DNA from: Hirschia baltica ATCC 49814 | GTDB lineage: Bacteria; Pseudomonadota; Alphaproteobacteria; Caulobacterales; Hyphomonadaceae | Direction: 5' to 3' | Assembly (NCBI RefSeq): GCF_000023785.1 | Contig: NC_012982.1 | Coordinates: forward strand, 2,046,001-2,110,000 | DNA: 64,000 bases | In this document: piece after piece, positions 1-64,000 of the stretch | How the letters are laid out: each line of letters begins with the position of its first letter | Numbering within the stretch: the stretch's first letter is position 1 | Program-made: the position numbers and the translations under genes | Notes under the pieces: model-generated | The model's input: the letters and a program-made list of their open reading frames with translations, nothing else | Told to the model about the DNA's origin: nothing | Database searches by the model: none

Positions 1-270
1 GATAATGGTTATGCTTGGCAACAAATGTCATTCGCACTTGGTGCATTGGGTCGCAATGCCGAAGCAGAACTCGCGACGGCTGAATCAGCCTATGCGATAG
101 GTGACTATGTCCGTGCGAATGTATTTGCTAGTCGTGCCAAAGAAGACTTAGCTGAAAGCACACCAAAATGGCGTCGAGCTGATGACATCTCGGCCATCAC
201 TCAGGTTCAAATGCGATCAGGTAGACAGGGCAACCGTTTCAGTCAGCAGCTCACAGTAACTGCTCACTAA
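1..270 (+). CDS. C-terminal fragment of a periplasmic M48-type (BepA-like) metalloprotease
   Basis: The reading frame is open from base 1 and ends at a TAA at 268-270, so only the last 89 codons are present. The visible part is an Ala-rich helical repeat region (residues like GALGRNAEAELATAESAYAI) followed by a conserved-looking tail. This matches the TPR-like C-terminal domain of BepA/YfgC-type M48 metalloproteases, which are exported and act in outer membrane protein quality control. In alphaproteobacteria such a gene often sits directly before a DsbA-family gene, as here. The HEXXH catalytic part would lie upstream of the window and cannot be checked, so the family call rests on the tail and context only. 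Confidence 0.6.
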   Translation, partial: DNGYAWQQMSFALGALGRNAEAELATAESAYAIGDYVRANVFASRAKEDLAESTPKWRRADDISAITQVQMRSGRQGNRFSQQLTVTAH

Positions 271-358
271 GTTGTGATTATCTGCTAATATATTCGCAAG
301 TGTTTACACACTATGTATGAACCAACAGCACAAATTTTGCCTAAAGGACTGATAACGA

Positions 359-1102
359 ATGAACATGGGTTCCACAATAAAAACGACACTCGCGAGTGCC
401 GCGCTCATATTTGCGGCATCTTGCTCACAAGCGGTATCGGAACCCGCGGGCAAAGTTTCAACAACCGATAAAGCGGCAATTGAAAAAATCGTTCATGAAT
501 ATTTGGTCGCCAATCCTGAAGTCCTCGTTGAAGCCTTTCAAGCCTTAGAAGCGAAACAAGAGCTAGCAGAAGCAGAACAAAAAAAGCAATTCCTGCCCGC
601 TTTCCTTGCACTGGAAAACGCGCCGATCCTTGGTGATAAAGACGCGCCAATCACCATTGTGGAATTTTTTGATTACAATTGCGGATTCTGTAAAAAATCA
701 ACGGATTGGGTGATGACGCAAGTCGCTTCCAAAGATGTAAAAGTAATATTCATGGAATTGCCCGTTCTAGATTCTAGAACTAAAACCTCAGCACTCGCCG
801 CAAGAGCATCTGTAGCTGCCAGCATGCAAGACAAGTATAAAGAACTACACATTGCTATGATGAAAGCAAACGGCCTAACAAAAGGCAGGATACTTTCAAT
901 TGCTGAAAAAGAAGGGCTAGACGTTCAGCAGCTCTCTAAAGACATGGAAAGCGCTACTGTATACCGCCTTTTAGAAGATACGATGAAACTAGCCGAACAA
1001 GCAGATATACTAGCAACGCCGAGCTTTTACGTGAATGGGAAATTTGTATCAGGTGCCAACTTCCCTATGTTGGACAAATACATTTCCGAAGCCCGTGGCT
1101 AA
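359..1102 (+). CDS. DsbA-family thiol:disulfide oxidoreductase, predicted lipoprotein
   Basis: The 247-residue protein begins with a signal sequence and a lipobox-like FAASC (Cys22), so it is probably a periplasm-facing lipoprotein. After a charged helical linker comes a thioredoxin fold with the redox motif CGFC (Cys108 and Cys111) after VEFFDYN. A cis-proline segment, TPSFYVNG, lies near the C-terminus. This is the DsbA/Com1 group that oxidises or isomerises disulfides in exported proteins. The start at 359 has AAGGA about 11 bases upstream; an alternative ATG is at 365. It stands alone between the M48 gene and a bidirectional terminator. Oxidase versus isomerase activity cannot be told from sequence. 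Confidence 0.88.
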   Translation: MNMGSTIKTTLASAALIFAASCSQAVSEPAGKVSTTDKAAIEKIVHEYLVANPEVLVEAFQALEAKQELAEAEQKKQFLPAFLALENAPILGDKDAPITIVEFFDYNCGFCKKSTDWVMTQVASKDVKVIFMELPVLDSRTKTSALAARASVAASMQDKYKELHIAMMKANGLTKGRILSIAEKEGLDVQQLSKDMESATVYRLLEDTMKLAEQADILATPSFYVNGKFVSGANFPMLDKYISEARG

Positions 1103-1140
1103 TTATGTAAGCATTGATTTTTAAAGAGAATATCAAAATA

Positions 1141-1174
1141 AAACGGCGGCACTATCTAAATAGTGCCGCCGTTT
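1141..1174. terminator. Bidirectional rho-independent terminator
   Basis: A 15-bp perfect inverted repeat (AAACGGCGGCACTAT with a CTAA loop) has A-rich sequence before it and T-rich sequence after it. It lies between the convergent dsbA-like gene and thiG and can serve both strands. Confidence 0.85.
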
Positions 1175-1209
1175 TAAATTAGATAAAAGCTAATCCTATC
1201 AACGTTTGG

Positions 1210-1998
1210 CTAAATCAAACCAGCCAAAGGCGAAGAAGGATCCGCATACATTTTCTTCTTCATACGCCCCGCCAAATAAGCTTCGCGTCCAGCGATAACA
1301 GCGTGTTTCATAGCTCGCGCCATCCGAATCGGGTCTTTCGCTTCAGCAATTGCCGTATTCATCAACACGCCATCGCAACCAAGCTCCATTGCAATCGCAG
1401 CCTCTGACGCTGTTCCAACGCCGGCATCAACCAGCACAGGCACTTTAGATTGCTCGACGATCAAGCGAATATTTATCGGGTTTTGGATTCCCAAACCAGA
1501 TCCAATCGGCGCGCCTAAAGGCATTATCGCGCAACATCCCACATCCTCAAGGCGGCGTGCATATACAGGATCATCCGTGCAATACACCATGACCTCAAAG
1601 CCTTCTTTTATAAGAACTTCCGCAGCCCGCAGTGTTTCCACCATATCAGGATAAAGTGTTTTCTGGTCAGCAAGCACTTCTAATTTCACTAGCTTCCAGC
1701 CACCCGCTTCACGCGCTAAGCGTAAAGTACGCAGTGCATCTTCAGCTGTAAAACAGCCCGCAGTGTTGGGAAGATATGTAAATTTTTCAGGGCTTAAATG
1801 ATCACTCAAACGCTCCTGTGTAGGGTCCATCACATTTACGCGCCGAATAGCAACCGTTACGATTTCAGCCCCTGCAGCCTCTGCTGCTTTTGCATTTTGT
1901 TCATAGCTAGCATACTTACCCGTCCCGATAATCAAACGGGAATTAAACTCGCGCCCAGCAATTGTTAGAACATCTTTGGGGTTGGTCTCAGCGTGCAT
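1210..1998 (-). CDS. thiG: Thiazole synthase ThiG
   Basis: The 262-residue protein is of normal length. ThiG makes the thiazole phosphate of thiamine from deoxyxylulose 5-phosphate, dehydroglycine and ThiS thiocarboxylate. Visible signatures are the N-terminal [10 protein letters not shown], the Schiff-base lysine region [11 protein letters not shown] (Lys105) and the phosphate-binding [18 protein letters not shown]. Its ATG overlaps the TGA of thiS by one base (TGATG), so the two are translationally coupled. No thiO, thiE or thiF follows, so those steps must be encoded elsewhere. Confidence 0.97.
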
Positions 1999-2198
1999 CA
2001 GCCGCCTCCTACAAATTGAATGACTTCCAAGCGATCGCCAGCTTCCAATTGCGTAGAATCGTAAGCGGATTTTGGAACGATTTCGAGGTTTCGTTCTACA
2101 GCCAGACCTTTTTCTGGCAATCCCAAGTCCTTCAAGAACTGACCTAAAGTCAGGCCTTCATCCAACTCTTTTGAATTTCCATTGAGAATTAGCTGCAT
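1998..2198 (-). CDS. thiS: Sulfur carrier protein ThiS
   Basis: A small ubiquitin-like protein of 66 residues ending in VGGG. Its C-terminal glycine becomes the thiocarboxylate that donates sulfur to the thiazole ring. The start is taken at the ATG giving [12 protein letters not shown], because the beta-grasp fold begins there; an in-frame ATG nine codons upstream at 2225 would add an unlikely charged leader. It is coupled to thiG by a one-base overlap. The divergent spacer to aroQ is only about 100 bases and shows no THI-box (TPP riboswitch) motif. Confidence 0.93.
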
Positions 2199-2304
2199 AT
2201 TTTGCCTCTCTTCTATAGTTTTCATCGTATTTCTTTGTTTTTACATAAGAACGTGCTTGCGTCTTTAGTCTCATCTTGCGAGTTTGCAGAATTACGAGGT
2301 GCTT

Positions 2305-2757
2305 ATGAGTCTTATTCTTTATTGTCTAAATGGTCCAAACCTAAATCTACTTGGAACGAGAGAACCTGAGATTTATGGGAAGGAGACATTACAGGACATA
2401 GAAAAAATCGCTAGTGACAAAGCCAGTGAATTGAACGCGAAACTTACCTTTCGTCAATCAAATCATGAAGGCGAACTAGTGGATTGGATTCAAGAGGCAA
2501 GAAATAAAGCTTCTGCGTTGATTTTAAATGCAGCTGCCTATACTCACACCTCAATTGCAATCCACGATGCACTCAAGACACTGGAAATACCAATTATTGA
2601 ACTGCATTTGTCCAACCCACACTCTCGCGAGTCATTTCGCGCAAACAGTTATGTCGCTCCATGTGCAAATGGAGTTATTGCAGGCTTTGGATCTGCCGGA
2701 TATAGCCTAAGCGTTGAAGCGGCTGTCTCGCTCGTGAACAAACGGAGCATTAAATAA
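2305..2757 (+). CDS. aroQ: Type II 3-dehydroquinate dehydratase
   Basis: AroQ dehydrates 3-dehydroquinate to 3-dehydroshikimate in the shikimate pathway. The protein is 150 residues when started at the ATG at 2305, which has GAGGTG a few bases upstream; an in-frame TTG at 2284 is less likely. The family signature [18 protein letters not shown] is present with the catalytic Tyr24. [14 protein letters not shown] and the histidine segment [14 protein letters not shown] follow. The stop overlaps the accB start by one base (TAATG), so aroQ leads the accB-accC operon, an arrangement common in proteobacteria. Confidence 0.97.
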
Positions 2758-3227
2758 TGGCTGATAAAGTCGAAAAGCTAGATACGGCACTTATCCGTGA
2801 ACTCGCTAACATCCTAACAGATGGCAATCTTGGCGAGATTGAAGTTGAACATGGCGAATTGCGTATTCGCGTTTCCATGCCAGAACCGGCTGCAGTTTCT
2901 TACGCAGCTTCAGCGCCAATGATGGCACCAGCTGCCGCTCCGGTCGCTGCACCAGTAGCGGTTGCGGCACCAGCTGCTGCACCAGCAGACAATGCAAATG
3001 CGGTTAAATCTCCTATGGTCGGTACTGCATATTTCGCACCTGAACCAGGTGCAGCCCCCTTCATCGAAGTCGGTACAAATGTTAAGCAGGGACAAACTAT
3101 CTTACTCGTTGAAGCGATGAAAACATTCAATCCAGTAAGCGCTCCTAAATCTGGTGTTGTAAAAGAAATCTTGGTTTCTGATGGTCAGCCAGTTGAATAT
3201 GGTGAAGCTCTTGTGGTGATCGAATAG
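2757..3227 (+). CDS. accB: Acetyl-CoA carboxylase biotin carboxyl carrier protein
   Basis: AccB carries biotin between the carboxylase and carboxyltransferase halves of acetyl-CoA carboxylase. The 156-residue protein has a short helical N-terminus, an Ala/Pro-rich mobile linker at about residues 44-80 and a C-terminal biotinyl domain. The biotinylated lysine is Lys122 in [10 protein letters not shown]. It overlaps aroQ by one base and is followed six bases later by accC. Confidence 0.97.
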
Positions 3228-3233
3228 GCCACA

Positions 3234-4580
3234 ATGATGATAAATAAAGTTCTCATAGCAAACAGAGGTGAAATCGCACTGCGAATTCACCGTGCTTGTA
3301 AAGAAATGAACATTTCGACCGTTGCTATCCACTCAGAAGCCGACCGCGATGCAATGCATGTGCGTCTGGCCGATGAAAGTGTATGTATCGGACCTGCAGC
3401 TTCTGTGGACTCATATCTCAATATTCCAGCGATCATGGCTGCGGCTGAAATCACTGGGGCAGATGGTATTCACCCTGGATATGGCTTCCTTTCAGAGAAT
3501 GCCAAATTTGCTGAAATCGTTGAAGCGCACGACATTGCTTTCATTGGACCCACAGCCGAGCACATCCGTCTAATGGGTGACAAAATCGCAGCTAAAGATG
3601 CCATGATCCGCACAGGTGTCCCCTGTGTACCTGGGTCTGACGGCGGTGTAGCAGATGTGGCTGAGGCTCAAAAAGTAGCCAAACAGATAGGTTATCCTGT
3701 TATTATCAAAGCTTCTGCTGGTGGTGGTGGTCGCGGCATGAAAGTCGCACTAACTCCAGATGAATTAGAAACAGCCTTCCGTACTGCACGGACTGAATCT
3801 AAAGCAGCTTTTGGCGATGATGCTGTATACATAGAAAAATACCTTCAAAAGCCACGTCACATTGAAATTCAAGTGATTGCGGATACTCACGGTAATGTTG
3901 TTCATCTTGGTGAGCGTGATTGTTCTCTGCAACGTCGTCACCAGAAAGTATTTGAAGAAGCACCCTCTCCTGCACTTACTGAATCTGAACGCGCAGAAAT
4001 TGGTAAGCGAGTTTGTGCGTCAATTAAAAAGCTCGGCTATCGCGGTGTTGGAACAATTGAATTCCTCTGGGAAAACAATGAGTTCTACTTTATTGAAATG
4101 AACACGCGTTTACAGGTTGAACACCCTGTAACTGAAATGATCACTCGCAAAGACCTTGTTCAAGAGCAAATCCGAATTGCCTCGGGCGAAAAACTATCCT
4201 TTAAACAAAAGGATGTGCAATTCATCGGTCATGCTATCGAATGCCGGATCAATGCAGAACACCCAGTCACATTTGTACCATCTCCAGGTACAATCAAAGA
4301 CTTCCACGCCCCCGGTGGCTTAGGCGTTCGTCTCGATTCCGCCATGTATACGGGTTACAAAATCCCACCTCATTATGACAGCTTGATAGGTAAACTGATC
4401 GTGCATGGTATGACACGTGAAGAATGCCTTCTGCGCCTAAAGCGTGCTTTGGATGAGATGGTAATATCTGGTGTGGAAACGACTCTTCCACTTCATCTTC
4501 GTCTCGTGGAAAATGAAGATGTCGCAAAAGGTGAGTATGATATTCATTGGCTAGAGCATTTTCTGGCTAGAGAATCCTAA
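3234..4580 (+). CDS. accC: Acetyl-CoA carboxylase biotin carboxylase subunit
   Basis: The 448-residue enzyme performs ATP-dependent carboxylation of biotin on AccB. It has the N-terminal [18 protein letters not shown], the ATP-grasp glycine loop [21 protein letters not shown] and the catalytic [14 protein letters not shown]. Length is standard. The start codon is doubled (ATG ATG at 3234 and 3237), so the N-terminus is uncertain by one residue. It is followed nine bases later by aat. Confidence 0.98.
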
Positions 4581-4589
4581 GGCAAAATT

Positions 4590-5486
4590 ATGAGTGGTGG
4601 CTTCGGCCCAGATGATTTGCTGAATCTATACCGTCGCGGCATCTTCCCCATGGGGGAAGATGCCGACGACACTCAGCTATTCATTGTTGACCCAGATCAG
4701 AGAGGAATAATTCCTCTCGATGCATTGCATATATCTAAAAGTTTGAGAAAAACGGTCTCAAAAGATGAGTTCCGAGTGACTTTTGATACCGCCTTTACAA
4801 GTGTGATGGAAGCATGCGCAGCACCATATGAAAACAGAGAATCCACCTGGATTAACACGCCTATCATCAACCTTTATTCTGCTCTACACCGACAAGGATA
4901 CGCGCATAGCGTTGAATGCTGGAAAGATTCAGAATTAGTCGGTGGACTTTATGGTGTAAGTTTAGGCGGAGCCTTCTTTGGCGAGAGCATGTTCTCTACA
5001 CGCTCCAATGCATCAAAAGTCGCTCTTGTTCATCTCGTGGCGCGTTTATTGACTGGCGGCTACATCTTATTAGACACCCAATTCATTACCGAACACTTGT
5101 TAAGCTTAGGTGCGATAGAAATTCCACGCCATGAATTTCAAAATAAATTAGCAATAGCACTAAAAGCGAATGGTGATTTCTATTCTGATTTTGGTGCTAT
5201 TCAATCCTCATCAATGGACGACTTCGGGATAGAAATTGAATCTATAAATGACCCAGAGCGCTCGACAGGAACCGCTTCTAAATCAGCTTCTTCGACGAAT
5301 ATTGGTTCTGGATTAAAATCATCAATTGAAGGCAATCCCATCGATGCAGATTCATTGATATCTGATGATGGAAGTGCTTCTTCTGGAATAGCATCAAACC
5401 CCAGATTGGATTCTTCATACAAATCCAATGGCTTTGCTTCGGTTCCCGGCAAAGCAGCACTGCAACTGATTACCCAAACATCATAA
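4590..5486 (+). CDS. aat: Leucyl/phenylalanyl-tRNA-protein transferase with long low-complexity tail
   Basis: Aat adds Leu or Phe to N-terminal Arg/Lys of proteins, making them ClpS/ClpAP N-degron substrates. The conserved domain fills residues 1-204: LYRRGIFPMGE, STWINTPII, HSVECWKDSELVGGLYG, GAFFGESMFS and LLDTQFITEHL are clear. The remaining 94 residues are unusual. They are Ser/Asp/Gly-rich and lie entirely antisense to the 3' part of the DUF2155 gene. The last residues (LQLITQTS) resemble the ends of other alphaproteobacterial Aat proteins as I remember them, so the extra length is probably an insertion before an old C-terminus rather than a lost stop codon. The protein is 298 residues, against roughly 200-240 for the family. 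Confidence 0.93.
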   Translation: MSGGFGPDDLLNLYRRGIFPMGEDADDTQLFIVDPDQRGIIPLDALHISKSLRKTVSKDEFRVTFDTAFTSVMEACAAPYENRESTWINTPIINLYSALHRQGYAHSVECWKDSELVGGLYGVSLGGAFFGESMFSTRSNASKVALVHLVARLLTGGYILLDTQFITEHLLSLGAIEIPRHEFQNKLAIALKANGDFYSDFGAIQSSSMDDFGIEIESINDPERSTGTASKSASSTNIGSGLKSSIEGNPIDADSLISDDGSASSGIASNPRLDSSYKSNGFASVPGKAALQLITQTS

Positions 5487-5854
5487 AGCGAATGCTCCAA
5501 CGCATTTAACCCCGGAGAACTCGCAAACATCCATCCAGAGAAAAGCCGTGGATCATCATCCTTTGCTGTGCCGGTCTCTGCATTCACTCCCATAGATATC
5601 ACTTCAAGATACGCAGCTGCTTCTGGTGGCTGATCTTCCGGTGGTGATTGATGGCAAGCACGGACAGTTAGCCCAAGACCACCAAATTGGACAGTCTCGT
5701 CCAATTCGATTTCAATATCTGTTGCCTTACCTGTAATTTTCTCAAGCGCTCGCACCTTCACACCCGGTCGTGGATCGAGTGCAAATGCTGTTTGAGTAGC
5801 CGAAATCAAAACACCAACAGCAACAAATGCAGAGCACAAACCTAATTTACGCAT
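5201..5854 (-). CDS. DUF2155 family exported protein with acidic tail
   Basis: The protein has a signal peptide (MRKLGLCSAFVAVGVLIS to about AFA). A conserved domain follows, with VRALEKITGKATDIEIEL, LTVRACHQSPPEDQ, RLFSGWMFASSPGLNALEH and YDVWVISC, typical of DUF2155. These proteins are usually next to aat, mlaD and NDUFA12 in alphaproteobacteria; their function is unknown to me. The start chosen is the ATG at 5854, with GTGGAG upstream; a GTG at 5869 is the alternative. After VISC comes a tail of about 85 residues, Glu/Asp/Ser/Pro-rich and low in complexity, which runs antisense into aat. Usual members end shortly after the VISC-like motif. Confidence 0.85.
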   Translation of the reverse strand: MRKLGLCSAFVAVGVLISATQTAFALDPRPGVKVRALEKITGKATDIEIELDETVQFGGLGLTVRACHQSPPEDQPPEAAAYLEVISMGVNAETGTAKDDDPRLFSGWMFASSPGLNALEHSLYDVWVISCSAALPGTEAKPLDLYEESNLGFDAIPEEALPSSDINESASMGLPSIDDFNPEPIFVEEADLEAVPVERSGSFIDSISIPKSSIDED

Positions 5855-5961
5855 TTTCGTGAACTCCACAAATTTCTATCAGAATCAATTCAATCATCAT
5901 TCCCTGATCATATGCCTAAATGTGTTAGGCATATGTCATCAAATAAATTCTACATAAAATA

Positions 5962-6462
5962 TTACTGGGCTGCTGAATTATTAGCAGATATTGCCTCGGC
6001 AATATTCTTCAATCGCCCATCAAGAGATGTCGCAAACTCAGTCAACAAAGGTCCAAGTTCAACGGAACCACTTGTGTAGAGTATTTCATCACCAGGTTCG
6101 AGCATTGCTAATCCGCTACCAGGAAGCAATGCAATATGAGGCCCAGACAAAAACCCATCTGACGCTATTTTGGCAGTTGTATCTTCGTCCAATTCAATAC
6201 CTTCAGCAACATTCATGGTAATCTTAGGAACGAGACGTGCCTTGTCTAACTCAACATCCGTAACCACGCCGACTTTTACGCCCATCAAACGTACATCTGT
6301 TCCTTGAAGAACTCCATTGATTGGACCAGTGAACTGAGCAGTCAGTTCATAACTTCCATTTCCAGCTGTTTTTTCTGATTGTTGTAATGAAAACCACAGA
6401 AAAACACCCGCAGCTGCAACAACAGCAATACCTACGATTGTTTCAAATAATGAATCACGCAT
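5962..6462 (-). CDS. mlaD: Outer-membrane lipid asymmetry protein MlaD (MCE domain)
   Basis: A 166-residue protein starting at MRDSLFETIVG with one N-terminal transmembrane helix (IVGIAVVAAAGVFLWFSL). A single MCE domain follows, with TAQFTGPINGVLQGTDVRLMG and SDGFLSGPHIALLPG. MlaD forms a periplasmic hexamer on the MlaFEB transporter and carries phospholipids between membranes. The start at 6462 is preferred because it opens the membrane helix; it overlaps the end of the NDUFA12 gene by eight bases. The partner genes mlaE and mlaF are 43 kb away in this window, a split seen in other alphaproteobacteria. Confidence 0.93.
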   Translation of the reverse strand: MRDSLFETIVGIAVVAAAGVFLWFSLQQSEKTAGNGSYELTAQFTGPINGVLQGTDVRLMGVKVGVVTDVELDKARLVPKITMNVAEGIELDEDTTAKIASDGFLSGPHIALLPGSGLAMLEPGDEILYTSGSVELGPLLTEFATSLDGRLKNIAEAISANNSAAQ

Positions 6463-6841
6463 CTGGATCCCATGCCTCGTAATCACCGGCAGTTTTAGTG
6501 CGCTCGTCTGAACGCCACAAACTACCTTTAGGTTTGTAAGCTAACAAAGTCCCAGTCAAATTTGGCTGGTGTTGAAGCTCAAAAGACTTTTTCACCAATG
6601 GTTCTTCCGTTGGAGGTTTGTCAAAAGTATGGTGCATCCAGCCGTGCCAGTCTGGAGAAATACGCGATGGCTCTGCTGCACCGTTATAAATAACGTAGCG
6701 CCGCTTGCGACCTTCCTGACTCGGCTTCTTTTCTTCATAGAACTTATTGCCCCATTCATCATCACCGATAAACACGGCACGACGACCGATATCAAAACGA
6801 GTTCCAATAGTGGTGTTTTTCCACCAGCCAATAACAGACAT
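6455..6841 (-). CDS. NDUFA12-type NADH:ubiquinone oxidoreductase accessory subunit
   Basis: The 128-residue protein has the B17.2/NDUFA12 signature: GDDEWGNKFYEE, RRYVIYNGAAEPSRISPDW and HGWMHHTFDKPPTEE. It is an accessory subunit of respiratory complex I shared by mitochondria and alphaproteobacteria, which supports the taxonomic placement. It lies upstream of mlaD with an eight-base overlap, so the two are probably cotranscribed along with the DUF2155 gene. Confidence 0.93.
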   Translation of the reverse strand: MSVIGWWKNTTIGTRFDIGRRAVFIGDDEWGNKFYEEKKPSQEGRKRRYVIYNGAAEPSRISPDWHGWMHHTFDKPPTEEPLVKKSFELQHQPNLTGTLLAYKPKGSLWRSDERTKTAGDYEAWDPDA

Positions 6842-7028
6842 GCGCGCTCCTTAAGAGATTTGCGGCGAATGTAATCCCCTCAAGGCATTACGTCCAGCGC
6901 CAACAGCCATGAGATTTCATCAAACCTGTGTCATACAAAATCTTGTGGGAAAATCCACACATTAACACAACATATATTGCACTATTGAAGCGATTTGCGC
7001 ACATTCACTATATTCAGGGAGATGATTT

Positions 7029-9536
7029 ATGGCGCAACGCAGGACAAAACAGCCGACTCAGTTACTAGCCCCCCTCATGGCTGCTGGAGAAATCTGGTTA
7101 AAAACAGATAGATCAGCCTCTATGAACTCAGCTGAAGCAACAGATTACCTTAATGGCCTAGCCACTCTAGACTGCGAATCTAATGCAAAGTCGACCATCA
7201 CAAACGCATTGTCTAAAGGCCGAATCTCTCCACTTCTACCACTCGGTGCGGCAATCGGTAGCGTCAGCCCTGCCCCAATTTCATCCGGTGGTGCTGAAAT
7301 GGCCATTGCAGAAGCAGCGACAGTAGCCGCTGCACGCGCAGCAACAGCACAGGGATTTGCTTCTTTAGCCGACGCCTTAGAAGGTTTAAGTATTGATACA
7401 GACGATGACGGCCTGCCAACAGCGGATGCACTCACTGATGCGCTTCGTTGCGGCGCAGATGCAGATCTTCTTGAAATCGCGTTATCTACCCCTGGCGGAC
7501 CGCGAGCTGCTGCAACAGCCCTAAGAAAACAGGCAGCAGCCGCCAGAGATACAGGCACAGTACATCTAGGACTAACGAATTGGTCAGATGCGTCAGCCGA
7601 AAAATTAGCCGATGCATCAAACCGGTTAGCTGGTTTAAGGATTGGGCTTCAAGTCAATCATTTGTCCAGAACGGCTCCCAACGCAAAATCTCCTACCTTG
7701 ATTCTAAATCTGGGTGCTTATTTTGACGATAAAACATTTGCAGAAGAAACTCTCAGATCAGATCTTGTCGATCTAAAATCAACCTTTCCTGGCCTAATCA
7801 TTATAGTAGCCGGCTTAGCAGCTACGATTATGTCAGAAGGCCTAGCGTTCGATTCACTTCAAGGTCGAAACCGCGCTACTGAAATCGCAGTCATATTGAA
7901 AGAATATCAAGCCGCCGATGCAAAAGATAAATCCGGTATTCAATTTGCTTTCTTACGGCCATCTCCAGATGCAGTGGCATGGCTGAACTTAGAGAGCATT
8001 GGTGTTGACCCCGTACAGTCTCTGATTTCAACCACAGAAGAAGACGAAAACCGTTTTTCTAAATGCGCCGGACTTGCGCTCAATTGCGCAGCCACCGAAG
8101 GACAGCGCCAAGATGTTGCATTGCGCGTTTTAGGAGCGAGATCCCTTGACCAAATTGATGGTCTAGAACGCAACCGCTTGTCAGAACGCGGCCTTACCAA
8201 TGAAGCACTAGATCGCGTTGAACAAGCAATACGAGACGGCTTACCGCTGCGCAGTGCCTTTTCACGTTGGGTGGTTGGTGACGACACAATCAAGAAACGC
8301 TTGGGACTAGCTCCCGAAGCATTCGAAACAGACGGTGAAGCATTACTCAGAGCATTGGGTATATCGGCCAGAGAAATAGAAGAAGGTCGCGCTGCTGTAG
8401 AGGGGCGACGACGCGCAGTCTCTGATCCAAATTCAGAACTAGCACATATATTTTACTTGGCGCGGCAAGCAAAAGCAGGAGCATGCATTCGATTTGCTTT
8501 GAGTATCAAAGAAGTGTTCGACGTGCCTATTTTGCTAACAGTTCCATCCAAAGAAGCTGCTGCGGCCAGCCGGCAAGATTTACAACTTTGCTTTAGTGCA
8601 GCCATCGAAAATGATCTCAGTCTACGGATAGAACCGTCGAAGCCAGTCATTAATGCAACGGTTTTGGAACGCTTGGCAGAAGCAGAAAAACGAGCATCCA
8701 CACCTCCTGCTTTTGTCCAGAGCCAAACTATCGCTGCCCCTCCTACCAAGCCAGAAGTACCAATCCACATTCAAGCACCTGATACAAAAACAGACCCAAA
8801 TACTTATGCAGCGCGTCGTCGCCTACCTGACAGACGCAAAGGCTATATTCAAAAATCCACTGTGGGTGGACATAAAGTCTATTTGCACACTGGAGAATTT
8901 GACAATGGAAGCCTTGGTGAAATTTTCATTGATATGCATAAAGAAGGCGCGGCTTTTCGTTCCTTAATGAACAATTTTGCCATCGCGATTTCAATCGGTC
9001 TACAATATGGTGTGCCTTTAGAAGAGTTTGTCGATGCATTCGTCTTCACACGTTTTGAACCAGCCGGTGAAGTCACCGGAAATGATTCAATTAAATCAGC
9101 AACCTCAATTCTAGACTATATTTTCCGAGAGCTTGCAGTGTCTTATCTTGATCGAGAAGACCTTGCTGAAATGGACGGTCTTTCTTCAGACGGCCTAGGA
9201 AAAGGTGAAGGTGATTCCACACGAAATGCACCTACTCCTCAAGAAGCTGTGCAACTCATATCCAAAGGGTTTAGTCGCGGTGCAATTCCTGACAATATTG
9301 TATTCCTTGATGCTGCATCCTCCCGCACCAAAGATGATGAAACGGTAGAACAAGAATTATCAGAAGAGCCCCCAGTTCATGAACCTGAATCACCTGTTGT
9401 GAATTTAGAATCTCAACAAGCGGACCAGCCCGATTACCTTGGTGATGCATGCCCTAATTGCGGTCATTTTACACTCGTAGAGGATGATGGTGTTGCAATT
9501 TGCGATGCTTGTGGAGCAACAGTACAAACAGCATAA
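7029..9536 (+). CDS. NrdJ-derived TSCPD protein lacking recognisable RNR catalytic residues
   Basis: 835 residues. From about residue 592 to 720 the sequence is close to the C-terminal TSCPD region of class II (B12-dependent) ribonucleotide reductase: [37 protein letters not shown] and [20 protein letters not shown]. It ends in a CPNC...CDAC zinc-ribbon/redox tail (about 808-829). Before that, pieces run collinear with NrdJ in a worn form: [15 protein letters not shown], then an [18 protein letters not shown] stretch, then [20 protein letters not shown] where NrdJ has its HIRMMAAAQPFISGAIS segment. No NPCSE-type active-site cysteine motif is present, and the first 300 residues are Ala-rich. 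It is about 400 residues shorter than usual NrdJ. Likely a pseudoenzyme or regulator; it is not broken by stops. Confidence 0.75.
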
Positions 9537-9616
9537 ATGAAGCCTATTTATTCAAACTGGCTTCATTATTGCTGTGTTATAACCATCTCGTCGTTGATGA
9601 TTAAATAGGTCTCACT

Positions 9617-10111
9617 ATGAAACGCGCTCTTATTGCTGTTGCACTGACAACTTTTATTGGTCTTCCTGCTTTCGCACAGGACGCGAGCCAGATCGCTACC
9701 GTAAAACAAGGTGCTGCTAGCTGCGTTGGATGCAATTTATTCCAAGCAGATTTTTCTATGGATGATCTTTCTGGCAAAAACCTAAGCGGTTCGCGGCTGC
9801 GTCAATCCAACCTTGAAGTCGCCACTTTAGACAAAGCTAATCTGTCTAAAGCTGACCTAAGTGTTGCGAATTTATTTGGTGTGCGTATGCAGGGCACTAA
9901 TCTAAAGAATGCAAACCTAAAAGATGCAACGCTTGTTGGTGGCTGGTTCGGCGGTGCTGATTTTACAGGCGCAAATCTTGATGGCGCAATACTTTCAGGT
10001 GCTTACCTAAAAACAGCCAGAGGCCTGACACAAGCACAGTTAGCAACAGCGCATTGCGACGCTTCTACTGAGCTTCCCAAAGGCTTAAGCCCCAATATGT
10101 GCAAACGATAA
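9617..10111 (+). CDS. Exported pentapeptide-repeat protein
   Basis: 164 residues with a clear signal peptide (MKRALIAVALTTFIGLPAFAQ). The body is a run of A(D/N)LXX pentapeptides from about residue 47 to 130 (DKANLSKADLSVANLFG, NLKNANLKDATLVGG, ADFTGANLDGAIL), predicted to form a right-handed quadrilateral beta-helix. Two cysteines before the repeats (SCVGCN) and two after suggest disulfides in the periplasm. Function is unknown; proteins of this architecture are common in alphaproteobacteria. It is monocistronic and ends at a bidirectional terminator shared with aspS. Confidence 0.88.
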   Translation: MKRALIAVALTTFIGLPAFAQDASQIATVKQGAASCVGCNLFQADFSMDDLSGKNLSGSRLRQSNLEVATLDKANLSKADLSVANLFGVRMQGTNLKNANLKDATLVGGWFGGADFTGANLDGAILSGAYLKTARGLTQAQLATAHCDASTELPKGLSPNMCKR

Positions 10112-10121
10112 ATTCATAGAA

Positions 10122-10150
10122 AAGGGCAGTTGTTTCAAACAACTGCCCTT
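10122..10150. terminator. Bidirectional rho-independent terminator
   Basis: A near-perfect inverted repeat with arms AAGGGCAGTTGTTT and its complement lies between the convergent pentapeptide gene and aspS. Flanking A and T runs are short but suit both directions. Confidence 0.8.
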
Positions 10151-10178
10151 CCCTCTTAATCTGATACTTTAAATCTGA

Positions 10179-11996
10179 TTATTTATTTTCTACTGGCACC
10201 AAGCGCAACGAAAGTTCTCTCAGCTGAGAGTTTTCCGCAACAGACGGAGCACCTAGCAATAGGTCTTGTCCTTGTTGATTCATTGGGAACATAATCACAT
10301 CACGAATATTATCAGCTTCAGCCAATAGCATCACCATACGGTCAATTCCCGGTGCAATTCCGCCGTGTGGAGGCGCACCATATCTGAATGCATTCAGCAT
10401 GCCGCCAAACTCTTCTTCAACGACCTCTGGCCCATAACCGGCAAGTTCAAAGGCTTTGATCATAATGTCTGGACGGTGGTTACGAATAGCACCAGAAGAA
10501 AGCTCTGTTCCGTTACAAACAATATCGTATTGGTAAGCTAGAATTTCGAGTTTCTTCTCGTCAGTATCCGCAGCCTCCAACACTTCTAAACCACCTTGTG
10601 GCATAGAGAATGGGTTGTGCGAGAAGTCCACTTTCTTGTTGTCTTCGTCCCATTCATACATTGGGAAATCGACAATCCAGCAGAATTTAAAGATATCTTT
10701 TTCTACAATATCTAGCTCTTCACCAACTTTAAGACGCGCAGCACCCGCCAGTTTGTATGCATCTGTTTTCTTACCAGCGGAGAAGAAAATTCCATCTCCT
10801 GCTTCAAGTCCCAATTGCTCAAGCATTGCAGCAAGGTGAGCAGGCTCAAAATTCTTCAGCACAGGGTCTTGGCTATCAATACCGCCGCCATCTGCCTCTT
10901 TAAGACGTGCATAACCAAGTCCAGGTGCTTGCATTTCTTTTTTGGCCCATTTGTCCATCTCGTCGAAGAATTTACGAGATTTCTCAGCAGCTGCTTTCGG
11001 CGCTGGAATGGCAATAACTTTACCACCGCCAGCAATGATTTTAGCAAAAATACCAAAACCAGTTTTGCTGTCATCGACGAAGAATTCTGTTACGTCGCCA
11101 AGTTCGATTGGGTTACGAAGATCTGGTTTGTCAGATCCGTATTTCGCCATCGCCTCAAGATAAGGAATACGTGGGAATGGAGCTGGCGTTACAGTCTTGT
11201 CGCCAGAAAATTCTTCAAATACGCCGTGCATAACAGGCTCAATAGACGCAAATACATCTTCCTGTGTTACAAAGCTCATCTCAATGTCGAGCTGATAAAA
11301 TTCCAAAGAACGATCAGCACGCAAATCTTCATCTCGGAAACAAGGCGCGATTTGGAAATAACGATCAAACCCAGACACCATCATGAGCTGTTTAAACTGT
11401 TGCGGAGCCTGCGGAAGCGCATAAAACTTGTTTGGGTGCATACGAGAAGGCACCAAGAAGTCACGCGCACCTTCAGGGCTGGAAGCCGTCAAAATCGGTG
11501 TTTGGTATTCTGTAAAGTTCTGCGCCTTCATACGCTCACGTAAAGATGTGATCACATTTGAACGCAGCATGATATTTTTGTGCAAAGTCTCGCGACGCAA
11601 ATCTAAATAACGATGCTTTAAACGAATCTCTTCTGGGTAATCTGGCTCCCCAAACACAGGAAGCGGCAGTTCATCTGCTGCAGATTGCACTTCAAGATCG
11701 CTAATGACGACCTCAATAGCACCTGTATCAAGTGACTCATTGGCAGTTTCTTCAGAACGTGCGACCACATTACCTGTAATAGACACGACACTTTCGACAC
11801 GAATTCGTTCTAAAGTGGCAAAATGCGCATTATCTGGCTGAACTACGCATTGCGTCAGACCATAATGATCGCGTAAGTCTATAAATAACAGACCTCCATG
11901 GTCGCGCTTACGATGAACCCAACCGCTAATGCGTACGGTTTCACCTACATGTTCGGATCTTAGTTGGCCGCATGTGTGCGTACGGTAAGCGTGCAT
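10179..11996 (-). CDS. aspS: Aspartyl-tRNA synthetase
   Basis: 605 residues from the ATG giving [18 protein letters not shown], the standard bacterial N-terminus. The in-frame ATG at 12038 would add a non-conserved leader. Order: OB-fold anticodon-binding domain ([23 protein letters not shown]), class II core (RHRYLDLR-type motif, [40 protein letters not shown]), GAD insertion, and motif 3 ([15 protein letters not shown]). Alphaproteobacterial enzymes of this kind often also charge tRNA-Asn; that is family knowledge, not visible here. Divergent from rnd with an 88-base spacer. Confidence 0.97.
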
Positions 11997-12084
11997 TTTT
12001 TGGAGTCTCCGTTGAGAAAGTTTGGCGGACAAGCACACCGTTACGGCCTGCTTGTCAAGCGATAGCGTTTAGGAAGGAGCTGGT

Positions 12085-13257
12085 GTGCCATCTAACACCC
12101 GCGATGAATTGAAACTAGTAGCAGACACTGACGAGCTAATCAAAGCCTGTGAGGAGCTGAAAAAGGGCGAATTTATCGCCGTAGATACTGAATTTCACAG
12201 AGAATCGACCTTTTGGCCGAAACTTTGTCTCATTCAGGCAGCAACTCTAGAGTTTGATTGTCTTATCGATCCGCTCTCACCAAATATAGATTTAGCTCCA
12301 TTTCTAGATTTAATGGCAGATACGTCACGTGTGAAAGTTTTTCATGCTGCCCGTCAAGACATGGAAATTTTTACAAAATTGATCGGGACACCACCCGCAC
12401 CTATTTTTGATTCGCAAGTAGCGGCTATGGCGTGCGGTCTTGGCGATTCTGTATCCTATGAAAATCTTGTCTCTCAGCTTTTAAAAGCCCGTGTTGATAA
12501 ATCTTCTCAGTTTACAGATTGGCAACGCCGTCCGTTGACTGAAAAGCAGCTAGACTATGCGCGCGGTGATGTAACCCATCTTCGCCACTGTTACGTTAAG
12601 CTGAAAGCAAAATTGGAAAAACTGGGCCGCATGGGCTGGATTGAAGAAGAAACAGAAATTCTCGTCAACCCTGACACCTATGACACCAATCCTAAAAACG
12701 CGTGGAAACGAATGAAAATCCGTAAACCACGCAAAGATTATTTGGCATTAATCGCTTCAGTTTCCGAGTGGCGCGAGAAATTAGCTCAAGAGCTAGACAA
12801 ACCACGTTCGCGTATCCTGAAGGACGATGCTGTGCAGGAAATAGCGCAACAAAAGCCAATTGATGTAAATGCCATGGAACGACTACGCGCAGTGCCCAAA
12901 GGGTTTGCAAAATCAAAACATGGCCAAACGCTTCTTGAAGCGATCAATGCAGCTATTGCTGATCCTGATGCCTACGCACCTGAAATTCCTAAACGTCCGA
13001 CAAATACCCAACCACCTGGCGCAGTGGGAGACCTTCTCAAAGTCTTGCTTAAACATGTTTCCGAAGAAGCAGATGTAGCCCCTCGTCTGATAGCAAATGC
13101 TGCGGATATTGAGCGCATTGCTTGTGATGTTGAACCAGATGTTCAGGCTATGCGGGGTTGGCGACGCGAAGTATTTGGAAATCTTGCTATCAAGTTGAAA
13201 CAAGGCAAAATAGCCATCGCCATATCTGATACAGGCGTGAAAGTGTTCGACGTTTAA
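12085..13257 (+). CDS. rnd: Ribonuclease D
   Basis: RNase D trims 3' ends of tRNA precursors and other stable RNAs. The 390-residue protein has the DEDD exonuclease domain first (AVDTEFHRESTFWPKLCLIQ with the metal-binding D and E, VFHAARQDMEIF, and DYARGDVTHL with the last Asp). An HRDC-like helical C-terminal half follows. The start codon is GTG with AAGGAG about seven bases upstream. Confidence 0.96.
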   Translation: MPSNTRDELKLVADTDELIKACEELKKGEFIAVDTEFHRESTFWPKLCLIQAATLEFDCLIDPLSPNIDLAPFLDLMADTSRVKVFHAARQDMEIFTKLIGTPPAPIFDSQVAAMACGLGDSVSYENLVSQLLKARVDKSSQFTDWQRRPLTEKQLDYARGDVTHLRHCYVKLKAKLEKLGRMGWIEEETEILVNPDTYDTNPKNAWKRMKIRKPRKDYLALIASVSEWREKLAQELDKPRSRILKDDAVQEIAQQKPIDVNAMERLRAVPKGFAKSKHGQTLLEAINAAIADPDAYAPEIPKRPTNTQPPGAVGDLLKVLLKHVSEEADVAPRLIANAADIERIACDVEPDVQAMRGWRREVFGNLAIKLKQGKIAIAISDTGVKVFDV

Positions 13258-13290
13258 ACCAAAGATCTCAGGATTTAATATTCCCAAAAT

Positions 13291-13315
13291 CCTCCTCGAA
13301 CTTCGTTTTGAGGAG
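13291..13315 (+). terminator. Possible terminator hairpin after rnd
   Basis: CCTCCTC and GAGGAGG pair around an 11-base loop, with only a weak T run after it. It may end rnd transcription; the structure is not convincing. Confidence 0.35.
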
Positions 13316-13366
13316 GGCGTTAATATATGCTCAATCTAACCACTTCATCACAATATGAAAACTAGA

Positions 13367-13732
13367 TTACAGATTTTGTCTTATTTGGCAGACCTCATTC
13401 TTTAATTTTTCCCAATATTCTAAAGGGTAGCGTCGCATACCTTTAAGCCAGATTTGTCGATCAAATCTGTGTTTGCGCAAGATAATTTGAGTCAAATCTT
13501 CACTTTTTAAAGGACACCACTCCCCAGCAACAGACCAAATATTTAGCCTCATTGCCGGATAAACTTCATTCCAAAAAATCTGTTCCAGCTCTTTGAGTGA
13601 ATAATCAGTCTTAGCACATGTTTGGGCAGCGGATAATAAATAGTCGGCTTCCACATCAGCATCAAGAAACAATACATGCATGGCTACCCATGCTATTTGC
13701 CGTTTCTCAAGATCTGCTTCTGGTGGCAACAT
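13367..13732 (-). CDS. Small conserved protein, DUF7079-like
   Basis: 121 residues, no signal peptide or membrane helix. The text RQIAWVAMHVLFLDADVEAD, YSLKELEQIFWNEVYPAMR and SVAGEW resembles the family I recall as DUF7079 (small proteins with a W-x-A-L-S...L-D-T start and an EV-x-P region). Function is unknown. It starts 23 bases after the ppx stop, so it is probably the last gene of the DUF2066-hdaA-ppk1-ppx transcript. Confidence 0.6.
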   Translation of the reverse strand: MLPPEADLEKRQIAWVAMHVLFLDADVEADYLLSAAQTCAKTDYSLKELEQIFWNEVYPAMRLNIWSVAGEWCPLKSEDLTQIILRKHRFDRQIWLKGMRRYPLEYWEKLKNEVCQIRQNL

Positions 13733-13755
13733 GATAGCCCCTTGCTTGCTCCTGA

Positions 13756-15318
13756 CTATAGCTCAGCGGCAACACCTGAAAAACTCAACCGCGGTTCCAT
13801 TCCCATAATGACCGCTGCCTGCCCTAGTCGTTTGCGGACCATTTCAGACATCAAATTTTTCATTTTTTCATCAACATCCAAATTAATACTGCCATCTCTG
13901 ATTTCCAATCGTGAATACTTAAGAAGATCAGCAGAGCGACCAGAGAAATGCGCACCAAGCCGCATAAGTGCCCCTAAGCCACGCGCTTTACCTGACATGT
14001 CTCCATCTAAAAGCGTAGCCGACAGAGTGTGTTGAAAATTACGCTGATATCTGCATGCAATTGCCAAAGCCACAGCTGCTCTTTCTTCATGGGTCCACCC
14101 TGAAAGCGGCGCGGTTATCATCTGTTCAAATGCCATATCAGCTCTGTAATCTGGATGCATTCTAGACCCTACATCTGCAGCCAAACAAGCAGCTTCAGAC
14201 AAACGTTCAGGCAGCATATGCCTTGCTGCTTGTTTCAACCAAAGACCCAATGCTGCACCAAAATCCCAATTTGACGGCGTCTCAGCAATCATGGCCTGCA
14301 TACCTGATAGAAGCGGATCTTGTCTCTGCAATCCCTTATCCATCTGCTCAAATACAAGTCCTTCTCGAACCCCGTATGAACTTGTGACCACTTTGGAGAA
14401 TTTACCTGCTCTCAATACACCATTTAAAACAGCCGCAGCAGCTGGCAAAGTCTTGGCTCTTTTCGACGACACATTATGCATCATAGCGAGTAGTTTTTTA
14501 TCCGGTGCCTGCAACTTTTCGGTCAAATCAAGTAATTGATCCGCATCAATTTCATAGGATTGCAAAATAATCAGCGGATAATCATTCAATTCCATATGCA
14601 TGCGCGCAATTGCACGCCATGCACCGCCAACCATATATAAGGTATCTCTGGATGAGGATAATTCAACAGCCCCTTCCAATTCAGTATCTATCCGTTTTCT
14701 AAGCTTCTTCGACAGTGTCACAAAATTCACCGGATCAGGTGTTTCGTGTTCCATTTCACGCAGCCATTCAGGTGGGAGCAAAGCTAATGGCCCTAACGGA
14801 TATGTTGTTCCTCCAGTATAATAGCCATCATTTATAACAGACAGTTCAAGACTAGATCCGCCTAAATCACCGCTAACACCATCCGCAATTGGCTGCTGCG
14901 CAATCACACCAGTCGCAGCCAGCCTTGCCTCATCAATACCTGACATGACCCGAATATTCAGCCCAATTTCATTGCGAACTTGTGCACAAAATGCTGGACC
15001 ATCTACCGCTTCACGTACAGCAGCGGTTGCAAAAGGTAACTCTTCATCAACGCCTTGAACTTGCATTAAGGTTTTAAATCTTGCCAATACTGACAATGCA
15101 GCTTCAACGCCTTGCGGATTCAGATACCCAGATTCTGTAAGTCCACGCCCAAGGCCAGCCAACACTTTTTCATTGAAACGTGCTTGGATCGCTCTGCCGA
15201 CGACGTCATAAATGACAAGCCGAACAGAATTCGATCCAATATCAATAACCCCAACCCGACGTGCTTTCGCAGTGAATTTCAATTGCGAATTTTTCTGCAA
15301 TACGTCGGCGATTCCCAT
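13756..15318 (-). CDS. ppx: Exopolyphosphatase / guanosine pentaphosphatase family (Ppx/GppA)
   Basis: 520 residues. The N-terminal actin-like fold shows VIDIGSNSVRLVIYD and GDLGGSSLELSVI, the phosphate-binding loops of Ppx/GppA. The C-terminal half is an HD-like helical domain as in longer family members. It releases phosphate from polyphosphate chains or hydrolyses pppGpp. Because it follows ppk1 by 12 bases, polyphosphate turnover is the better guess. Confidence 0.92.
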   Translation of the reverse strand: MGIADVLQKNSQLKFTAKARRVGVIDIGSNSVRLVIYDVVGRAIQARFNEKVLAGLGRGLTESGYLNPQGVEAALSVLARFKTLMQVQGVDEELPFATAAVREAVDGPAFCAQVRNEIGLNIRVMSGIDEARLAATGVIAQQPIADGVSGDLGGSSLELSVINDGYYTGGTTYPLGPLALLPPEWLREMEHETPDPVNFVTLSKKLRKRIDTELEGAVELSSSRDTLYMVGGAWRAIARMHMELNDYPLIILQSYEIDADQLLDLTEKLQAPDKKLLAMMHNVSSKRAKTLPAAAAVLNGVLRAGKFSKVVTSSYGVREGLVFEQMDKGLQRQDPLLSGMQAMIAETPSNWDFGAALGLWLKQAARHMLPERLSEAACLAADVGSRMHPDYRADMAFEQMITAPLSGWTHEERAAVALAIACRYQRNFQHTLSATLLDGDMSGKARGLGALMRLGAHFSGRSADLLKYSRLEIRDGSINLDVDEKMKNLMSEMVRKRLGQAAVIMGMEPRLSFSGVAAEL

Positions 15319-15330
15319 ACGATTGTCGCT

Positions 15331-17580
15331 TTATCCTAAAGGTTTCAATTTTGGTGGCGGCGCATATTCTAAAGCACTACCACGCCCGGAGAGACTTTGG
15401 TTTTCCATAAAGTATTCATGCACATTGAAATGATCTTCGCTTAATTCAGCATCATCAAGCGTATCAATTACACGTATAAAATGTCCATCTGATTGAAGTG
15501 CCCAACTCTGCATACGATCATTCAAGTTAGCGACCATTATTTGATCAAGAATCTGACGGTGAACAGTGGGATTTTCAATCAGTGTCATTGCTTCGACACG
15601 GCGATCTAGATTACGCGGCATCCAGTCGGCAGATGTGATATAAATTTTAGCTTCAGGCGACGGTAGACCATGTCCATTTCCAAAACACACAATGCGTGAG
15701 TGCTCTAAAAAGCGACCAACAATCGATTTTACCTCAATTGAATCGGACAACCCAGGAACACCCGGTCTCAAACAACAAATCCCACGGATAACCAGCTCTA
15801 TTGTGACACCGGCCTGACTTGCTTCATACAATTTATCGATAATTTGTGGATCAACGAGTGAGTTCATTTTAGCCCAAATTGCTGCCAAACGTCCTGCTTT
15901 GGCATGCTGAATTTCCGCTTCAATGTGATTGAGCATCTCAGTCTTCATATTTAGAGGAGACATGAAGATTTTTTCAAGATGATCAGGTTCAGCATTTCCC
16001 GTCACATAGTTAAACAAGCGTCCTGCATCACGCCCGTACGCTGGAGACGCTGTAAACAATGATAAATCGGTATAAATACGTGCCGTAATCGGGTGATAAT
16101 TTCCGGTTCCAAAATGTGTATATGAACGAAGTTCACCATTCTCACGGCGCACGACTAAACTAACTTTGGCGTGAGTTTTATATTCCACAAATCCATAAAC
16201 AACCTGCACACCGGCACGCTCAAGATCACGCGCCCAACGCATATTCGCTTCTTCATCAAAACGCGCTTTGATTTCCACCAATGCGGTGACATTTTTTCCA
16301 TCTTCTGCGGCTTCAATAAGTGCAGCGATGATGGGGCTGTCTTTTGATGTACGATAAAGTGTCTGCTTAATAGCCACTACATCAGGATCGGCCGCCGCTT
16401 GACGAATAAATCCAGCAACAACATCAAAACTTTCATATGGATGATGAACGAGAATATCTTTCTCGCGAATTGCCGCAAAAAAATCACCATTGTGCTCACG
16501 AATTCGCTCAGGAAAACGCGGCTCATATGGCTTGAAAAGTAATTCAGGGCGACGATTGTCAATGATATCGCCCAGTTGTGCGATTCCCATAATACCGTCC
16601 ACCTCGACGACATCTTGCTCTTCAGCTTCAATTTCTTTGATCAAGAATTTTTTCAACGCCTCAGGAGCCTTGGCATTGATTTTCATGCGAACAATACGGC
16701 CACGACGACGACGTTTTAACAGTATTTCAAATTCGCGAATAAGGTCTTCAGCCTCTTCCTCAACCTCGATATCGCTATCACGTACAATTCTGAAAACACA
16801 CCGTGCTTTTTCTTCGCAATCCCGAAACAACATGTCCAAGAAATGAGGTATTGTATTTTCTAGCGAAATAAAACGCCGCAATGGTGTGCCGTCAGCGCGT
16901 ATTTGCTCTGGCAATTCAATAAAGCGATCAACTTGCGTAGGAATAGGAACCAAAGCCTGAAAAGGTGTCGTTTCCCCTTTTTTGAGCAATGTAAAACCAA
17001 CAGCAAAACCAAGATTTGGAATAAATGGAAATGGGTGAGCTGGATCAATAGCTAAGGGTGTAAGAAGTGGAAAAACTTTATCTGTAAATATTTGTTTTAA
17101 TGCGCCACGTTCATCGGCTTGCAGTTCATCATGATCGATTATCTCTATACCTGTCTCACGCATTTCTTTGCTGATAGACCGATAAAGACGCTGTTGCTCA
17201 TTCATCAACGCACTTGTGCGTTCATTTATTCGCATCATTTGTTCACTTGGTGTCAAACCATCAAGGCTCGTTTTCGTTACACCAGCCCGCATGTATTCAC
17301 GCAAACCAGCGACACGCACCATAAAAAATTCATCTAAATTATTGGCAGAAATTGAAAGGAAGCGAAGTCTTTCTAAAAGCGGGTGACGTATATTCTCGGC
17401 TTCTTCCAACACGCGTGTATTAAAATTCAACCAAGATAATTCGCGATTAAAAAAGCGCTGAGGAGACTCTTTTAGATCCTCACAAACATCATTGGAAATT
17501 TCAGACACTTCATTTTTTGAGACTGACTGTGAAGCTTTCTTACGTCTAACAGGTTTGCGAATTTCCGTTGGAACCGTCAT
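15331..17580 (-). CDS. ppk1: Polyphosphate kinase 1
   Basis: 749 residues from the ATG at 17580; a TTG six codons upstream is the alternative start. Ppk1 reversibly makes inorganic polyphosphate from ATP. Visible signatures: RFFNRELSWLNFNTRVLEEA at the N-domain start, the catalytic phospho-histidine region YKTHAKVSLVVRRE, HFGTGNYHPITARIYTD and SADWMPRNLDRRVE. It sits 27 bases after hdaA and just before ppx, a kinase-phosphatase pair. Confidence 0.97.
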   Translation of the reverse strand: MTVPTEIRKPVRRKKASQSVSKNEVSEISNDVCEDLKESPQRFFNRELSWLNFNTRVLEEAENIRHPLLERLRFLSISANNLDEFFMVRVAGLREYMRAGVTKTSLDGLTPSEQMMRINERTSALMNEQQRLYRSISKEMRETGIEIIDHDELQADERGALKQIFTDKVFPLLTPLAIDPAHPFPFIPNLGFAVGFTLLKKGETTPFQALVPIPTQVDRFIELPEQIRADGTPLRRFISLENTIPHFLDMLFRDCEEKARCVFRIVRDSDIEVEEEAEDLIREFEILLKRRRRGRIVRMKINAKAPEALKKFLIKEIEAEEQDVVEVDGIMGIAQLGDIIDNRRPELLFKPYEPRFPERIREHNGDFFAAIREKDILVHHPYESFDVVAGFIRQAAADPDVVAIKQTLYRTSKDSPIIAALIEAAEDGKNVTALVEIKARFDEEANMRWARDLERAGVQVVYGFVEYKTHAKVSLVVRRENGELRSYTHFGTGNYHPITARIYTDLSLFTASPAYGRDAGRLFNYVTGNAEPDHLEKIFMSPLNMKTEMLNHIEAEIQHAKAGRLAAIWAKMNSLVDPQIIDKLYEASQAGVTIELVIRGICCLRPGVPGLSDSIEVKSIVGRFLEHSRIVCFGNGHGLPSPEAKIYITSADWMPRNLDRRVEAMTLIENPTVHRQILDQIMVANLNDRMQSWALQSDGHFIRVIDTLDDAELSEDHFNVHEYFMENQSLSGRGSALEYAPPPKLKPLG

Positions 17581-17607
17581 TTGCTTTTCGCCTATCAATA
17601 ATAATTT

Positions 17608-18330
17608 CTATTCAAAATTCGTACTTTGCTCTAGGGCTGCGATAGCCTTTCGAGCGGTTGTTCTATTTAGAGCTTTGCCAGCAGCAACCAACTCCAGTTT
17701 TTCAACAATTTCATCAATCACAAGATATGTTCTAGCCAAACGCTGAACCAAATAATCAGCGGTTTCATCTGGCAACTTCATAAACTTCGATTTGCACGCA
17801 GAAACAAGCCGAATCTTCAACGTCTCTTCATCTATTGCACCAAATTTCACAACAGGAAGAGCAGAAAGGCGGGACTGCAAGTCCAATGGCTTCATATTCC
17901 AGCTAGAAGGGTCTGTGGATCCCGAAAGGAGCAGAAATGCACCACGACTTTTACACAAATTCATGGCAGCTAGAAGCGAGCCGCCATTCGAACATGAATC
18001 AGCATTATCCACGACGAGCGCTTTCACCGACAAACCGGAAATCTCATCAATTTCTGCCGCAGATAAATCAACACCTGTGACATAGGCTGCGCCCGTGTCT
18101 TGCGCCCAATTGCGCAACATCCGTGTTTTTCCCGAACCAGCACTTCCAATTAGGCACATCTGACGTTCGGGCCAATATTCCCATCGAGACAAAGCAAGTC
18201 TCGCATCTTCAGAAGCAGGCGTCGCAATTAGCGGCTCTAAATCAGCGTCTAGCTTCGGAAAATCCAAAACCAATTGTTTTGATTTTTGAACTCCGACAAA
18301 TTGATCATAGTTTGGCTTGTTTGTCGGCAT
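17608..18330 (-). CDS. hdaA: HdaA-like DnaA inactivator (Hda/DnaA-related AAA protein)
   Basis: 240 residues from the ATG at 18330. Near the N-terminus is QLVLDFP, matching the beta-clamp binding motif of Hda proteins. A short AAA module follows with Walker A GSAGSGKT and Walker B ALVVDNAD, and a lid with the arginine region VQRLARTYL. It lacks a DNA-binding domain IV. Hda on the clamp promotes ATP hydrolysis by DnaA and stops over-initiation. Its ATG overlaps the DUF2066 stop by one base, and ppk1 follows. Confidence 0.88.
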   Translation of the reverse strand: MPTNKPNYDQFVGVQKSKQLVLDFPKLDADLEPLIATPASEDARLALSRWEYWPERQMCLIGSAGSGKTRMLRNWAQDTGAAYVTGVDLSAAEIDEISGLSVKALVVDNADSCSNGGSLLAAMNLCKSRGAFLLLSGSTDPSSWNMKPLDLQSRLSALPVVKFGAIDEETLKIRLVSACKSKFMKLPDETADYLVQRLARTYLVIDEIVEKLELVAAGKALNRTTARKAIAALEQSTNFE

Positions 18331-19340
18331 CAGTACGCAACGGGCTCCAGTGACCATCCATTTTGTTCTGAAGACAAGATAACTCCGCCTGTTCTCAATT
18401 CGGCGGCTAACTGATCTGGACGGCCAGCATAAGAAAAGGACACATCGGCACCACGCACGGAAACCTTTTCAACCAGTACATTTTTAATCAAGCGAGAATT
18501 TTTTAGAGCCTTCTGAATACTCACCCACCCTTGTTGAGACGAATACCTTGCAACAGCAGATACTGATGTTTCACCAGTTACTCGAACTATGTTTTGAGTT
18601 TTCCAGACATCTTCAAGATAGCCAATGCTACCCGCCTTCGCTTCTTCTAAAGTTAGAAATGGACCAGCTGTTCCTAATGGCATACGGCTCGAATATTCTT
18701 GTCGTAGGTCATAGAGACTCACAAAATAATTCAGTCCGACCTGTTTAACGCGTGCGACTACACCGCGCTGCGCAGATACATTATAAGCATCGGACGCGAT
18801 ATCTTCCCAATTTACATCATTGAGGTAAATTGCCTCTGAAACTACAAAAGGCGCTAGGACGTTTGCATCTGAGCCATTCTCCCAAACGCTTGCCCACTCA
18901 TCTGGATTTACGCCGCTATCAACCTCAGGAACCATCAAAGCGAGCGATGCCTGACTATCAACGAAGGGCATGTCATAGACGCGGAGGAATGCTTTTACCG
19001 CTCGCTCATCAAATTTTACGGCAAGTAAACCTAGATAGCGTGTCGCTGATTGCTTTTCATCTTGAACATCAACAGCAGCAACCAAACGCGCAGCAATACT
19101 GCTGTTAATGTAGAGCGCCTTTGCATTCGCGCGATCTTCTGCTGTGGTAATGCGTTGAAGCAATCGATTAGCTCCAATTACACGTGCCTGATCAAACGCT
19201 GTTGCACGCGCTTGTATAGAATTTTCAGCCGTTACATCAACGGCAATACCCTTGACGAGATACACATCTGCAAAACTAGCACCTGTAGCGAGCCAAAGCA
19301 TCGACACAGCAGCAACAACATAGCGAACAAAACGATTCAT
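18330..19340 (-). CDS. DUF2066 exported protein
   Basis: 336 residues from the ATG at 19340, which opens a signal peptide (MNRFVRYVVAAVSMLWLATG to ASFA). The mature protein begins DVYLVKGIAVDVTAENSIQA, followed by RATAFDQARVIGANRLLQRI, a typical DUF2066 opening. Members are commonly encoded upstream of hdaA in this class of bacteria. Function is unknown; the signal peptide indicates the periplasm. It leads the operon, coupled to hdaA by TGATG. Confidence 0.85.
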   Translation of the reverse strand: MNRFVRYVVAAVSMLWLATGASFADVYLVKGIAVDVTAENSIQARATAFDQARVIGANRLLQRITTAEDRANAKALYINSSIAARLVAAVDVQDEKQSATRYLGLLAVKFDERAVKAFLRVYDMPFVDSQASLALMVPEVDSGVNPDEWASVWENGSDANVLAPFVVSEAIYLNDVNWEDIASDAYNVSAQRGVVARVKQVGLNYFVSLYDLRQEYSSRMPLGTAGPFLTLEEAKAGSIGYLEDVWKTQNIVRVTGETSVSAVARYSSQQGWVSIQKALKNSRLIKNVLVEKVSVRGADVSFSYAGRPDQLAAELRTGGVILSSEQNGWSLEPVAY

Positions 19341-19498
19341 GATAAACCTGATAACAGCCAAATGTGCCAGTTCAAAGACGTTTCACCATTTCTAAGGGCG
19401 AAAAACGCATTGATTTTCGCCGATGAATAGCAAAAGCTCGCGAAAACTTCGTTTCCACCACTGGCGAAGCCTTTCAGCTCATGTTAATTGCGCGACCC

Positions 19499-20524
19499 AT
19501 GACAACACATGACAAAACCCCGCTCACCTATAAAGCCGCTGGCGTCGATATTGATGCTGGTGATGCGCTCATAGATAAAATCAAACCTCTTGCTGCGATG
19601 ACTCGTCGGGCTGGCGCAAATGCTGACCTTGGCGGATTTGGCGGTGTTTTTGATCCCAAAGCTGCGGGTTTTGAAGATCCTGTATTGGTTTCTGGTACAG
19701 ATGGTGTCGGAACGAAGCTGAAACTGGCTTTTGAGACAAATAAGCATGACACGATCGGGATCGACCTTGTTGCTATGTGCGTCAATGATGTCCTTGCCCA
19801 AGGTGCTGAACCACTGTTTTTCCTAGATTATTTTGCGACTGGACATTTAGAAACAGGCGTTGCTGAACAAGTTGTGACTGGCATAGCCAATGGTTGCAAG
19901 GAGTCTGGTTGTGCACTGATTGGCGGTGAAACAGCTGAAATGCCGGGCATGTATCAGGATGGACATTACGACCTTGCAGGCTTCGTTGTGGGTGCTGCAG
20001 AACGTGGATCTTTATTGCCTGATACAGATTCAATGCAAGCTGGGGACGCGCTAATTGCGATTGCTTCTTCAGGTCCCCACTCTAATGGATACTCGCTTGT
20101 GCGCAGTGTGGTGGAGCGTTCTGGCCTGTCTTTGACTGATTCTTCGCCGTTTAGTGATGGAAGTCTGGGTGAAGCGCTTTTGACGCCGACGAAATTATAT
20201 GTGTCTGCGCTAAAGCCAATTTTAAAAGACAAACTAATCAAAGGACTAGCGCACATAACAGGCGGCGGGATCACAGAAAACACACCGCGTATGCTGCCTA
20301 AAACACTGGTGCCAGCCATTGATTTTGACAAGATTCAAGTTCTTCCCGTTTTTGAATGGATGCAAGAAGTTGGTGCCATTGATACCGAAGAAATGCGCCG
20401 CACATTCAACATGGGTGTGGGAATGATTGCGGCTGTGTCCCAAGAAAATGTGCAAACAGTGCTAGATCGCTTAAACAATGCTGGTGAAACAGCGTATATT
20501 ATTGGTGAGCTTGCTGACGCATGA
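19499..20524 (+). CDS. purM: Phosphoribosylformylglycinamidine cyclo-ligase (AIR synthetase)
   Basis: 341 residues from the ATG at 19499; another in-frame ATG at 19481 is possible and neither has a strong ribosome site. PurM closes the imidazole ring in purine synthesis. Signatures: LTYKAAGVDIDAGDALI, SGTDGVGTKLKLAFE, MCVNDVLAQGAEPLFFLDYF and HITGGGITENTPRMLP. Its TGA overlaps the purN ATG (ATGA), so the two are coupled. Confidence 0.97.
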   Translation: MTTHDKTPLTYKAAGVDIDAGDALIDKIKPLAAMTRRAGANADLGGFGGVFDPKAAGFEDPVLVSGTDGVGTKLKLAFETNKHDTIGIDLVAMCVNDVLAQGAEPLFFLDYFATGHLETGVAEQVVTGIANGCKESGCALIGGETAEMPGMYQDGHYDLAGFVVGAAERGSLLPDTDSMQAGDALIAIASSGPHSNGYSLVRSVVERSGLSLTDSSPFSDGSLGEALLTPTKLYVSALKPILKDKLIKGLAHITGGGITENTPRMLPKTLVPAIDFDKIQVLPVFEWMQEVGAIDTEEMRRTFNMGVGMIAAVSQENVQTVLDRLNNAGETAYIIGELADA

Positions 20525-21210
20525 ATGATGTCTCCGATTTAGTGGATGAAATCGCTATAGAAGAAGCTGTTGATCCCAAACGCATTGCAATTTTCATTTC
20601 GGGCACCGGCTCAAATATGGAAGCTTTGCTCGATGCATGTGAGGAAGATGGCTATCCTGCATTGCCGGTTTTAGTGCTTGCTAATAAAGCCTCCGCTGGT
20701 GGCATAGAAAAAGCAAAAGCGCGCGGCATTGCAACATCGATTGTTGACCATAAAACTTTTGGTAAAGACCGCGAAGCTTTCGAGCGCGCCATTCAGGCCG
20801 AGCTTGAAAAACATAATGTGGAATTTATCGCGCTGGCCGGTTTCATGCGTGTGTTGACCCCTTGGTTTATTGAAAAATGGGAAGGGAAAATGATCAATAT
20901 TCACCCTTCTCTTTTGCCTAGCTTTCCCGGACTACACACACACCAACGCGCCATTGATGCCAAATGCCGCCTTGCCGGGTGTAGCGTGCATTTTGTGACG
21001 GCGGGCGTGGATGAAGGCCCGATTATAGGTCAGGCCGCTGTGCCAATTTTTCCAGATGATACAGCCGAAACCTTAGCAAGCCGCATTCTTATCACTGAAC
21101 ACAAATTATACCCTGCTTGTCTTGAGGCTGTTTTGTTGGGTGAAGATCAAACATCTTATGTGCAGATGAATGATGATCCAGACGCGCCCTTTATTATCTC
21201 TGCGCCGTAA
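20521..21210 (+). CDS. purN: Phosphoribosylglycinamide formyltransferase
   Basis: PurN transfers formyl from 10-formyl-THF to GAR. After a 20-residue acidic leader not seen in most PurN proteins comes IAIFISGTGSNMEALLDACE. The catalytic region INIHPSLLPSFPGLHTHQRA (Asn and His) and SVHFVTAGVDEGPIIGQAAV follow. Translation is coupled to purM through ATGA. The last 17 bases overlap the 3' end of the convergent membrane-protein gene. Confidence 0.97.
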   Translation: MNDVSDLVDEIAIEEAVDPKRIAIFISGTGSNMEALLDACEEDGYPALPVLVLANKASAGGIEKAKARGIATSIVDHKTFGKDREAFERAIQAELEKHNVEFIALAGFMRVLTPWFIEKWEGKMINIHPSLLPSFPGLHTHQRAIDAKCRLAGCSVHFVTAGVDEGPIIGQAAVPIFPDDTAETLASRILITEHKLYPACLEAVLLGEDQTSYVQMNDDPDAPFIISAP

Positions 21211-21574
21211 AAGGGCTTAAAGCGGGCTCTGTTTTAGACGGATAGATCGGCATTTTGCGATAGCTTGATTTTCTCGATTTTTGTTGCGGTTGAGCCGCGC
21301 GGCGTTTGGCTAAATATCCCCATGCAAAAACATGAGATATCACCAGCAAGCATAATTCTTCTGTTGGATTGACTGTGCTTAAAATAATGATGGCACCATA
21401 GGCCAAAAACGAAACCAGCACAGGGATTAATAAAGGTGTGTCCGCCGCCATTTTTTTGCGCAGGAAGGCCACAACGCACACAGAAATCAAAATCATAAAT
21501 GGCAGCAATATGCCCAAGCTGATGAGAGCTGAATATTTAAACAGGCTTGCAATGCTTAGCGTGGGCAATGTCAT
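21194..21574 (-). CDS. Small membrane protein of unknown function
   Basis: 126 residues with three probable membrane helices (about residues 13-37, LLIPVLVSFLAYGAIIIL, and LCLLVISHVFAWGYLA). A basic, polar C-terminal tail of about 35 residues follows. I do not recognise a family. It converges on purN with a 17-base overlap. The hydrophobic pattern supports a real gene, but only moderately. Confidence 0.55.
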   Translation of the reverse strand: MTLPTLSIASLFKYSALISLGILLPFMILISVCVVAFLRKKMAADTPLLIPVLVSFLAYGAIIILSTVNPTEELCLLVISHVFAWGYLAKRRAAQPQQKSRKSSYRKMPIYPSKTEPALSPFTAQR

Positions 21575-22060
21575 TTATGGGCTCCTATGTCATCAGGTGA
21601 TGTCGCATTTTCCTTAGATTGGGGATGTTCTCACCTATTGTACAACTGATAGTCTTTCCATTTGGTTCCCAAAAACCTGTGATTGCTTAAAAGACATGCA
21701 CAAAAATCTGCATCAAGCCTTCGGCCACTGCAGTTTGAGATATATTTCACTGATAAAAGGCGGTAAGGCGCACTTTCAGACAGCAATTATAGTGCTGATC
21801 TCAAAGATCAGCGTTTAAGCCGCCCGAAGACGCGCCTCACATGATGGTTTTAGCCTATCGCAAGGCCACTGAAGAGGTGGGCAATGCCCCCAAGACTTGA
21901 TCAATACGGCACATGCATTGACCTATCTCCCTTCAGCCCTGCCACCTAATCTGCGTGACCGTCATCGCAAACCGGTTTGAACAAGTCCATCATTCCAATA
22001 TCCCCCATCGGTCGCGAGCCGCCCGAGATATTGGATGCGCTTATTATGAAAAGGTTTGTC
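21575..22060. other. Gene-free stretch with possible structured RNA
   Basis: About 490 bases with no plausible CDS. It holds a perfect 7-bp hairpin (GCTGATC, loop TCAAA, 21794-21812). It also holds a long interrupted stem pairing CTGAAG...CAATGC near 21870 with GCATTG...CTTCAG near 21935. This could be a small RNA. I see no match to the tmRNA tag, RNase P, SRP or 6S hallmarks, so no name is given. Confidence 0.3.
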
Positions 22061-22315
22061 TGGGGTGGGATAAGATTGGGATAACTCGCCCCGCTCTTTC
22101 CCGCGAAGGCGGGAATCTAGGGTGAGGCTTCCAGTGGTGACGGAGATCCCTGCATACGCAGGAATGAGCGGTTTGGGTGTGTCAGCGAGCTTTCTTATTC
22201 ATAGGCTCGTGGCCAGCGCAAAGTGATGGCTTTATGCGATCCGATTTATGGGCATTTTCAGATAGGACTGACCGTCATCTTCTGCTGGTGGCACGGGGAA
22301 CCCGCGCGAATATTG
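22061..22315. repeat. Direct repeat A, left copy: displaced 3' stub of the persulfide dioxygenase gene plus downstream REP-like hairpins
   Basis: About nine in ten bases match 23731-23983 in the same orientation. From the left it holds two hairpins, TTCCCGC-gaag-GCGGGAA (22098-22115) and CCTGC-atac-GCAGG (22149-22162). An 83-base segment from 22231 then matches the last codons and TAA of the minus-strand metallo-beta-lactamase-fold gene. Two extra bases near 22295 put that segment out of frame, so this copy is a non-coding stub. Together with the right copy it brackets the serine hydrolase gene. Confidence 0.9.
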
Positions 22316-22425
22316 ATCAGAGGCGAGCGGCTCAAAGCTCAACTTTGAGTTTCGTGACAATGGGCCTATAGATGAATGCAGTCCCGCGCGACGCTTTCGT
22401 CACTGTGGTAAAAAGGGGAATGCAG

Positions 22426-23688
22426 ATGACAACCTACCTTTCGAAAAGCGCCTCTAAAATAATGTCTTTGTTGGTTGTCGGAGTTTTAACTGCGGGTTGT
22501 GACTCTTTGCAAACCGAGGACGTCGCCCCTGTCAGCGCTTCTCAACACGCACCAGATATTTCTTGGCCGCAAGCAGAATGGGAATATTCGACACTTGAGG
22601 CAGAAGGCTTCGATCCAGATCCCGTCAATCTTTTCATTGAAGATCTAGTCGCGGAAAAATATGGCCGCGTTGATCATTTTTTGCTCATTCGGCATGGTCG
22701 CATCGTCGCCGAAAAGAAGATCGAGCGGGACTATGCCGCACTGGCCGCGACGCTTGATCAAGATGACCGATTAATGCCAAACTTTAGCAACCCTATCTAC
22801 AATTACGACGATGCTAATTTGCATCCTTATTATCAGGGAACGAATTTGCATTCCGTTCAGTCCGTTACCAAGAGTATCACTTCTGCGGCTTTTGGTATTG
22901 CGATTGACGAAGGGTTTATCGAAGGTACCGATGCACCGGTATTGCCCTTCTTTGACGAATACACATTCGACAAATCTGATCCCCGCAAAGAGCGCTTAAC
23001 GATTGATGATCTCCTGACTATGCGAACCGGCATTGCATGGGACGATGAAGGTGGTTTTGGGTCTGAAACCGATAGCACTTACGCACTCGAAAACTCCCAG
23101 ACGTGGATACAGTTCATTCTCGATCAGGCGATGTATGAGCAGCCGGGCACAGTTTTCCAATACAATGACGGCGCGAGCGTACTCTTGGGCAAAATCCTCC
23201 GCGTCGCGACTGGTCAGCGCGTCGACGCGTGGGCGAAAGAAAAACTCTTCGGTCCAATTGGTATCGAAGCGTTTCACTGGAAAATATCGCCGGATGGCGA
23301 GGCCGATACGGAAGGCGGGCTTTATCTTTCCGCCCAAGATATGGCGCGGATTGGCTACCTGTTCCTGCGTGACGGGCTATGGAATGGCAAGCGCGTCATT
23401 TCGGAAGATTGGGTGCGCCGTTCCGTGGCCTCTAACGTTGCGTCTAGCTCAACCGGAGATAATTCCTCCCCCTTTGGCTATGGCTATCAATGGTGGGTGC
23501 CTGAGGACGGAAAGGGCCGCGCGCTCGGGTTTGGGGGATTTGGACTTGGGGGACAGCGGATCATGGTATTCCCAAAGTATGATGTCGTTGTCGTGTTCCA
23601 AGGTTGGGATCCAGTCGGCGAGTATTGGAACGCCAGCAATGCCTTTATGGAAACAATATTGCCTGCATCGCTTACTAAACCGGAATAG
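22426..23688 (+). CDS. Serine hydrolase lipoprotein of the beta-lactamase/class C family
   Basis: 420 residues from the ATG at 22426, which has GGGGA six bases upstream; in-frame ATGs at 22372 and 22420 are weaker. The signal sequence ends in a lipobox, LTAGC. The penicillin-binding/AmpC-type fold shows the nucleophile motif SVTKS (SxxK) after GTNLHSVQ, a Tyr motif in FQYNDGASVLLG, LLTMRTGIAWDDEGG and GYGYQWWVPE with a late GFGGFGLGG. Relatives include esterases, peptidases and 6-aminohexanoate-dimer-type hydrolases, so the substrate is unknown and antibiotic resistance should not be assumed. It stands alone between two direct repeats and converges on the persulfide dioxygenase gene. Confidence 0.88.
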   Translation: MTTYLSKSASKIMSLLVVGVLTAGCDSLQTEDVAPVSASQHAPDISWPQAEWEYSTLEAEGFDPDPVNLFIEDLVAEKYGRVDHFLLIRHGRIVAEKKIERDYAALAATLDQDDRLMPNFSNPIYNYDDANLHPYYQGTNLHSVQSVTKSITSAAFGIAIDEGFIEGTDAPVLPFFDEYTFDKSDPRKERLTIDDLLTMRTGIAWDDEGGFGSETDSTYALENSQTWIQFILDQAMYEQPGTVFQYNDGASVLLGKILRVATGQRVDAWAKEKLFGPIGIEAFHWKISPDGEADTEGGLYLSAQDMARIGYLFLRDGLWNGKRVISEDWVRRSVASNVASSSTGDNSSPFGYGYQWWVPEDGKGRALGFGGFGLGGQRIMVFPKYDVVVVFQGWDPVGEYWNASNAFMETILPASLTKPE

Positions 23689-23730
23689 AGGGCTAATTAT
23701 CCTATTGCCTGATGGTTTTGTTCTCAGTTT

Positions 23731-23983
23731 TTGGGTGGGGTAAAGTTTACATAACTCGCCCCGCTCTTTCCCGCGAAGGCGGGAATCTAGGGTGAGGTTT
23801 CCAGTGGTGACGGAGATCCCTGCATACGCAGGGATGAGCGGTTTAGGCTGTGTCAGCGGGCTTTATTCAAAGGCTCACGGTACAATGCAAAGTGATGGCT
23901 TTATGCGATCCGATTTATGGGCATTTTTAGATAGGACTGACCATCATCTTCTGCTGGCGGCACCGAGCCAGCGCGAATATTGA
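23731..23983. repeat. Direct repeat A, right copy: in-frame 3' end of the persulfide dioxygenase gene plus REP-like hairpins
   Basis: Matches 22061-22315 with a base offset of 1670 at the left end. The two hairpins are perfect here: TTCCCGC-gaag-GCGGGAA (23768-23785) and ATCCCTGC-atac-GCAGGGAT (23816-23835). The right part, from 23901, is the functional 3' end of the minus-strand gene. The match stops near 23983 inside that gene. Confidence 0.9.
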
Positions 23984-24758
23984 CTTGCAAAGACGGCAGA
24001 ATGAGTTTGGGTACTTGTAGCGTTTTATCTCTTGCTTCTCGCATGGTCACAAAAGCATTTTCATTTCCGCCTTGAAGGTGGATATTGCTAGACTTTTGCT
24101 GTGCGACACTTGTTTCCCATTGGGGTGTATCACGCCCTTCTGGCAGATAATCATGTCCAACAAAGATACGTGTATCATCAGGCAAGGATAGAATTTTCTG
24201 TATGGATTGATAGAGGGTGCGCGCATCCCCGCCCGGAAAATCTGCGCGTGCTGTGCCATAATCTGGCATAAACAATGTATCGCCAACGAAAACGGAATCC
24301 TCGATAATATAGGATACACATGCCGGCGTATGACCGGGTGTGTGCAGCACTTTTATATGGCTGTTTCCAAATGAGATTGAAGCGCCATCTTCAAACAGAG
24401 CATCAAATACATTGCCATTTTCTTCTACATCTTTTGCGTTGAAAATCGTTTTAAAAACAGACTGAACTTTGACTATATTGGCACCAATTCCAATTTTAGC
24501 GCCTGTATGCGTGCGCACATAATCTGCGGCAGACATATGGTCGGCATGTGCATGCGTGTCTAGCACCCATTCTAAGGCAATAGCCTGTTCTTTAATGTCT
24601 GCAAGAATTTGGTCGATTGAATTGGATTTTAAAGATGCACTGGGCAGATCAAAATCCATCACAGGGTCAATAAGCACGGCATGATTTGTGGCTTTGTCTG
24701 TGACAAGATATGTGACCGTGTTCGTGGCGGTGTCAAAATAAGCTTTAATATCAATCAT
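23901..24758 (-). CDS. blh: Persulfide dioxygenase-like metallo-beta-lactamase-fold hydrolase (Blh/ETHE1 group)
   Basis: 285 residues from the ATG giving MIDIKAYFDTATNT, with AAGGAG upstream. The metal site is DTHAHADHMSAADY (HxHxDH), with the later histidines in VLHTPGHTPACVSY and FVGHDYLPEG, and the Asp in VFVGDTLFMPDYGTARADFP. This matches the ETHE1/Blh group that oxidises glutathione persulfide to sulfite. The divergent rhodanese and TauE/SafE genes supply sulfur transfer and sulfite export, so the three form a sulfide detoxification module. Its last 83 bases are duplicated at 22231-22313. Confidence 0.9.
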   Translation of the reverse strand: MIDIKAYFDTATNTVTYLVTDKATNHAVLIDPVMDFDLPSASLKSNSIDQILADIKEQAIALEWVLDTHAHADHMSAADYVRTHTGAKIGIGANIVKVQSVFKTIFNAKDVEENGNVFDALFEDGASISFGNSHIKVLHTPGHTPACVSYIIEDSVFVGDTLFMPDYGTARADFPGGDARTLYQSIQKILSLPDDTRIFVGHDYLPEGRDTPQWETSVAQQKSSNIHLQGGNENAFVTMREARDKTLQVPKLILPSLQVNIRAGSVPPAEDDGQSYLKMPINRIA

Positions 24759-24791
24759 AATAAATCTCCTTGCCAATTTATATATTAATAC

Positions 24792-24807
24792 TTGCTAAAT
24801 TTAGCAA
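24792..24807. promoter_or_regulatory. Perfect 16-bp palindrome, probable operator of the sulfide module
   Basis: TTGCTAAATTTAGCAA is its own reverse complement. It lies in the divergent spacer, 34 bases from the dioxygenase ATG and 20 bases before the 37-codon ORF. Placement and symmetry suit a dimeric repressor, for instance an ArsR-type persulfide sensor such as BigR/SqrR, but no regulator gene is next to it. The regulator assignment is inference. Confidence 0.6.
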
Positions 24808-24827
24808 TAACTAATATATGAGACTTC

Positions 24828-24941
24828 ATGAACAAGATTGACGCACGCATAAACTCACAGCCTAAGCCAGCTGTCCCACCTGCTGTTTTCAAGGTGATTA
24901 AAGCCCTTGTCAGCATTTATTGTCCGGAAATAGATAAATGA
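24828..24941 (+). CDS. 37-residue ORF coupled to the rhodanese gene
   Basis: ATG at 24828 opens 37 codons (MNKIDARINSQPKPAVPPAV at the start, ending CPEIDK). Its TGA overlaps the ATG of the rhodanese gene as ATGA. It may be a translated leader that couples translation, a tiny protein, or chance. No family is recognised and the ribosome site is weak. Confidence 0.4.
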   Translation: MNKIDARINSQPKPAVPPAVFKVIKALVSIYCPEIDK

Positions 24942-25465
24942 GCACGCTTACAAAAATACCGCCCAAAGATACTGCGGCAAAAATCAATGCTGGTGAAGCG
25001 GTTTTGATTGATATCCGCGAAGCAGATGAATATGCGCGTGAACATATTGAAGGGGCGCGATCTTTGCCCGCATCAACTTTTGATTCTGCGCAAATCACTT
25101 TGAATGCAGGCCAACATGCTATCTTTCATTGTAAATCAGGAATGCGCACGGATTCGCATTGTGAGCGGCTCTCAACCCTAATCGATGGTGAGGCCATGAT
25201 GCTGGAAGGCGGATTGGATGCTTGGCGTTCAAATGGTCTGCCCACAATTAAAAACAGCAAAGCACCACTTGAAATAAACCGTCAGGTTCAAATCACGGCC
25301 GGTAGTCTTATTCTTGCTGGTTTTTTATTGGGACATTTCCTTCAACCCGAATGGCATATCTTGTCCGGCATTATTGGCGCAGGTTTGATGTTTGCTGGCA
25401 TTAGTGGCTGGTGCGGCATGGGCAAACTGCTTGCGATCATGCCTTGGAATAAAACAGCTCAATAA
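24938..25465 (+). CDS. Rhodanese-like sulfurtransferase with C-terminal membrane hairpin (YgaP-like)
   Basis: 175 residues. Residues 1-105 form a rhodanese domain (VLIDIREADEYAREHIEGAR and the active-site loop HCKSGMRT with the catalytic Cys). It is followed by a DUF2892-type segment with two membrane helices (ITAGSLILAGFLLGHFL and LSGIIGAGLMFAGISGWCG). YgaP-type proteins move sulfane sulfur at the inner membrane. It lies downstream of the palindrome and ahead of tauE. Confidence 0.92.
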   Translation: MSTLTKIPPKDTAAKINAGEAVLIDIREADEYAREHIEGARSLPASTFDSAQITLNAGQHAIFHCKSGMRTDSHCERLSTLIDGEAMMLEGGLDAWRSNGLPTIKNSKAPLEINRQVQITAGSLILAGFLLGHFLQPEWHILSGIIGAGLMFAGISGWCGMGKLLAIMPWNKTAQ

Positions 25466-25475
25466 AAAACGTCAC

Positions 25476-26270
25476 ATGATAGAGCTTATCCCCTCCATAA
25501 TCGTATTGACGCTTCTGAGCGGCATTATTGTTGGCATCTTCCTTGGAACATTTGGAGGGGGTGGCTCAGTATTGGCGGCCCCGCTTTTGATATATCTAGT
25601 GGGGATTGAAGATCCTCACATTGCGATTGGGACATCTGCTGCTGGTGTGGCTGCGATTGCGCTGTTTAGCCTGATTGGACATTGGCGTGGAGGACGCGTT
25701 AAATGGCCATGTGCTATCACTTTTGCTGTGTCTGGATTGTTAGGGTCTATTATTGGCTCAAGCCTTGCGAAAATCACCCAAGGCGATGTGCTGATGATAG
25801 GTTTTTCAGGCGCGATGGCATTGATTGCCCTATCCATGTTCAAAAAGCCTAAATCGATAGGTGACCCTGAAGTTCACCTTACGCCAGCGCTGACAATGAG
25901 GTTGGCTCCCATTGGGATGATTGTGGGTGTTGCAGCAGGGTTTTTCGGTATTGGTGGCGGGTTTCTCATCGTGCCCGGATTGATGCTGGCTGCTGGCATG
26001 ACAATGGCTAACGCCACGGCATCCTCTCTTGTATCCGTTGCGATATTTGGTGCGGCCACTTCAGCAAATTATGCAATTTCAAACATGGTGGACTTTCGCC
26101 TGACAGCATTATTGCTTGTTGGGGGCGTCGTTGGCGGGATTATTGGGATTTATCTGGCGAAGTTAATTGCTAATCACACCCAATTAGCCCGCACATGTTT
26201 TGCCAGCATGATCTTGATTGTCGCAGTGATTGTCGGCGTGCAGTCGGTCAATGCTGTCATGGCAGGATAA
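25476..26270 (+). CDS. TauE/SafE-family sulfite exporter
   Basis: 264 residues from the ATG at 25476 (MIELIPSIIVLTLLSG); longer in-frame starts run inside the rhodanese gene. The protein is almost wholly membrane-embedded. It shows the two-fold TauE/SafE repeat, FLGTFGGGGSVLAAPLLIYL and AAGFFGIGGGFLIVPGLML. Family members export sulfite or related organosulfur anions. With the dioxygenase and rhodanese it would remove the sulfite made from persulfide. Confidence 0.92.
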   Translation: MIELIPSIIVLTLLSGIIVGIFLGTFGGGGSVLAAPLLIYLVGIEDPHIAIGTSAAGVAAIALFSLIGHWRGGRVKWPCAITFAVSGLLGSIIGSSLAKITQGDVLMIGFSGAMALIALSMFKKPKSIGDPEVHLTPALTMRLAPIGMIVGVAAGFFGIGGGFLIVPGLMLAAGMTMANATASSLVSVAIFGAATSANYAISNMVDFRLTALLLVGGVVGGIIGIYLAKLIANHTQLARTCFASMILIVAVIVGVQSVNAVMAG

Positions 26271-26297
26271 TCTTAAGGCACTCGATCACTAGCATAT

Positions 26298-26339
26298 AAA
26301 AAGGCCGGACACGTCGCAATGACGATCCGGCCCTTTTTT
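26298..26339. terminator. Terminator after tauE, probably the ancestral tauE/ndk terminator
   Basis: GGCCGGA pairs with TCCGGCC around an inner CGTC-gcaat-GACG stem, with A5 before and T7 after. It works on either strand. It directly adjoins the displaced ndk 3' stub, so it probably separated tauE from ndk before the insertion. Confidence 0.85.
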
Positions 26340-26340
26340 A

Positions 26341-26461
26341 TTTGGTTCTAAAACTTGTTTACGCGTTTTAGCCTACGATTTCTTCTGGACGGAAGAAGTA
26401 AGAAATTTCACGTGCAGCTGATTCAGCAGAGTCTGAACCGTGTACTGAGTTTTCACCGATT
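26341..26461 (-). pseudogene. Direct repeat B, left copy: displaced 3' stub of ndk
   Basis: 121 bases match 28176-28296 without gaps, with six mismatches by hand count. The stub holds the last 31 codons of ndk (from [18 protein letters not shown] to PEEIVG) plus its TAA and 26 downstream bases. Both mismatches inside the coding part are synonymous (Ser TCT/TCC, Gly GGC/GGT). The match breaks abruptly at 26461. It has no start and is not expressed as a gene. Confidence 0.95.
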
Positions 26462-26540
26462 TAAACCCATTGGACTGCCGCTTTCCCAGTAATTTCAAAT
26501 ATGCTAGTTGAATTTCTGCATATAAGGCTTGGAGAATGGT

Positions 26541-28124
26541 ATGAATTCTAGATTGGGCCAGCTTGTATTCAAGCTTTTGTTTGGCAGTTTTTTCATAGCA
26601 ACAGCAACGGGCTGCACCTATTTAAGCAATGTTTCCAAACAGGCTACATATGAGCGCATTCAAAAAGAGGCCCCTTCTCAGCGCAATCTAAAATTCTTGC
26701 TGAGTAATCAAACCCATTTTGTCTATGGTCGCATTCTTGATGAGGAAAACCAACATGCAGGAAAGACAATTGCGATTGCAGCATTCTCAAGTAAATTTGA
26801 AGAAAACGAGCTGGTCGACAAGACCTTCAGCACCAATATATCCACCCATTATGGGCTAAATCTACCAGATGGCAATTTCGACATTTTTGCTTTCACTGAC
26901 AGCGATCAGAATGGCCAAGTGGACCAATCTGAAATTATAGGCCAGCTAAACTTGACACTCTCACCAAATCAACAGTCAGAAAATGTTGTTAGCGAGGCAG
27001 ATATAAAGCTAACGGGGGAATATTCCGTTGATTGGGAAATCTCGATCGACGTACCCGCTGCCACCAGTAATGAAGAGTCGTTATTCTTTCCCAAAGGTAC
27101 AATTCGATCACTCGATGATCCCCTATTTGATCGCTCTAATGCGACTTTAGGAATGTATGAGCCCGGCGCACTGCTAGAAACATCGCCTACAATGTTTCAT
27201 GCGCTGGAAGAGGAAACCTATAAGATACCGGTGATCTTTGTGCATGGCATAGGCGGCAGCCCGCGTGATTTTGTAACAATCGTCGAACAGCTAGATCGAG
27301 ATAGGTATAAGCCTTGGTTTTTCTATTATCCTTCCGGTGCTGACCTGAACCAATTGTCTAAGCTTTTTTACGATATCTTTTTATCCGGTAAAACAGTCAA
27401 TTCTAGTCTACGCCCTACCATAATAGTGGCTCACAGTATGGGCGGGCTGGTATCGCGTTCAGCGCTTAACCGGATCAAAGGCAGAGATAGTGAAAATAAA
27501 GTAGAATTGTTCATCACCATATCAAGTCCCTTGGGCGGCCACCCTGCCGCGGCAAAGGGTGAAAAACATGGTCTAATCACCTTACCATCTTGGCGGAACT
27601 TAAACCCCGATAGCCGATTTATCGAAAAACTCCACGCCAAGCCTTTGCCAAAAGGAATCGATTACAATCTGATCTACACATATAAGGACAAGACTGATTT
27701 TGAAAACGGCAAAGGAAACGATGGCGTTGTTCCACTTGTTAATCAATTGGAGCCTCGGGCTATGGCCCAAGCTGACACTCAATTAGCAATCAACAACACC
27801 CACACGGGGGTGCTTGAAGATCCACAAGCCATTGAACACATCATCAACGCCATAAATCAGGTCAAAGGTTATCTGCCAGAATCGCACTGGAAATACTTGA
27901 TGATGGATGGCTATGATGTTGGCTCAGACGAAGAATACACGCCTCTGGAACGCTACAGTCTGAATACTTATGGCCCTTATATGAATGCCTTAGCCAACAA
28001 AGACATTCATCATCTGAATATCCCGATACTCAAGCAATTTGTTGATGTGACCGACGGCAAGATAAAAGCAAGAACTCCCAGTGAAACAGCTTGGTTAAAA
28101 TACATCGCTTCACGCCCAAACTAA
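26541..28124 (+). CDS. Alpha/beta-hydrolase lipoprotein
   Basis: 527 residues from the ATG at 26541, with GGAG at suitable distance; an ATG at 26529 is less likely. The signal sequence ends in a lipobox (TATGC). Residues 20-190 form an all-beta-looking domain with an FTDSDQNGQVDQSE segment that looks like an EF-hand-like Ca site. The hydrolase part follows: IPVIFVHGIGGSPRDF, the nucleophile elbow IVAHSMGGLVSR, a probable Asp in GNDGVVPL and His in NNTHTGVLE. This suggests an esterase or lipase on the cell surface or in the periplasm; the substrate is unknown. It is bracketed by direct repeats of the ndk 3' end and converges on ndk. Confidence 0.88.
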   Translation: MNSRLGQLVFKLLFGSFFIATATGCTYLSNVSKQATYERIQKEAPSQRNLKFLLSNQTHFVYGRILDEENQHAGKTIAIAAFSSKFEENELVDKTFSTNISTHYGLNLPDGNFDIFAFTDSDQNGQVDQSEIIGQLNLTLSPNQQSENVVSEADIKLTGEYSVDWEISIDVPAATSNEESLFFPKGTIRSLDDPLFDRSNATLGMYEPGALLETSPTMFHALEEETYKIPVIFVHGIGGSPRDFVTIVEQLDRDRYKPWFFYYPSGADLNQLSKLFYDIFLSGKTVNSSLRPTIIVAHSMGGLVSRSALNRIKGRDSENKVELFITISSPLGGHPAAAKGEKHGLITLPSWRNLNPDSRFIEKLHAKPLPKGIDYNLIYTYKDKTDFENGKGNDGVVPLVNQLEPRAMAQADTQLAINNTHTGVLEDPQAIEHIINAINQVKGYLPESHWKYLMMDGYDVGSDEEYTPLERYSLNTYGPYMNALANKDIHHLNIPILKQFVDVTDGKIKARTPSETAWLKYIASRPN

Positions 28125-28135
28125 ATTCCGATAAA

Positions 28136-28169
28136 AAAAGCCCGCCTAGCGCTAACTAGACGGGCTTTT
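28136..28169. terminator. Terminator between the hydrolase cargo and ndk
   Basis: AAAAGCCCG...CTAG pairs with CTAG...CGGGCTTTT around CGCTAA, with one internal mismatch. It can serve both convergent genes. It is inside the presumed inserted unit, so it probably arrived with it. Confidence 0.85.
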
Positions 28170-28175
28170 CAGATT

Positions 28176-28296
28176 TTTAGTTCTAAAACTCAATTACGCG
28201 TTTTAACCTACGATTTCTTCTGGACGGAAGAAGTAGGAAATTTCACGTGCAGCTGATTCAGCAGAGTCTGAACCGTGTACTGAGTTTTCACCGATT
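28176..28296. repeat. Direct repeat B, right copy: functional 3' end of ndk
   Basis: Gap-free match at offset 1835 to 26341-26461. The copy comprises the last 31 codons and the stop of the intact ndk plus 27 bases beyond it. Same orientation as the left stub. Confidence 0.95.
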
Positions 28297-28625
28297 GATT
28301 GTGCGAAGAGTTTGCGAACAGTCCCTTCAGCAGCTTCTGCTGGGTTTGTTGCGCCCATAACTTCACGGTGCTTAAGCACTGCGTCTTCACCTTGAAGAAC
28401 TTGAAGAACAACAGGAGCAGATGTCATGAACTCAACAAGCTCACCAAAGAATGGACGCTCAGAGTGCTCAGCGTAGAAACCTTCAGCTTGAGCAGCTGTC
28501 ATGCGAACGCGTTTTTGAGCGACAACACGAAGACCAGCATCTTCAAAAACGGCATTGATTTTACCAGTTAGGTTGCGGTTTGTTGCATCTGGTTTGATGA
28601 TAGAGAATGTGCGCTGAATAGCCAT
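28203..28625 (-). CDS. ndk: Nucleoside diphosphate kinase
   Basis: 140 residues from the ATG giving [21 protein letters not shown]; a TTG two codons earlier is the other option. Ndk equilibrates nucleoside di- and triphosphates. The catalytic histidine lies in [17 protein letters not shown]. Its 3' end has been duplicated, with a stub at 26341-26461, but the intact copy here encodes a complete standard-length protein. Confidence 0.97.
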
Positions 28626-28753
28626 TTTCAAGTCCTTTGATCCAGCTGGAAGACCAGCGGAAGATAATATAACGGGATGTTGATGCGCCCTATAGCGTCA
28701 CATGACGGCGAGGACAAGTCATAGCTGTCATAAACTGACGTAAGCGCTTTATA

Positions 28754-29263
28754 TCAAGCCTTCTTATCCCAACCGCCGCGATCATTTTGTTGAAAATAAC
28801 TGACGGTCTGGCCAGCATCTTTTGCGCCTTTAAATTGGCTGCGTGCTGTGTCGCGGGCGTTAAAATCATCACCGTCAAAAACGACCATGCATCTTATATA
28901 TTGGGTTGCATCATCGGGTTCATTGGGCAATCGCTTACCATCTAGCAGCACAATGATGTCAGCTTTATTGGCAGGCTCTGGTGTATTGGATAACAAAATA
29001 GGCTGCGCCATAGGGTCAATCTCGTCGCGGCCACCAAGACGGGCATGTGGCAGGAAGCTATCAGCTTTCCACGTCCACAAACCCAGATCTAGTTTTGGCA
29101 AGCGGTCCCCATCGCCAACGATGAGGACGCGCCAATCTTTTTGTAAACATTTTTCCAGCAAAGGGCCGAGCGCCTCCTCTAAGGAGGTGCGCTCTAAATG
29201 ATAAAACCACCATTCCCCTTTAGATTTAGGGGCACCCGTTGATTTGCTAGAAGCCTCTGACAA
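28754..29263 (-). CDS. holC: DNA polymerase III chi subunit
   Basis: 169 residues starting at TTG, with GAGGA about ten bases upstream; no ATG lies near. The HolC pattern is clear: EWWFYHLERTSLEEALGPLLEKCLQKDWRVLI, LWTWKADSFLPHARLGGRDE and QPILLSNTPEPANKADIIVLLDG. Chi links the clamp loader to single-strand-binding protein at the fork. It starts six bases after the pepA stop, the usual pepA-holC pair. Confidence 0.95.
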   Translation of the reverse strand: MSEASSKSTGAPKSKGEWWFYHLERTSLEEALGPLLEKCLQKDWRVLIVGDGDRLPKLDLGLWTWKADSFLPHARLGGRDEIDPMAQPILLSNTPEPANKADIIVLLDGKRLPNEPDDATQYIRCMVVFDGDDFNARDTARSQFKGAKDAGQTVSYFQQNDRGGWDKKA

Positions 29264-29269
29264 TCGGAA

Positions 29270-30742
29270 TTAATCCTCGAAATTGTCAGCGACGATACGG
29301 TCAAGCAAACGCGGGCCAAAGCCAGACGCCCAACCCGCTTCCATTGGACGGTTTTTGCCAGAGCGCCAAGCCACACCTGCAATATCAAGGTGTGCCCAAG
29401 GTGTATCATTTTCGATGAAGCGACCAAGGAATTGCGCAGCTGTTGCAGAGCCTGCCAATGGACCGCCCATGTTTCTCATGTCAGCAAAATCAGAATCGAT
29501 CTGTTTGTCATAAGTTGATGAAAGCGGCATACGCCAAACTGTTTCGCCTTCGGCTTTACCAGCTGCATCAATCTGAGCAGCAAACTCATCATTGTTAGAG
29601 AAGACACCGGCGTGCTCGTCACCAAGGGCTACAAGGATCGCGCCGGTTAGCGTGGCCAAATCAATGATCGCGCGTGGTTTGTGTTTTTCTTGAGCATACC
29701 AAAGCACATCTACTAACACCAAGCGGCCTTCGGCATCAGTGTTTTGGATTTCAATAGTTTTACCAGCAGCGGATGTGAGAATATCGCCGGGGCGGATCGC
29801 ATTTCCATCTGGCATATTTTCAACTAGGCCAACCAAACCAACGACATTGGCTTTGGCTTTACGTGTGGCGATTGATTTCATCGCACCAACAACAGCTGCA
29901 GAGCCACCCATATCGCCTTTCATGTCTTGCATATTAAGGCCGGGTTTAAGCGAGATACCACCTGTGTCGAATGTCACACCTTTACCAACAAGCGCGAGCG
30001 GAGCTGCGTCTTTATCTTTGCCGCCATTCCATTTCATGACGACAAGGCGAGATCCTTTGACTGATCCCTGCCCGACACCGAGCAATGAACCCATGCCTAA
30101 TTTTGCCATGGCTGGTTCATCAAGCACTTCGACTTCAAGACCTAAAGCTTCAAGCTCTTTGATACGCTCAGCATAACTTTCAGGGTGAAGCGTGTTAGGT
30201 GGCTCATTCACGAGATCACGCGCTAGCTCAGTGCCTTCAGCGGTCGCGGATAGACGTACCCAAGCAGCTTCAGCATCTTTTGTAGATGCGCCAACAACGC
30301 CCACTTCGCTGAGTGTTGGTTTGGCATCATCTTTCAAAGTTGTGCGGTAATTATCGAATCGGTAAGAGGCTAAACGAGCACCCAATGCGAGACGTGCAGA
30401 TGCTTGGCCAGCTTCAACGCCAACAATATCAAGAGATTTTGCACCTGAGACGAGAAGTTTTTTAACAAGGCTTGCACCGGCATTTTCATATGTGCGGTCA
30501 TCTGCTTTATCTTCTTTGCCAAGGCCGACAATAAGAATGCGTGAAGCATTAGAACCAGCAGGTGCAAGGACTTCGACAATTTGCCCTGCTTTACCTTCAA
30601 ACCGTGCGGCTTCTGCTGCTTTTGAAAGCGCGTTTTGGCTTGCTTCATCTGCTGCTTTAGCTGAAGCAGGAATAGCTGAGCCTTCAAAACCCAAATACGC
30701 GATTGCTTCAGCATTCGCTTCGCTTTTAAAAGTAATTTTCAT
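29270..30742 (-). CDS. pepA: Cytosol (leucyl) aminopeptidase PepA
   Basis: 490 residues. The C-terminal M17 catalytic domain shows the two-metal site in LVGKGVTFDTGGISLKPG and the signature NTDAEGRLVLVD, after the N-terminal macro-like domain. PepA hexamers remove N-terminal residues from peptides and in some bacteria also bind DNA. It is followed by holC. Confidence 0.97.
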   Translation of the reverse strand: MKITFKSEANAEAIAYLGFEGSAIPASAKAADEASQNALSKAAEAARFEGKAGQIVEVLAPAGSNASRILIVGLGKEDKADDRTYENAGASLVKKLLVSGAKSLDIVGVEAGQASARLALGARLASYRFDNYRTTLKDDAKPTLSEVGVVGASTKDAEAAWVRLSATAEGTELARDLVNEPPNTLHPESYAERIKELEALGLEVEVLDEPAMAKLGMGSLLGVGQGSVKGSRLVVMKWNGGKDKDAAPLALVGKGVTFDTGGISLKPGLNMQDMKGDMGGSAAVVGAMKSIATRKAKANVVGLVGLVENMPDGNAIRPGDILTSAAGKTIEIQNTDAEGRLVLVDVLWYAQEKHKPRAIIDLATLTGAILVALGDEHAGVFSNNDEFAAQIDAAGKAEGETVWRMPLSSTYDKQIDSDFADMRNMGGPLAGSATAAQFLGRFIENDTPWAHLDIAGVAWRSGKNRPMEAGWASGFGPRLLDRIVADNFED

Positions 30743-30977
30743 TATTGCTCATTCCTTAATTCGATTTATCAAGCCTGCCTGTTTCGACATTTCATCTGAA
30801 ATAAGCGTCGACAGCTTGTATGCAAGGCGTTAGGCACAACTTATAGAGTTAATCTGATTGATGAAATCATAGACATGAGAAACGTCTAGGAATCAATTAG
30901 AGTGAATAAAAAGATTGGCCGAGTTGGTGAGATATTCCAGTGAGGCTAAGAGTCAACACACGTATCAGAGGAAGTGA

Positions 30978-32135
30978 ATGGATCGCTTTCAGCAATATCT
31001 TTTCGGAAACGTCCTGCGCACAATGGTCTCTATTGTCGGGGGACTCGTGCTTATTGCGCTCCTTACGCAAGGTTTAACCCAGATAGATCTGATTGTGGAG
31101 AACAGGCAATCCGCCTTTACCTTCCTCTATGTTTCCATGTTGGCAGCGCCGCAAGTCATCGGTCTACTTTTGCCAATTGCGCTTTTTGTTGCAGCGATTG
31201 CAACACTAAACCGCGCACATAGAGATAGTGAAATTGTTGTTGCGCAAGCTGCGGGTATGTCGCGTTTGCAAATCGCATCCCCTGTTCTTCGTATTGCTGC
31301 TATCGCGGCCCTTCTTCATCTTTGTATCAATCTCTGGGTTCAACCCGCATCCTATAGAGAAATGCGGGAAACGCTGACATCTGCTCGAACTGATTTGGCG
31401 GCAACACTTGTTAAACCAGGGGAATTTAACTCACCTGCGCACAATCTAACTGTTTATATTGGGAAAAGCCTTGGCGGCGGCGAGCTGCGTACGCTCTTGA
31501 TTAGTGATGCGCGTGATCCAGATGCCAATACCACTTATATTGCCAGAACGGGGGCCGTCACCGAAGTGGAAGGTGTGCCGGCCATATTGATGCGCAATGC
31601 CCGAGTCCAGAAAATCGATGGAAACGGGCAATTATGGGATGGAACATTTGATCAATATATATATGAGCTAGCCGCTTTTGTGGATTCAGACACAAGCTAT
31701 GTTCTAAAAGCATCCGATAGATTTTTGCATGAATTGCTCTACCCTGATTTCAACAATTTCTATGACAGAGATAATGCCGAGAAATTTTACGCTGAAGGGC
31801 ATTCTCGCTTAGCCTTGCCGCTCATGAATATGTTTATGGCTATGCTGGCTGTGGTTGCTGTGCTTGGCGGTGATTTCAGCCGTCGCGGCTATCAAACGCG
31901 TATTTCTGTCGCCACGGGAATTGGTTTGTTTGCCCAATTGCTTGCATTGGCGTCTGTTTCTGTTGGCGAAGACAATCCCAAGCTGAACTTTATCCAATAC
32001 CTAATTCCAATATTGAGTTTCACCATTCTCGCCTTCATGTTTTTCTGGGGCCGTAGCCTTAAACTCGCCGCACATGCCATGAAAAAAGAAGTTATAAAAC
32101 AGACAGATTGCGACAATTCGGGAGCGGCCGCATAA
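30978..32135 (+). CDS. lptF: LPS export permease LptF
   Basis: 385 residues with the LptF/LptG layout: three membrane helices in the first 110 residues, a periplasmic beta-jellyroll of about 170 residues, then three more helices. The start is MDRFQQYLFGNVLRTMV. With LptG and the LptB ATPase (not in this window) it extracts LPS from the inner membrane. AGAGGAAG precedes the ATG. Its stop directly abuts the lptG ATG. Confidence 0.96.
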   Translation: MDRFQQYLFGNVLRTMVSIVGGLVLIALLTQGLTQIDLIVENRQSAFTFLYVSMLAAPQVIGLLLPIALFVAAIATLNRAHRDSEIVVAQAAGMSRLQIASPVLRIAAIAALLHLCINLWVQPASYREMRETLTSARTDLAATLVKPGEFNSPAHNLTVYIGKSLGGGELRTLLISDARDPDANTTYIARTGAVTEVEGVPAILMRNARVQKIDGNGQLWDGTFDQYIYELAAFVDSDTSYVLKASDRFLHELLYPDFNNFYDRDNAEKFYAEGHSRLALPLMNMFMAMLAVVAVLGGDFSRRGYQTRISVATGIGLFAQLLALASVSVGEDNPKLNFIQYLIPILSFTILAFMFFWGRSLKLAAHAMKKEVIKQTDCDNSGAAA

Positions 32136-33242
32136 ATGATAGTTAGTCGCATACAAACTTATATATTCTGGGAATGTGTTGCAGGGCTGTTGATGACACT
32201 GGGCATCATTCTAGGCGCAATTTTGCTCGTGGATATGGTTGAGCAACTTAGAACTGTCGGCGCGAGAACTGAGCTTTCTCTATTAGGCGCATTCCAGCTA
32301 ACAGCCTTGAAAGCCCCTCAACTGATTCTGGAAACGATGCCATTTGCAATTTTGGTGGGGAGTATGCTCGCATATTCCAAACTCAACCGGTCATCAGAGC
32401 TATCGGCTATTCGTGCGTCCGGCGTGTCTGCATGGCGTTTTCTGGCTCCCACCTTCTTTCTAGCAGCGTTCCTTGGTTGCATAGCAATGACCATTATTGA
32501 TCCGCTAGCGACCTTCTCAAATGCCAAATATGAAACTGAGAAAACGCTCTTGCTTGATGACACCGGCGCTGTCAAAGACTCCGCCAAAAGGCAAAAGAAA
32601 GTCTGGCTGAGGCAAGGCACAGATACCACGCAGTCAGTTATTCATGGTGAGGTTCTGCCCAACGACAATAGTAGTCTTCAAAATGTCGAGATATTCATTC
32701 TTGAAAAAGATGGCGACGAGTTTGAATTTCAACGCCGCATAGACGCTAAGAAAGCAACTTTGAGACCCGGATTTTGGCAGCTTGAAGGTGTTACCGAATA
32801 TTCCAGCGACAATGAACCGATAAAACAGGACTATTTGGCACTTACAACCACATTAGATCCAAGCACGATATTAGATCGTGGTACCGATGAAAAATCTATC
32901 TCCTTCTGGAAATTACCGCAATTGATTCAAGATGCGCGCCGAGCGGGACTGGATGCAGATAAATATATCTTGAAACTACACACGCTTTTAGCCATGCCAG
33001 TCCTCTTGGGTGCCATGGCACTAATTGGTGCTGTGGTGTGTTTAAGGCTCAGACGATCCGGCGGCGTGACCCAATTGCTCGCAGCTGGAATCGGCGCTGG
33101 TTTTCTACTTTTCTTTGTCAACCAAGTCTCGAAAGGGCTTGCCAGTTCGGGTGCAACACCGCCGCAGGCAGCAGCTTGGGCACCGGCGCTGATTGCACTG
33201 TTTAGCGTCCTGAGTATTATAGCATTCGCAGAAGATGGGTAA
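32136..33242 (+). CDS. lptG: LPS export permease LptG
   Basis: 368 residues, same topology as LptF: helices at 10-40, 60-80 and 95-120, a periplasmic domain, then three C-terminal helices (LLAMPVLLGAMALIGAVVCL). Typical LptG text is LETMPFAILVGSMLAYSKLNRSSEL. It begins immediately after the lptF stop and is followed 108 bases later by lptD. Confidence 0.96.
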   Translation: MIVSRIQTYIFWECVAGLLMTLGIILGAILLVDMVEQLRTVGARTELSLLGAFQLTALKAPQLILETMPFAILVGSMLAYSKLNRSSELSAIRASGVSAWRFLAPTFFLAAFLGCIAMTIIDPLATFSNAKYETEKTLLLDDTGAVKDSAKRQKKVWLRQGTDTTQSVIHGEVLPNDNSSLQNVEIFILEKDGDEFEFQRRIDAKKATLRPGFWQLEGVTEYSSDNEPIKQDYLALTTTLDPSTILDRGTDEKSISFWKLPQLIQDARRAGLDADKYILKLHTLLAMPVLLGAMALIGAVVCLRLRRSGGVTQLLAAGIGAGFLLFFVNQVSKGLASSGATPPQAAAWAPALIALFSVLSIIAFAEDG

Positions 33243-33350
33243 ACTTACAGAAAAATGCTTCATTTTTAGCTGGACGTTGTTATGCCCTTTGCCTAATCAG
33301 AAGGTATTGAAGAGTTTAGTATCTGCAAATGTTGCGGGCGAGGAAATATA

Positions 33351-35546
33351 GTGGTTTCAAATTTTTTCCGATACGCGGCCGCATTTGGCGCAGCTTTTTC
33401 TATGTCAAATGCTGCTCTTGCCCAAACCGGAACTCCAACAATTTCTCAAGAGCAACGTGTTTACATCAACGCGGAACGCCTCATTGAGGATCGCGACAAT
33501 GAACAAGTTATCTATGAAGGTAACGTACTCGCACGTTTTGAAGGCCGGTCACTGAGGGCTGATCGCGTAATATACGACCGCAAAGAGAGGCTCGTTCGGG
33601 CGCAAGGCAATGTTGAAATCATTGATGATGATGGACAATCCCGATTTGCCGATGAAATTCAGGTCAATGAAAACCTAAAAGACGGTTATGCGTTGAACTT
33701 CTCTTCACGTCTGGAAGGCGGCGCAGTGGCTACGGCTGCAGCAGCGATCCACAATCAAGAAACAGGCAACACTCTTGAGCAAATGGCTTATACTGCCTGC
33801 CCTGTATGCGCAGAGCCTGGCAGTGAGCCAACATGGTCGATCAAAGCCAAACGTGCCGTTCAAAATAAACAAACTCAGATGATTAGTTATCAGCACGCCT
33901 TTTTGAATATCAAAGGTGTGCCGGTTATGTATATCCCGTATTTTGCTCACCCTGATCCGAGTACAGAAAAACGTTCTGGTCTTTTGGCACCTGATTTTGG
34001 CTTAAGCCAGAAAACAGGACTAGCTTATGAACAACCGTATTACTGGGCAATTTCACCATCCTCAGAACTTACTGTTTCGCCGACATTCTACCAAAACGTA
34101 AATCCTCTATTGGGATTAAAATACAAAAAGCGGTTCTGGTCAGGTTATGTGTCGGCAGAAGGTGCTTTTACAAATGATAAGTATTTTGACAGTGACGGCG
34201 AAAAATATGGTGAAGACACATGGCACAGTCACCTTTTTGCTCAGGGCTTGTTTGAGATAAACAAAGACTGGAAATGGGGATTTGGTACAGAAGCCCAGTC
34301 AGATGACTTATACGATCTTAGGTATGACATTGACGGCCAATATCAAACCCGTGGTATTTATGCCAGTCAATCTAGAAGCCTTCTGACTCAGCTCTACACA
34401 CAAGGCCAAACTGAAACAATGTATACTGAAGCGGGGATTCTTCGCTTCCAAAAGCTTACAGGTGTTGATCCAGCAACAACTCCAATTGTTATGCCAACTA
34501 TTTTCGCCGAGAAAAATTTTGGTTTAGGTGAATGGAAAAACATTGATCTAGGTAATATTTCAGTTGCCGCATCAACGGCAGTTGTCAAACGTGACCTTGG
34601 TGTATCTTCAACACGCGTCACAGCGGATACAAACTGGCGCACAAGGAGTGTGTTTGGACCCGGGTTAGTTCTTGAACCATTTGCTGAAATTCGTGGTGAT
34701 TTCTACGATATATCAGATACTTATGATGTGTATGAAGAAAGCACCTATAGCCGTGGACTAGGATTAGCTGGGGCACAAATTAGTTTTCCTCTAACTCGCA
34801 GAGCTGGCTTGTTCGATATTATTATTGAACCTACTGCTATGGCAGCATGGGGAACGAGCGGTGCTAATGGGGATGAAATTCCCAATGAGGACAGTTTAAG
34901 TTTCGAAGCTGATGAATCCACTCTGTTTAAACCCAATGGCGCTTCCAATTACGACCTATGGGAAGGCGGCGGCAGATATTCCCTTGGTTTCAACGCAGCC
35001 GCGCGTTGGGGTAAAAACAACTCAATTAACGGTGTGTTTGGCCAACGCTGGAGCGATGAGGAAGACTCAAGTTTTAACGAGTTGACCAATCTGTCCGAAA
35101 AAGAATCCGATTATGTGGCATCGGCTGCTCTGAATTTGGGAACTGCGTTTAATTTGAGTACCCGCCTTAGAATTGATAAAGAAAACTTCGACCTTAAACG
35201 TATCGATGCACGCGCCACTGTTGATTATTGGCGTATCAAAAACACCTTCCAGTATTTCCGCCTAGATGAAACCCTAGCAGTCGGTGGTGAAGAAGGTTTT
35301 GCATCGCTTGGAACACTAAAAATAAACGATAATTGGGGATTGATCGCAGGTATAGACAGAAACATAGCGGACGAATTGAACATACGTCAGTCTTACGGTG
35401 TATATTTTAAAGATGATTGCTCTTTGTTTCAGCTAACTTATGAAAGAACACAGACACTTGATCGAACAATTGGGCCATCTGAATCCATCAATTTCAGCTT
35501 TGCACTACAATCCCTTGGCAATGCGGGATCAAACCAATTTGACTAA
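33351..35546 (+). CDS. lptD: LPS assembly outer membrane protein LptD
   Basis: 731 residues from a GTG start preceded by GAGGAAA. The signal peptide ends near ALAQ. An OstA/jellyroll N-domain (RVYINAERLIEDRDNEQVIY, GNVLARFEGRSLRADRVIYD) is followed by a large beta-barrel with PVMYIPYFAHPDPSTEKRSG. The paired cysteines AYTACPVC and a late KDDCSLFQLTYERT fit the inter-domain disulfides of LptD. It inserts LPS into the outer leaflet. Belongs to the lptFG-lptD-surA operon. Confidence 0.95.
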   Translation: MVSNFFRYAAAFGAAFSMSNAALAQTGTPTISQEQRVYINAERLIEDRDNEQVIYEGNVLARFEGRSLRADRVIYDRKERLVRAQGNVEIIDDDGQSRFADEIQVNENLKDGYALNFSSRLEGGAVATAAAAIHNQETGNTLEQMAYTACPVCAEPGSEPTWSIKAKRAVQNKQTQMISYQHAFLNIKGVPVMYIPYFAHPDPSTEKRSGLLAPDFGLSQKTGLAYEQPYYWAISPSSELTVSPTFYQNVNPLLGLKYKKRFWSGYVSAEGAFTNDKYFDSDGEKYGEDTWHSHLFAQGLFEINKDWKWGFGTEAQSDDLYDLRYDIDGQYQTRGIYASQSRSLLTQLYTQGQTETMYTEAGILRFQKLTGVDPATTPIVMPTIFAEKNFGLGEWKNIDLGNISVAASTAVVKRDLGVSSTRVTADTNWRTRSVFGPGLVLEPFAEIRGDFYDISDTYDVYEESTYSRGLGLAGAQISFPLTRRAGLFDIIIEPTAMAAWGTSGANGDEIPNEDSLSFEADESTLFKPNGASNYDLWEGGGRYSLGFNAAARWGKNNSINGVFGQRWSDEEDSSFNELTNLSEKESDYVASAALNLGTAFNLSTRLRIDKENFDLKRIDARATVDYWRIKNTFQYFRLDETLAVGGEEGFASLGTLKINDNWGLIAGIDRNIADELNIRQSYGVYFKDDCSLFQLTYERTQTLDRTIGPSESINFSFALQSLGNAGSNQFD

Positions 35547-35718
35547 ACTCAAAAACTCTTATTGTACCCGGAGTGAGAAATCACAGAATATTGCCATAGA
35601 GTTTCCTTTTTTTTAGTTAGAATGCATAAGAACAGCGCTTTCTAATTGCGACTTTGTTCAGAAACGCTATGTTCGGCGATCTGTGAAAATACAAGATGAG
35701 CACTAAGTGGATAAATAT

Positions 35719-36999
35719 ATGAGACTTACTAAATCCAAGCTGAAATACATTGCACCCGTTATTGCAAGTTTTCTCGCTTATGCTCCAATTCCTGTGCACG
35801 CACAGTCTGCAGACGCCAGTAACGTCCCTCAAATTGAAGCTGTTGAAGGCACTGTTGCGATCGTCAATGATCAACCAATTTCCTATTCTGATGTTCGGCA
35901 ACGCGCTCAATTTATTCTGGTCAGCCTTGGTGTTCAACCCAATGCCGAGACAATCCGACAAGCTCAAACACGTGCTATTGAAGGGCTAATTGACGAAAAG
36001 CTTCAGCTTCAAGAAGCTGAAACATACGAATTAGTTGTTGAAGAAGCAGAAATAGACGATTCAATTGCGAATATAGCTGCACGTTCAAACGCGACTCCAG
36101 AGGACTTTTTGCAAGGTCTTGCTCAAGTTGGTTTAAGCCCGCGCACTCTAAGAGATCAGATCAGAGCGGACATTGCATGGCGCCGCCTCGTTGGGGGAAG
36201 ATTTGGATCTCGCGTTCGTATTTCCAGTCTTCAAATAGATGACAATTTGGAACGCTTGAACAAAAGCATGGAAGAACCTCAATACCGTATTGCTGAAATT
36301 TTCCTTCCGGGCATTACACAAGAAGAAATTTCTGTTGTGTATCAAGGCGCTGAAGAATTAAAACGCCAAATAGAGAACCAAGCCGCTCCTTTCGAAGCAG
36401 TCGCGCGTCAATTTTCAGCTGCCCCAACAGCAAGCGCTGGTGGTGAAATTGGTTGGTTAGGTGAAAGCCAGCTAAAAAAAGAATATGCTGATCAAGTTCG
36501 CGCCTTATCGAAACCGGGTCTAACGGACCCTATCGTGACAGATAATGGCGTTTACCTAGTATCTTTGATGAATAAGCAAGCCCCTGTTGAAGAAGCTCTA
36601 GTTGGCTTCAAACTCAAACAAATATACGCGACAGGAGCCGATGCAGTTTCAAAAGTGGATAACGCAGCCGCACAAATTGAAAACTGCGCAGCTTTAGACA
36701 ATGAAAGCGCTTCCCAAGAAGGCGTAGCGTTTGTTGATTTTGGCGTGACCCAACTCACAGAGTTAAGTCAGCAATATCAAGACCTTTTCAATGCCCAATC
36801 CGACAATTCCCATAGTGCGCCAATAATGGTTGCAGATAACAAAGCAGCGATTGTTTATGTTTGCTCTCATGAGATGTCACGCGGCAACATGCCGACACGT
36901 GCCGACATTGAAGATAAACTTCACGGCGAAATGGTAGATATGATGGCTAGTCGTTACCTGAGAGATCTAAGACGCGACGCGACCATTATTCGCCGATAA
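35719..36999 (+). CDS. surA: SurA-like periplasmic chaperone / peptidyl-prolyl isomerase
   Basis: 426 residues from the ATG at 35719; a GTG at 35707 is equally possible. The signal peptide ends near PVHAQ. The SurA N-domain follows (VEGTVAIVNDQPISYSDVRQ, ALEGLIDEKL-type helices), then one parvulin domain (ARQFSAAPTASAGGEIGWLG, VRALSKPGLTDPI). SurA chaperones outer membrane proteins such as the LptD encoded just upstream. Confidence 0.92.
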   Translation: MRLTKSKLKYIAPVIASFLAYAPIPVHAQSADASNVPQIEAVEGTVAIVNDQPISYSDVRQRAQFILVSLGVQPNAETIRQAQTRAIEGLIDEKLQLQEAETYELVVEEAEIDDSIANIAARSNATPEDFLQGLAQVGLSPRTLRDQIRADIAWRRLVGGRFGSRVRISSLQIDDNLERLNKSMEEPQYRIAEIFLPGITQEEISVVYQGAEELKRQIENQAAPFEAVARQFSAAPTASAGGEIGWLGESQLKKEYADQVRALSKPGLTDPIVTDNGVYLVSLMNKQAPVEEALVGFKLKQIYATGADAVSKVDNAAAQIENCAALDNESASQEGVAFVDFGVTQLTELSQQYQDLFNAQSDNSHSAPIMVADNKAAIVYVCSHEMSRGNMPTRADIEDKLHGEMVDMMASRYLRDLRRDATIIRR

Positions 37000-37023
37000 C
37001 ATTATCACGACCAAGGATAAAAA

Positions 37024-38043
37024 GTGAGCGACAACCTGCCTCTTGCTGTGACTATGGGCGACCCGGCAGGTGTGGGGCCCATTCTTACATGGCGCGCGTG
37101 GCACCAAAGATCGACCACGCAACGGCCTTTTTTTGTTATTGCTTCATCTGACATTCTAAAAAATTCTCAAGAATTATCTGGAGTAGACGGCAATATTCAA
37201 ATCATACAGACACCGGCTGATGCAGAAAAAGCTTTTCACACATCTTTGCCTGTTCTTGAAATTGAATGTCCTGACACCAAGACAGGCCAGCCCAATCCTG
37301 AATCTGCGGCCGCTATTATAGCTTCTATAGAAAAAGCCGTCGAATTCACCTTTGAGAACAAAGCTGCTGGCGTTGTGACCAACCCTATAAACAAAGCTCT
37401 TTTATACAAGAAGGGCTTTAAATTTCCCGGTCACACAGAGTTTCTGGCTGAACTTGCTCGTCAACATACGCACATGTCTAAAGCGCCTCTTCCTATTATG
37501 ATGTTGGTCGGCGGCGGCCTTCGCGTCGCGCTTGCAACAATACATGAGCCACTGCGCAAAGTTCCAGATTTACTCACCCAATCCCTGATTGAGGAAGTCT
37601 CTAATATCGTTCATGCGGGGCTTGTTCGTAATTTTGGCTTCTCGTCTCCTACTATCGCCCTTGCGGGTCTCAACCCACATGCCGGCGAAGAAGGTAGTCT
37701 TGGTATGGAAGAAATTGAGCAAATCAATCCGGCTGCTGCCGCATTGAGGCAACGCGGATTACAAATATCGGATGCGCAGCCGGGGGACACTGTTTTTCAC
37801 GCCATGCTTGAAGGACAATTTGATGCTGTGATTGCCATGTATCATGATCAAGGATTAGCGCCGCTTAAATCTTTGGATATGTGGGGCGGCGTGAATGTGA
37901 CACTCGGCCTGCCCTTTATCCGTACATCGCCTGATCACGGAACAGGATATGGCGTCGCAGCTGATGGATCTGCACGACCTGATAGCCTGATAGCCGCAAT
38001 AAATCTTGCATCAGATATGGCAAAGGCGCGGGCAAACGCCTAA
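37024..38043 (+). CDS. pdxA: 4-hydroxythreonine-4-phosphate dehydrogenase
   Basis: 339 residues from a GTG start with AAGGA upstream. PdxA acts in DXP-dependent pyridoxal phosphate synthesis. Signatures: LAVTMGDPAGVGPIL, NPHAGEEGSLGMEE (metal and substrate site), AMYHDQGLAPLKSLD and GLPFIRTSPDHGTGYG. It sits between surA and rsmA, the classic order. Confidence 0.97.
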   Translation: MSDNLPLAVTMGDPAGVGPILTWRAWHQRSTTQRPFFVIASSDILKNSQELSGVDGNIQIIQTPADAEKAFHTSLPVLEIECPDTKTGQPNPESAAAIIASIEKAVEFTFENKAAGVVTNPINKALLYKKGFKFPGHTEFLAELARQHTHMSKAPLPIMMLVGGGLRVALATIHEPLRKVPDLLTQSLIEEVSNIVHAGLVRNFGFSSPTIALAGLNPHAGEEGSLGMEEIEQINPAAAALRQRGLQISDAQPGDTVFHAMLEGQFDAVIAMYHDQGLAPLKSLDMWGGVNVTLGLPFIRTSPDHGTGYGVAADGSARPDSLIAAINLASDMAKARANA

Positions 38044-38052
38044 AGACAAGAT

Positions 38053-38877
38053 ATGTCAGATCCACACATCCTAAATGCGCGTGCCAATAAATCTCTTGGC
38101 CAACACTTTTTATTCGATCCGGATATTCTAAACCGGACTGCCCTTTCAGCTGGCCCAGTGGAAGGACGCACTGTGATTGAGGTTGGCCCCGGACCGGGTG
38201 GCCTGACAGCTGCACTGCTGCGCAATGGCGCGAAAAAGGTCATTGCTGTGGAGATGGATGCGCGTTTTGCAGAAAACCTGCGCAGCTGGAAAGAGTATAA
38301 GGAAGGCCGCCTCAGCGTCATAGAAGGGGACGGTCTATCGCTGGATTATCCCAAGCTCGTAGAGGGGGAGGATAAGCCTGTAAAGATTATTGCGAACCTT
38401 CCTTATAATGTTGGTACGCCAATGCTTATCAATTGGATCAAATCTGGTTCATGGCGCGGCGAAATGGGGTTGATGTTTCAGCATGAAGTGGCGGCACGTG
38501 TTTGTGCGCAACCGGGTGAGAAACATTATGGACGCCTCGCTGTTTTATCCCAAGCTGTTGCCAACACACATATCGCATTCACCCTGCCGCCGGGCGCATT
38601 TAAGCCGCCGCCGAAAGTGGATTCTTCTGTCGCGGTGCTAATGCCCCTGCCCGAAGATAAGAAATACACGCATTTAAGCACGCTAGAGCAAGTGACTGGT
38701 GCTGCCTTTGGCCAACGCCGTAAAATGCTGCGCGCTAGCCTTAAATCTCTTGCCAAAACCAAGAATATGGATGCTAGCGAATGGCTAGAAAGCTGCGACA
38801 TAGACCCAACGCGTCGTGCTGAAACATTGGAACAATTTGAATTTAGAGCCCTAACTGAAGCTTTTCGCGTTAAGTAA
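38053..38877 (+). CDS. rsmA: 16S rRNA dimethyladenosine transferase RsmA (KsgA)
   Basis: 274 residues. It dimethylates the two adjacent adenines of helix 45 in 16S rRNA. Signatures: SLGQHFLFDPDILNR, VIEVGPGPGGLTAALL (SAM site) and the catalytic NLPYNVGTPML. The C-terminal domain has FGQRRKMLRASLKSL. It starts nine bases after pdxA and ends the plus-strand operon, converging on gmk with a 20-base gap. Confidence 0.97.
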   Translation: MSDPHILNARANKSLGQHFLFDPDILNRTALSAGPVEGRTVIEVGPGPGGLTAALLRNGAKKVIAVEMDARFAENLRSWKEYKEGRLSVIEGDGLSLDYPKLVEGEDKPVKIIANLPYNVGTPMLINWIKSGSWRGEMGLMFQHEVAARVCAQPGEKHYGRLAVLSQAVANTHIAFTLPPGAFKPPPKVDSSVAVLMPLPEDKKYTHLSTLEQVTGAAFGQRRKMLRASLKSLAKTKNMDASEWLESCDIDPTRRAETLEQFEFRALTEAFRVK

Positions 38878-38897
38878 ATTCTGTGTTCGGAAATATT

Positions 38898-39569
38898 TTA
38901 AAACAATAATTCCAAATGTTCGGCATCAAATAATAGCTTATCGACGCGGGCACCTTGGCTTGGTTTGCGGCGATCTAGACGTTCAGTGATGAGGATAGCG
39001 CATAATTCGTCATAGGCTGTTTCAACATCATCATTGATGAGGACGAAATCATACTCTCCCCAGCGTTTAATATCTGGTCCGGCACCTGATAAACGCTCCT
39101 TCACATTTGCAGGAGTTGCACCAGGGCGTCCTTCGAGGCGAGATTTCAATTCCGCAATACTAGGCGGCAGGATGAACACAGAAACAACATCCCCCGGCAT
39201 GACCTGTTTAAGAACGCGCGCACCTTGCCAATCCACGTCAAACAGAACGTCGGTTCCCTTACGCTGAAGGCGTTCAACCTCACCGCGCGGTGTTCCGTAA
39301 TAGTTTCCAAACACTTCTGCCCATTCTAGCAGCTCATCATTTTTGATTAGCTCTTCAAATTCTTCGCGTGTTTTGAAGTAATAGTGTTTGCCTTCTGTTT
39401 CATCTGGGCGGCGTTTGCGTGTTGTCGCTGATACAGACAATTCAACGCCTGCCATTTCGCTTAACATGCGGCGAGTCAGTGTCGTTTTACCAGCCCCAGA
39501 TGGACTAGAAACGACGAACATGACACCGCGACGTTCAGGACGTTGAGGTTGAATTGGCTTATTCGACAT
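38898..39569 (-). CDS. gmk: Guanylate kinase
   Basis: 223 residues. GMP to GDP kinase with the P-loop SSPSGAGKTTLTRRML, SVSATTRKRRPDETEGKHYY and LFDVDWQGARVLKQ. Its ATG lies inside the last codons of yicC (11-base overlap). This pairing is widespread. Confidence 0.98.
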   Translation of the reverse strand: MSNKPIQPQRPERRGVMFVVSSPSGAGKTTLTRRMLSEMAGVELSVSATTRKRRPDETEGKHYYFKTREEFEELIKNDELLEWAEVFGNYYGTPRGEVERLQRKGTDVLFDVDWQGARVLKQVMPGDVVSVFILPPSIAELKSRLEGRPGATPANVKERLSGAGPDIKRWGEYDFVLINDDVETAYDELCAILITERLDRRKPSQGARVDKLLFDAEHLELLF

Positions 39570-40446
39570 TTTGGATCTGCTCTTTAAATTGATCGATTCC
39601 AGTCTTAAGGGCTAAACCTACATTTGTCAGGTCTAGTGACGCGGATTTAGAACATAAAGTGTTTACTTCGCGGTTAAGCTCTTGGCACAAAAAGTCTAGT
39701 TTACGACCACGCGCGCCATTGCCGGAAAGCAATTCACGTCCAGCTACAATGTGTGCATCAAGGCGGTCGAGTTCTTCTTTCACATCAGCTTTGGCAGCAA
39801 AAACAGCAGCTTCCTGCGCAATGCGCTCTTCAGTAATTTCATTTTCCTCACCCTGCAGTGCTTGCAATCGAGCAATGAAACGCTCTCTCACAAGTGCGGG
39901 TTGTTCTTGTGCAATTTGTGCAGCTTTTTTTGAATTGAGTTCCAACTCATCAAGAATACCAGTCAAAATTTCTAATAATGCAGCACCTTCAGAAGCGCGC
40001 GCCTCTTCAAAAGAGCTAAGCGCCTCATCAAGACTGTCTAGCAATTGCGCCTGCATATCATCATCGAATGTATTGGATGAACGACTAGACCCAAGGGCGA
40101 TGACACCTTTAATATTTAAGAGCTGTGATAAATTGTCAGGAAGTGTCTCATTTAACTGGGCTTGAATTCGGCTTTGGCGCGATAGGCGCGCTAACAGGGC
40201 CGTATCCACACGCGGACCACTTTCAACTCGCTCATGCTCTACCTGCAACTGAATCTGCAAATTACCGCGAGTGAAACGCGCTTTAACGCGCTTTTTGGTT
40301 TCAAAATCTAGTGCATCCAGACCCGATGGCGTATTCAGGCGGATATCTAGACCTTTACCATTTACACTACGGATTTCCCAAACCCAATGGCCCCAATCCG
40401 CACTGCCGTCAGCACGTCCAAAACCGGTCATACCCATTAGAGTCAT
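39559..40446 (-). CDS. YicC-family endoribonuclease
   Basis: 295 residues from the ATG at 40446, with GGAG about ten bases upstream. The family start is MTGFGRADGSADWGHWVWEIRSVN shortened here to its first part, MTGFGRA...WEIRSVNGKGLD. The C-terminal part contains GRKLDFLCQELNREVNTLCSK and SLDLTNVGLALKTGIDQF, the catalytic helices of YicC. YicC proteins are Mn-dependent endoribonucleases acting on small RNAs. It overlaps gmk by 11 bases. Confidence 0.94.
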   Translation of the reverse strand: MTLMGMTGFGRADGSADWGHWVWEIRSVNGKGLDIRLNTPSGLDALDFETKKRVKARFTRGNLQIQLQVEHERVESGPRVDTALLARLSRQSRIQAQLNETLPDNLSQLLNIKGVIALGSSRSSNTFDDDMQAQLLDSLDEALSSFEEARASEGAALLEILTGILDELELNSKKAAQIAQEQPALVRERFIARLQALQGEENEITEERIAQEAAVFAAKADVKEELDRLDAHIVAGRELLSGNGARGRKLDFLCQELNREVNTLCSKSASLDLTNVGLALKTGIDQFKEQIQNVE

Positions 40447-40476
40447 ACCGTTTATCTCCACCAATATATTATCAAG

Positions 40477-41553
40477 CTATTGCTTTTTTTCTCGTTCGAT
40501 ACGCCGCCAATTTGCAACATTTTGCAAATGCTGAGCGTGCGTCACAGCAAAGGCATGCCCACCAGAACCATCCGCCACAAAGAATATGTATTTAGATTGC
40601 GGAGGGTTTAACACAGCAGCGATTGCTTCTTTACCCGGATTGCATATCGGACCAGGCGGCAAAGCAGGAATGCGATAAGTGTTATAACCCGTTTCCATAT
40701 TCAATTCGCTACGGCGGATACCGCGCTGATTACCATTTTTATCAATCAAACGACCATTATTACAGCGGTCTGGATGTAGCATGCAGACACCATATATAAT
40801 CGTTGGATCTGTTTCCAATCGCATGGAACGTTTTAAGCGATTGGTGAAAACAGCAGCGACTTCAGGGCGCTCTTCGGCAAGCCCGGTTTCCTTCTCAACG
40901 ATGGAAGCTAAAATGATTGCATCACGTTTCGTTTCAATTGGAATCCCGCCTTGGCGCTCAGCCCACAATTGTTCAATTAAAATATTTTGTGCTGCAATCA
41001 TGCGCTTAATGACATTGGCTCGGCTTTCGCCGCGTACAACCATATATGTATCTGGAAGCATGACCCCTTCGGCAATATCGGCAGGTACTTCTCCCGTCAG
41101 TATTTCTTCATTGGCCAAACGCTGCAAAATCATAGCACTTGTCAGGCCCTCTGGAATCGTAACCGGATATAAAAGAGATTTACCTTCTTCCAGTATTTCA
41201 ACAATTTCTTTTAAGCTCGCGCCGGAGGGAATAGCAAATTCTCCAGCTTTCATGCTTGTTTCAGCTTTTAGAAATTTGGCAGCTAGGCGAAAATACCGTT
41301 TGTCTTTAATGGCACCTGCCTCAAGCAACACATCACTCATTCGTGCGACACTTGCCCCGCTGGGAATTGCAACTATTCGATCATCACCCGTTTGAGTGAC
41401 AGGCCCCTCTGCGATTAATTGTTGCTTGGCATAAAAATACCCGCCTCCAGCCATAGCTGCGGCGAGTATTATCAAAGCTAGCAATAGCGAAACGAGAATT
41501 TTCAAGGCTCCGCCCTTTTTCTTTGGCGGCGTGTCAAAACTCGTTTCGTTCAT
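40477..41553 (-). CDS. mltG: Endolytic transglycosylase MltG
   Basis: 358 residues with one N-terminal membrane helix (LLLALIILAAAMAGGGYFYA). The YceG/MltG domain carries the catalytic-Glu motif ASIVEKETGLAEERPEVAAV, then TNRLKRSMRLETDPTIIYG and a PICNPGKEAIAAVLNPP end. MltG cuts nascent peptidoglycan strands and sets glycan length. Lies three bases after fabF, the usual fab-mltG order. Confidence 0.96.
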   Translation of the reverse strand: MNETSFDTPPKKKGGALKILVSLLLALIILAAAMAGGGYFYAKQQLIAEGPVTQTGDDRIVAIPSGASVARMSDVLLEAGAIKDKRYFRLAAKFLKAETSMKAGEFAIPSGASLKEIVEILEEGKSLLYPVTIPEGLTSAMILQRLANEEILTGEVPADIAEGVMLPDTYMVVRGESRANVIKRMIAAQNILIEQLWAERQGGIPIETKRDAIILASIVEKETGLAEERPEVAAVFTNRLKRSMRLETDPTIIYGVCMLHPDRCNNGRLIDKNGNQRGIRRSELNMETGYNTYRIPALPPGPICNPGKEAIAAVLNPPQSKYIFFVADGSGGHAFAVTHAQHLQNVANWRRIEREKKQ

Positions 41554-41556
41554 ATG

Positions 41557-42840
41557 CTAATCTACTTGCTTAAGGACCAATGCTGCGTTCGTACCACCAA
41601 ATCCAAATGAGTTGGAAATAGCACTCTTAACTTCCCGTTTTACGGCCACTTTAGGAGTCAGATTGACTTCAGCCTCAAAGGACGGATTCTCAAGATTAAG
41701 TGTAGGAGGCACGACATTGTCACGAATAGCAAGAGCACAAAATGCAGTTTCAACAGCACCCGCAGCCCCTAAAAGGTGACCAATAGCAGATTTAGTTGAA
41801 GACAGATTTACGTTCTTGGCATGATCACCAAGTACCCGCTCAACAGCGCGCACTTCAGTCTCGTCACCCGCTGGTGTTGATGTTCCATGTGCATTCACAT
41901 AGTCAATATCAGCGGCTGTTAGACCTGATTTTTCTAACGCTGAACGCATCGCACGCTCACCGCCATTACCAGATGTATCTGGTGATGTGATGTGATAAGC
42001 ATCGCCTGACAGGCCATATCCTGCAACTTCTGCATATATTTTAGCACCACGTGCTTTGGCGTGTTCGTATTCTTCAAGAACAACGATACCTGCTCCCTCT
42101 CCCATAACGAAGCCATCTCTGCCTTCATCATACGGACGGGACGCCGTTTCTGGCGCATCATTATAGCTTGTAGACATTGCACGACAGGCAACAAAGCCAG
42201 CAATACCAATTCGACAAACAGCCGCTTCAGTTCCACCCGCGATCATTACATCTGCATCACCAGATTGAATGAGGCGTGCACTGTCACCAATCGCATGCGC
42301 ACCAGTCGCACATGCGGTCACAACAGCGTGGTTTGGACCTTTAAAGCTGTATTTAATAGAAACTTGACCCGATACCAGATTGATCAATGCACCCGGAATA
42401 AAGAATGGGCTGATCTTACGTGGGCCTTTTTCATGCAACACAATGGATGTGTCAGCGATGGAAGAAAGACCACCAATACCGGAACCGATTAAAACACCTG
42501 TACGGTATTTTTCATCATCGGTTTGAGGAACCCATCCTGAGTCGGCAACTGCTTCATCAGCAGCTGCCATCCCATATAGAATAAATTCGTCGATGCGCCG
42601 TCTTTCCTTGGCTGACATAACCAAATCAGGATCGAAAGAAGCTGGATCATTTTCAGATCCACCACCGCGACCAGATTTCCAAGGAACTTGACCAGCAATC
42701 TGGCAAGCCAGATCGTCAGTCTCGAAAGTGTCAATCCGGCCAACGCCAGATTTCCCCTCGATAAGTCGTGACCAAGTCGCCTCTCGCCCATGAGCTAGAG
42801 GCGTCGTTAGCCCGATACCTGTAATGACTACGCGGCGCAT
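41557..42840 (-). CDS. fabF: Beta-ketoacyl-ACP synthase II
   Basis: 427 residues from the ATG at 42840; the preceding TTG is in frame. The Cys-His-His triad is visible: VVTACATGAHAIGD, VNAHGTSTPAGDETE and STKSAIGHLLGAAG. NSFGFGGTNAALVL is at the end. FabF extends acyl chains with malonyl-ACP. An insertion near residues 60-75 is mildly longer than in E. coli. It follows acpP in the fab operon. Confidence 0.97.
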   Translation of the reverse strand: MRRVVITGIGLTTPLAHGREATWSRLIEGKSGVGRIDTFETDDLACQIAGQVPWKSGRGGGSENDPASFDPDLVMSAKERRRIDEFILYGMAAADEAVADSGWVPQTDDEKYRTGVLIGSGIGGLSSIADTSIVLHEKGPRKISPFFIPGALINLVSGQVSIKYSFKGPNHAVVTACATGAHAIGDSARLIQSGDADVMIAGGTEAAVCRIGIAGFVACRAMSTSYNDAPETASRPYDEGRDGFVMGEGAGIVVLEEYEHAKARGAKIYAEVAGYGLSGDAYHITSPDTSGNGGERAMRSALEKSGLTAADIDYVNAHGTSTPAGDETEVRAVERVLGDHAKNVNLSSTKSAIGHLLGAAGAVETAFCALAIRDNVVPPTLNLENPSFEAEVNLTPKVAVKREVKSAISNSFGFGGTNAALVLKQVD

Positions 42841-42854
42841 CAAATATCTAAAGC

Positions 42855-43088
42855 TTAAACGCGCTCTTTGATGAATTTAACAGCGTCACCAACAGAGTTG
42901 ATTTGCTCTTGAACTTCATCTGGAATTTCAATTGCGAACTCTTCTTCAAACGCCATTACAAGCTCGACTAGGTCAAGACTGTCAGCGCCAAGATCTTCTT
43001 GGAATGTTGCTGCTTCTACTACTTTGTCGGCGTCTACTTCCAGGCGCTCGACCACGATTTTCTTAACGCGTTCGATTACGTCAGCCAT
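42855..43088 (-). CDS. acpP: Acyl carrier protein
   Basis: 77 acidic residues with the phosphopantetheine serine Ser37 in [13 protein letters not shown]. It carries growing acyl chains for the enzymes on either side. Located between fabG and fabF as usual. Confidence 0.98.
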
Positions 43089-43203
43089 GGCTAAACCTCT
43101 TCTTTGTTAGCGGCTATTCGGAGAGACCCCGTCTTGCCTTGATGGAATGGCGCGTTAACACACCATATTTTTTTTTACCATACTCTAAAACGAAATTAAC
43201 CGC

Positions 43204-43944
43204 TTAGAGCATAGCCATTCCGCCGTTCACATGCAGAGTTTGTCCTGTCATGTAACCAGCTTCACTACTGGCCAAATAAGCGACTGCGGCGGCAATGTCA
43301 GCCCCTTCACCCAATTTACCTGCAGGAATCGACGATAAAATGTGTGTTTTCTGCGCTTCATTAAGCTCATCCGTCATTGGAGAGGCAATAAATCCGGGTG
43401 CAACACAATTTACAGTAATATTACGACTCGCAACTTCTTGGGCCAAAGATTTAGAAAAACCGATCATCCCAGCCTTTGATGCAGCATAGTTGGTTTGTCC
43501 AGGATTTCCAGTCACACCAACAATACTTGTGATCCCAATGATTCGCCCAGAACGACGTTTCATCATGCCGCGCATGCAAGATTTAGCCAGACGGAAATAG
43601 GATTGAAGATTTACATTCAAAACTGTTTCAAAGTCTTCTTCTTTCATCCGCATTAATAGACCATCGCGCGTGATACCCGCATTCGCAACGAGAATATCGA
43701 GTCCAGCACCCAATGCCTCTTCAGCCTTACCAACGAGTGCTGTTGTTTCTTCAGCATCAGATAAGTTACATGGCACGGCAAAAGCGCGTTCACCCAGCTC
43801 TTCAACCAAAACGTCGAGTTTTTCTTTACGCGTTCCAGATAACGCCACTGTCGCACCTTGAGCGTGGAGCGTTTTAGCGATCTGTCCGCCAATTCCACCA
43901 GTCGCCCCAGTTACCAGCGCAGTTTTTCCAGTTAAATCAAACAT
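43204..43944 (-). CDS. fabG: 3-oxoacyl-ACP reductase FabG
   Basis: 246 residues, classical short-chain dehydrogenase. NADPH site TGATGGIGGQIAK, NAGITRD, catalytic Ser-Tyr-Lys in ITSIVGVTGNPGQTNYAASK, end MTGQTLHVNGGMAML. It reduces 3-oxoacyl-ACP. It lies 11 bases after fabD. Confidence 0.97.
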   Translation of the reverse strand: MFDLTGKTALVTGATGGIGGQIAKTLHAQGATVALSGTRKEKLDVLVEELGERAFAVPCNLSDAEETTALVGKAEEALGAGLDILVANAGITRDGLLMRMKEEDFETVLNVNLQSYFRLAKSCMRGMMKRRSGRIIGITSIVGVTGNPGQTNYAASKAGMIGFSKSLAQEVASRNITVNCVAPGFIASPMTDELNEAQKTHILSSIPAGKLGEGADIAAAVAYLASSEAGYMTGQTLHVNGGMAML

Positions 43945-43955
43945 GGATATGTCCT

Positions 43956-44915
43956 TTAGGCTTCGTCTAACGATTTTGCGAAAGCTTCAAGATCAGCTGG
44001 CGCATTCAGCGCCACACCTTTAAGCGAACGCGCTATACGTTTATTCATTGTTGTTAGAACCTTGCCTGCACCAGCTTCTACCGTGAGGTCAAGCGCTCCG
44101 CCATCTTCAGAGGCCATCCATTCAACACTTTCACGCCAACGTACACGCCCTGTGACTTGTTCCACAAGCTGTTTACGAATCGCTTCAGGATCTTCTGTTG
44201 GACGCGCGGTTACATTCGCCACCAGCGGAGCCATTGGCGCTATAATTTTTGTCTCAGATAAAGCAGCTTGCATCTTATCCTGAGCTGGCTGCATCAATGA
44301 ACAGTGAAAAGGCGCACTTACAGCAAGTGGGACGGCCTTTTTAATACCAAGATCACCCGCAGCAGCACACGCAGCATCAATTGCAGCTTTCGAACCAGAA
44401 ATAACAATTTGGCCCGGCGCATTATCATTTGCGATATCGCAAGCACCATGTTTACGGCCAATTTCAATCATGGCTTCAGCTTGTGCTTGGTCTGCTCCAA
44501 GAAGGGCTGCCATAGCACCTTCGCCCGGCGCAACTGCTTCTTGCATCGCTTCACCGCGCAAGCGCAAAAGCTTAGCTGCATCTGCAAGTTTGATCGCACC
44601 GACAGCAGCAAGCGCCGAATATTCACCTAAAGAGTGTCCAGCGACAAATTTTGCATCAGCTGGTTTTACATTGAATTCATTTTCCAATGTCCGCATCACA
44701 GCAATAGACACTGCCATTAAAGCAGGTTGTGTATTAGCCGTCATAGTGAGCTGCTCTTCAGAACCATTCCAGATGAGATCTGAAAAATTCTCACCAAGGG
44801 CAGAATCCACTTCATCAAAAACTGCTTTGGCAGCTGGAAATGTATTAGCTAGTTCTTGGCCCATTCCAACGCTTTGCGCGCCTTGTCCGGGAAATATAAA
44901 AGCGTATCCGCCCAA
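43956..44915 (-). CDS. fabD: Malonyl-CoA:ACP transacylase
   Basis: 319 residues if started at the TTG at 44915, chosen because GGAG lies eight bases upstream and the family fold begins at once with YAFIFPGQGAQSVGMGQEL. The longer frame opening at 44969 would add 18 residues with no family support. The nucleophile is in VAGHSLGEYSALAAVGA, with the active-site His in VSAPFHCSLMQPA. First gene of the fab operon. Confidence 0.95.
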   Translation of the reverse strand: MGGYAFIFPGQGAQSVGMGQELANTFPAAKAVFDEVDSALGENFSDLIWNGSEEQLTMTANTQPALMAVSIAVMRTLENEFNVKPADAKFVAGHSLGEYSALAAVGAIKLADAAKLLRLRGEAMQEAVAPGEGAMAALLGADQAQAEAMIEIGRKHGACDIANDNAPGQIVISGSKAAIDAACAAAGDLGIKKAVPLAVSAPFHCSLMQPAQDKMQAALSETKIIAPMAPLVANVTARPTEDPEAIRKQLVEQVTGRVRWRESVEWMASEDGGALDLTVEAGAGKVLTTMNKRIARSLKGVALNAPADLEAFAKSLDEA

Positions 44916-44969
44916 TGTTGTCACTCCAAATTTGTTTCGTCTTTGGTAAATGGGGAAACCAAAATCCAC

Positions 44970-45164
44970 AACAGGTTAAATGCATGATTTTTGTGAGAAG
45001 GGCTTATATTGAAGAATTACTTGATTCGTCCTCGAAAAAATGCATATTGCGCGCTTCGCCAGATTGGCGGTCCCGCTTACGTTGTTTGTAGGCATCCGGG
45101 ATCCGACGTTTTTAGGTCGCCCTTCGTCCTTTAAGCGCCGCCAGTCGTTAGAAGGGAATTATCT
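44970..45164 (+). promoter_or_regulatory. Divergent control region of fabD and rpsF
   Basis: About 200 bases between the divergent fatty-acid and ribosomal operons with no gene. The rpsF ATG is preceded by GAAGGGAA. An S6:S18-type autoregulatory leader could be here, but I could not fold a convincing one by hand. Confidence 0.4.
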
Positions 45165-45569
45165 ATGGCGTTCTATGAACACGTGGTCATTTCAAGACCA
45201 GACGTATCTCCACAACAAGTTGAAACACTTGTTGAAGAGCTTACAGCAATTGTTACTGAAAAAGAAGGTACTGTCGCAAAGACTGAGTACTGGGGTCTTC
45301 GTAACCTTGCATACCCAATCAACAAATCCCGCAAGGGCCACTACTCACTTTTGAACATTGATGCACCTCCTGCAGCAATTCACGAAATTGAGCGTCGCTT
45401 GCGCATCAATGAAGACGTTATTCGTTTCTTGACTATCAAGGTCGAAGAATTGTCTGAGGAGCCTTCACCGGTTCTATCCCGCAAAGATCGCGGCGACAAA
45501 GGTGACCGCGGAGATCGCGGTGGTGATCGTGGCGAACGTCGTCCACGTCGTGACCGTGAGGAATTCTAA
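45165..45569 (+). CDS. rpsF: 30S ribosomal protein S6
   Basis: 134 residues. The S6 core ([39 protein letters not shown]) fills about 100 residues. A hydrophilic tail rich in Arg, Asp and Gly follows ([18 protein letters not shown]), a type of extension common in alphaproteobacterial S6. It starts the rpsF-rpsR-rplI operon, two bases before rpsR. Confidence 0.98.
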
Positions 45570-45571
45570 TC

Positions 45572-45832
45572 ATGGCTCAGCAAAAACTGAATATTTCAAA
45601 CATCCCTTCACGCCGTCCATTTGGTCGTCGTCGTAAGGTTTGCCCATTTTCAGGCGATGCAGCTCCTGCACTTGACTATAAAGATGTAAAACTTCTTCAG
45701 CGTTACATCTCTGAAAAAGGTAAAATCGTGCCTGCACGTATTACCGCAGTCAGCCAGAAGAAACAGCGCCGCTTGTCTCAAGCTATCAAACGTGCACGTC
45801 ACTTGGCTCTTCTGCCATATGCTGTGAAATAA
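45572..45832 (+). CDS. rpsR: 30S ribosomal protein S18
   Basis: 86 residues with the family text [37 protein letters not shown] and [20 protein letters not shown]. It pairs with S6 on the 30S platform. Confidence 0.99.
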
Positions 45833-45844
45833 GGAGATTAAATC

Positions 45845-46438
45845 ATGGATGTTATTCTCCTAGAACGTATTGAAAAGCTTGGTGCTATTGGTGACGTGGT
45901 TACTGTAAAGAACGGTTTCGCACGTAACTTCTTGCTTCCTCAAAACAAAGCGCTTTTGGCAAATGCTGCTAACAAAGCACGTTTTGAAGCTGAGCGTGAG
46001 CACATTGAAGCGCGTAACGCTGCTGCAGCTGAAGAAGCTCGCAAATCAGGTGAGAACCTTGATGGCGCTGCTTATGTAATTATCCGTCAATCAAGTGACA
46101 CAGGTTTCCTTTACGGTTCTGTGTCTGCTCGTGATATTTCGGATTACGCAAAATCATTGGGTCACCCAATCGAGCGTAACCAAGTAGACTTGAACCAACC
46201 GTTCAAGAAAATTGGTCTTTACGAAGTTAAAGTACGTCTTCATGCTGAAGTCGTTATCACAATTACAGTCAACATTGCGCGTTCTGAAGAAGAAGCTGAG
46301 CGTCAAGTTGCTGGTGAAAACGTTATTGAAGCTACACTTGAAGCAGAACGCGCTGAAGCAGATGCACAAGCTCAAGAGATGGCTCGCGCCTCTCGTGAAG
46401 CTGCTGCTCAACGTGGTGATGTGGACGAAGAGCTTTAA
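45845..46438 (+). CDS. rplI: 50S ribosomal protein L9
   Basis: 197 residues: N-domain MDVILLERIEKLGAIGDVV with VKNGFARNFLLPQNKA, the long connecting helix, and the C-domain. About 45 residues of Glu/Ala-rich helix extend beyond the E. coli length, as is usual in alphaproteobacteria. It ends the operon before a strong terminator. Confidence 0.98.
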   Translation: MDVILLERIEKLGAIGDVVTVKNGFARNFLLPQNKALLANAANKARFEAEREHIEARNAAAAEEARKSGENLDGAAYVIIRQSSDTGFLYGSVSARDISDYAKSLGHPIERNQVDLNQPFKKIGLYEVKVRLHAEVVITITVNIARSEEEAERQVAGENVIEATLEAERAEADAQAQEMARASREAAAQRGDVDEEL

Positions 46439-46460
46439 GCTTTTTAAGCGACAAAAATTT

Positions 46461-46490
46461 AAAGGGACCTTGGCAACAAGGTCCCTTTTT
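46461..46490 (+). terminator. Rho-independent terminator of the rpsF-rpsR-rplI operon
   Basis: Perfect 12-bp stem AAAGGGACCTTG / CAAGGTCCCTTT with a GCAA tetraloop and a T run. Confidence 0.93.
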
Positions 46491-46592
46491 TTGTTCTCTT
46501 TTATTCTCTATTTTTCCACAGGGCGACAAAATCTGTGAAGTTTGACAAATCTGCTAGAGATCTCTGCCAAAAAAAAGGTTAATATCGTTAAC

Positions 46593-48227
46593 ATGACACA
46601 AGATGATATTCCCGAATTTCCACCCGCAGACTTTCCCGACTCTATGCCGGAAGGTCCACCTCCTGATGGAAATTATGAACAATTAAGTCCATTCGACGAT
46701 TTACTGCCAGCAAGCCCAGCTTCTGGCAATGCATCAGCGCCGGGCAAAAGTAATGGTTCGGCAGGTACAGGCTCAACCGCTGATGAGCCACATAACCTCG
46801 CTGCAGAAATGGCGGTTCTCGGGGCTATTCTCTACGATAACAACGCATATCAGCGTGTGGGAGATATCCTGCTAGGCAGTGATTTCTACGCTCCTGCAAA
46901 CACGCGAATCTACGAAACCGCCCAATCCATGATCATGAAAGGTCGCGTCGCAGACGGTGTGACCTTGATGGAGCAGTTTGAGAATGACGGCATATTCTCC
47001 GACATTGGCGGTGCGCAATATCTTACGACCCTTCTCGATTCGAGTGCTTTTGGACCTGAGATTGTCGACTATGCCCGCCTGATTCGAGATTTGGCGATTC
47101 GCCGCGAACTCATGCAAATTGGTTCCTCCATTGTCCAATACGCTGCCAAAAGCGAAGGCGACATGGATGGAGCCGGCCAGATTGAAGCCGCAGAAAAGCA
47201 ACTCTTCGCACTTGCTGAGCGCGGCACAGCCCAAGGTGGTTTCGTCACCTTCCACGATGCTGTCGCCAAATCTATCGAAGATGCAACCATTGCCTATCAA
47301 TCAGATGGTGGCTTGTCTGGTATATCAACGGGTCTTGATGATCTGGACCAGAAAATTGGTGGATTACACTCATCTGACTTGTTGATTCTCGCCGGTCGTC
47401 CTTCCATGGGTAAGACAGCGCTCGCAACCAATATCGCATTTAACGTCGCCAAAGCATGTGTGCGGGAAAAACAACCCGATGACAGCTATAAAAGCGTAGA
47501 AGGCGGGGTTGTCGGTTTCTACTCCCTAGAGATGTCAGCAGATCAGTTGGCGGGCCGTATTCTCGCCGACGTATCTTGTGTGCCCTCAGATAAAATCCGC
47601 CGTGGTGACATGGACGAGAACGACTACGCCAAATTACGTGAAGCCGCCAAAGAGATTGAACGTATCCCTCTGCATATTGATGATACGGGTGGTATATCCA
47701 TCTCTCAGCTTGCGGCACGCGCACGACGTTTGCAACGTAGCTCGGGGCTAGATCTATTGGTTATCGACTATCTTCAGCTTGTCACCGCCGCCGCCGGATC
47801 AAAATCCGATAGCCGTGTGCAAGAAGTTTCTCAGATAACAATGGCGATGAAATCACTCGCCAAAGAACTCGCTATTCCGGTAATCGCTCTCTCTCAGCTT
47901 TCTCGTAAGGTGGAAGAGCGTGATGATAAGCGCCCTCAACTTTCTGACCTTCGTGAATCAGGTTCGATTGAGCAAGATGCGGATATGGTGATGTTCGTGT
48001 ATCGTGAAAGCTATTATCTGGAACGTCAGGAACCAGACGAAAACAATGAAAACTTCCTCGCATGGAAAGAGCGCATGGAGAGCAAAGCTGGTAAAGCGGA
48101 AGTCATTGTTGCCAAACAACGTCACGGTCCGATTGGGAAAGTTGAACTTGCCTTTGATTCAAATCGTGTGCGCTTTGGTAATCTGGCCCCCGCTTTCAGA
48201 TCCAATGATAATTATGACGACGAATAA
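46593..48227 (+). CDS. dnaB: Replicative DNA helicase DnaB
   Basis: 544 residues from the ATG at 46593; an earlier in-frame start at 46542 would add residues with no family support. An acidic/Pro-Ser-rich leader of about 65 residues precedes the N-domain (PHNLAAEMAVLGAILYDN). The RecA-like motor has Walker A AGRPSMGKTALATN and Walker B LLVIDYLQLV, with RESGSIEQDADMVMFVYR. DnaB unwinds DNA at the replication fork. Confidence 0.97.
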   Translation: MTQDDIPEFPPADFPDSMPEGPPPDGNYEQLSPFDDLLPASPASGNASAPGKSNGSAGTGSTADEPHNLAAEMAVLGAILYDNNAYQRVGDILLGSDFYAPANTRIYETAQSMIMKGRVADGVTLMEQFENDGIFSDIGGAQYLTTLLDSSAFGPEIVDYARLIRDLAIRRELMQIGSSIVQYAAKSEGDMDGAGQIEAAEKQLFALAERGTAQGGFVTFHDAVAKSIEDATIAYQSDGGLSGISTGLDDLDQKIGGLHSSDLLILAGRPSMGKTALATNIAFNVAKACVREKQPDDSYKSVEGGVVGFYSLEMSADQLAGRILADVSCVPSDKIRRGDMDENDYAKLREAAKEIERIPLHIDDTGGISISQLAARARRLQRSSGLDLLVIDYLQLVTAAAGSKSDSRVQEVSQITMAMKSLAKELAIPVIALSQLSRKVEERDDKRPQLSDLRESGSIEQDADMVMFVYRESYYLERQEPDENNENFLAWKERMESKAGKAEVIVAKQRHGPIGKVELAFDSNRVRFGNLAPAFRSNDNYDDE

Positions 48228-48288
48228 ATTCATCATAAAATCAATATAATTCTCGCGCTTGCCATAAAATCAGACTAATTGGACAGTC

Positions 48289-49401
48289 ATGACTTTAACG
48301 ATGACAAGCGCGAATATTCCTTCTTCCAGCCCTGCTGCTATTGTTCACCTGCAAAATGTTGTGAACAATTGGAAAGAGCTGGCCCGCCTGAGCGGCGCAG
48401 CTGATACAGGTGCCGTCGTTAAAGCCAATGCATATGGGCTTGGCGCTGAGCAAGTGGCATCAACGCTCTATGAAGCTGGCTGTCGCACTTTTTTTGTGGC
48501 GCACATCGATGAAGCCATTCAGATTCGCAAAACACTTGGCAATCTAGCGTTGGTCTTTATTTTTCATGGAATCCAAGCAGACAATGTCGACGATGTCATC
48601 GCGCATGACATTGTGCCGGTCCTAAATTCAACAGATCAAGTTGAATTATGGATCAGATCCGGTGCCCCATTTCCTGCGGCGCTGCATGTGGATACCGGAA
48701 TGAACCGCTTGGGTCTTCAACTCAAAGAGCTTGCTAACGTCAAAAAGCGCCTGCCAGCAAACCGCATTGGCTGGGTGATGAGTCATCTAGCTTGTGCCGA
48801 CATTCCAGAACATCCCATGAATGCACGTCAACTTGCATTGTTTGAGAAAGTCGCCGCTATATGGCCTCATGCAGAGAAATCGCTTTCAAATACGGCTGGT
48901 ATTTGTCTCGGCTCCAAATACACATTCGATCTCACACGACCAGGCATCGGCCTTTATGGTGGTTATTCTCGCAAAGGTGTTTTTACACCATCCCATTGCG
49001 TAACCCTATCAGCTCCTATTTTGAGCATTATTGAACCAGACGCCTCCAATGAGAACACGATTGGCTATGGCGCGACTTCAAAAGTCACCAATGGCCAACG
49101 CCTTGCCACAATCGCACTTGGATATGCAGACGGTGCTTTGCGATCTTTGTCAAACAGCGGATTTGTCTTTGTAAACGGAGTACCTTGCTCAATTGTTGGC
49201 AGAGTATCAATGGATTTGATCACAATCGACATCACAAATGCACCAACTAGAACGACTGTTCTAGACAGAGTAGAGTTTCTGGGGCAACACGCCAGTGTAG
49301 AGATACAAGCGCGAGCAGCCAGTACGGCAAGTTATGAGCTTTTAACCTCTATGGGCGAGCGAATACCTCGTGTATACGAACACCCGATACAGACAGCGTA
49401 G
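48289..49401 (+). CDS. alr: Alanine racemase
   Basis: 370 residues; ATGs at 48289 and 48301 are both possible. PLP lysine in AVVKANAYGLGAEQVA, TGMNRLGLQ, IGYGATSKV with the catalytic tyrosine region and GRVSMDLITIDIT. It supplies D-alanine for peptidoglycan. Located after dnaB, a common order. Confidence 0.96.
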   Translation: MTLTMTSANIPSSSPAAIVHLQNVVNNWKELARLSGAADTGAVVKANAYGLGAEQVASTLYEAGCRTFFVAHIDEAIQIRKTLGNLALVFIFHGIQADNVDDVIAHDIVPVLNSTDQVELWIRSGAPFPAALHVDTGMNRLGLQLKELANVKKRLPANRIGWVMSHLACADIPEHPMNARQLALFEKVAAIWPHAEKSLSNTAGICLGSKYTFDLTRPGIGLYGGYSRKGVFTPSHCVTLSAPILSIIEPDASNENTIGYGATSKVTNGQRLATIALGYADGALRSLSNSGFVFVNGVPCSIVGRVSMDLITIDITNAPTRTTVLDRVEFLGQHASVEIQARAASTASYELLTSMGERIPRVYEHPIQTA

Positions 49402-49422
49402 GAATAACAAAGGTAAGCTGCT

Positions 49423-50217
49423 ATGAGCTTCGCATTATTTAATCCATTCGCCGCAATAGGCAGAGCTGTTCTTGGAACAGCAGCAGAGATTGGGCGTTTG
49501 GCTATTTTTACAGCACGCACAGTCTGGGCCTGTATTACGCCAACCATCTATCTGCGCGAAGTCGTTCGCCAATGTATACAGATTGGTTTTTTCTCTTTGC
49601 CTGTTGTCGGGCTGACAGCTGTTTTTATCGGGGCTGCGCTCGCATTAAATATCTACATGGGTGGATCACGTTTCAATGCTGAACAATTCGTGCCCAATAT
49701 CGTTGTTCTTGGTATCACACGAGAATTAGGGCCTGCATTTGCTGGACTTATGCTAGCAGGGCGCGTTGGTGCTGGAATCGCTGCTGAGATCGGGGCAATG
49801 CGGGTGACTGAGCAAATAGACGCCCTCCACACGCTTTCCGCTAAGCCAGAACGCTATTTATTTGCGCCACGCGTTATCGCTGCCACAATCACGCTTCCCG
49901 CACTCGTGCTGATTGCAGATATTATAGGCGTTATGGGTGGCTGGCTTGTAAGTGTCGGTGCACTTGACTTCAACAGCACAATCTATCTTCGAAACACGCT
50001 TGATTTTATGACAATAAATGATGTTTTAAGCGGCCTCATAAAAGCCGGCGTTTTTGGTGCCATCATTGCAATAATGGGCTGCTACCAAGGTACAAACTCT
50101 AAAGGTGGCGCAGGCGGCGTGGGCCGTGCTGCAACACTTGCTGTTGTATCTGGTGCGGTTTTGATTCTCGCATCAAATTATATTCTGACATCAATATTTG
50201 TGCAGGTGGGATTATAA
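49423..50217 (+). CDS. mlaE: MlaE-family ABC transporter permease
   Basis: 264 residues with about five membrane helices. Typical MlaE text is SLPVVGLTAVFIGAALAL, ITRELGPAFAGLMLAGRVGA and AAEIGAMRVTEQIDAL. It is the membrane part of the phospholipid transporter that works with MlaF (next gene) and MlaD (5962-6462). The last 20 bases overlap an upstream in-frame extension of mlaF, but the true mlaF start lies one base past its stop. Confidence 0.96.
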   Translation: MSFALFNPFAAIGRAVLGTAAEIGRLAIFTARTVWACITPTIYLREVVRQCIQIGFFSLPVVGLTAVFIGAALALNIYMGGSRFNAEQFVPNIVVLGITRELGPAFAGLMLAGRVGAGIAAEIGAMRVTEQIDALHTLSAKPERYLFAPRVIAATITLPALVLIADIIGVMGGWLVSVGALDFNSTIYLRNTLDFMTINDVLSGLIKAGVFGAIIAIMGCYQGTNSKGGAGGVGRAATLAVVSGAVLILASNYILTSIFVQVGL

Positions 50218-50218
50218 T

Positions 50219-50986
50219 ATGACAACTTCCCAAAGCCCTATTCTTGAACTCCAAGGTGTCACAAAATCCTTTGGGTCTAAACACATTCTGCGCGGCATAG
50301 ATCTTTCTGTAAGACCGGGCGAATCCTTGGTTATAATTGGCGGTTCAGGAACAGGTAAATCTGTGACACTGAAATGCGCGCTTGGTCTGCTAAAACAAGA
50401 CGCTGGCAAGATCATTTTTGATGGCAAAGATGTAAAGTCACAAAAATCGATCGAGATGGTTCGCGAACGAACAGGCATGTTGTTTCAGGGCGGTGCTCTG
50501 TTTGATAGCTTGAAAATATGGGAAAACATCTCATTCACCTTGTTAAATCGCGGAAGCATGAGCCGTAAAAAAGCAAAACAAGCTGCGATAGAAACACTTG
50601 CAAAAGTACGCCTTGGTGCATCCGTTGCTGATCAATTTCCTTCAGAACTTTCAGGCGGAATGCAAAAGCGTGTTGCCCTTGCTAGGGCCATTATCGACAA
50701 ACCCGATGTCATCTTCTTCGACGAACCAACAACGGGCCTAGACCCTATCACCGCTGACGCCGTGAATGATCTCATCGTTGAGCAAGTAAAAGCGCTCGGT
50801 GCTGCTGCTGTCACCATCACACATGATATGGCATCGGTAAGAAAAATCGCAGATACCGTCGCCATGATCTATGAAGGACAAATCATCTGGTCTGGCCCTG
50901 TTGATCAACTCGACGATTCAGGAAACGAATACATCGATCAGTTTGTACATGGTCGCGCACAAGGCCCGATACAGCCTTCAATGTAA
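50219..50986 (+). CDS. mlaF: MlaF-family ABC transporter ATP-binding protein
   Basis: 255 residues from the ATG at 50219 (MTTSQSPILELQGVTKSFGS). Walker A GGSGTGKSVTLKCALG, ABC signature LSGGMQKRVALARAI, Walker B VIFFDEPTTGLDP. It powers lipid transport with MlaE. Start lies one base after the mlaE stop. Confidence 0.96.
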   Translation: MTTSQSPILELQGVTKSFGSKHILRGIDLSVRPGESLVIIGGSGTGKSVTLKCALGLLKQDAGKIIFDGKDVKSQKSIEMVRERTGMLFQGGALFDSLKIWENISFTLLNRGSMSRKKAKQAAIETLAKVRLGASVADQFPSELSGGMQKRVALARAIIDKPDVIFFDEPTTGLDPITADAVNDLIVEQVKALGAAAVTITHDMASVRKIADTVAMIYEGQIIWSGPVDQLDDSGNEYIDQFVHGRAQGPIQPSM

Positions 50987-51029
50987 TTCGTTTCATCTGA
51001 TATTCAGGCGAGATATGGTTAGGTAGATT

Positions 51030-52403
51030 ATGGCCAAAGTAACAACTGTTTTTGTCTGTCAGTCATGCGGCGCGTCCTATCCTAAATGGAATGGGAAATG
51101 CGAAGCATGTAATGAATGGAATACACTCGTCGAGGAAACGCAGGGTGCACCGGGCGGTTTAGCCATGCCGCCTGCTGGTAAGAAACGAAAAGCTGGGGCG
51201 ATGACATTTGATCATCTTGGCGCAGACATTCCCCAACAACCGCGTCTATCAACCAACATTCCTGAACTAGACCGTGTTTTTGGTGGCGGCCCGGCACCGT
51301 CTTCAGCTGTATTGATTGGGGGTGATCCGGGTATTGGAAAATCAACACTCCTCCTTCAAGCCGCAGCCTCTTTGGCTGATCAAGGCATTGATGTTGTCTA
51401 CGTCTCTGGTGAAGAAGCGGTGGCGCAAGTGCAAGGCCGCGCCCAAAGACTTGGCGTGGGTAATTCACCGGTCAAACTTGCATCCGAAACAGATCTACGC
51501 ACAATTTTAGAAGCTTTAAAAACCGAGCGCCCCAAAGTGGCGGTCATCGATTCTGTACAAACCATGTGGTCAGATAGCCTTGATGCTGCCCCTGGCTCTG
51601 TCGGTCAGGTTCGCGCCTGTGCCCAAGAGCTTACCCGCTATGCCAAGAAAAATGACTGCGTCATGATTCTTGTCGGGCACGTCACCAAAGATGGTCAAAT
51701 CGCAGGCCCCCGCGTGATGGAACACATGGTCGATGCCGTTTTCTATTTTGAGGGCGAACGCGGCCATCAATATCGTATCTTACGTGCCGTTAAAAACCGT
51801 TTTGGACCAACAGATGAAATCGGCGTCTTCGAGATGTCTGAAAATGGACTGCACGGCGCATTAGACCCTTCTCAGCTATTTTTAGGTGGTGAAGATGAAT
51901 CTGTTCCGGGCCGAGCTGTCTTTGCTGCAATGGAAGGGTCTCGTCCCGTGCTTGCTGAAGTTCAAGGGCTTGCTGGTCCACAAGCGCTCGGATCTCCTCG
52001 CCGCTCTGTGGTAGGATGGGATTCGCCGCGCCTTGCCATGCTGTTAGCTGTGTTTGAAACACAATGCGGCCTCGCCTTTGGTGCGAGAGATGTTTATCTA
52101 AGCGTTGCAGGCGGATATCGAATCTCAGAACCTGCGGGCGACCTTGCCGCCGCAGCAGCCCTTGCATCATCTGCTTTTGACAAGCCAGTGCCTGAAGCCT
52201 CTGTATTTTTTGGAGAAGTTTCACTTTCAGGTGCGATTAGGTCTGTAGGCAGAATGGATTCTAGGCTAAAAGAAGCGGCAAGATTAGGATTTGAACGTGC
52301 ATTTGTGCCTCCCGGCTCACCTTCCAATATCGACGGAATGGTCATCCATGAGGTATCAAAGCTAGAAGACTTACTAAAAGCACTCCAGAATGAGGCTGAA
52401 TAG
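51030..52403 (+). CDS. radA: DNA repair protein RadA
   Basis: 457 residues in the standard order: zinc finger (CQSCGASYPKWNGKCEAC), RecA-like core with GGDPGIGKSTLLLQ, the RadA motif KNRFGPTDE, and a Lon-like C-terminal domain (AGGYRISEPAGDLAAAAAL). RadA promotes branch migration in recombinational repair. It is followed three bases later by cvpA. Confidence 0.97.
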   Translation: MAKVTTVFVCQSCGASYPKWNGKCEACNEWNTLVEETQGAPGGLAMPPAGKKRKAGAMTFDHLGADIPQQPRLSTNIPELDRVFGGGPAPSSAVLIGGDPGIGKSTLLLQAAASLADQGIDVVYVSGEEAVAQVQGRAQRLGVGNSPVKLASETDLRTILEALKTERPKVAVIDSVQTMWSDSLDAAPGSVGQVRACAQELTRYAKKNDCVMILVGHVTKDGQIAGPRVMEHMVDAVFYFEGERGHQYRILRAVKNRFGPTDEIGVFEMSENGLHGALDPSQLFLGGEDESVPGRAVFAAMEGSRPVLAEVQGLAGPQALGSPRRSVVGWDSPRLAMLLAVFETQCGLAFGARDVYLSVAGGYRISEPAGDLAAAAALASSAFDKPVPEASVFFGEVSLSGAIRSVGRMDSRLKEAARLGFERAFVPPGSPSNIDGMVIHEVSKLEDLLKALQNEAE

Positions 52404-52406
52404 CAT

Positions 52407-52949
52407 ATGGAAGAATTTGCAGGGTCCCAGATTACAGCGTTTGACGTTATCGTCGTCGCTATCATCGTTGTTTCCGCAATTATGTCTCTTAGCCGAGGAT
52501 TAGTTCGCGAAGCATCGTCTATATTGTCATTTATAGCAGGTGGAATTGCTGCCCTATTTCTGGTCAAATTTTTTGGAGAACCAGCAAGAGCCCTCGTTCC
52601 CGGTGATTGGCCAAAAGTTACAGCAGATATCATTCTGGGAGTAATCGGTTTTGTCGGTGTTTATATCGCCGCTGGATGGTTTGGATCTCAACTGGCCAAA
52701 CTTATTCATACCTCGCCACAAATTGGATCGCTTGACAGGATTGCGGGCGCAATATTTGGGGCTGCGCGTGGCATGCTTGCAATAGTTCTCTTTGTTTTGC
52801 TCATGCACATGATGATTCCCAAAGATAATACGCCTGCCCTCATTGCCAATTCCAAACTTTATCCTTACGCGGATAATGCAGCGACTTGGTTTAGCGAAAA
52901 CTTCCCCGGCTTCGTCCAACAAGCCAAGGATGCCGCAGAAGACTTTTAG
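52407..52949 (+). CDS. cvpA: CvpA family membrane protein
   Basis: 180 residues with four membrane helices; ITAFDVIVVAIIVVSAIMSL, SRGLVREASSILSFIAGGIA and GSLDRIAGAIFGAARGMLAI are the CvpA pattern. Family members are tied to colicin V production and envelope homeostasis, and commonly precede purF, as here. Confidence 0.94.
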   Translation: MEEFAGSQITAFDVIVVAIIVVSAIMSLSRGLVREASSILSFIAGGIAALFLVKFFGEPARALVPGDWPKVTADIILGVIGFVGVYIAAGWFGSQLAKLIHTSPQIGSLDRIAGAIFGAARGMLAIVLFVLLMHMMIPKDNTPALIANSKLYPYADNAATWFSENFPGFVQQAKDAAEDF

Positions 52950-53012
52950 ATTATATCGGCTCAGACATCTGGGCCGATTTTCGTTAATGCTGACCTATGT
53001 AAAGGAATGCTT

Positions 53013-54689
53013 GTGCGCAACGAAACGATGACTGCAACTGATACACCTATTGCAGAAACAGACGTCGAAACCAATTCAGGCTTAGAGACAGCTAGCCTTC
53101 GACATAAATGTGGTGTCTTCGGTGTATTTGGGCACAAGGATGCATCCATCCTTACCGCCCTTGGTCTTCACGCATTACAACATCGCGGGCAAGAAGCTGC
53201 AGGTATCGTCAGTTTTGAACGCACATATCCAACGGACACGCAAAACGAAAAATCGCGCGATAAAGCCTATAAACAAATTCGCCAAACAACCACCGCCGAA
53301 AAAGGCCGCTTAGAAGTCGAATACGACGCGACAGACCGACCCAGCGAAGAAAAACCTATCGAAACATTCCACATAGAACGCCGTTTAGGTTTGGTGGGTG
53401 ATAATTTCGGTAAGGATGGCGATGCCATCAAAGGCCTAAAGGGCTCCGCCGCGATCGGACACAATCGCTATTCAACATCAGGCGGTGTCGCACAACGTAA
53501 CATCCAGCCCATCTTTGCAGACCTTAAACTTGGCGGTTTCGCCGTCGCCCACAATGGTAACCTTACAAATGCTGAAACGCTTTGGGACTCATTGATGCAG
53601 AAAGGCGCGATCTTTCAATCAAAGATGGATACCGAGGTCATTCTGCAGCTGGCAGCACATTCTAAGGAAAGCAATACAATTGATCGTTTTCTGGATGCCG
53701 TTAAACAGATTGAAGGTGGTTATGCATTGGTCTGCCTGACCAACAAAAAACTTATTGGTGCGCGTGACCCGTGGGGCATACGCCCATTGATTTTAGGTAA
53801 AATTCCAAACTCCAATCCTGATATTCAACCCGCTTGGGTTTTAGCATCTGAAAGCTGCGCCCTTGAAGCCGTTGGTGCAGAGACGGTTAGAGAAATCGAA
53901 AATGGTGAAGTTGTCGTCATCACCAAAAATGGTCCCAAAAGCCACTTTCCATTCCCTAAAAAAGAACCGCGCCCGTGTGCGTTTGAATATTTATATTTTG
54001 CTCGCCCAGACAGCATCATGCATGGCAAAAGCATATATGAAGTGCGCGAGGAATTGGGCCGTCAATTGGCGAAAGAACACCCTATCGAAGCCGACCTTGT
54101 TGCTCCAGTGCCAGATGGCGGAAATCCAGCAGGACTTGGTTATGCGGAAGCAAGCGGTATCCCTTTCAAATTCGGGATCATCCGTAACCATTATATTGGT
54201 CGTACTTTCATCCAACCCACACAAGATGCCCGTGCAGGAAGTGTTACGCGAAAACACGCCGCAAACTTACATTTAGTCAAAGGCAAACGTGTCATATTGG
54301 TAGATGATTCCATTGTACGCGGTACAACGTCAAAAGCCATCGTCGCTATGATGCGCAATGCCGGCGCAAAAGAAGTCCACTTCCGTGTCGCTTCGCCGCC
54401 AATCAAACACCCTGACTTTTACGGCGTAGATATGCCGACAGAAGCAGAATTGCTGGCAGCAAATATGAGTATAGAAGAAATGACCCAATGGCTGGGTGTA
54501 GATTCTCTAGGCTTTTTATCCATTGAGGGCTTCTACCGCGCTCTTGGTGAAGAACATTACGATCCTGAAAATCCAAAATTTGCGGATCATTGTTTTACAA
54601 ATAACTATCCAACTGTTTTGACCGATAAGCGCAATGCAGCCAATAAGGTAGACCAGCAAAGCATATTCAGTCGAAACCGTGACAACTAA
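53013..54689 (+). CDS. purF: Amidophosphoribosyltransferase PurF with insertion in glutaminase domain
   Basis: 558 residues if started at the GTG at 53013, which has AAAGGA six bases upstream; ATGs at 53007 and 53028 are alternatives. PurF makes phosphoribosylamine, the first purine step. The propeptide ends before the nucleophile Cys in RHKCGVFGVFG. ALQHRGQEAAGIVSF, IGHNRYSTSG, the PRPP loop VILVDDSIVRGTT and VDMPTEAELLAAN are all present. About 49 extra, highly charged residues (TYPTDTQNEKSRDKAYKQ and on) sit between AGIVSF and ERRLGLVGDNF, which makes the protein longer than the usual 470-510. Confidence 0.95.
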   Translation: MRNETMTATDTPIAETDVETNSGLETASLRHKCGVFGVFGHKDASILTALGLHALQHRGQEAAGIVSFERTYPTDTQNEKSRDKAYKQIRQTTTAEKGRLEVEYDATDRPSEEKPIETFHIERRLGLVGDNFGKDGDAIKGLKGSAAIGHNRYSTSGGVAQRNIQPIFADLKLGGFAVAHNGNLTNAETLWDSLMQKGAIFQSKMDTEVILQLAAHSKESNTIDRFLDAVKQIEGGYALVCLTNKKLIGARDPWGIRPLILGKIPNSNPDIQPAWVLASESCALEAVGAETVREIENGEVVVITKNGPKSHFPFPKKEPRPCAFEYLYFARPDSIMHGKSIYEVREELGRQLAKEHPIEADLVAPVPDGGNPAGLGYAEASGIPFKFGIIRNHYIGRTFIQPTQDARAGSVTRKHAANLHLVKGKRVILVDDSIVRGTTSKAIVAMMRNAGAKEVHFRVASPPIKHPDFYGVDMPTEAELLAANMSIEEMTQWLGVDSLGFLSIEGFYRALGEEHYDPENPKFADHCFTNNYPTVLTDKRNAANKVDQQSIFSRNRDN

Positions 54690-54709
54690 AATTCAGAGTA
54701 CACCAATTT

Positions 54710-55417
54710 ATGACCGATAAACGCATTATTCTCGTCACCGGAGCTTCAAAAGGCATTGGTAGAGCAACAGCTAAAGTACTCGCCGCTGAAGGTGCGCATA
54801 TTATCGCTTTGGCCCGCTCTACCGAAGCTTTAGAAAAACTTGATGATGAAGTCCGTGCTGAAACGGGTGAAAACGCCACTTTAATCACGCTAGACCTTAA
54901 AGACGGCTCTTCAATCGACCGAATTGCCGCTCCCCTTATGGAGCGTTTTGGCCGTATTGATGGTCTTGTCGCCAATGCTGGTATTTTAGGTACGCTTGGT
55001 CCACTGGAAACAGTAAGTCCACGTAGCTTTGAAGATACAATCAACATCAATCTGACGGCCAATTGGCGCCTCATTCGCGCACTTGATCCTCTTTTAAGGA
55101 AAAGTGATGCAGGTCGCGCAGTATTCCTTACATCAGGCGTTGCAGAAAATCCGCGCGCGTTTTGGGGGCCATACCAAGCTTCAAAAGCAGGATTAGAAGC
55201 GCTTATAAAAGCTTGGGCTTTTGAAACAGAACAATCTAGCTTGAACGTAAACCTGTTTAATCCTGGCGCAACAAAAACTGATATGCGTTTTTCTGCTGTT
55301 CCCGGTGAAGATCAATCCCTTCTACCAACACCCGAGGATGTAGCTTCTAAATTAGCTTACTACGTCTCTAAAGAGTGTGACCTTCACAATCAGAGAATTT
55401 CCTATCGAGATTTATAG
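54710..55417 (+). CDS. Short-chain dehydrogenase/reductase
   Basis: 235 residues, classical SDR: VTGASKGIGRATAKVLAAEG, NAGILGTLG, VFLTSGVAENPR with catalytic Ser and YQASKAGLEALIKAW with Tyr-Lys. YciK-like; substrate unknown. It starts 20 bases after purF and may be cotranscribed with it. Confidence 0.93.
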   Translation: MTDKRIILVTGASKGIGRATAKVLAAEGAHIIALARSTEALEKLDDEVRAETGENATLITLDLKDGSSIDRIAAPLMERFGRIDGLVANAGILGTLGPLETVSPRSFEDTININLTANWRLIRALDPLLRKSDAGRAVFLTSGVAENPRAFWGPYQASKAGLEALIKAWAFETEQSSLNVNLFNPGATKTDMRFSAVPGEDQSLLPTPEDVASKLAYYVSKECDLHNQRISYRDL

Positions 55418-55651
55418 ATTGTAGGTCAGCTTTTTTCTGACAACGCAGTCAATTTTTCGAATCATTGCACTATTTAGTGTACCCACGGCCTAATTGGCAC
55501 TTTATCAAGTCATTTCATACGGAATATGAATTCTAAACTCATAGTTTCGTTTGGAATTTCCTATGACTGGGTTAAAAGCCTACCGTAAGGATAAGAGACG
55601 AAAGCCTCAGCCAGTATTTGCCTCGTGAACAAATTTCAAGGAGACGCCCAC
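55418..55651. other. Gene-free spacer before the PEPC-like gene
   Basis: About 230 bases without a CDS. A short GTCAG/CTGAC pair around a T-rich loop lies at 55427-55441. I recognise no known regulatory element. AAGGAGACG at the right end is the ribosome site of the next gene. Confidence 0.5.
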
Positions 55652-58504
55652 ATGACCGTTCAACTTACTTCAGGACAATCTCCCGCTAAATACATTGAAT
55701 CCGCGCGTGAAATTTTATCGCAATATTCGGCTGAAGTTGCCAAAGATCCCCAAACAAACTCAGTTCGTCGCCTAGCAATTGATTTGTTTCGTGAAATCGA
55801 AAACGGCGATCTGCAAGTTTCTGACATACACAAAGTGATCAATTCACTGGGCGGTAAAGTCCTCCAAGACAGATGTGATACTTTCCGTCAGCGTCACAGA
55901 CTTTTATCCCAAGAAAATCCAGAATCCGAACTTAGAGTGCTTTTGGAAGGTATCGCCCAAAAAGGTGAGCCCGCTTACCGTGCAGCAATGGAACGCGTCG
56001 CATCTGGCGTCGTGTTCACAGCTCACCCAACTTTTGCACTCAACCGGAATTTACGTCGGGCATTCGTCGAAGCTGCGATTTCAAAAGACGGCACATCATG
56101 TCGAGACGATTTAAGCAATATTGCAGCAGAAGGTCTCTACAAGGACGACAATATTTCGCTAATGATGGAACATGAAGACGTCCAATTAGCGCTACGCAAT
56201 GGTCAAACAGCACTCAATGAAATCTGGAGCCTTATCCTAGATGTCGCGAAAGAAAACTTCGCAGATACATGGAAGAGCATTCACCCATCATTGATCAATC
56301 TAGCTTCTTGGGTTGGGTATGACCTTGATGGACGCACAGACATTCACTGGGGCGCAACACTCCATTTGCGTTTATCTGAAAAAGCCGTTCAATTAGAACG
56401 ATTTGCTGCCAGCTTGAACGCTATTGAGTCTCCAACCAATGAGCTCAAAGAAATAGCTCAAAAGCTAGATGCAGCATCAGAACACGCAAGAAATGCTGCT
56501 ATCGCATTTGGTGGTGATCTAGATGATCCTGAAGTGCTCGTGAACGCTGCAAACACTCTAACACCTGATGCAGAAGCTAAGATTGTCTCGCTAAAGCCCA
56601 TCATTGCTCGCCTAAGAGAATTAGCGTTAGAAAGCGATGACAACACAGCAAAAGCACTCCTGATCGCAAGCTCGCAAATGGAAACGCTAGGATTGGGAAC
56701 TGCCCGCATTCACTTGCGTATCAACTCAGCGCAGATCCATTCAGTGCTTCAAAATGAACTACGCATTGCAACAGATGATGTAGAATATGGCCGCGCAGTT
56801 CTCGCGGAGCTGGCTAAACGCGCGCACAATGTGCCTGTGCAACATGTTAATTTTGCTGATCTTTTCCAAGAGCAAATGACAGCACGTCGCCAAATCATGT
56901 TGTGTGCTCAAATCCTGAAACACATAGATGCAGACACACCAATCCGTTTCTTGATCGCTGAAAGTGAAAACCCAGCGACCATCATGGGTGCCTTGTTTAT
57001 TGCGCGCCAATTTGGCGTCGCAGATCGTGTTGATCTTTCTCCTCTATTTGAAACACCAGATGCACTAGAACGCGGCGACCGTTTCGTTGAACGTTTGATC
57101 GAAGACCCGTCATTTATCTCTTATGTTCAAGAACGTGGACGGCTTTGTCTTCAATTTGGTTTCTCAGACTCAGGACGTTTCTCATCTCAACCAGCAGCAG
57201 ATATGGCAATTGAGCGTATTCACAACCTAGTGGGTGCAGCCATGTCTAAACATGATGATCTTGAAAATGTTGAATTACTTGTGTTCAACACACACGGTGA
57301 ATCAATGGGTCGTGGTGCATTCCCTGGTAAATTCAAAGATCGCTTTGATCACCTTCTTACACCATGGACGCGTGCGCAGTTCGCGCAGAAAAATCTACCA
57401 TTCATCCATGAATTCTCATTCCAAGGCGGCGATGGTTTCATGCACTTTGATGCATTGGAAACAGCTAAATCAACATTGTTAGAAGTGGCTATCCACACAC
57501 TATCAGAACCTGATGTAGACCTTGAAGATCCATTCTACAAACGCCGTGACATCAGCTGGGATTTTTATAGATCACTTCGTGAATGGCATGAAACTTTGTT
57601 TGAAAACAAAGACTACCCTGCTGCGCTGCTCGAATTTGGTCCCGGTCTCTTGTTTAAAAGTGGATCACGTAAATCACGCCGTCAAACAGGGGCATCTGCG
57701 GGTGAATTAGGGCTTCGCTCTCTACGGGCTATTCCGCAAAACGCTATCTTACAGCAATTGGCAATCCCACTAAATGTTGCTTGTGGATTTGGATCAGCAG
57801 CAGGCAATGAACCAGACCGGCTTGCTGAATTAATGCGCAACTCAAAACGCATGAAAGGCTTGATCCACATGGCGATTGAGGCACGTAATCTGACAAGTTT
57901 ACCTGCTTTCCGCTCTTATGGATGCCTATACGACCCGAGCCTATGGTTTGCGATTGCTAAGCGCAGCGACCGTGCCAATGCACAAGTTTACCGCCGTTTG
58001 GGTTATCTGTTCTCTGACCTTGAAACCCATTCCTCAATCACAAAACTTGCCAACTCTATCACTGTAGATCTTGCACGTTTTGACCGTATCTTAGAAGAAG
58101 TAGAAGGTGAAAGCGTCACAGCGGACCGCTATAAATCACGCTTGGATATGCACGTTCTCCACGCTTTACGCCAAGCATTGATGATGCGCGCATTTTCACT
58201 TTCTGCACGCCTTCCAGAGTTTTCACGCCGCCATGGTTCATCCATTAGCGCCGAAGGATTACTCAAACAAATCACGCAGTTGCAAATACCTGATACAGTC
58301 GCAATGGTTCGCGGCGTCTTCCCTGCTGAAGACAGACGCAATCCAAAATTTGATGAGCTTTTGGAAACATCAGATATCGAAGCCACTGACGATCAAGGAT
58401 ATTCAGAAATTCACACAGGTCTATTAGAACCTCTGGAAGAAATTGACCGTGCGATGAAAGAAGCAACAGTTGCTGTGTGTAGTTTATATTCAGCTTATGG
58501 ATAA
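55652..58504 (+). CDS. Divergent phosphoenolpyruvate carboxylase family protein
   Basis: 950 residues from the ATG at 55652 (AAGGAG upstream; a GTG at 55625 is rejected). PEPC makes oxaloacetate from PEP and bicarbonate. By hand comparison, the catalytic His is kept in VFTAHPTF, though the usual residue after Pro-Thr is Gln or Glu. The acidic metal ligand is kept in PLFETPDALERG, the Asp in GFSDS, His and one Arg in NTHGESMGRGA, and SLRAIP after the GSRKSRRQTG basic stretch. Changed positions: the catalytic Lys in the GYSDSAKDAG motif reads Arg, and the first Arg of HGRGG reads Glu. It may be active, altered or a non-carboxylating paralog. Confidence 0.78.
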   Translation: MTVQLTSGQSPAKYIESAREILSQYSAEVAKDPQTNSVRRLAIDLFREIENGDLQVSDIHKVINSLGGKVLQDRCDTFRQRHRLLSQENPESELRVLLEGIAQKGEPAYRAAMERVASGVVFTAHPTFALNRNLRRAFVEAAISKDGTSCRDDLSNIAAEGLYKDDNISLMMEHEDVQLALRNGQTALNEIWSLILDVAKENFADTWKSIHPSLINLASWVGYDLDGRTDIHWGATLHLRLSEKAVQLERFAASLNAIESPTNELKEIAQKLDAASEHARNAAIAFGGDLDDPEVLVNAANTLTPDAEAKIVSLKPIIARLRELALESDDNTAKALLIASSQMETLGLGTARIHLRINSAQIHSVLQNELRIATDDVEYGRAVLAELAKRAHNVPVQHVNFADLFQEQMTARRQIMLCAQILKHIDADTPIRFLIAESENPATIMGALFIARQFGVADRVDLSPLFETPDALERGDRFVERLIEDPSFISYVQERGRLCLQFGFSDSGRFSSQPAADMAIERIHNLVGAAMSKHDDLENVELLVFNTHGESMGRGAFPGKFKDRFDHLLTPWTRAQFAQKNLPFIHEFSFQGGDGFMHFDALETAKSTLLEVAIHTLSEPDVDLEDPFYKRRDISWDFYRSLREWHETLFENKDYPAALLEFGPGLLFKSGSRKSRRQTGASAGELGLRSLRAIPQNAILQQLAIPLNVACGFGSAAGNEPDRLAELMRNSKRMKGLIHMAIEARNLTSLPAFRSYGCLYDPSLWFAIAKRSDRANAQVYRRLGYLFSDLETHSSITKLANSITVDLARFDRILEEVEGESVTADRYKSRLDMHVLHALRQALMMRAFSLSARLPEFSRRHGSSISAEGLLKQITQLQIPDTVAMVRGVFPAEDRRNPKFDELLETSDIEATDDQGYSEIHTGLLEPLEEIDRAMKEATVAVCSLYSAYG

Positions 58505-58533
58505 ACAGCCAACCTAAATGGTTTCACCCAAAG

Positions 58534-58564
58534 AAAAGGCCAGCATTTCTGCTGGCCTTTTTTT
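58534..58564. terminator. Bidirectional terminator between the PEPC-like gene and der
   Basis: Perfect 12-bp stem AAAAGGCCAGCA / TGCTGGCCTTTT with a TTTC loop. Its T run reaches the der stop codon, so both convergent genes use it. Confidence 0.92.
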
Positions 58565-60014
58565 ATTTCTTGTACGACGTACGCTCTGCTTTGGTTTTGC
58601 GTCGGCCATCCGCTTTATCAGCATATGGATTTGCACCTTGGCGAATGATCAACCTGATCGGAACACCCGGTAAATCAAATGCTTCACGCAACCCATTCAC
58701 AAGATAACGTTTATAGCTTTCTGGCATTTGATCACCACGTGATGCCATCATAATGAAAGTTGGCGGACGCGTTTTCATCTGAGCCATGTAACGCGGCTTA
58801 ATGCGCTGACCACCCGGTGCAGGTGGCGGATGTTTCTGAATTGTATGTTGCATCCAATTATTCAAATCACGTGTTTTGATACGTGCTGACCAATCTTCAA
58901 ACACTTTCGCGGCGGCAACCATCATCTTATCAAGGTTTCGGCCAGTTTCACCAGAAACCGTCAATAGAGGAGCACCTTTGGCTTGAGGCAATAAACGGCG
59001 AGCCTTGTCTTCTAATTCTTTACGAAGCTCACCGCCATTTTCAACAAGATCCCATTTCGTACAGACGAAAACAACACCGCGACCTTCGCGCAAAACAAGG
59101 TCAGCTATCTGCAAATCTTGCTTTTCGAATGCATCGCGCGAATCCATAACAATCGCGACAACGTCTGCATATTTGATCGAGTGAATGGTTTCACCCGTCG
59201 ACATTTTTTCCAAACGTTCTTGAACTTTTGCCTTTTTACGAAGACCAGCCGTGTCCACGAGACGCATCTCACGACCTTCATATTCCCAAGCAACTGTCAC
59301 ACTATCACGTGTGATACCTGCCTCTGGGCCCGTTAGAAGACGATCAGATTGAAGCAATGAATTGAGCAATGTTGATTTACCAGCATTTGGACGCCCAACC
59401 ACAGTAAATTTCATCGGGCGTTCGGGCGGCGCTTCAATTTCTTCTGCTTCTGGATCAAATTCTACAAAATCATCATCCCAAGCACGCTCTTCTTCTTGCT
59501 CAGCTTCTGGACTCGTCAATTCTGGAGCAGCTTCAAGTAGAGCTTGGTAGAGATCACTCATACCTTCGCCATGTTCAGCAGATAGAGCGACAGGCTCATT
59601 GAAACCAAGGCTAAAGGCTTCCGTCAGGCCGACATCGCCCTGTCGTCCTTCACATTTATTCGCGACGAGTATTGTTGGTTTATCAGCTTGTCTTAGTAAT
59701 TTAGAAAACACACGGTCAATCGGTGTAACACCTACGCGCGCATCTATGACATACAAAGAAACATCTGCTTCCGCTATCGCCATTTCAGTCTGGCGACGCA
59801 TGCGCGCTTCAAGAGATGCATCATTCACATCATCAAAACCAGCCGTATCAATAAGATCCAACTCAAGGTCACCCAAACGGCCACGCGCCTCTTTTCGATC
59901 GCGTGTTACACCGGGTTGGTCATCCACCAGCGCAATTTTCTTTCCGACAAGTCGGTTGAATAAAGTCGATTTCCCAACGTTAGGGCGTCCGACGATGGCC
60001 ACCTTCAACGCCAT
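58563..60014 (-). CDS. der: Ribosome-associated GTPase Der (EngA)
   Basis: 483 residues with two GTPase domains in tandem: GRPNVGKSTLFNRLVGKK with DTAGFDD and NKCEG, then GRPNAGKSTLLNSLLQS with DTAGLRKKAK and TKWD. The C-terminal KH-like domain ends in a Lys/Arg tail. Der is needed for 50S assembly. An acidic linker (EQEEERAWDDDFVEFDPEAE) joins the domains. Confidence 0.97.
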   Translation of the reverse strand: MALKVAIVGRPNVGKSTLFNRLVGKKIALVDDQPGVTRDRKEARGRLGDLELDLIDTAGFDDVNDASLEARMRRQTEMAIAEADVSLYVIDARVGVTPIDRVFSKLLRQADKPTILVANKCEGRQGDVGLTEAFSLGFNEPVALSAEHGEGMSDLYQALLEAAPELTSPEAEQEEERAWDDDFVEFDPEAEEIEAPPERPMKFTVVGRPNAGKSTLLNSLLQSDRLLTGPEAGITRDSVTVAWEYEGREMRLVDTAGLRKKAKVQERLEKMSTGETIHSIKYADVVAIVMDSRDAFEKQDLQIADLVLREGRGVVFVCTKWDLVENGGELRKELEDKARRLLPQAKGAPLLTVSGETGRNLDKMMVAAAKVFEDWSARIKTRDLNNWMQHTIQKHPPPAPGGQRIKPRYMAQMKTRPPTFIMMASRGDQMPESYKRYLVNGLREAFDLPGVPIRLIIRQGANPYADKADGRRKTKAERTSYKK

Positions 60015-60053
60015 GGTTCAGTCCTTCGTAATTAAAAGATGTAGACCTTCAAT

Positions 60054-61376
60054 TTAACGAATAGCGATCAAATCGCCCTTATCCGAGAGAAGGTAGACAT
60101 GCTCATGAGCCACAATTGGTTCAATGTAAACAGCATCTCCAACTTTCAGTTCGTTTACAACTTCACCCGTTTGCGGATCAATTGCTAAAACTTTCCCTTG
60201 AGATGATGCGACAATGATACGGTCTGAAGCAATGACTGGGCCAGCCCAAACAATACGATTCTTACGCTTTTTCTCTTTTTTGAACTGCTGTAATTGCTTT
60301 ACCCAGACAACACCGCCAGTGTTTTTATCAAAACACGCTAATTGCCCATCAACACTGATTGCAAACACAAACTGCCCTGAAAGGGCTGGTGAGTGTATGG
60401 AACCAAAAGGCTTTTCCCATAGTCGTGTTCCGCTCACGGCATCAATTGAAACAAGAACACCAGACTGGCTTGCAGCAAAGACTGCACCTGAATCAATAAC
60501 AGGGTTTCCAGCAATATCATTGATCGCTGAAATCGGGGTAAATCGCCCACCGCGCGTCAAACTATCAGACCAAAGACGACGCCCATTGCTTGGAACATAC
60601 GCGATAACTTCTCCTGAAGAGAATGGCGCAGCCAAAAGATCACCCGATATAGCAGGACTTGGAGAAGACAGAACACGTGCACTTTCTGCAATCGCTTGAT
60701 CCGACCATTCAATACTACCATCACTCAAACTAAGAACGTAAATCTCATTGTTTGAGGATGTGATATAGGCGTAATCGCCTTCTATCGTTGGAGATCCAGT
60801 GATTGGTGCTTGTGTCTCACGTTTCCAAAGCTCCGCACCGGAATTTATATCGAGCGCGACAACATATCCATAACCAGATGTTACGATAATTCTGTCGCCA
60901 GCAACAGCTAATCCACCACCTACAGCTAGCTTGTCTCGTTTGCGTGGTGGCTCCAGCTTAACGCTCCATACAGCTGATCCTGATTTACTGACTGCTCGAA
61001 CAGTTTGCTCACTATCAATAATGAAAAGACCATCTTGGTTAGCAACAGGAGGTGCAATTAATCTTCGCGTACGAGAAGAGCCGCTTCCGACTTTTTTCTT
61101 CCATGCGATTTTAAACTCATCGCCGCCGACACGGTTACCTGGATTTTTTTGTGCATTTCCGCCCGACTGGGTCCATGGCAAGCCTTGAGCAGCAGCTGGC
61201 AGATAAACTGACATTGTCGCATAAGCAACATCAGGTGACAGATCAGCATCAGCCGCAATCAAAGGCACACGTTGTGCACGCTCTGCAGCATCTGCTTCTC
61301 TTTTTTTAGCAGACTGACAACCAGCAAGAGCTACACAAAGGACAATGCCCAAAGCTATCTTTTTAAAGTGTCTCAT
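60054..61376 (-). CDS. bamB: Outer membrane assembly lipoprotein BamB-like
   Basis: 440 residues. Lipobox LAGC follows the signal helix (FKKIALGIVLCVALAGC). The body is PQQ-type beta-propeller repeats (GYVVALDINSGAELWKRE, SIDAVSGTRLWEKPFGSIH, AIDPQTGEVVNELKVGDAVY). BamB helps the BAM complex insert outer membrane proteins. Its ATG overlaps the YfgM-like stop (ATGA), and der follows, the usual order. Confidence 0.93.
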   Translation of the reverse strand: MRHFKKIALGIVLCVALAGCQSAKKREADAAERAQRVPLIAADADLSPDVAYATMSVYLPAAAQGLPWTQSGGNAQKNPGNRVGGDEFKIAWKKKVGSGSSRTRRLIAPPVANQDGLFIIDSEQTVRAVSKSGSAVWSVKLEPPRKRDKLAVGGGLAVAGDRIIVTSGYGYVVALDINSGAELWKRETQAPITGSPTIEGDYAYITSSNNEIYVLSLSDGSIEWSDQAIAESARVLSSPSPAISGDLLAAPFSSGEVIAYVPSNGRRLWSDSLTRGGRFTPISAINDIAGNPVIDSGAVFAASQSGVLVSIDAVSGTRLWEKPFGSIHSPALSGQFVFAISVDGQLACFDKNTGGVVWVKQLQQFKKEKKRKNRIVWAGPVIASDRIIVASSQGKVLAIDPQTGEVVNELKVGDAVYIEPIVAHEHVYLLSDKGDLIAIR

Positions 61377-62095
61377 GCAGGGTCCTCTGAATTACTAGAC
61401 GCGTCTTCTACTGGTGTTGCTTCAACCGGCGCGGCTTCTTCCACCGTATTAGTTTCAGTAAGTGCTGGAATTACGGCAAGCGCATCATTTGCACGATTAA
61501 GAACGCCTTCAGGCGCATTCAGTCTTAAAGTCAGAGCTTGATATTCAGAGCGCGCACGCTCCATATCGCCTTCTTCAAACGCTTTTGCACCGATTAATTC
61601 GTGTGCAAGCGCTCCAAAACTATCTTCATTACCAACAAGATCACCCAAAGCTGCTTCAACTTCAGCCAATGACTGTGTGTCTGCCAGCAAATACGCAGCT
61701 TTCAATTTTGCCAGATCCGCCAACGGACCTTCACCTTGCGCCGATATTTCCAATGCTTTTGCAGCAGCTAATGTATCGCCTGCCATTTCCAGCTCAGCTT
61801 GCGCTAAATATTGTGCGGCTAGATCAGCAAATCCACTATCTTTATCCAATAATGCCCCAAAACGGCTACGTGTATTTTCAACGTCTTGAATTTCGAGTGA
61901 TTTAAGCCCTAACTCAAAAGTGCGTCCATTGGCTTCAATTTCTTTGGTTGCTTGTTCATCAAAATAAGAATTTGCAGCCACCATTGCAACAATCGCGATT
62001 GAACCACCCAAAGCAAAAGGCCAAGCTTTATTCCAAAACCTGTTTAGTTTATCAGCTTTTACGTTCTCTTCTACTTCGTCAAAAATGTCGCTCAC
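61373..62095 (-). CDS. YfgM-like membrane-anchored TPR protein
   Basis: 240 residues from a GTG start with AGGAAGG eight bases upstream. One membrane helix (AWPFALGGSIAIVAMVAA) follows a short cytoplasmic part. TPR-like helical pairs and an acidic, Thr/Pro-rich tail come next. Family members act as periplasmic chaperone partners and lie upstream of bamB. The stop overlaps the bamB ATG. Confidence 0.88.
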   Translation of the reverse strand: MSDIFDEVEENVKADKLNRFWNKAWPFALGGSIAIVAMVAANSYFDEQATKEIEANGRTFELGLKSLEIQDVENTRSRFGALLDKDSGFADLAAQYLAQAELEMAGDTLAAAKALEISAQGEGPLADLAKLKAAYLLADTQSLAEVEAALGDLVGNEDSFGALAHELIGAKAFEEGDMERARSEYQALTLRLNAPEGVLNRANDALAVIPALTETNTVEEAAPVEATPVEDASSNSEDPA

Positions 62096-62195
62096 GAGTC
62101 GACCTTCCTAAATTCAATCCACATACCAGATAGACTGGCAAATCATAATTTCGAGGCGGACACTAGCCCTACCACAATATCACCGCAATAAATGT

Positions 62196-63029
62196 TTACT
62201 TGGTTTTTCCATTAGTAGACAAAGAATATGTCTCTTCTTTGCTCGGAAAGCGCCGCGCGCGTACATCTGCAGCATAAGCTTCAACAGCGCGCCCTATCTC
62301 TCCGCGTACATCTCCATAGCGACGAACGAATTTTGGCACCCAGTCAAACATGCCAATCATGTCATGTGTCACCAATACCTGACCATCACAATTTGCCGAT
62401 GCGCCAATACCAATTGTGGGGCAAGATACTGTTTTTGTAATCTCATCTGCCAAGTCTTCAGCAACACCTTCAACGACCATGGCAAAACAGCCTGCCTCAT
62501 CAGCAGCTTTCGCTTCAGCCATCACACGTTTGCGTTCAGCGTTAGAGCGTCCCTTTGCACGAAACCCACCATCCACATTCACGGCTTGCGGCCGCAAACC
62601 CACATGCGCCATCACAGGAATGCCGCGCTCTACCATATGCGAGACAGCATCAGCAGCATATTCACCGCTTTCAATCTTGATAGCCTGACATCCCGTTTCC
62701 TTCATAATGCGCGCTGCATTTAAAAAAGCCACATCAGGATTTGTTTCATAGGAACCAAAAGGCATGTCCACTACGACCATTGCCTGAGAAGCACCTCGCA
62801 TGACGGCTTGCCCATGCATGATCATCATTTCCAGCGACACGCCGACAGTCGAATCTAGACCATGCACAACCATGCCGACGCTATCGCCAACCAAAATGAG
62901 ATCACAAAATGGATCCATCATTTTCGCCATGGGTGCGTCATACGCCGTTAAACAAACAATTGGTGTCTCACCTTTTGCTTTGGCAATATCACGAACGGTT
63001 TTACGACGTATCTGGTTCTGAGCCGACAT
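62196..63029 (-). CDS. panB: 3-methyl-2-oxobutanoate hydroxymethyltransferase
   Basis: 277 residues from the ATG at 63029 (MSAQNQIRRKTVRDIAKAKG); a longer frame from 63074 has no family support. First step of pantothenate synthesis. ITAYDAPMAKM-like start (VCLTAYDAPMAKMMD), LILVGDSVGMVVHGLDST, metal-site and GTGIGASANCDGQVLV-like text (IGIGASANCDGQVLVTHD) are present. Heads the minus-strand genes toward bamB-der, about 100 bases before the YfgM-like gene. Confidence 0.97.
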   Translation of the reverse strand: MSAQNQIRRKTVRDIAKAKGETPIVCLTAYDAPMAKMMDPFCDLILVGDSVGMVVHGLDSTVGVSLEMMIMHGQAVMRGASQAMVVVDMPFGSYETNPDVAFLNAARIMKETGCQAIKIESGEYAADAVSHMVERGIPVMAHVGLRPQAVNVDGGFRAKGRSNAERKRVMAEAKAADEAGCFAMVVEGVAEDLADEITKTVSCPTIGIGASANCDGQVLVTHDMIGMFDWVPKFVRRYGDVRGEIGRAVEAYAADVRARRFPSKEETYSLSTNGKTK

Positions 63030-63125
63030 TTTTTGCACTCCATCACAAATATGAGCGTACTGATAACAGGACACTCATCATTTTGCACAGCTCTTTTCGA
63101 ACTTTATTGCGTTTCTAATTCTGGC

Positions 63126-63707
63126 TTAAAGCAATACCGGCCTACCGATCAACATGTCATGCAGTATAAATACTGTTGCTAAATACAGAGCCACACCAAC
63201 AACAACACTTATGATATCGCCTTTAATTGACACTTCGGCGCGACGAAGTCCTTCATCTTTGCGGATCTTAGCCATTGTCCGTGACAGACTTCCCCAAAAC
63301 AAAAACCCACCAAATAGTGCGATTGAGGGCCAGTCGCCATTGTAAATCATATGAACTGCCGCCCATAATTTAACGCCATTAATCATAGGGTGTTTGGTGT
63401 ATTTTTTGATATATCCTGCTGGGGCGTCAGCCGCGACAAGCAGAATAAAAGAAAAAGGCATCACCGCAATAATAATATGACGGGTCCATTCCGGTGCAAT
63501 CCACACCGGTTGATTCCACATCGGATCAACACGCGCCAAGCCATATCCATAAATCAACAAACCAAGCCCAATGGCCGAAATAAGCGAGAACACTGCTTTA
63601 TATTTTATGCCATATTTTTGAGAAATATTACCCGGTTTTCTGGAACGAACGGACGCAAAAATATGCGTACCAATAAACAACGCTAATCCTGCAAGTAAAA
63701 CATACAT
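63126..63707 (-). CDS. NnrU-family membrane protein
   Basis: 193 residues with about five membrane helices. LAGLALFIGTHIFASVRSRK, TKHPMINGVKLWAAVHMIYNGD and FGGFLFWGSLSRTMAKIRKDEG are the NnrU pattern. Despite the name, many members occur without denitrification genes and may relate to an isomerase (ZIPCO/15-cis-zeta-carotene) family. No denitrification genes are nearby, so the function is open. Confidence 0.85.
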   Translation of the reverse strand: MYVLLAGLALFIGTHIFASVRSRKPGNISQKYGIKYKAVFSLISAIGLGLLIYGYGLARVDPMWNQPVWIAPEWTRHIIIAVMPFSFILLVAADAPAGYIKKYTKHPMINGVKLWAAVHMIYNGDWPSIALFGGFLFWGSLSRTMAKIRKDEGLRRAEVSIKGDIISVVVGVALYLATVFILHDMLIGRPVLL

Positions 63708-63741
63708 AACCCATATCCATCTGATTTTATGATTAAGCCTA

Positions 63742-64000
63742 TTAAAGCAGTCCAGTTTTCTGACTTAAGTTTTGCGACACACGTGTGAGCAATTGTAATA
63801 ATTGCTGCTTTTCTGTGTCACTAAAGCCTGATGTCGCAGACATTTCCTGCTCACTGTGAGCAGACAATACTTGTGTCATCTCATATGCCTTAGGCGCGCA
63901 TTTTACGCGCACAATTCTCGCGTCATTTTGATCTCTCACCCGCTCTACGATTTTGTTTTTCTCCAGTGACTTTAACGTAACCGACACAGCTGACGCATCT
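63742..64000 (-). CDS. MarR-family transcriptional regulator, C-terminal part cut by window edge
   Basis: The frame runs off the right edge with 85 codons visible to the TAA at 63742. DASAVSVTLKSLEKNKIVER is the end of the recognition helix. RDQNDARIVRVKCAPKAYEM is the wing and start of the dimerisation helix of MarR proteins. The target is unknown; the adjacent NnrU gene, 34 bases downstream, may be cotranscribed. Confidence 0.82.
   Translation of the reverse strand, partial: DASAVSVTLKSLEKNKIVERVRDQNDARIVRVKCAPKAYEMTQVLSAHSEQEMSATSGFSDTEKQQLLQLLTRVSQNLSQKTGLL

Follow-up and report, generated by a model that had tools for sequence, protein, structure and literature searches.

A convergent aat/DUF2155 gene overlap common across the Alphaproteobacteria and probably widened in Hirschia by in-frame growth between two antisense stop codons

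Results

Two convergent genes of Hirschia baltica share their 3' ends

The window analysed here, the 64,000 nucleotides of Hirschia baltica ATCC 49814 from position 2,046,001 to position 2,110,000 of contig NC_012982.1, contains two convergent genes, aat and a DUF2155 gene, that overlap tail to tail (Table 1). The source genome comprises 3,540,114 bp in 2 contigs and is estimated to be 100% complete; the nearest named relative of the window is Hirschia maritima (NZ_KB899544.1). Searches with curated profiles match the plus-strand protein to PF03588 (6e-67; 224.8 bits against a cut-off of 22.7; residues 7-179) and TIGR00667 (9e-56; 188.5 bits against a cut-off of 143.55; residues 12-193), and a profile search matches the minus-strand protein to PF09923/DUF2155 (3e-29; 101.4 bits against a cut-off of 27; residues 39-136), the invariant columns of which include GWMFASSP and YDVW. 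Checks of the open reading frames and of the sequence reproduce both frames and their overlap exactly as claimed in the original prediction, which a model had made from the sequence alone. The Aat stop lies, as that prediction had it, opposite DUF2155 YDVWVISC: the TAA is written by Tyr129 (TAT) of DUF2155 together with the last base of the Leu codon before it. The DUF2155 stop had been placed opposite Aat residue 204, at the end of the conserved Aat domain; the placement is right, since the TGA spans Ile204 and Gln205, but the domain probably does not end there, as the predicted model is ordered again at residues 281-298.

Table 1. Features of the aat/DUF2155 overlap, in window coordinates
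Feature	Position	Strand	Description
aat, leucyl/phenylalanyl-tRNA--protein transferase	4590..5486	+	298 aa; open reading frame with PF03588 and TIGR00667
DUF2155 gene	5201..5869	-	222 aa; open reading frame with PF09923; hydrophobic at the N-terminus, beta-rich in the domain that follows, acidic in the C-terminal tail
Convergent aat/DUF2155 overlap, 286 bp	5201..5486	both	Codon phase 123:213, third positions opposed
DUF2155 YDVWVISC, last conserved beta strand	5462..5485	-	Invariant columns; predicted strand; residues dictate Aat LITQTS
Aat stop TAA	5484..5486	+	Antisense of DUF2155 Leu-Tyr (CTT TAT)
DUF2155 stop TGA	5203-5201	-	Across Aat Ile204/Gln205; Aat offset shared with a genome of the same genus whose overlap is 52 bp
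Aat Phe197-Tyr198 (TTC TAT)	5178..5183	+	A stop (TAG or TAA type) if read in the DUF2155 frame
Expanded spacer	5204..5429	both	Predicted disordered Ser/Asp-rich Aat loop on +; acidic DUF2155 tail on -
Aat residues 281-298, short strand and helix KAALQLITQT	5430..5483	+	Predicted ordered; antisense to last conserved DUF2155 strand

Codon phase couples the composition of the two proteins

The overlap length is 1 modulo 3, and codon position 1 of each gene lies opposite position 2 of the other and third position opposite third, a phase written (123:213) for this convergent arrangement (PMC2174442). By the genetic code, this phase pairs GAN (Asp/Glu) with TCN (Ser), CCN with GGN, GTN with ACN, TGN with CAN, and TAN with TAN. 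Reversed in this phase, YDVWV reads TQTS and then a stop, and both Gln residues of Aat LQLITQTS are shadows of the Cys and Trp of DUF2155. Because GAN faces TCN, the Ser-rich stretch of Aat and the acidic tail of DUF2155 are one property and not two. The prediction of a Ser/Asp-rich Aat tail beside an acidic DUF2155 tail is therefore right in composition, with both compositions following from the phase, but the Aat segment is better described as an internal loop.

Both frames are indeed open through all 286 bases, but taken alone this carries little weight. Phase (123:213) is the most permissive of the three: across 95-codon stretches of 43 long open reading frames of other genes in the window, 8.3% are open in this phase, as compared with 3.8% and 1.1% in the other two, and 64% of synonymous recodings in which the DUF2155 amino acids are held fixed keep the Aat frame open. 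With this background, the openness of both frames is weak evidence; we rejected it as proof of dual coding, and the main weight of the case rests on comparative sequence data rather than on open frames.

A pyrimidine (C or T) is the last base of the codon preceding the DUF2155 Tyr in all 173 overlaps scored, in all 24 non-overlapping pairs, and also in 30 of 34 loci without an adjacent aat. Because the bias persists where aat is not nearby, we rejected it as evidence of selection for the Aat stop, and we conclude that ordinary codon context, rather than Aat, keeps that stop in place.

The overlap recurs across the Alphaproteobacteria

Searches by genus, family, order, class, and named genomes yielded 198 distinct adjacent convergent aat/DUF2155 pairs; the class sample favours high DUF2155 scores and the pairs share ancestry, so the proportions given here are not to be read as frequencies. 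Overlaps of more than 4 bp are present in 179 of the 198 pairs, and 175 of these 179 (175 of all 198) are in phase 1 modulo 3. Their lengths range from 10 to 349 bp and are mostly 31-76 bp, with 46 reaching 100 bp. Most relatives thus have the short overlap, LQLITQTS against YDVWVISC, that had been proposed as ancestral, and the pattern that would have spoken against it, relatives without an overlap and an evident recent frameshift, did not turn up. Judged by these sequences, the aat/DUF2155 overlap is no error and no local peculiarity; it is old, and common across the class.

The same pairs dispose of TQTS, which the original prediction had named as a frequent ending of alphaproteobacterial Aat proteins, as an Aat motif in its own right. 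An ending of the xQxS type is present in 173 of the 175 overlaps in phase 1 modulo 3 and in none of the remaining 23 pairs, and Aat endings change in step with DUF2155: YDIW goes with TQ[IM]S, YDAW with QAS, and YVVW with TQTT. TQTS is the antisense of DUF2155 DVWV, covaries with it, and is missing wherever the overlap in phase is missing; we therefore rejected an independent function in Aat.

Several loci depart from this pattern. Four (order family f3: L032, L035, L037, and L041) have overlaps of 131-287 bp in a different phase (2 modulo 3), apparently an independent or frame-shifted version, and in L032 and L035 the Aat stop is still opposite the YDMW region. Three others (L185, L269, and L280) have a short Aat without TQTS and a DUF2155 tail with apparent homology to the tail of their neighbours on the tree, L231, L233, L249, L251, and L279, in which Aat reads through to TQTS in a 145-bp overlap; the two groups amount to a natural experiment on the importance of the Aat extension. 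In L010, L185, and L269 the overlap has been lost while the DUF2155 tails persist, which indicates that the Aat extension is dispensable in these three.

Both proteins lengthen together

Aat length and DUF2155 tail length are tightly correlated among relatives (r = 0.96, slope 0.95, n = 171). With stop offsets measured from one fixed alignment column, in which 192/193 is the Phe-Tyr position, in 79 of 171 relatives, and in H. maritima as well, the DUF2155 stop lies opposite the Phe-Tyr with which the Aat domain closes. Within the genus Hirschia, the overlap is 286 bp in H. baltica, 349 bp in H. maritima, and 52 bp in a third genome (G001). Since the DUF2155 stop is at the identical Aat offset in H. 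baltica and in G001, approximately 234 bp were gained between two stops that did not move, at a point within the spacer (5204..5429) that cannot be located exactly. This bears out the predicted in-frame expansion that lengthened both proteins at once. The predicted wording, a low-complexity insertion, is fair; no repeat accounting for the inserted DNA was found, and repeat expansion was rejected as its source.

On a tree built from both cores (Aat and DUF2155), which carries a long-branch warning, the class of long overlaps (at least 100 bp) requires 15 changes, at least 9 of which are forced by well-supported branches. Three long cases (L141, L197, and L198) extend DUF2155 into Aat instead.

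Predicted structures place an ordered Aat segment beyond the spacer

In the AlphaFold prediction for Aat, residues 1-200 are ordered with high confidence, residues ~212-278 are disordered (below 50), and residues 281-298 form a short strand and a helix (pLDDT ~85-87), this ordered C-terminus coming from one model from 32 sequences. Alignment of the predicted model with E. coli Aat (2dps_A) by VIA-align gives Z 26.4 and rmsd 1.9 over 200 aligned residues. Going by the model, Aat carries the fold of the E. coli enzyme, and its transferase role is assigned by profile and fold. The alignment reaches model residue 287 (E. coli residue 232-233) and covers only the first residues of the ordered end; it is therefore the strand that probably corresponds to the E. 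coli C-terminus, with the helix probably an addition. The conserved Aat fold thus probably extends past residue 204, and, as the model suggests, the Ser-rich stretch is internal, an inserted disordered loop followed by a structured C-terminal end. With an ordered end after the loop, there would be a reason for Aat to stay open across it. Many non-overlapping Aat proteins end in a short hydrophobic helix-like segment (e.g. SGTEAVKIIEAARQA and GGKAALDVIEQARAN), and some are without one.

The AlphaFold prediction for DUF2155 is all-beta, with seven strands, YDVWVISC in the last of these, and a low-confidence, disordered tail. Comparison with solved structures gave no interpretable match (Foldseek best E 0.07; VIA-align best Z 5.5), and we assigned no solved fold. 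The core of DUF2155 (window 5462-5755, minus strand; model m7c0b68f52bca) is a widespread alphaproteobacterial domain with a confident all-beta prediction.

Third-position transversions are depressed in both frames in pooled relatives

We analysed third-position transversions, which are silent except in two-fold codons. In the real frames of the Aat and DUF2155 cores, degeneracy has a very large effect on these transversions; in a virtual antisense frame, used as control, it has none in the Aat core (p 0.27) or the DUF2155 core (p 0.56). In the spacers of overlaps of at least 35 codons, with the conserved anchor and the Aat domain excluded, there were 0.24 transversions per site when four-fold codons face each other, 0.06 when DUF2155 alone has a two-fold codon, and 0.05 when Aat alone has one. 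Bootstrapping over clade-column clusters gives a rate ratio of 0.27 (95% CI 0.11-0.51) for a two-fold DUF2155 codon and of 0.22 (0.05-0.60; just 25 clusters contribute) for a two-fold Aat codon. Independent pairs give p 0.0042 (DUF2155) and p 0.0025 (Aat), and the result is unchanged whichever frame is used for the alignment. Third positions diverge most, in both frames. Spacer positions 1 and 2 evolve approximately equally, between the two single-frame patterns, in a balance that is even or leans slightly to DUF2155, and the constraint on the Aat frame could for that reason be the weaker. These sequence comparisons indicate purifying selection on both frames in pooled relatives, spacers of long overlaps included.

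Selection on each frame, the comparison that the original prediction had called for, is thus found in relatives, and there mainly in Hyphomonas, which dominates the data. The Hirschia insertion is represented by a single pair, H. baltica and H. maritima, with about a dozen usable sites, too few for the third-position comparison. Amino-acid identity between these two is ~0.48 in the overlap vs. 0.81 and 0.93 in the cores; the overlap evolves faster.

Discussion

We interpret the locus as a class-wide, ancient convergent overlap that lies between two built-in antisense stops and that was widened in Hirschia by in-frame growth, an interpretation to which we assign a probability of nearly 0.8. It draws on the observed geometry, phase, codon correspondence, co-extension, and recurrence of the overlap, and on the third-position constraint observed in relatives. 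In phase (123:213), any [VIL]-Tyr or Phe-Tyr with a first codon ending in C or T places a TAR stop on the opposite strand. The conserved [VI]Y of DUF2155 YDVWV accordingly ends Aat and sets its last residues (DVWV giving TQTS), and the Phe-Tyr closing the Aat domain, or a Gln, His, or Tyr just after it, ends DUF2155. Inserts between these two points, in multiples of three and free of antisense stops, lengthen both proteins together. Aat would have to remain open across the spacer, with the ordered end of its fold lying beyond, and DUF2155 would retain a soluble acidic or Pro-rich tail, an acidic tail entailing a Ser-rich loop opposite (GAN/TCN). From the sequences, both proteins are presumably translated to their ends, and from the model, the Aat C-terminus may have a structural role. 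The tails are most likely tolerated disordered segments, for which we claim no specific function. A stronger form would be a reciprocal lock on the stops, with each of two unrelated proteins providing, in a conserved dipeptide, the stop codon of the other. The pair would then evolve as a single unit, any in-frame insert extending both proteins; the last conserved DUF2155 strand would, throughout the class, lie antisense to a structured end of Aat; and both readings would be selected. We consider the odds on this form about even.

The best-surviving alternative, improbable in our judgement, is that the DUF2155 frame alone is selected and that the Aat extension is its passive shadow, acidic, Pro, and Ser codons rarely giving antisense stops. 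It is in keeping with the 64% of recodings that leave Aat open at fixed DUF2155 amino acids, with an Aat TQTS dictated by DUF2155, with the four loci (L010, L185, L269, and L280) that have the DUF2155 tail and a short Aat, and with a slightly stronger conservation of DUF2155 position 2 than of position 1 in long spacers (p 0.025 or 0.057), the Hirschia pair leaning the same way. However, transversions are depressed also where only Aat changes (0.22, CI 0.05-0.60; independent pairs p 0.0025), matched virtual frames show no such depression, and the predicted ordered end of Aat lies beyond the spacer.

Transcription of convergent genes has to be terminated, and transcripts that overlap may interfere with one another. 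On these general grounds the overlap might be kept as RNA or DNA, as a bidirectional terminator or for antisense regulation between the two mRNAs, with coding incidental; nothing in the present analysis supports this, and we regard it as highly improbable. No terminator-like site and no Rfam match were found in the overlap, and its folding shows no excess structure over shuffled sequences (z -0.8 and -1.0), so that we rejected all three as explanations; moreover, in both frames variation tracks codon position and the degeneracy of the code, and lengths change in threes. An annotation, sequencing, or assembly artefact, in which one gene or both would have been joined to unrelated sequence by a frameshift, has in its favour that long overlaps in databases are mostly misannotations (PMC2478687), but is practically dismissed by a genome in 2 contigs estimated as complete, by the same structure in a separate species (H. 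maritima, 349 bp), by 175 relatives in the same phase, and by third positions that are the most divergent in both frames.

The interpretation as an ancient overlap widened by in-frame growth has partial parallels in the literature. Among convergent prokaryotic overlaps, phase (123:213) is reported to be commoner in the longer ones, and an origin by stop-codon loss has been described (PMC2174442). The aat/DUF2155 overlap shares with these the tail-to-tail geometry, the stop-codon-loss origin, and the phase, but is class-wide and not lineage-specific, takes both stops from conserved dipeptides of the partner, and shows repeated co-extension. In a second survey, 54 of 178 convergent overlaps of more than 60 bp were classed as putatively true, with conservation described mostly in very close species (PMC2478687). 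The present overlap is likewise convergent, longer than 60 bp, and formed by well-characterised or conserved families; unlike that set, it is present in many families and comes with a frame-by-frame selection test that has internal controls. In E. coli O157:H7, newly described antisense open reading frames are accompanied by expression data (PMC9927249, PMC5810103); there, too, both strands of one DNA segment are protein-coding, whereas aat and DUF2155 are two old genes that share only their 3' ends and are known here from sequence. In the open-licence literature, where DUF2155 is mentioned, we found no paper on the overlap. We conclude that it is a clear new case of convergent overlap, unusual in how deep it reaches, in having reciprocal stops, and in recurring.

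It is common for long antisense overlaps of bacteria to be put down to misannotation or to open frames with no function. The aat/DUF2155 pair combines recognised families, overlaps that mostly span 31 to 349 bp and keep to one phase across a class, non-overlapping relatives as controls, and recurrent expansions, and offers both a natural test case for such overlaps and a direct way to measure mutual constraint codon by codon. It also counsels caution in reading motifs as functional signals: a conserved C-terminal motif such as TQTS can be the mere shadow of another protein's.

The neighbourhood of the pair (window 2284-6841) looks conserved: upstream of aat on the plus strand lie AroQ-like and AccB-like open reading frames, both read by eye, and accC, and beyond DUF2155 on the minus strand lie a MlaD-domain protein and NDUFA12, accC, aat, DUF2155, MlaD, and NDUFA12 all being assigned by profiles. 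Further along, an 835-aa open reading frame on the plus strand (window 7029-9536) has no Pfam match in its first 600 residues and has TSCPD (PF12637, residues 608-703) as its sole recognised domain; its C-terminus resembles, we presume, that of a B12-dependent ribonucleotide reductase.
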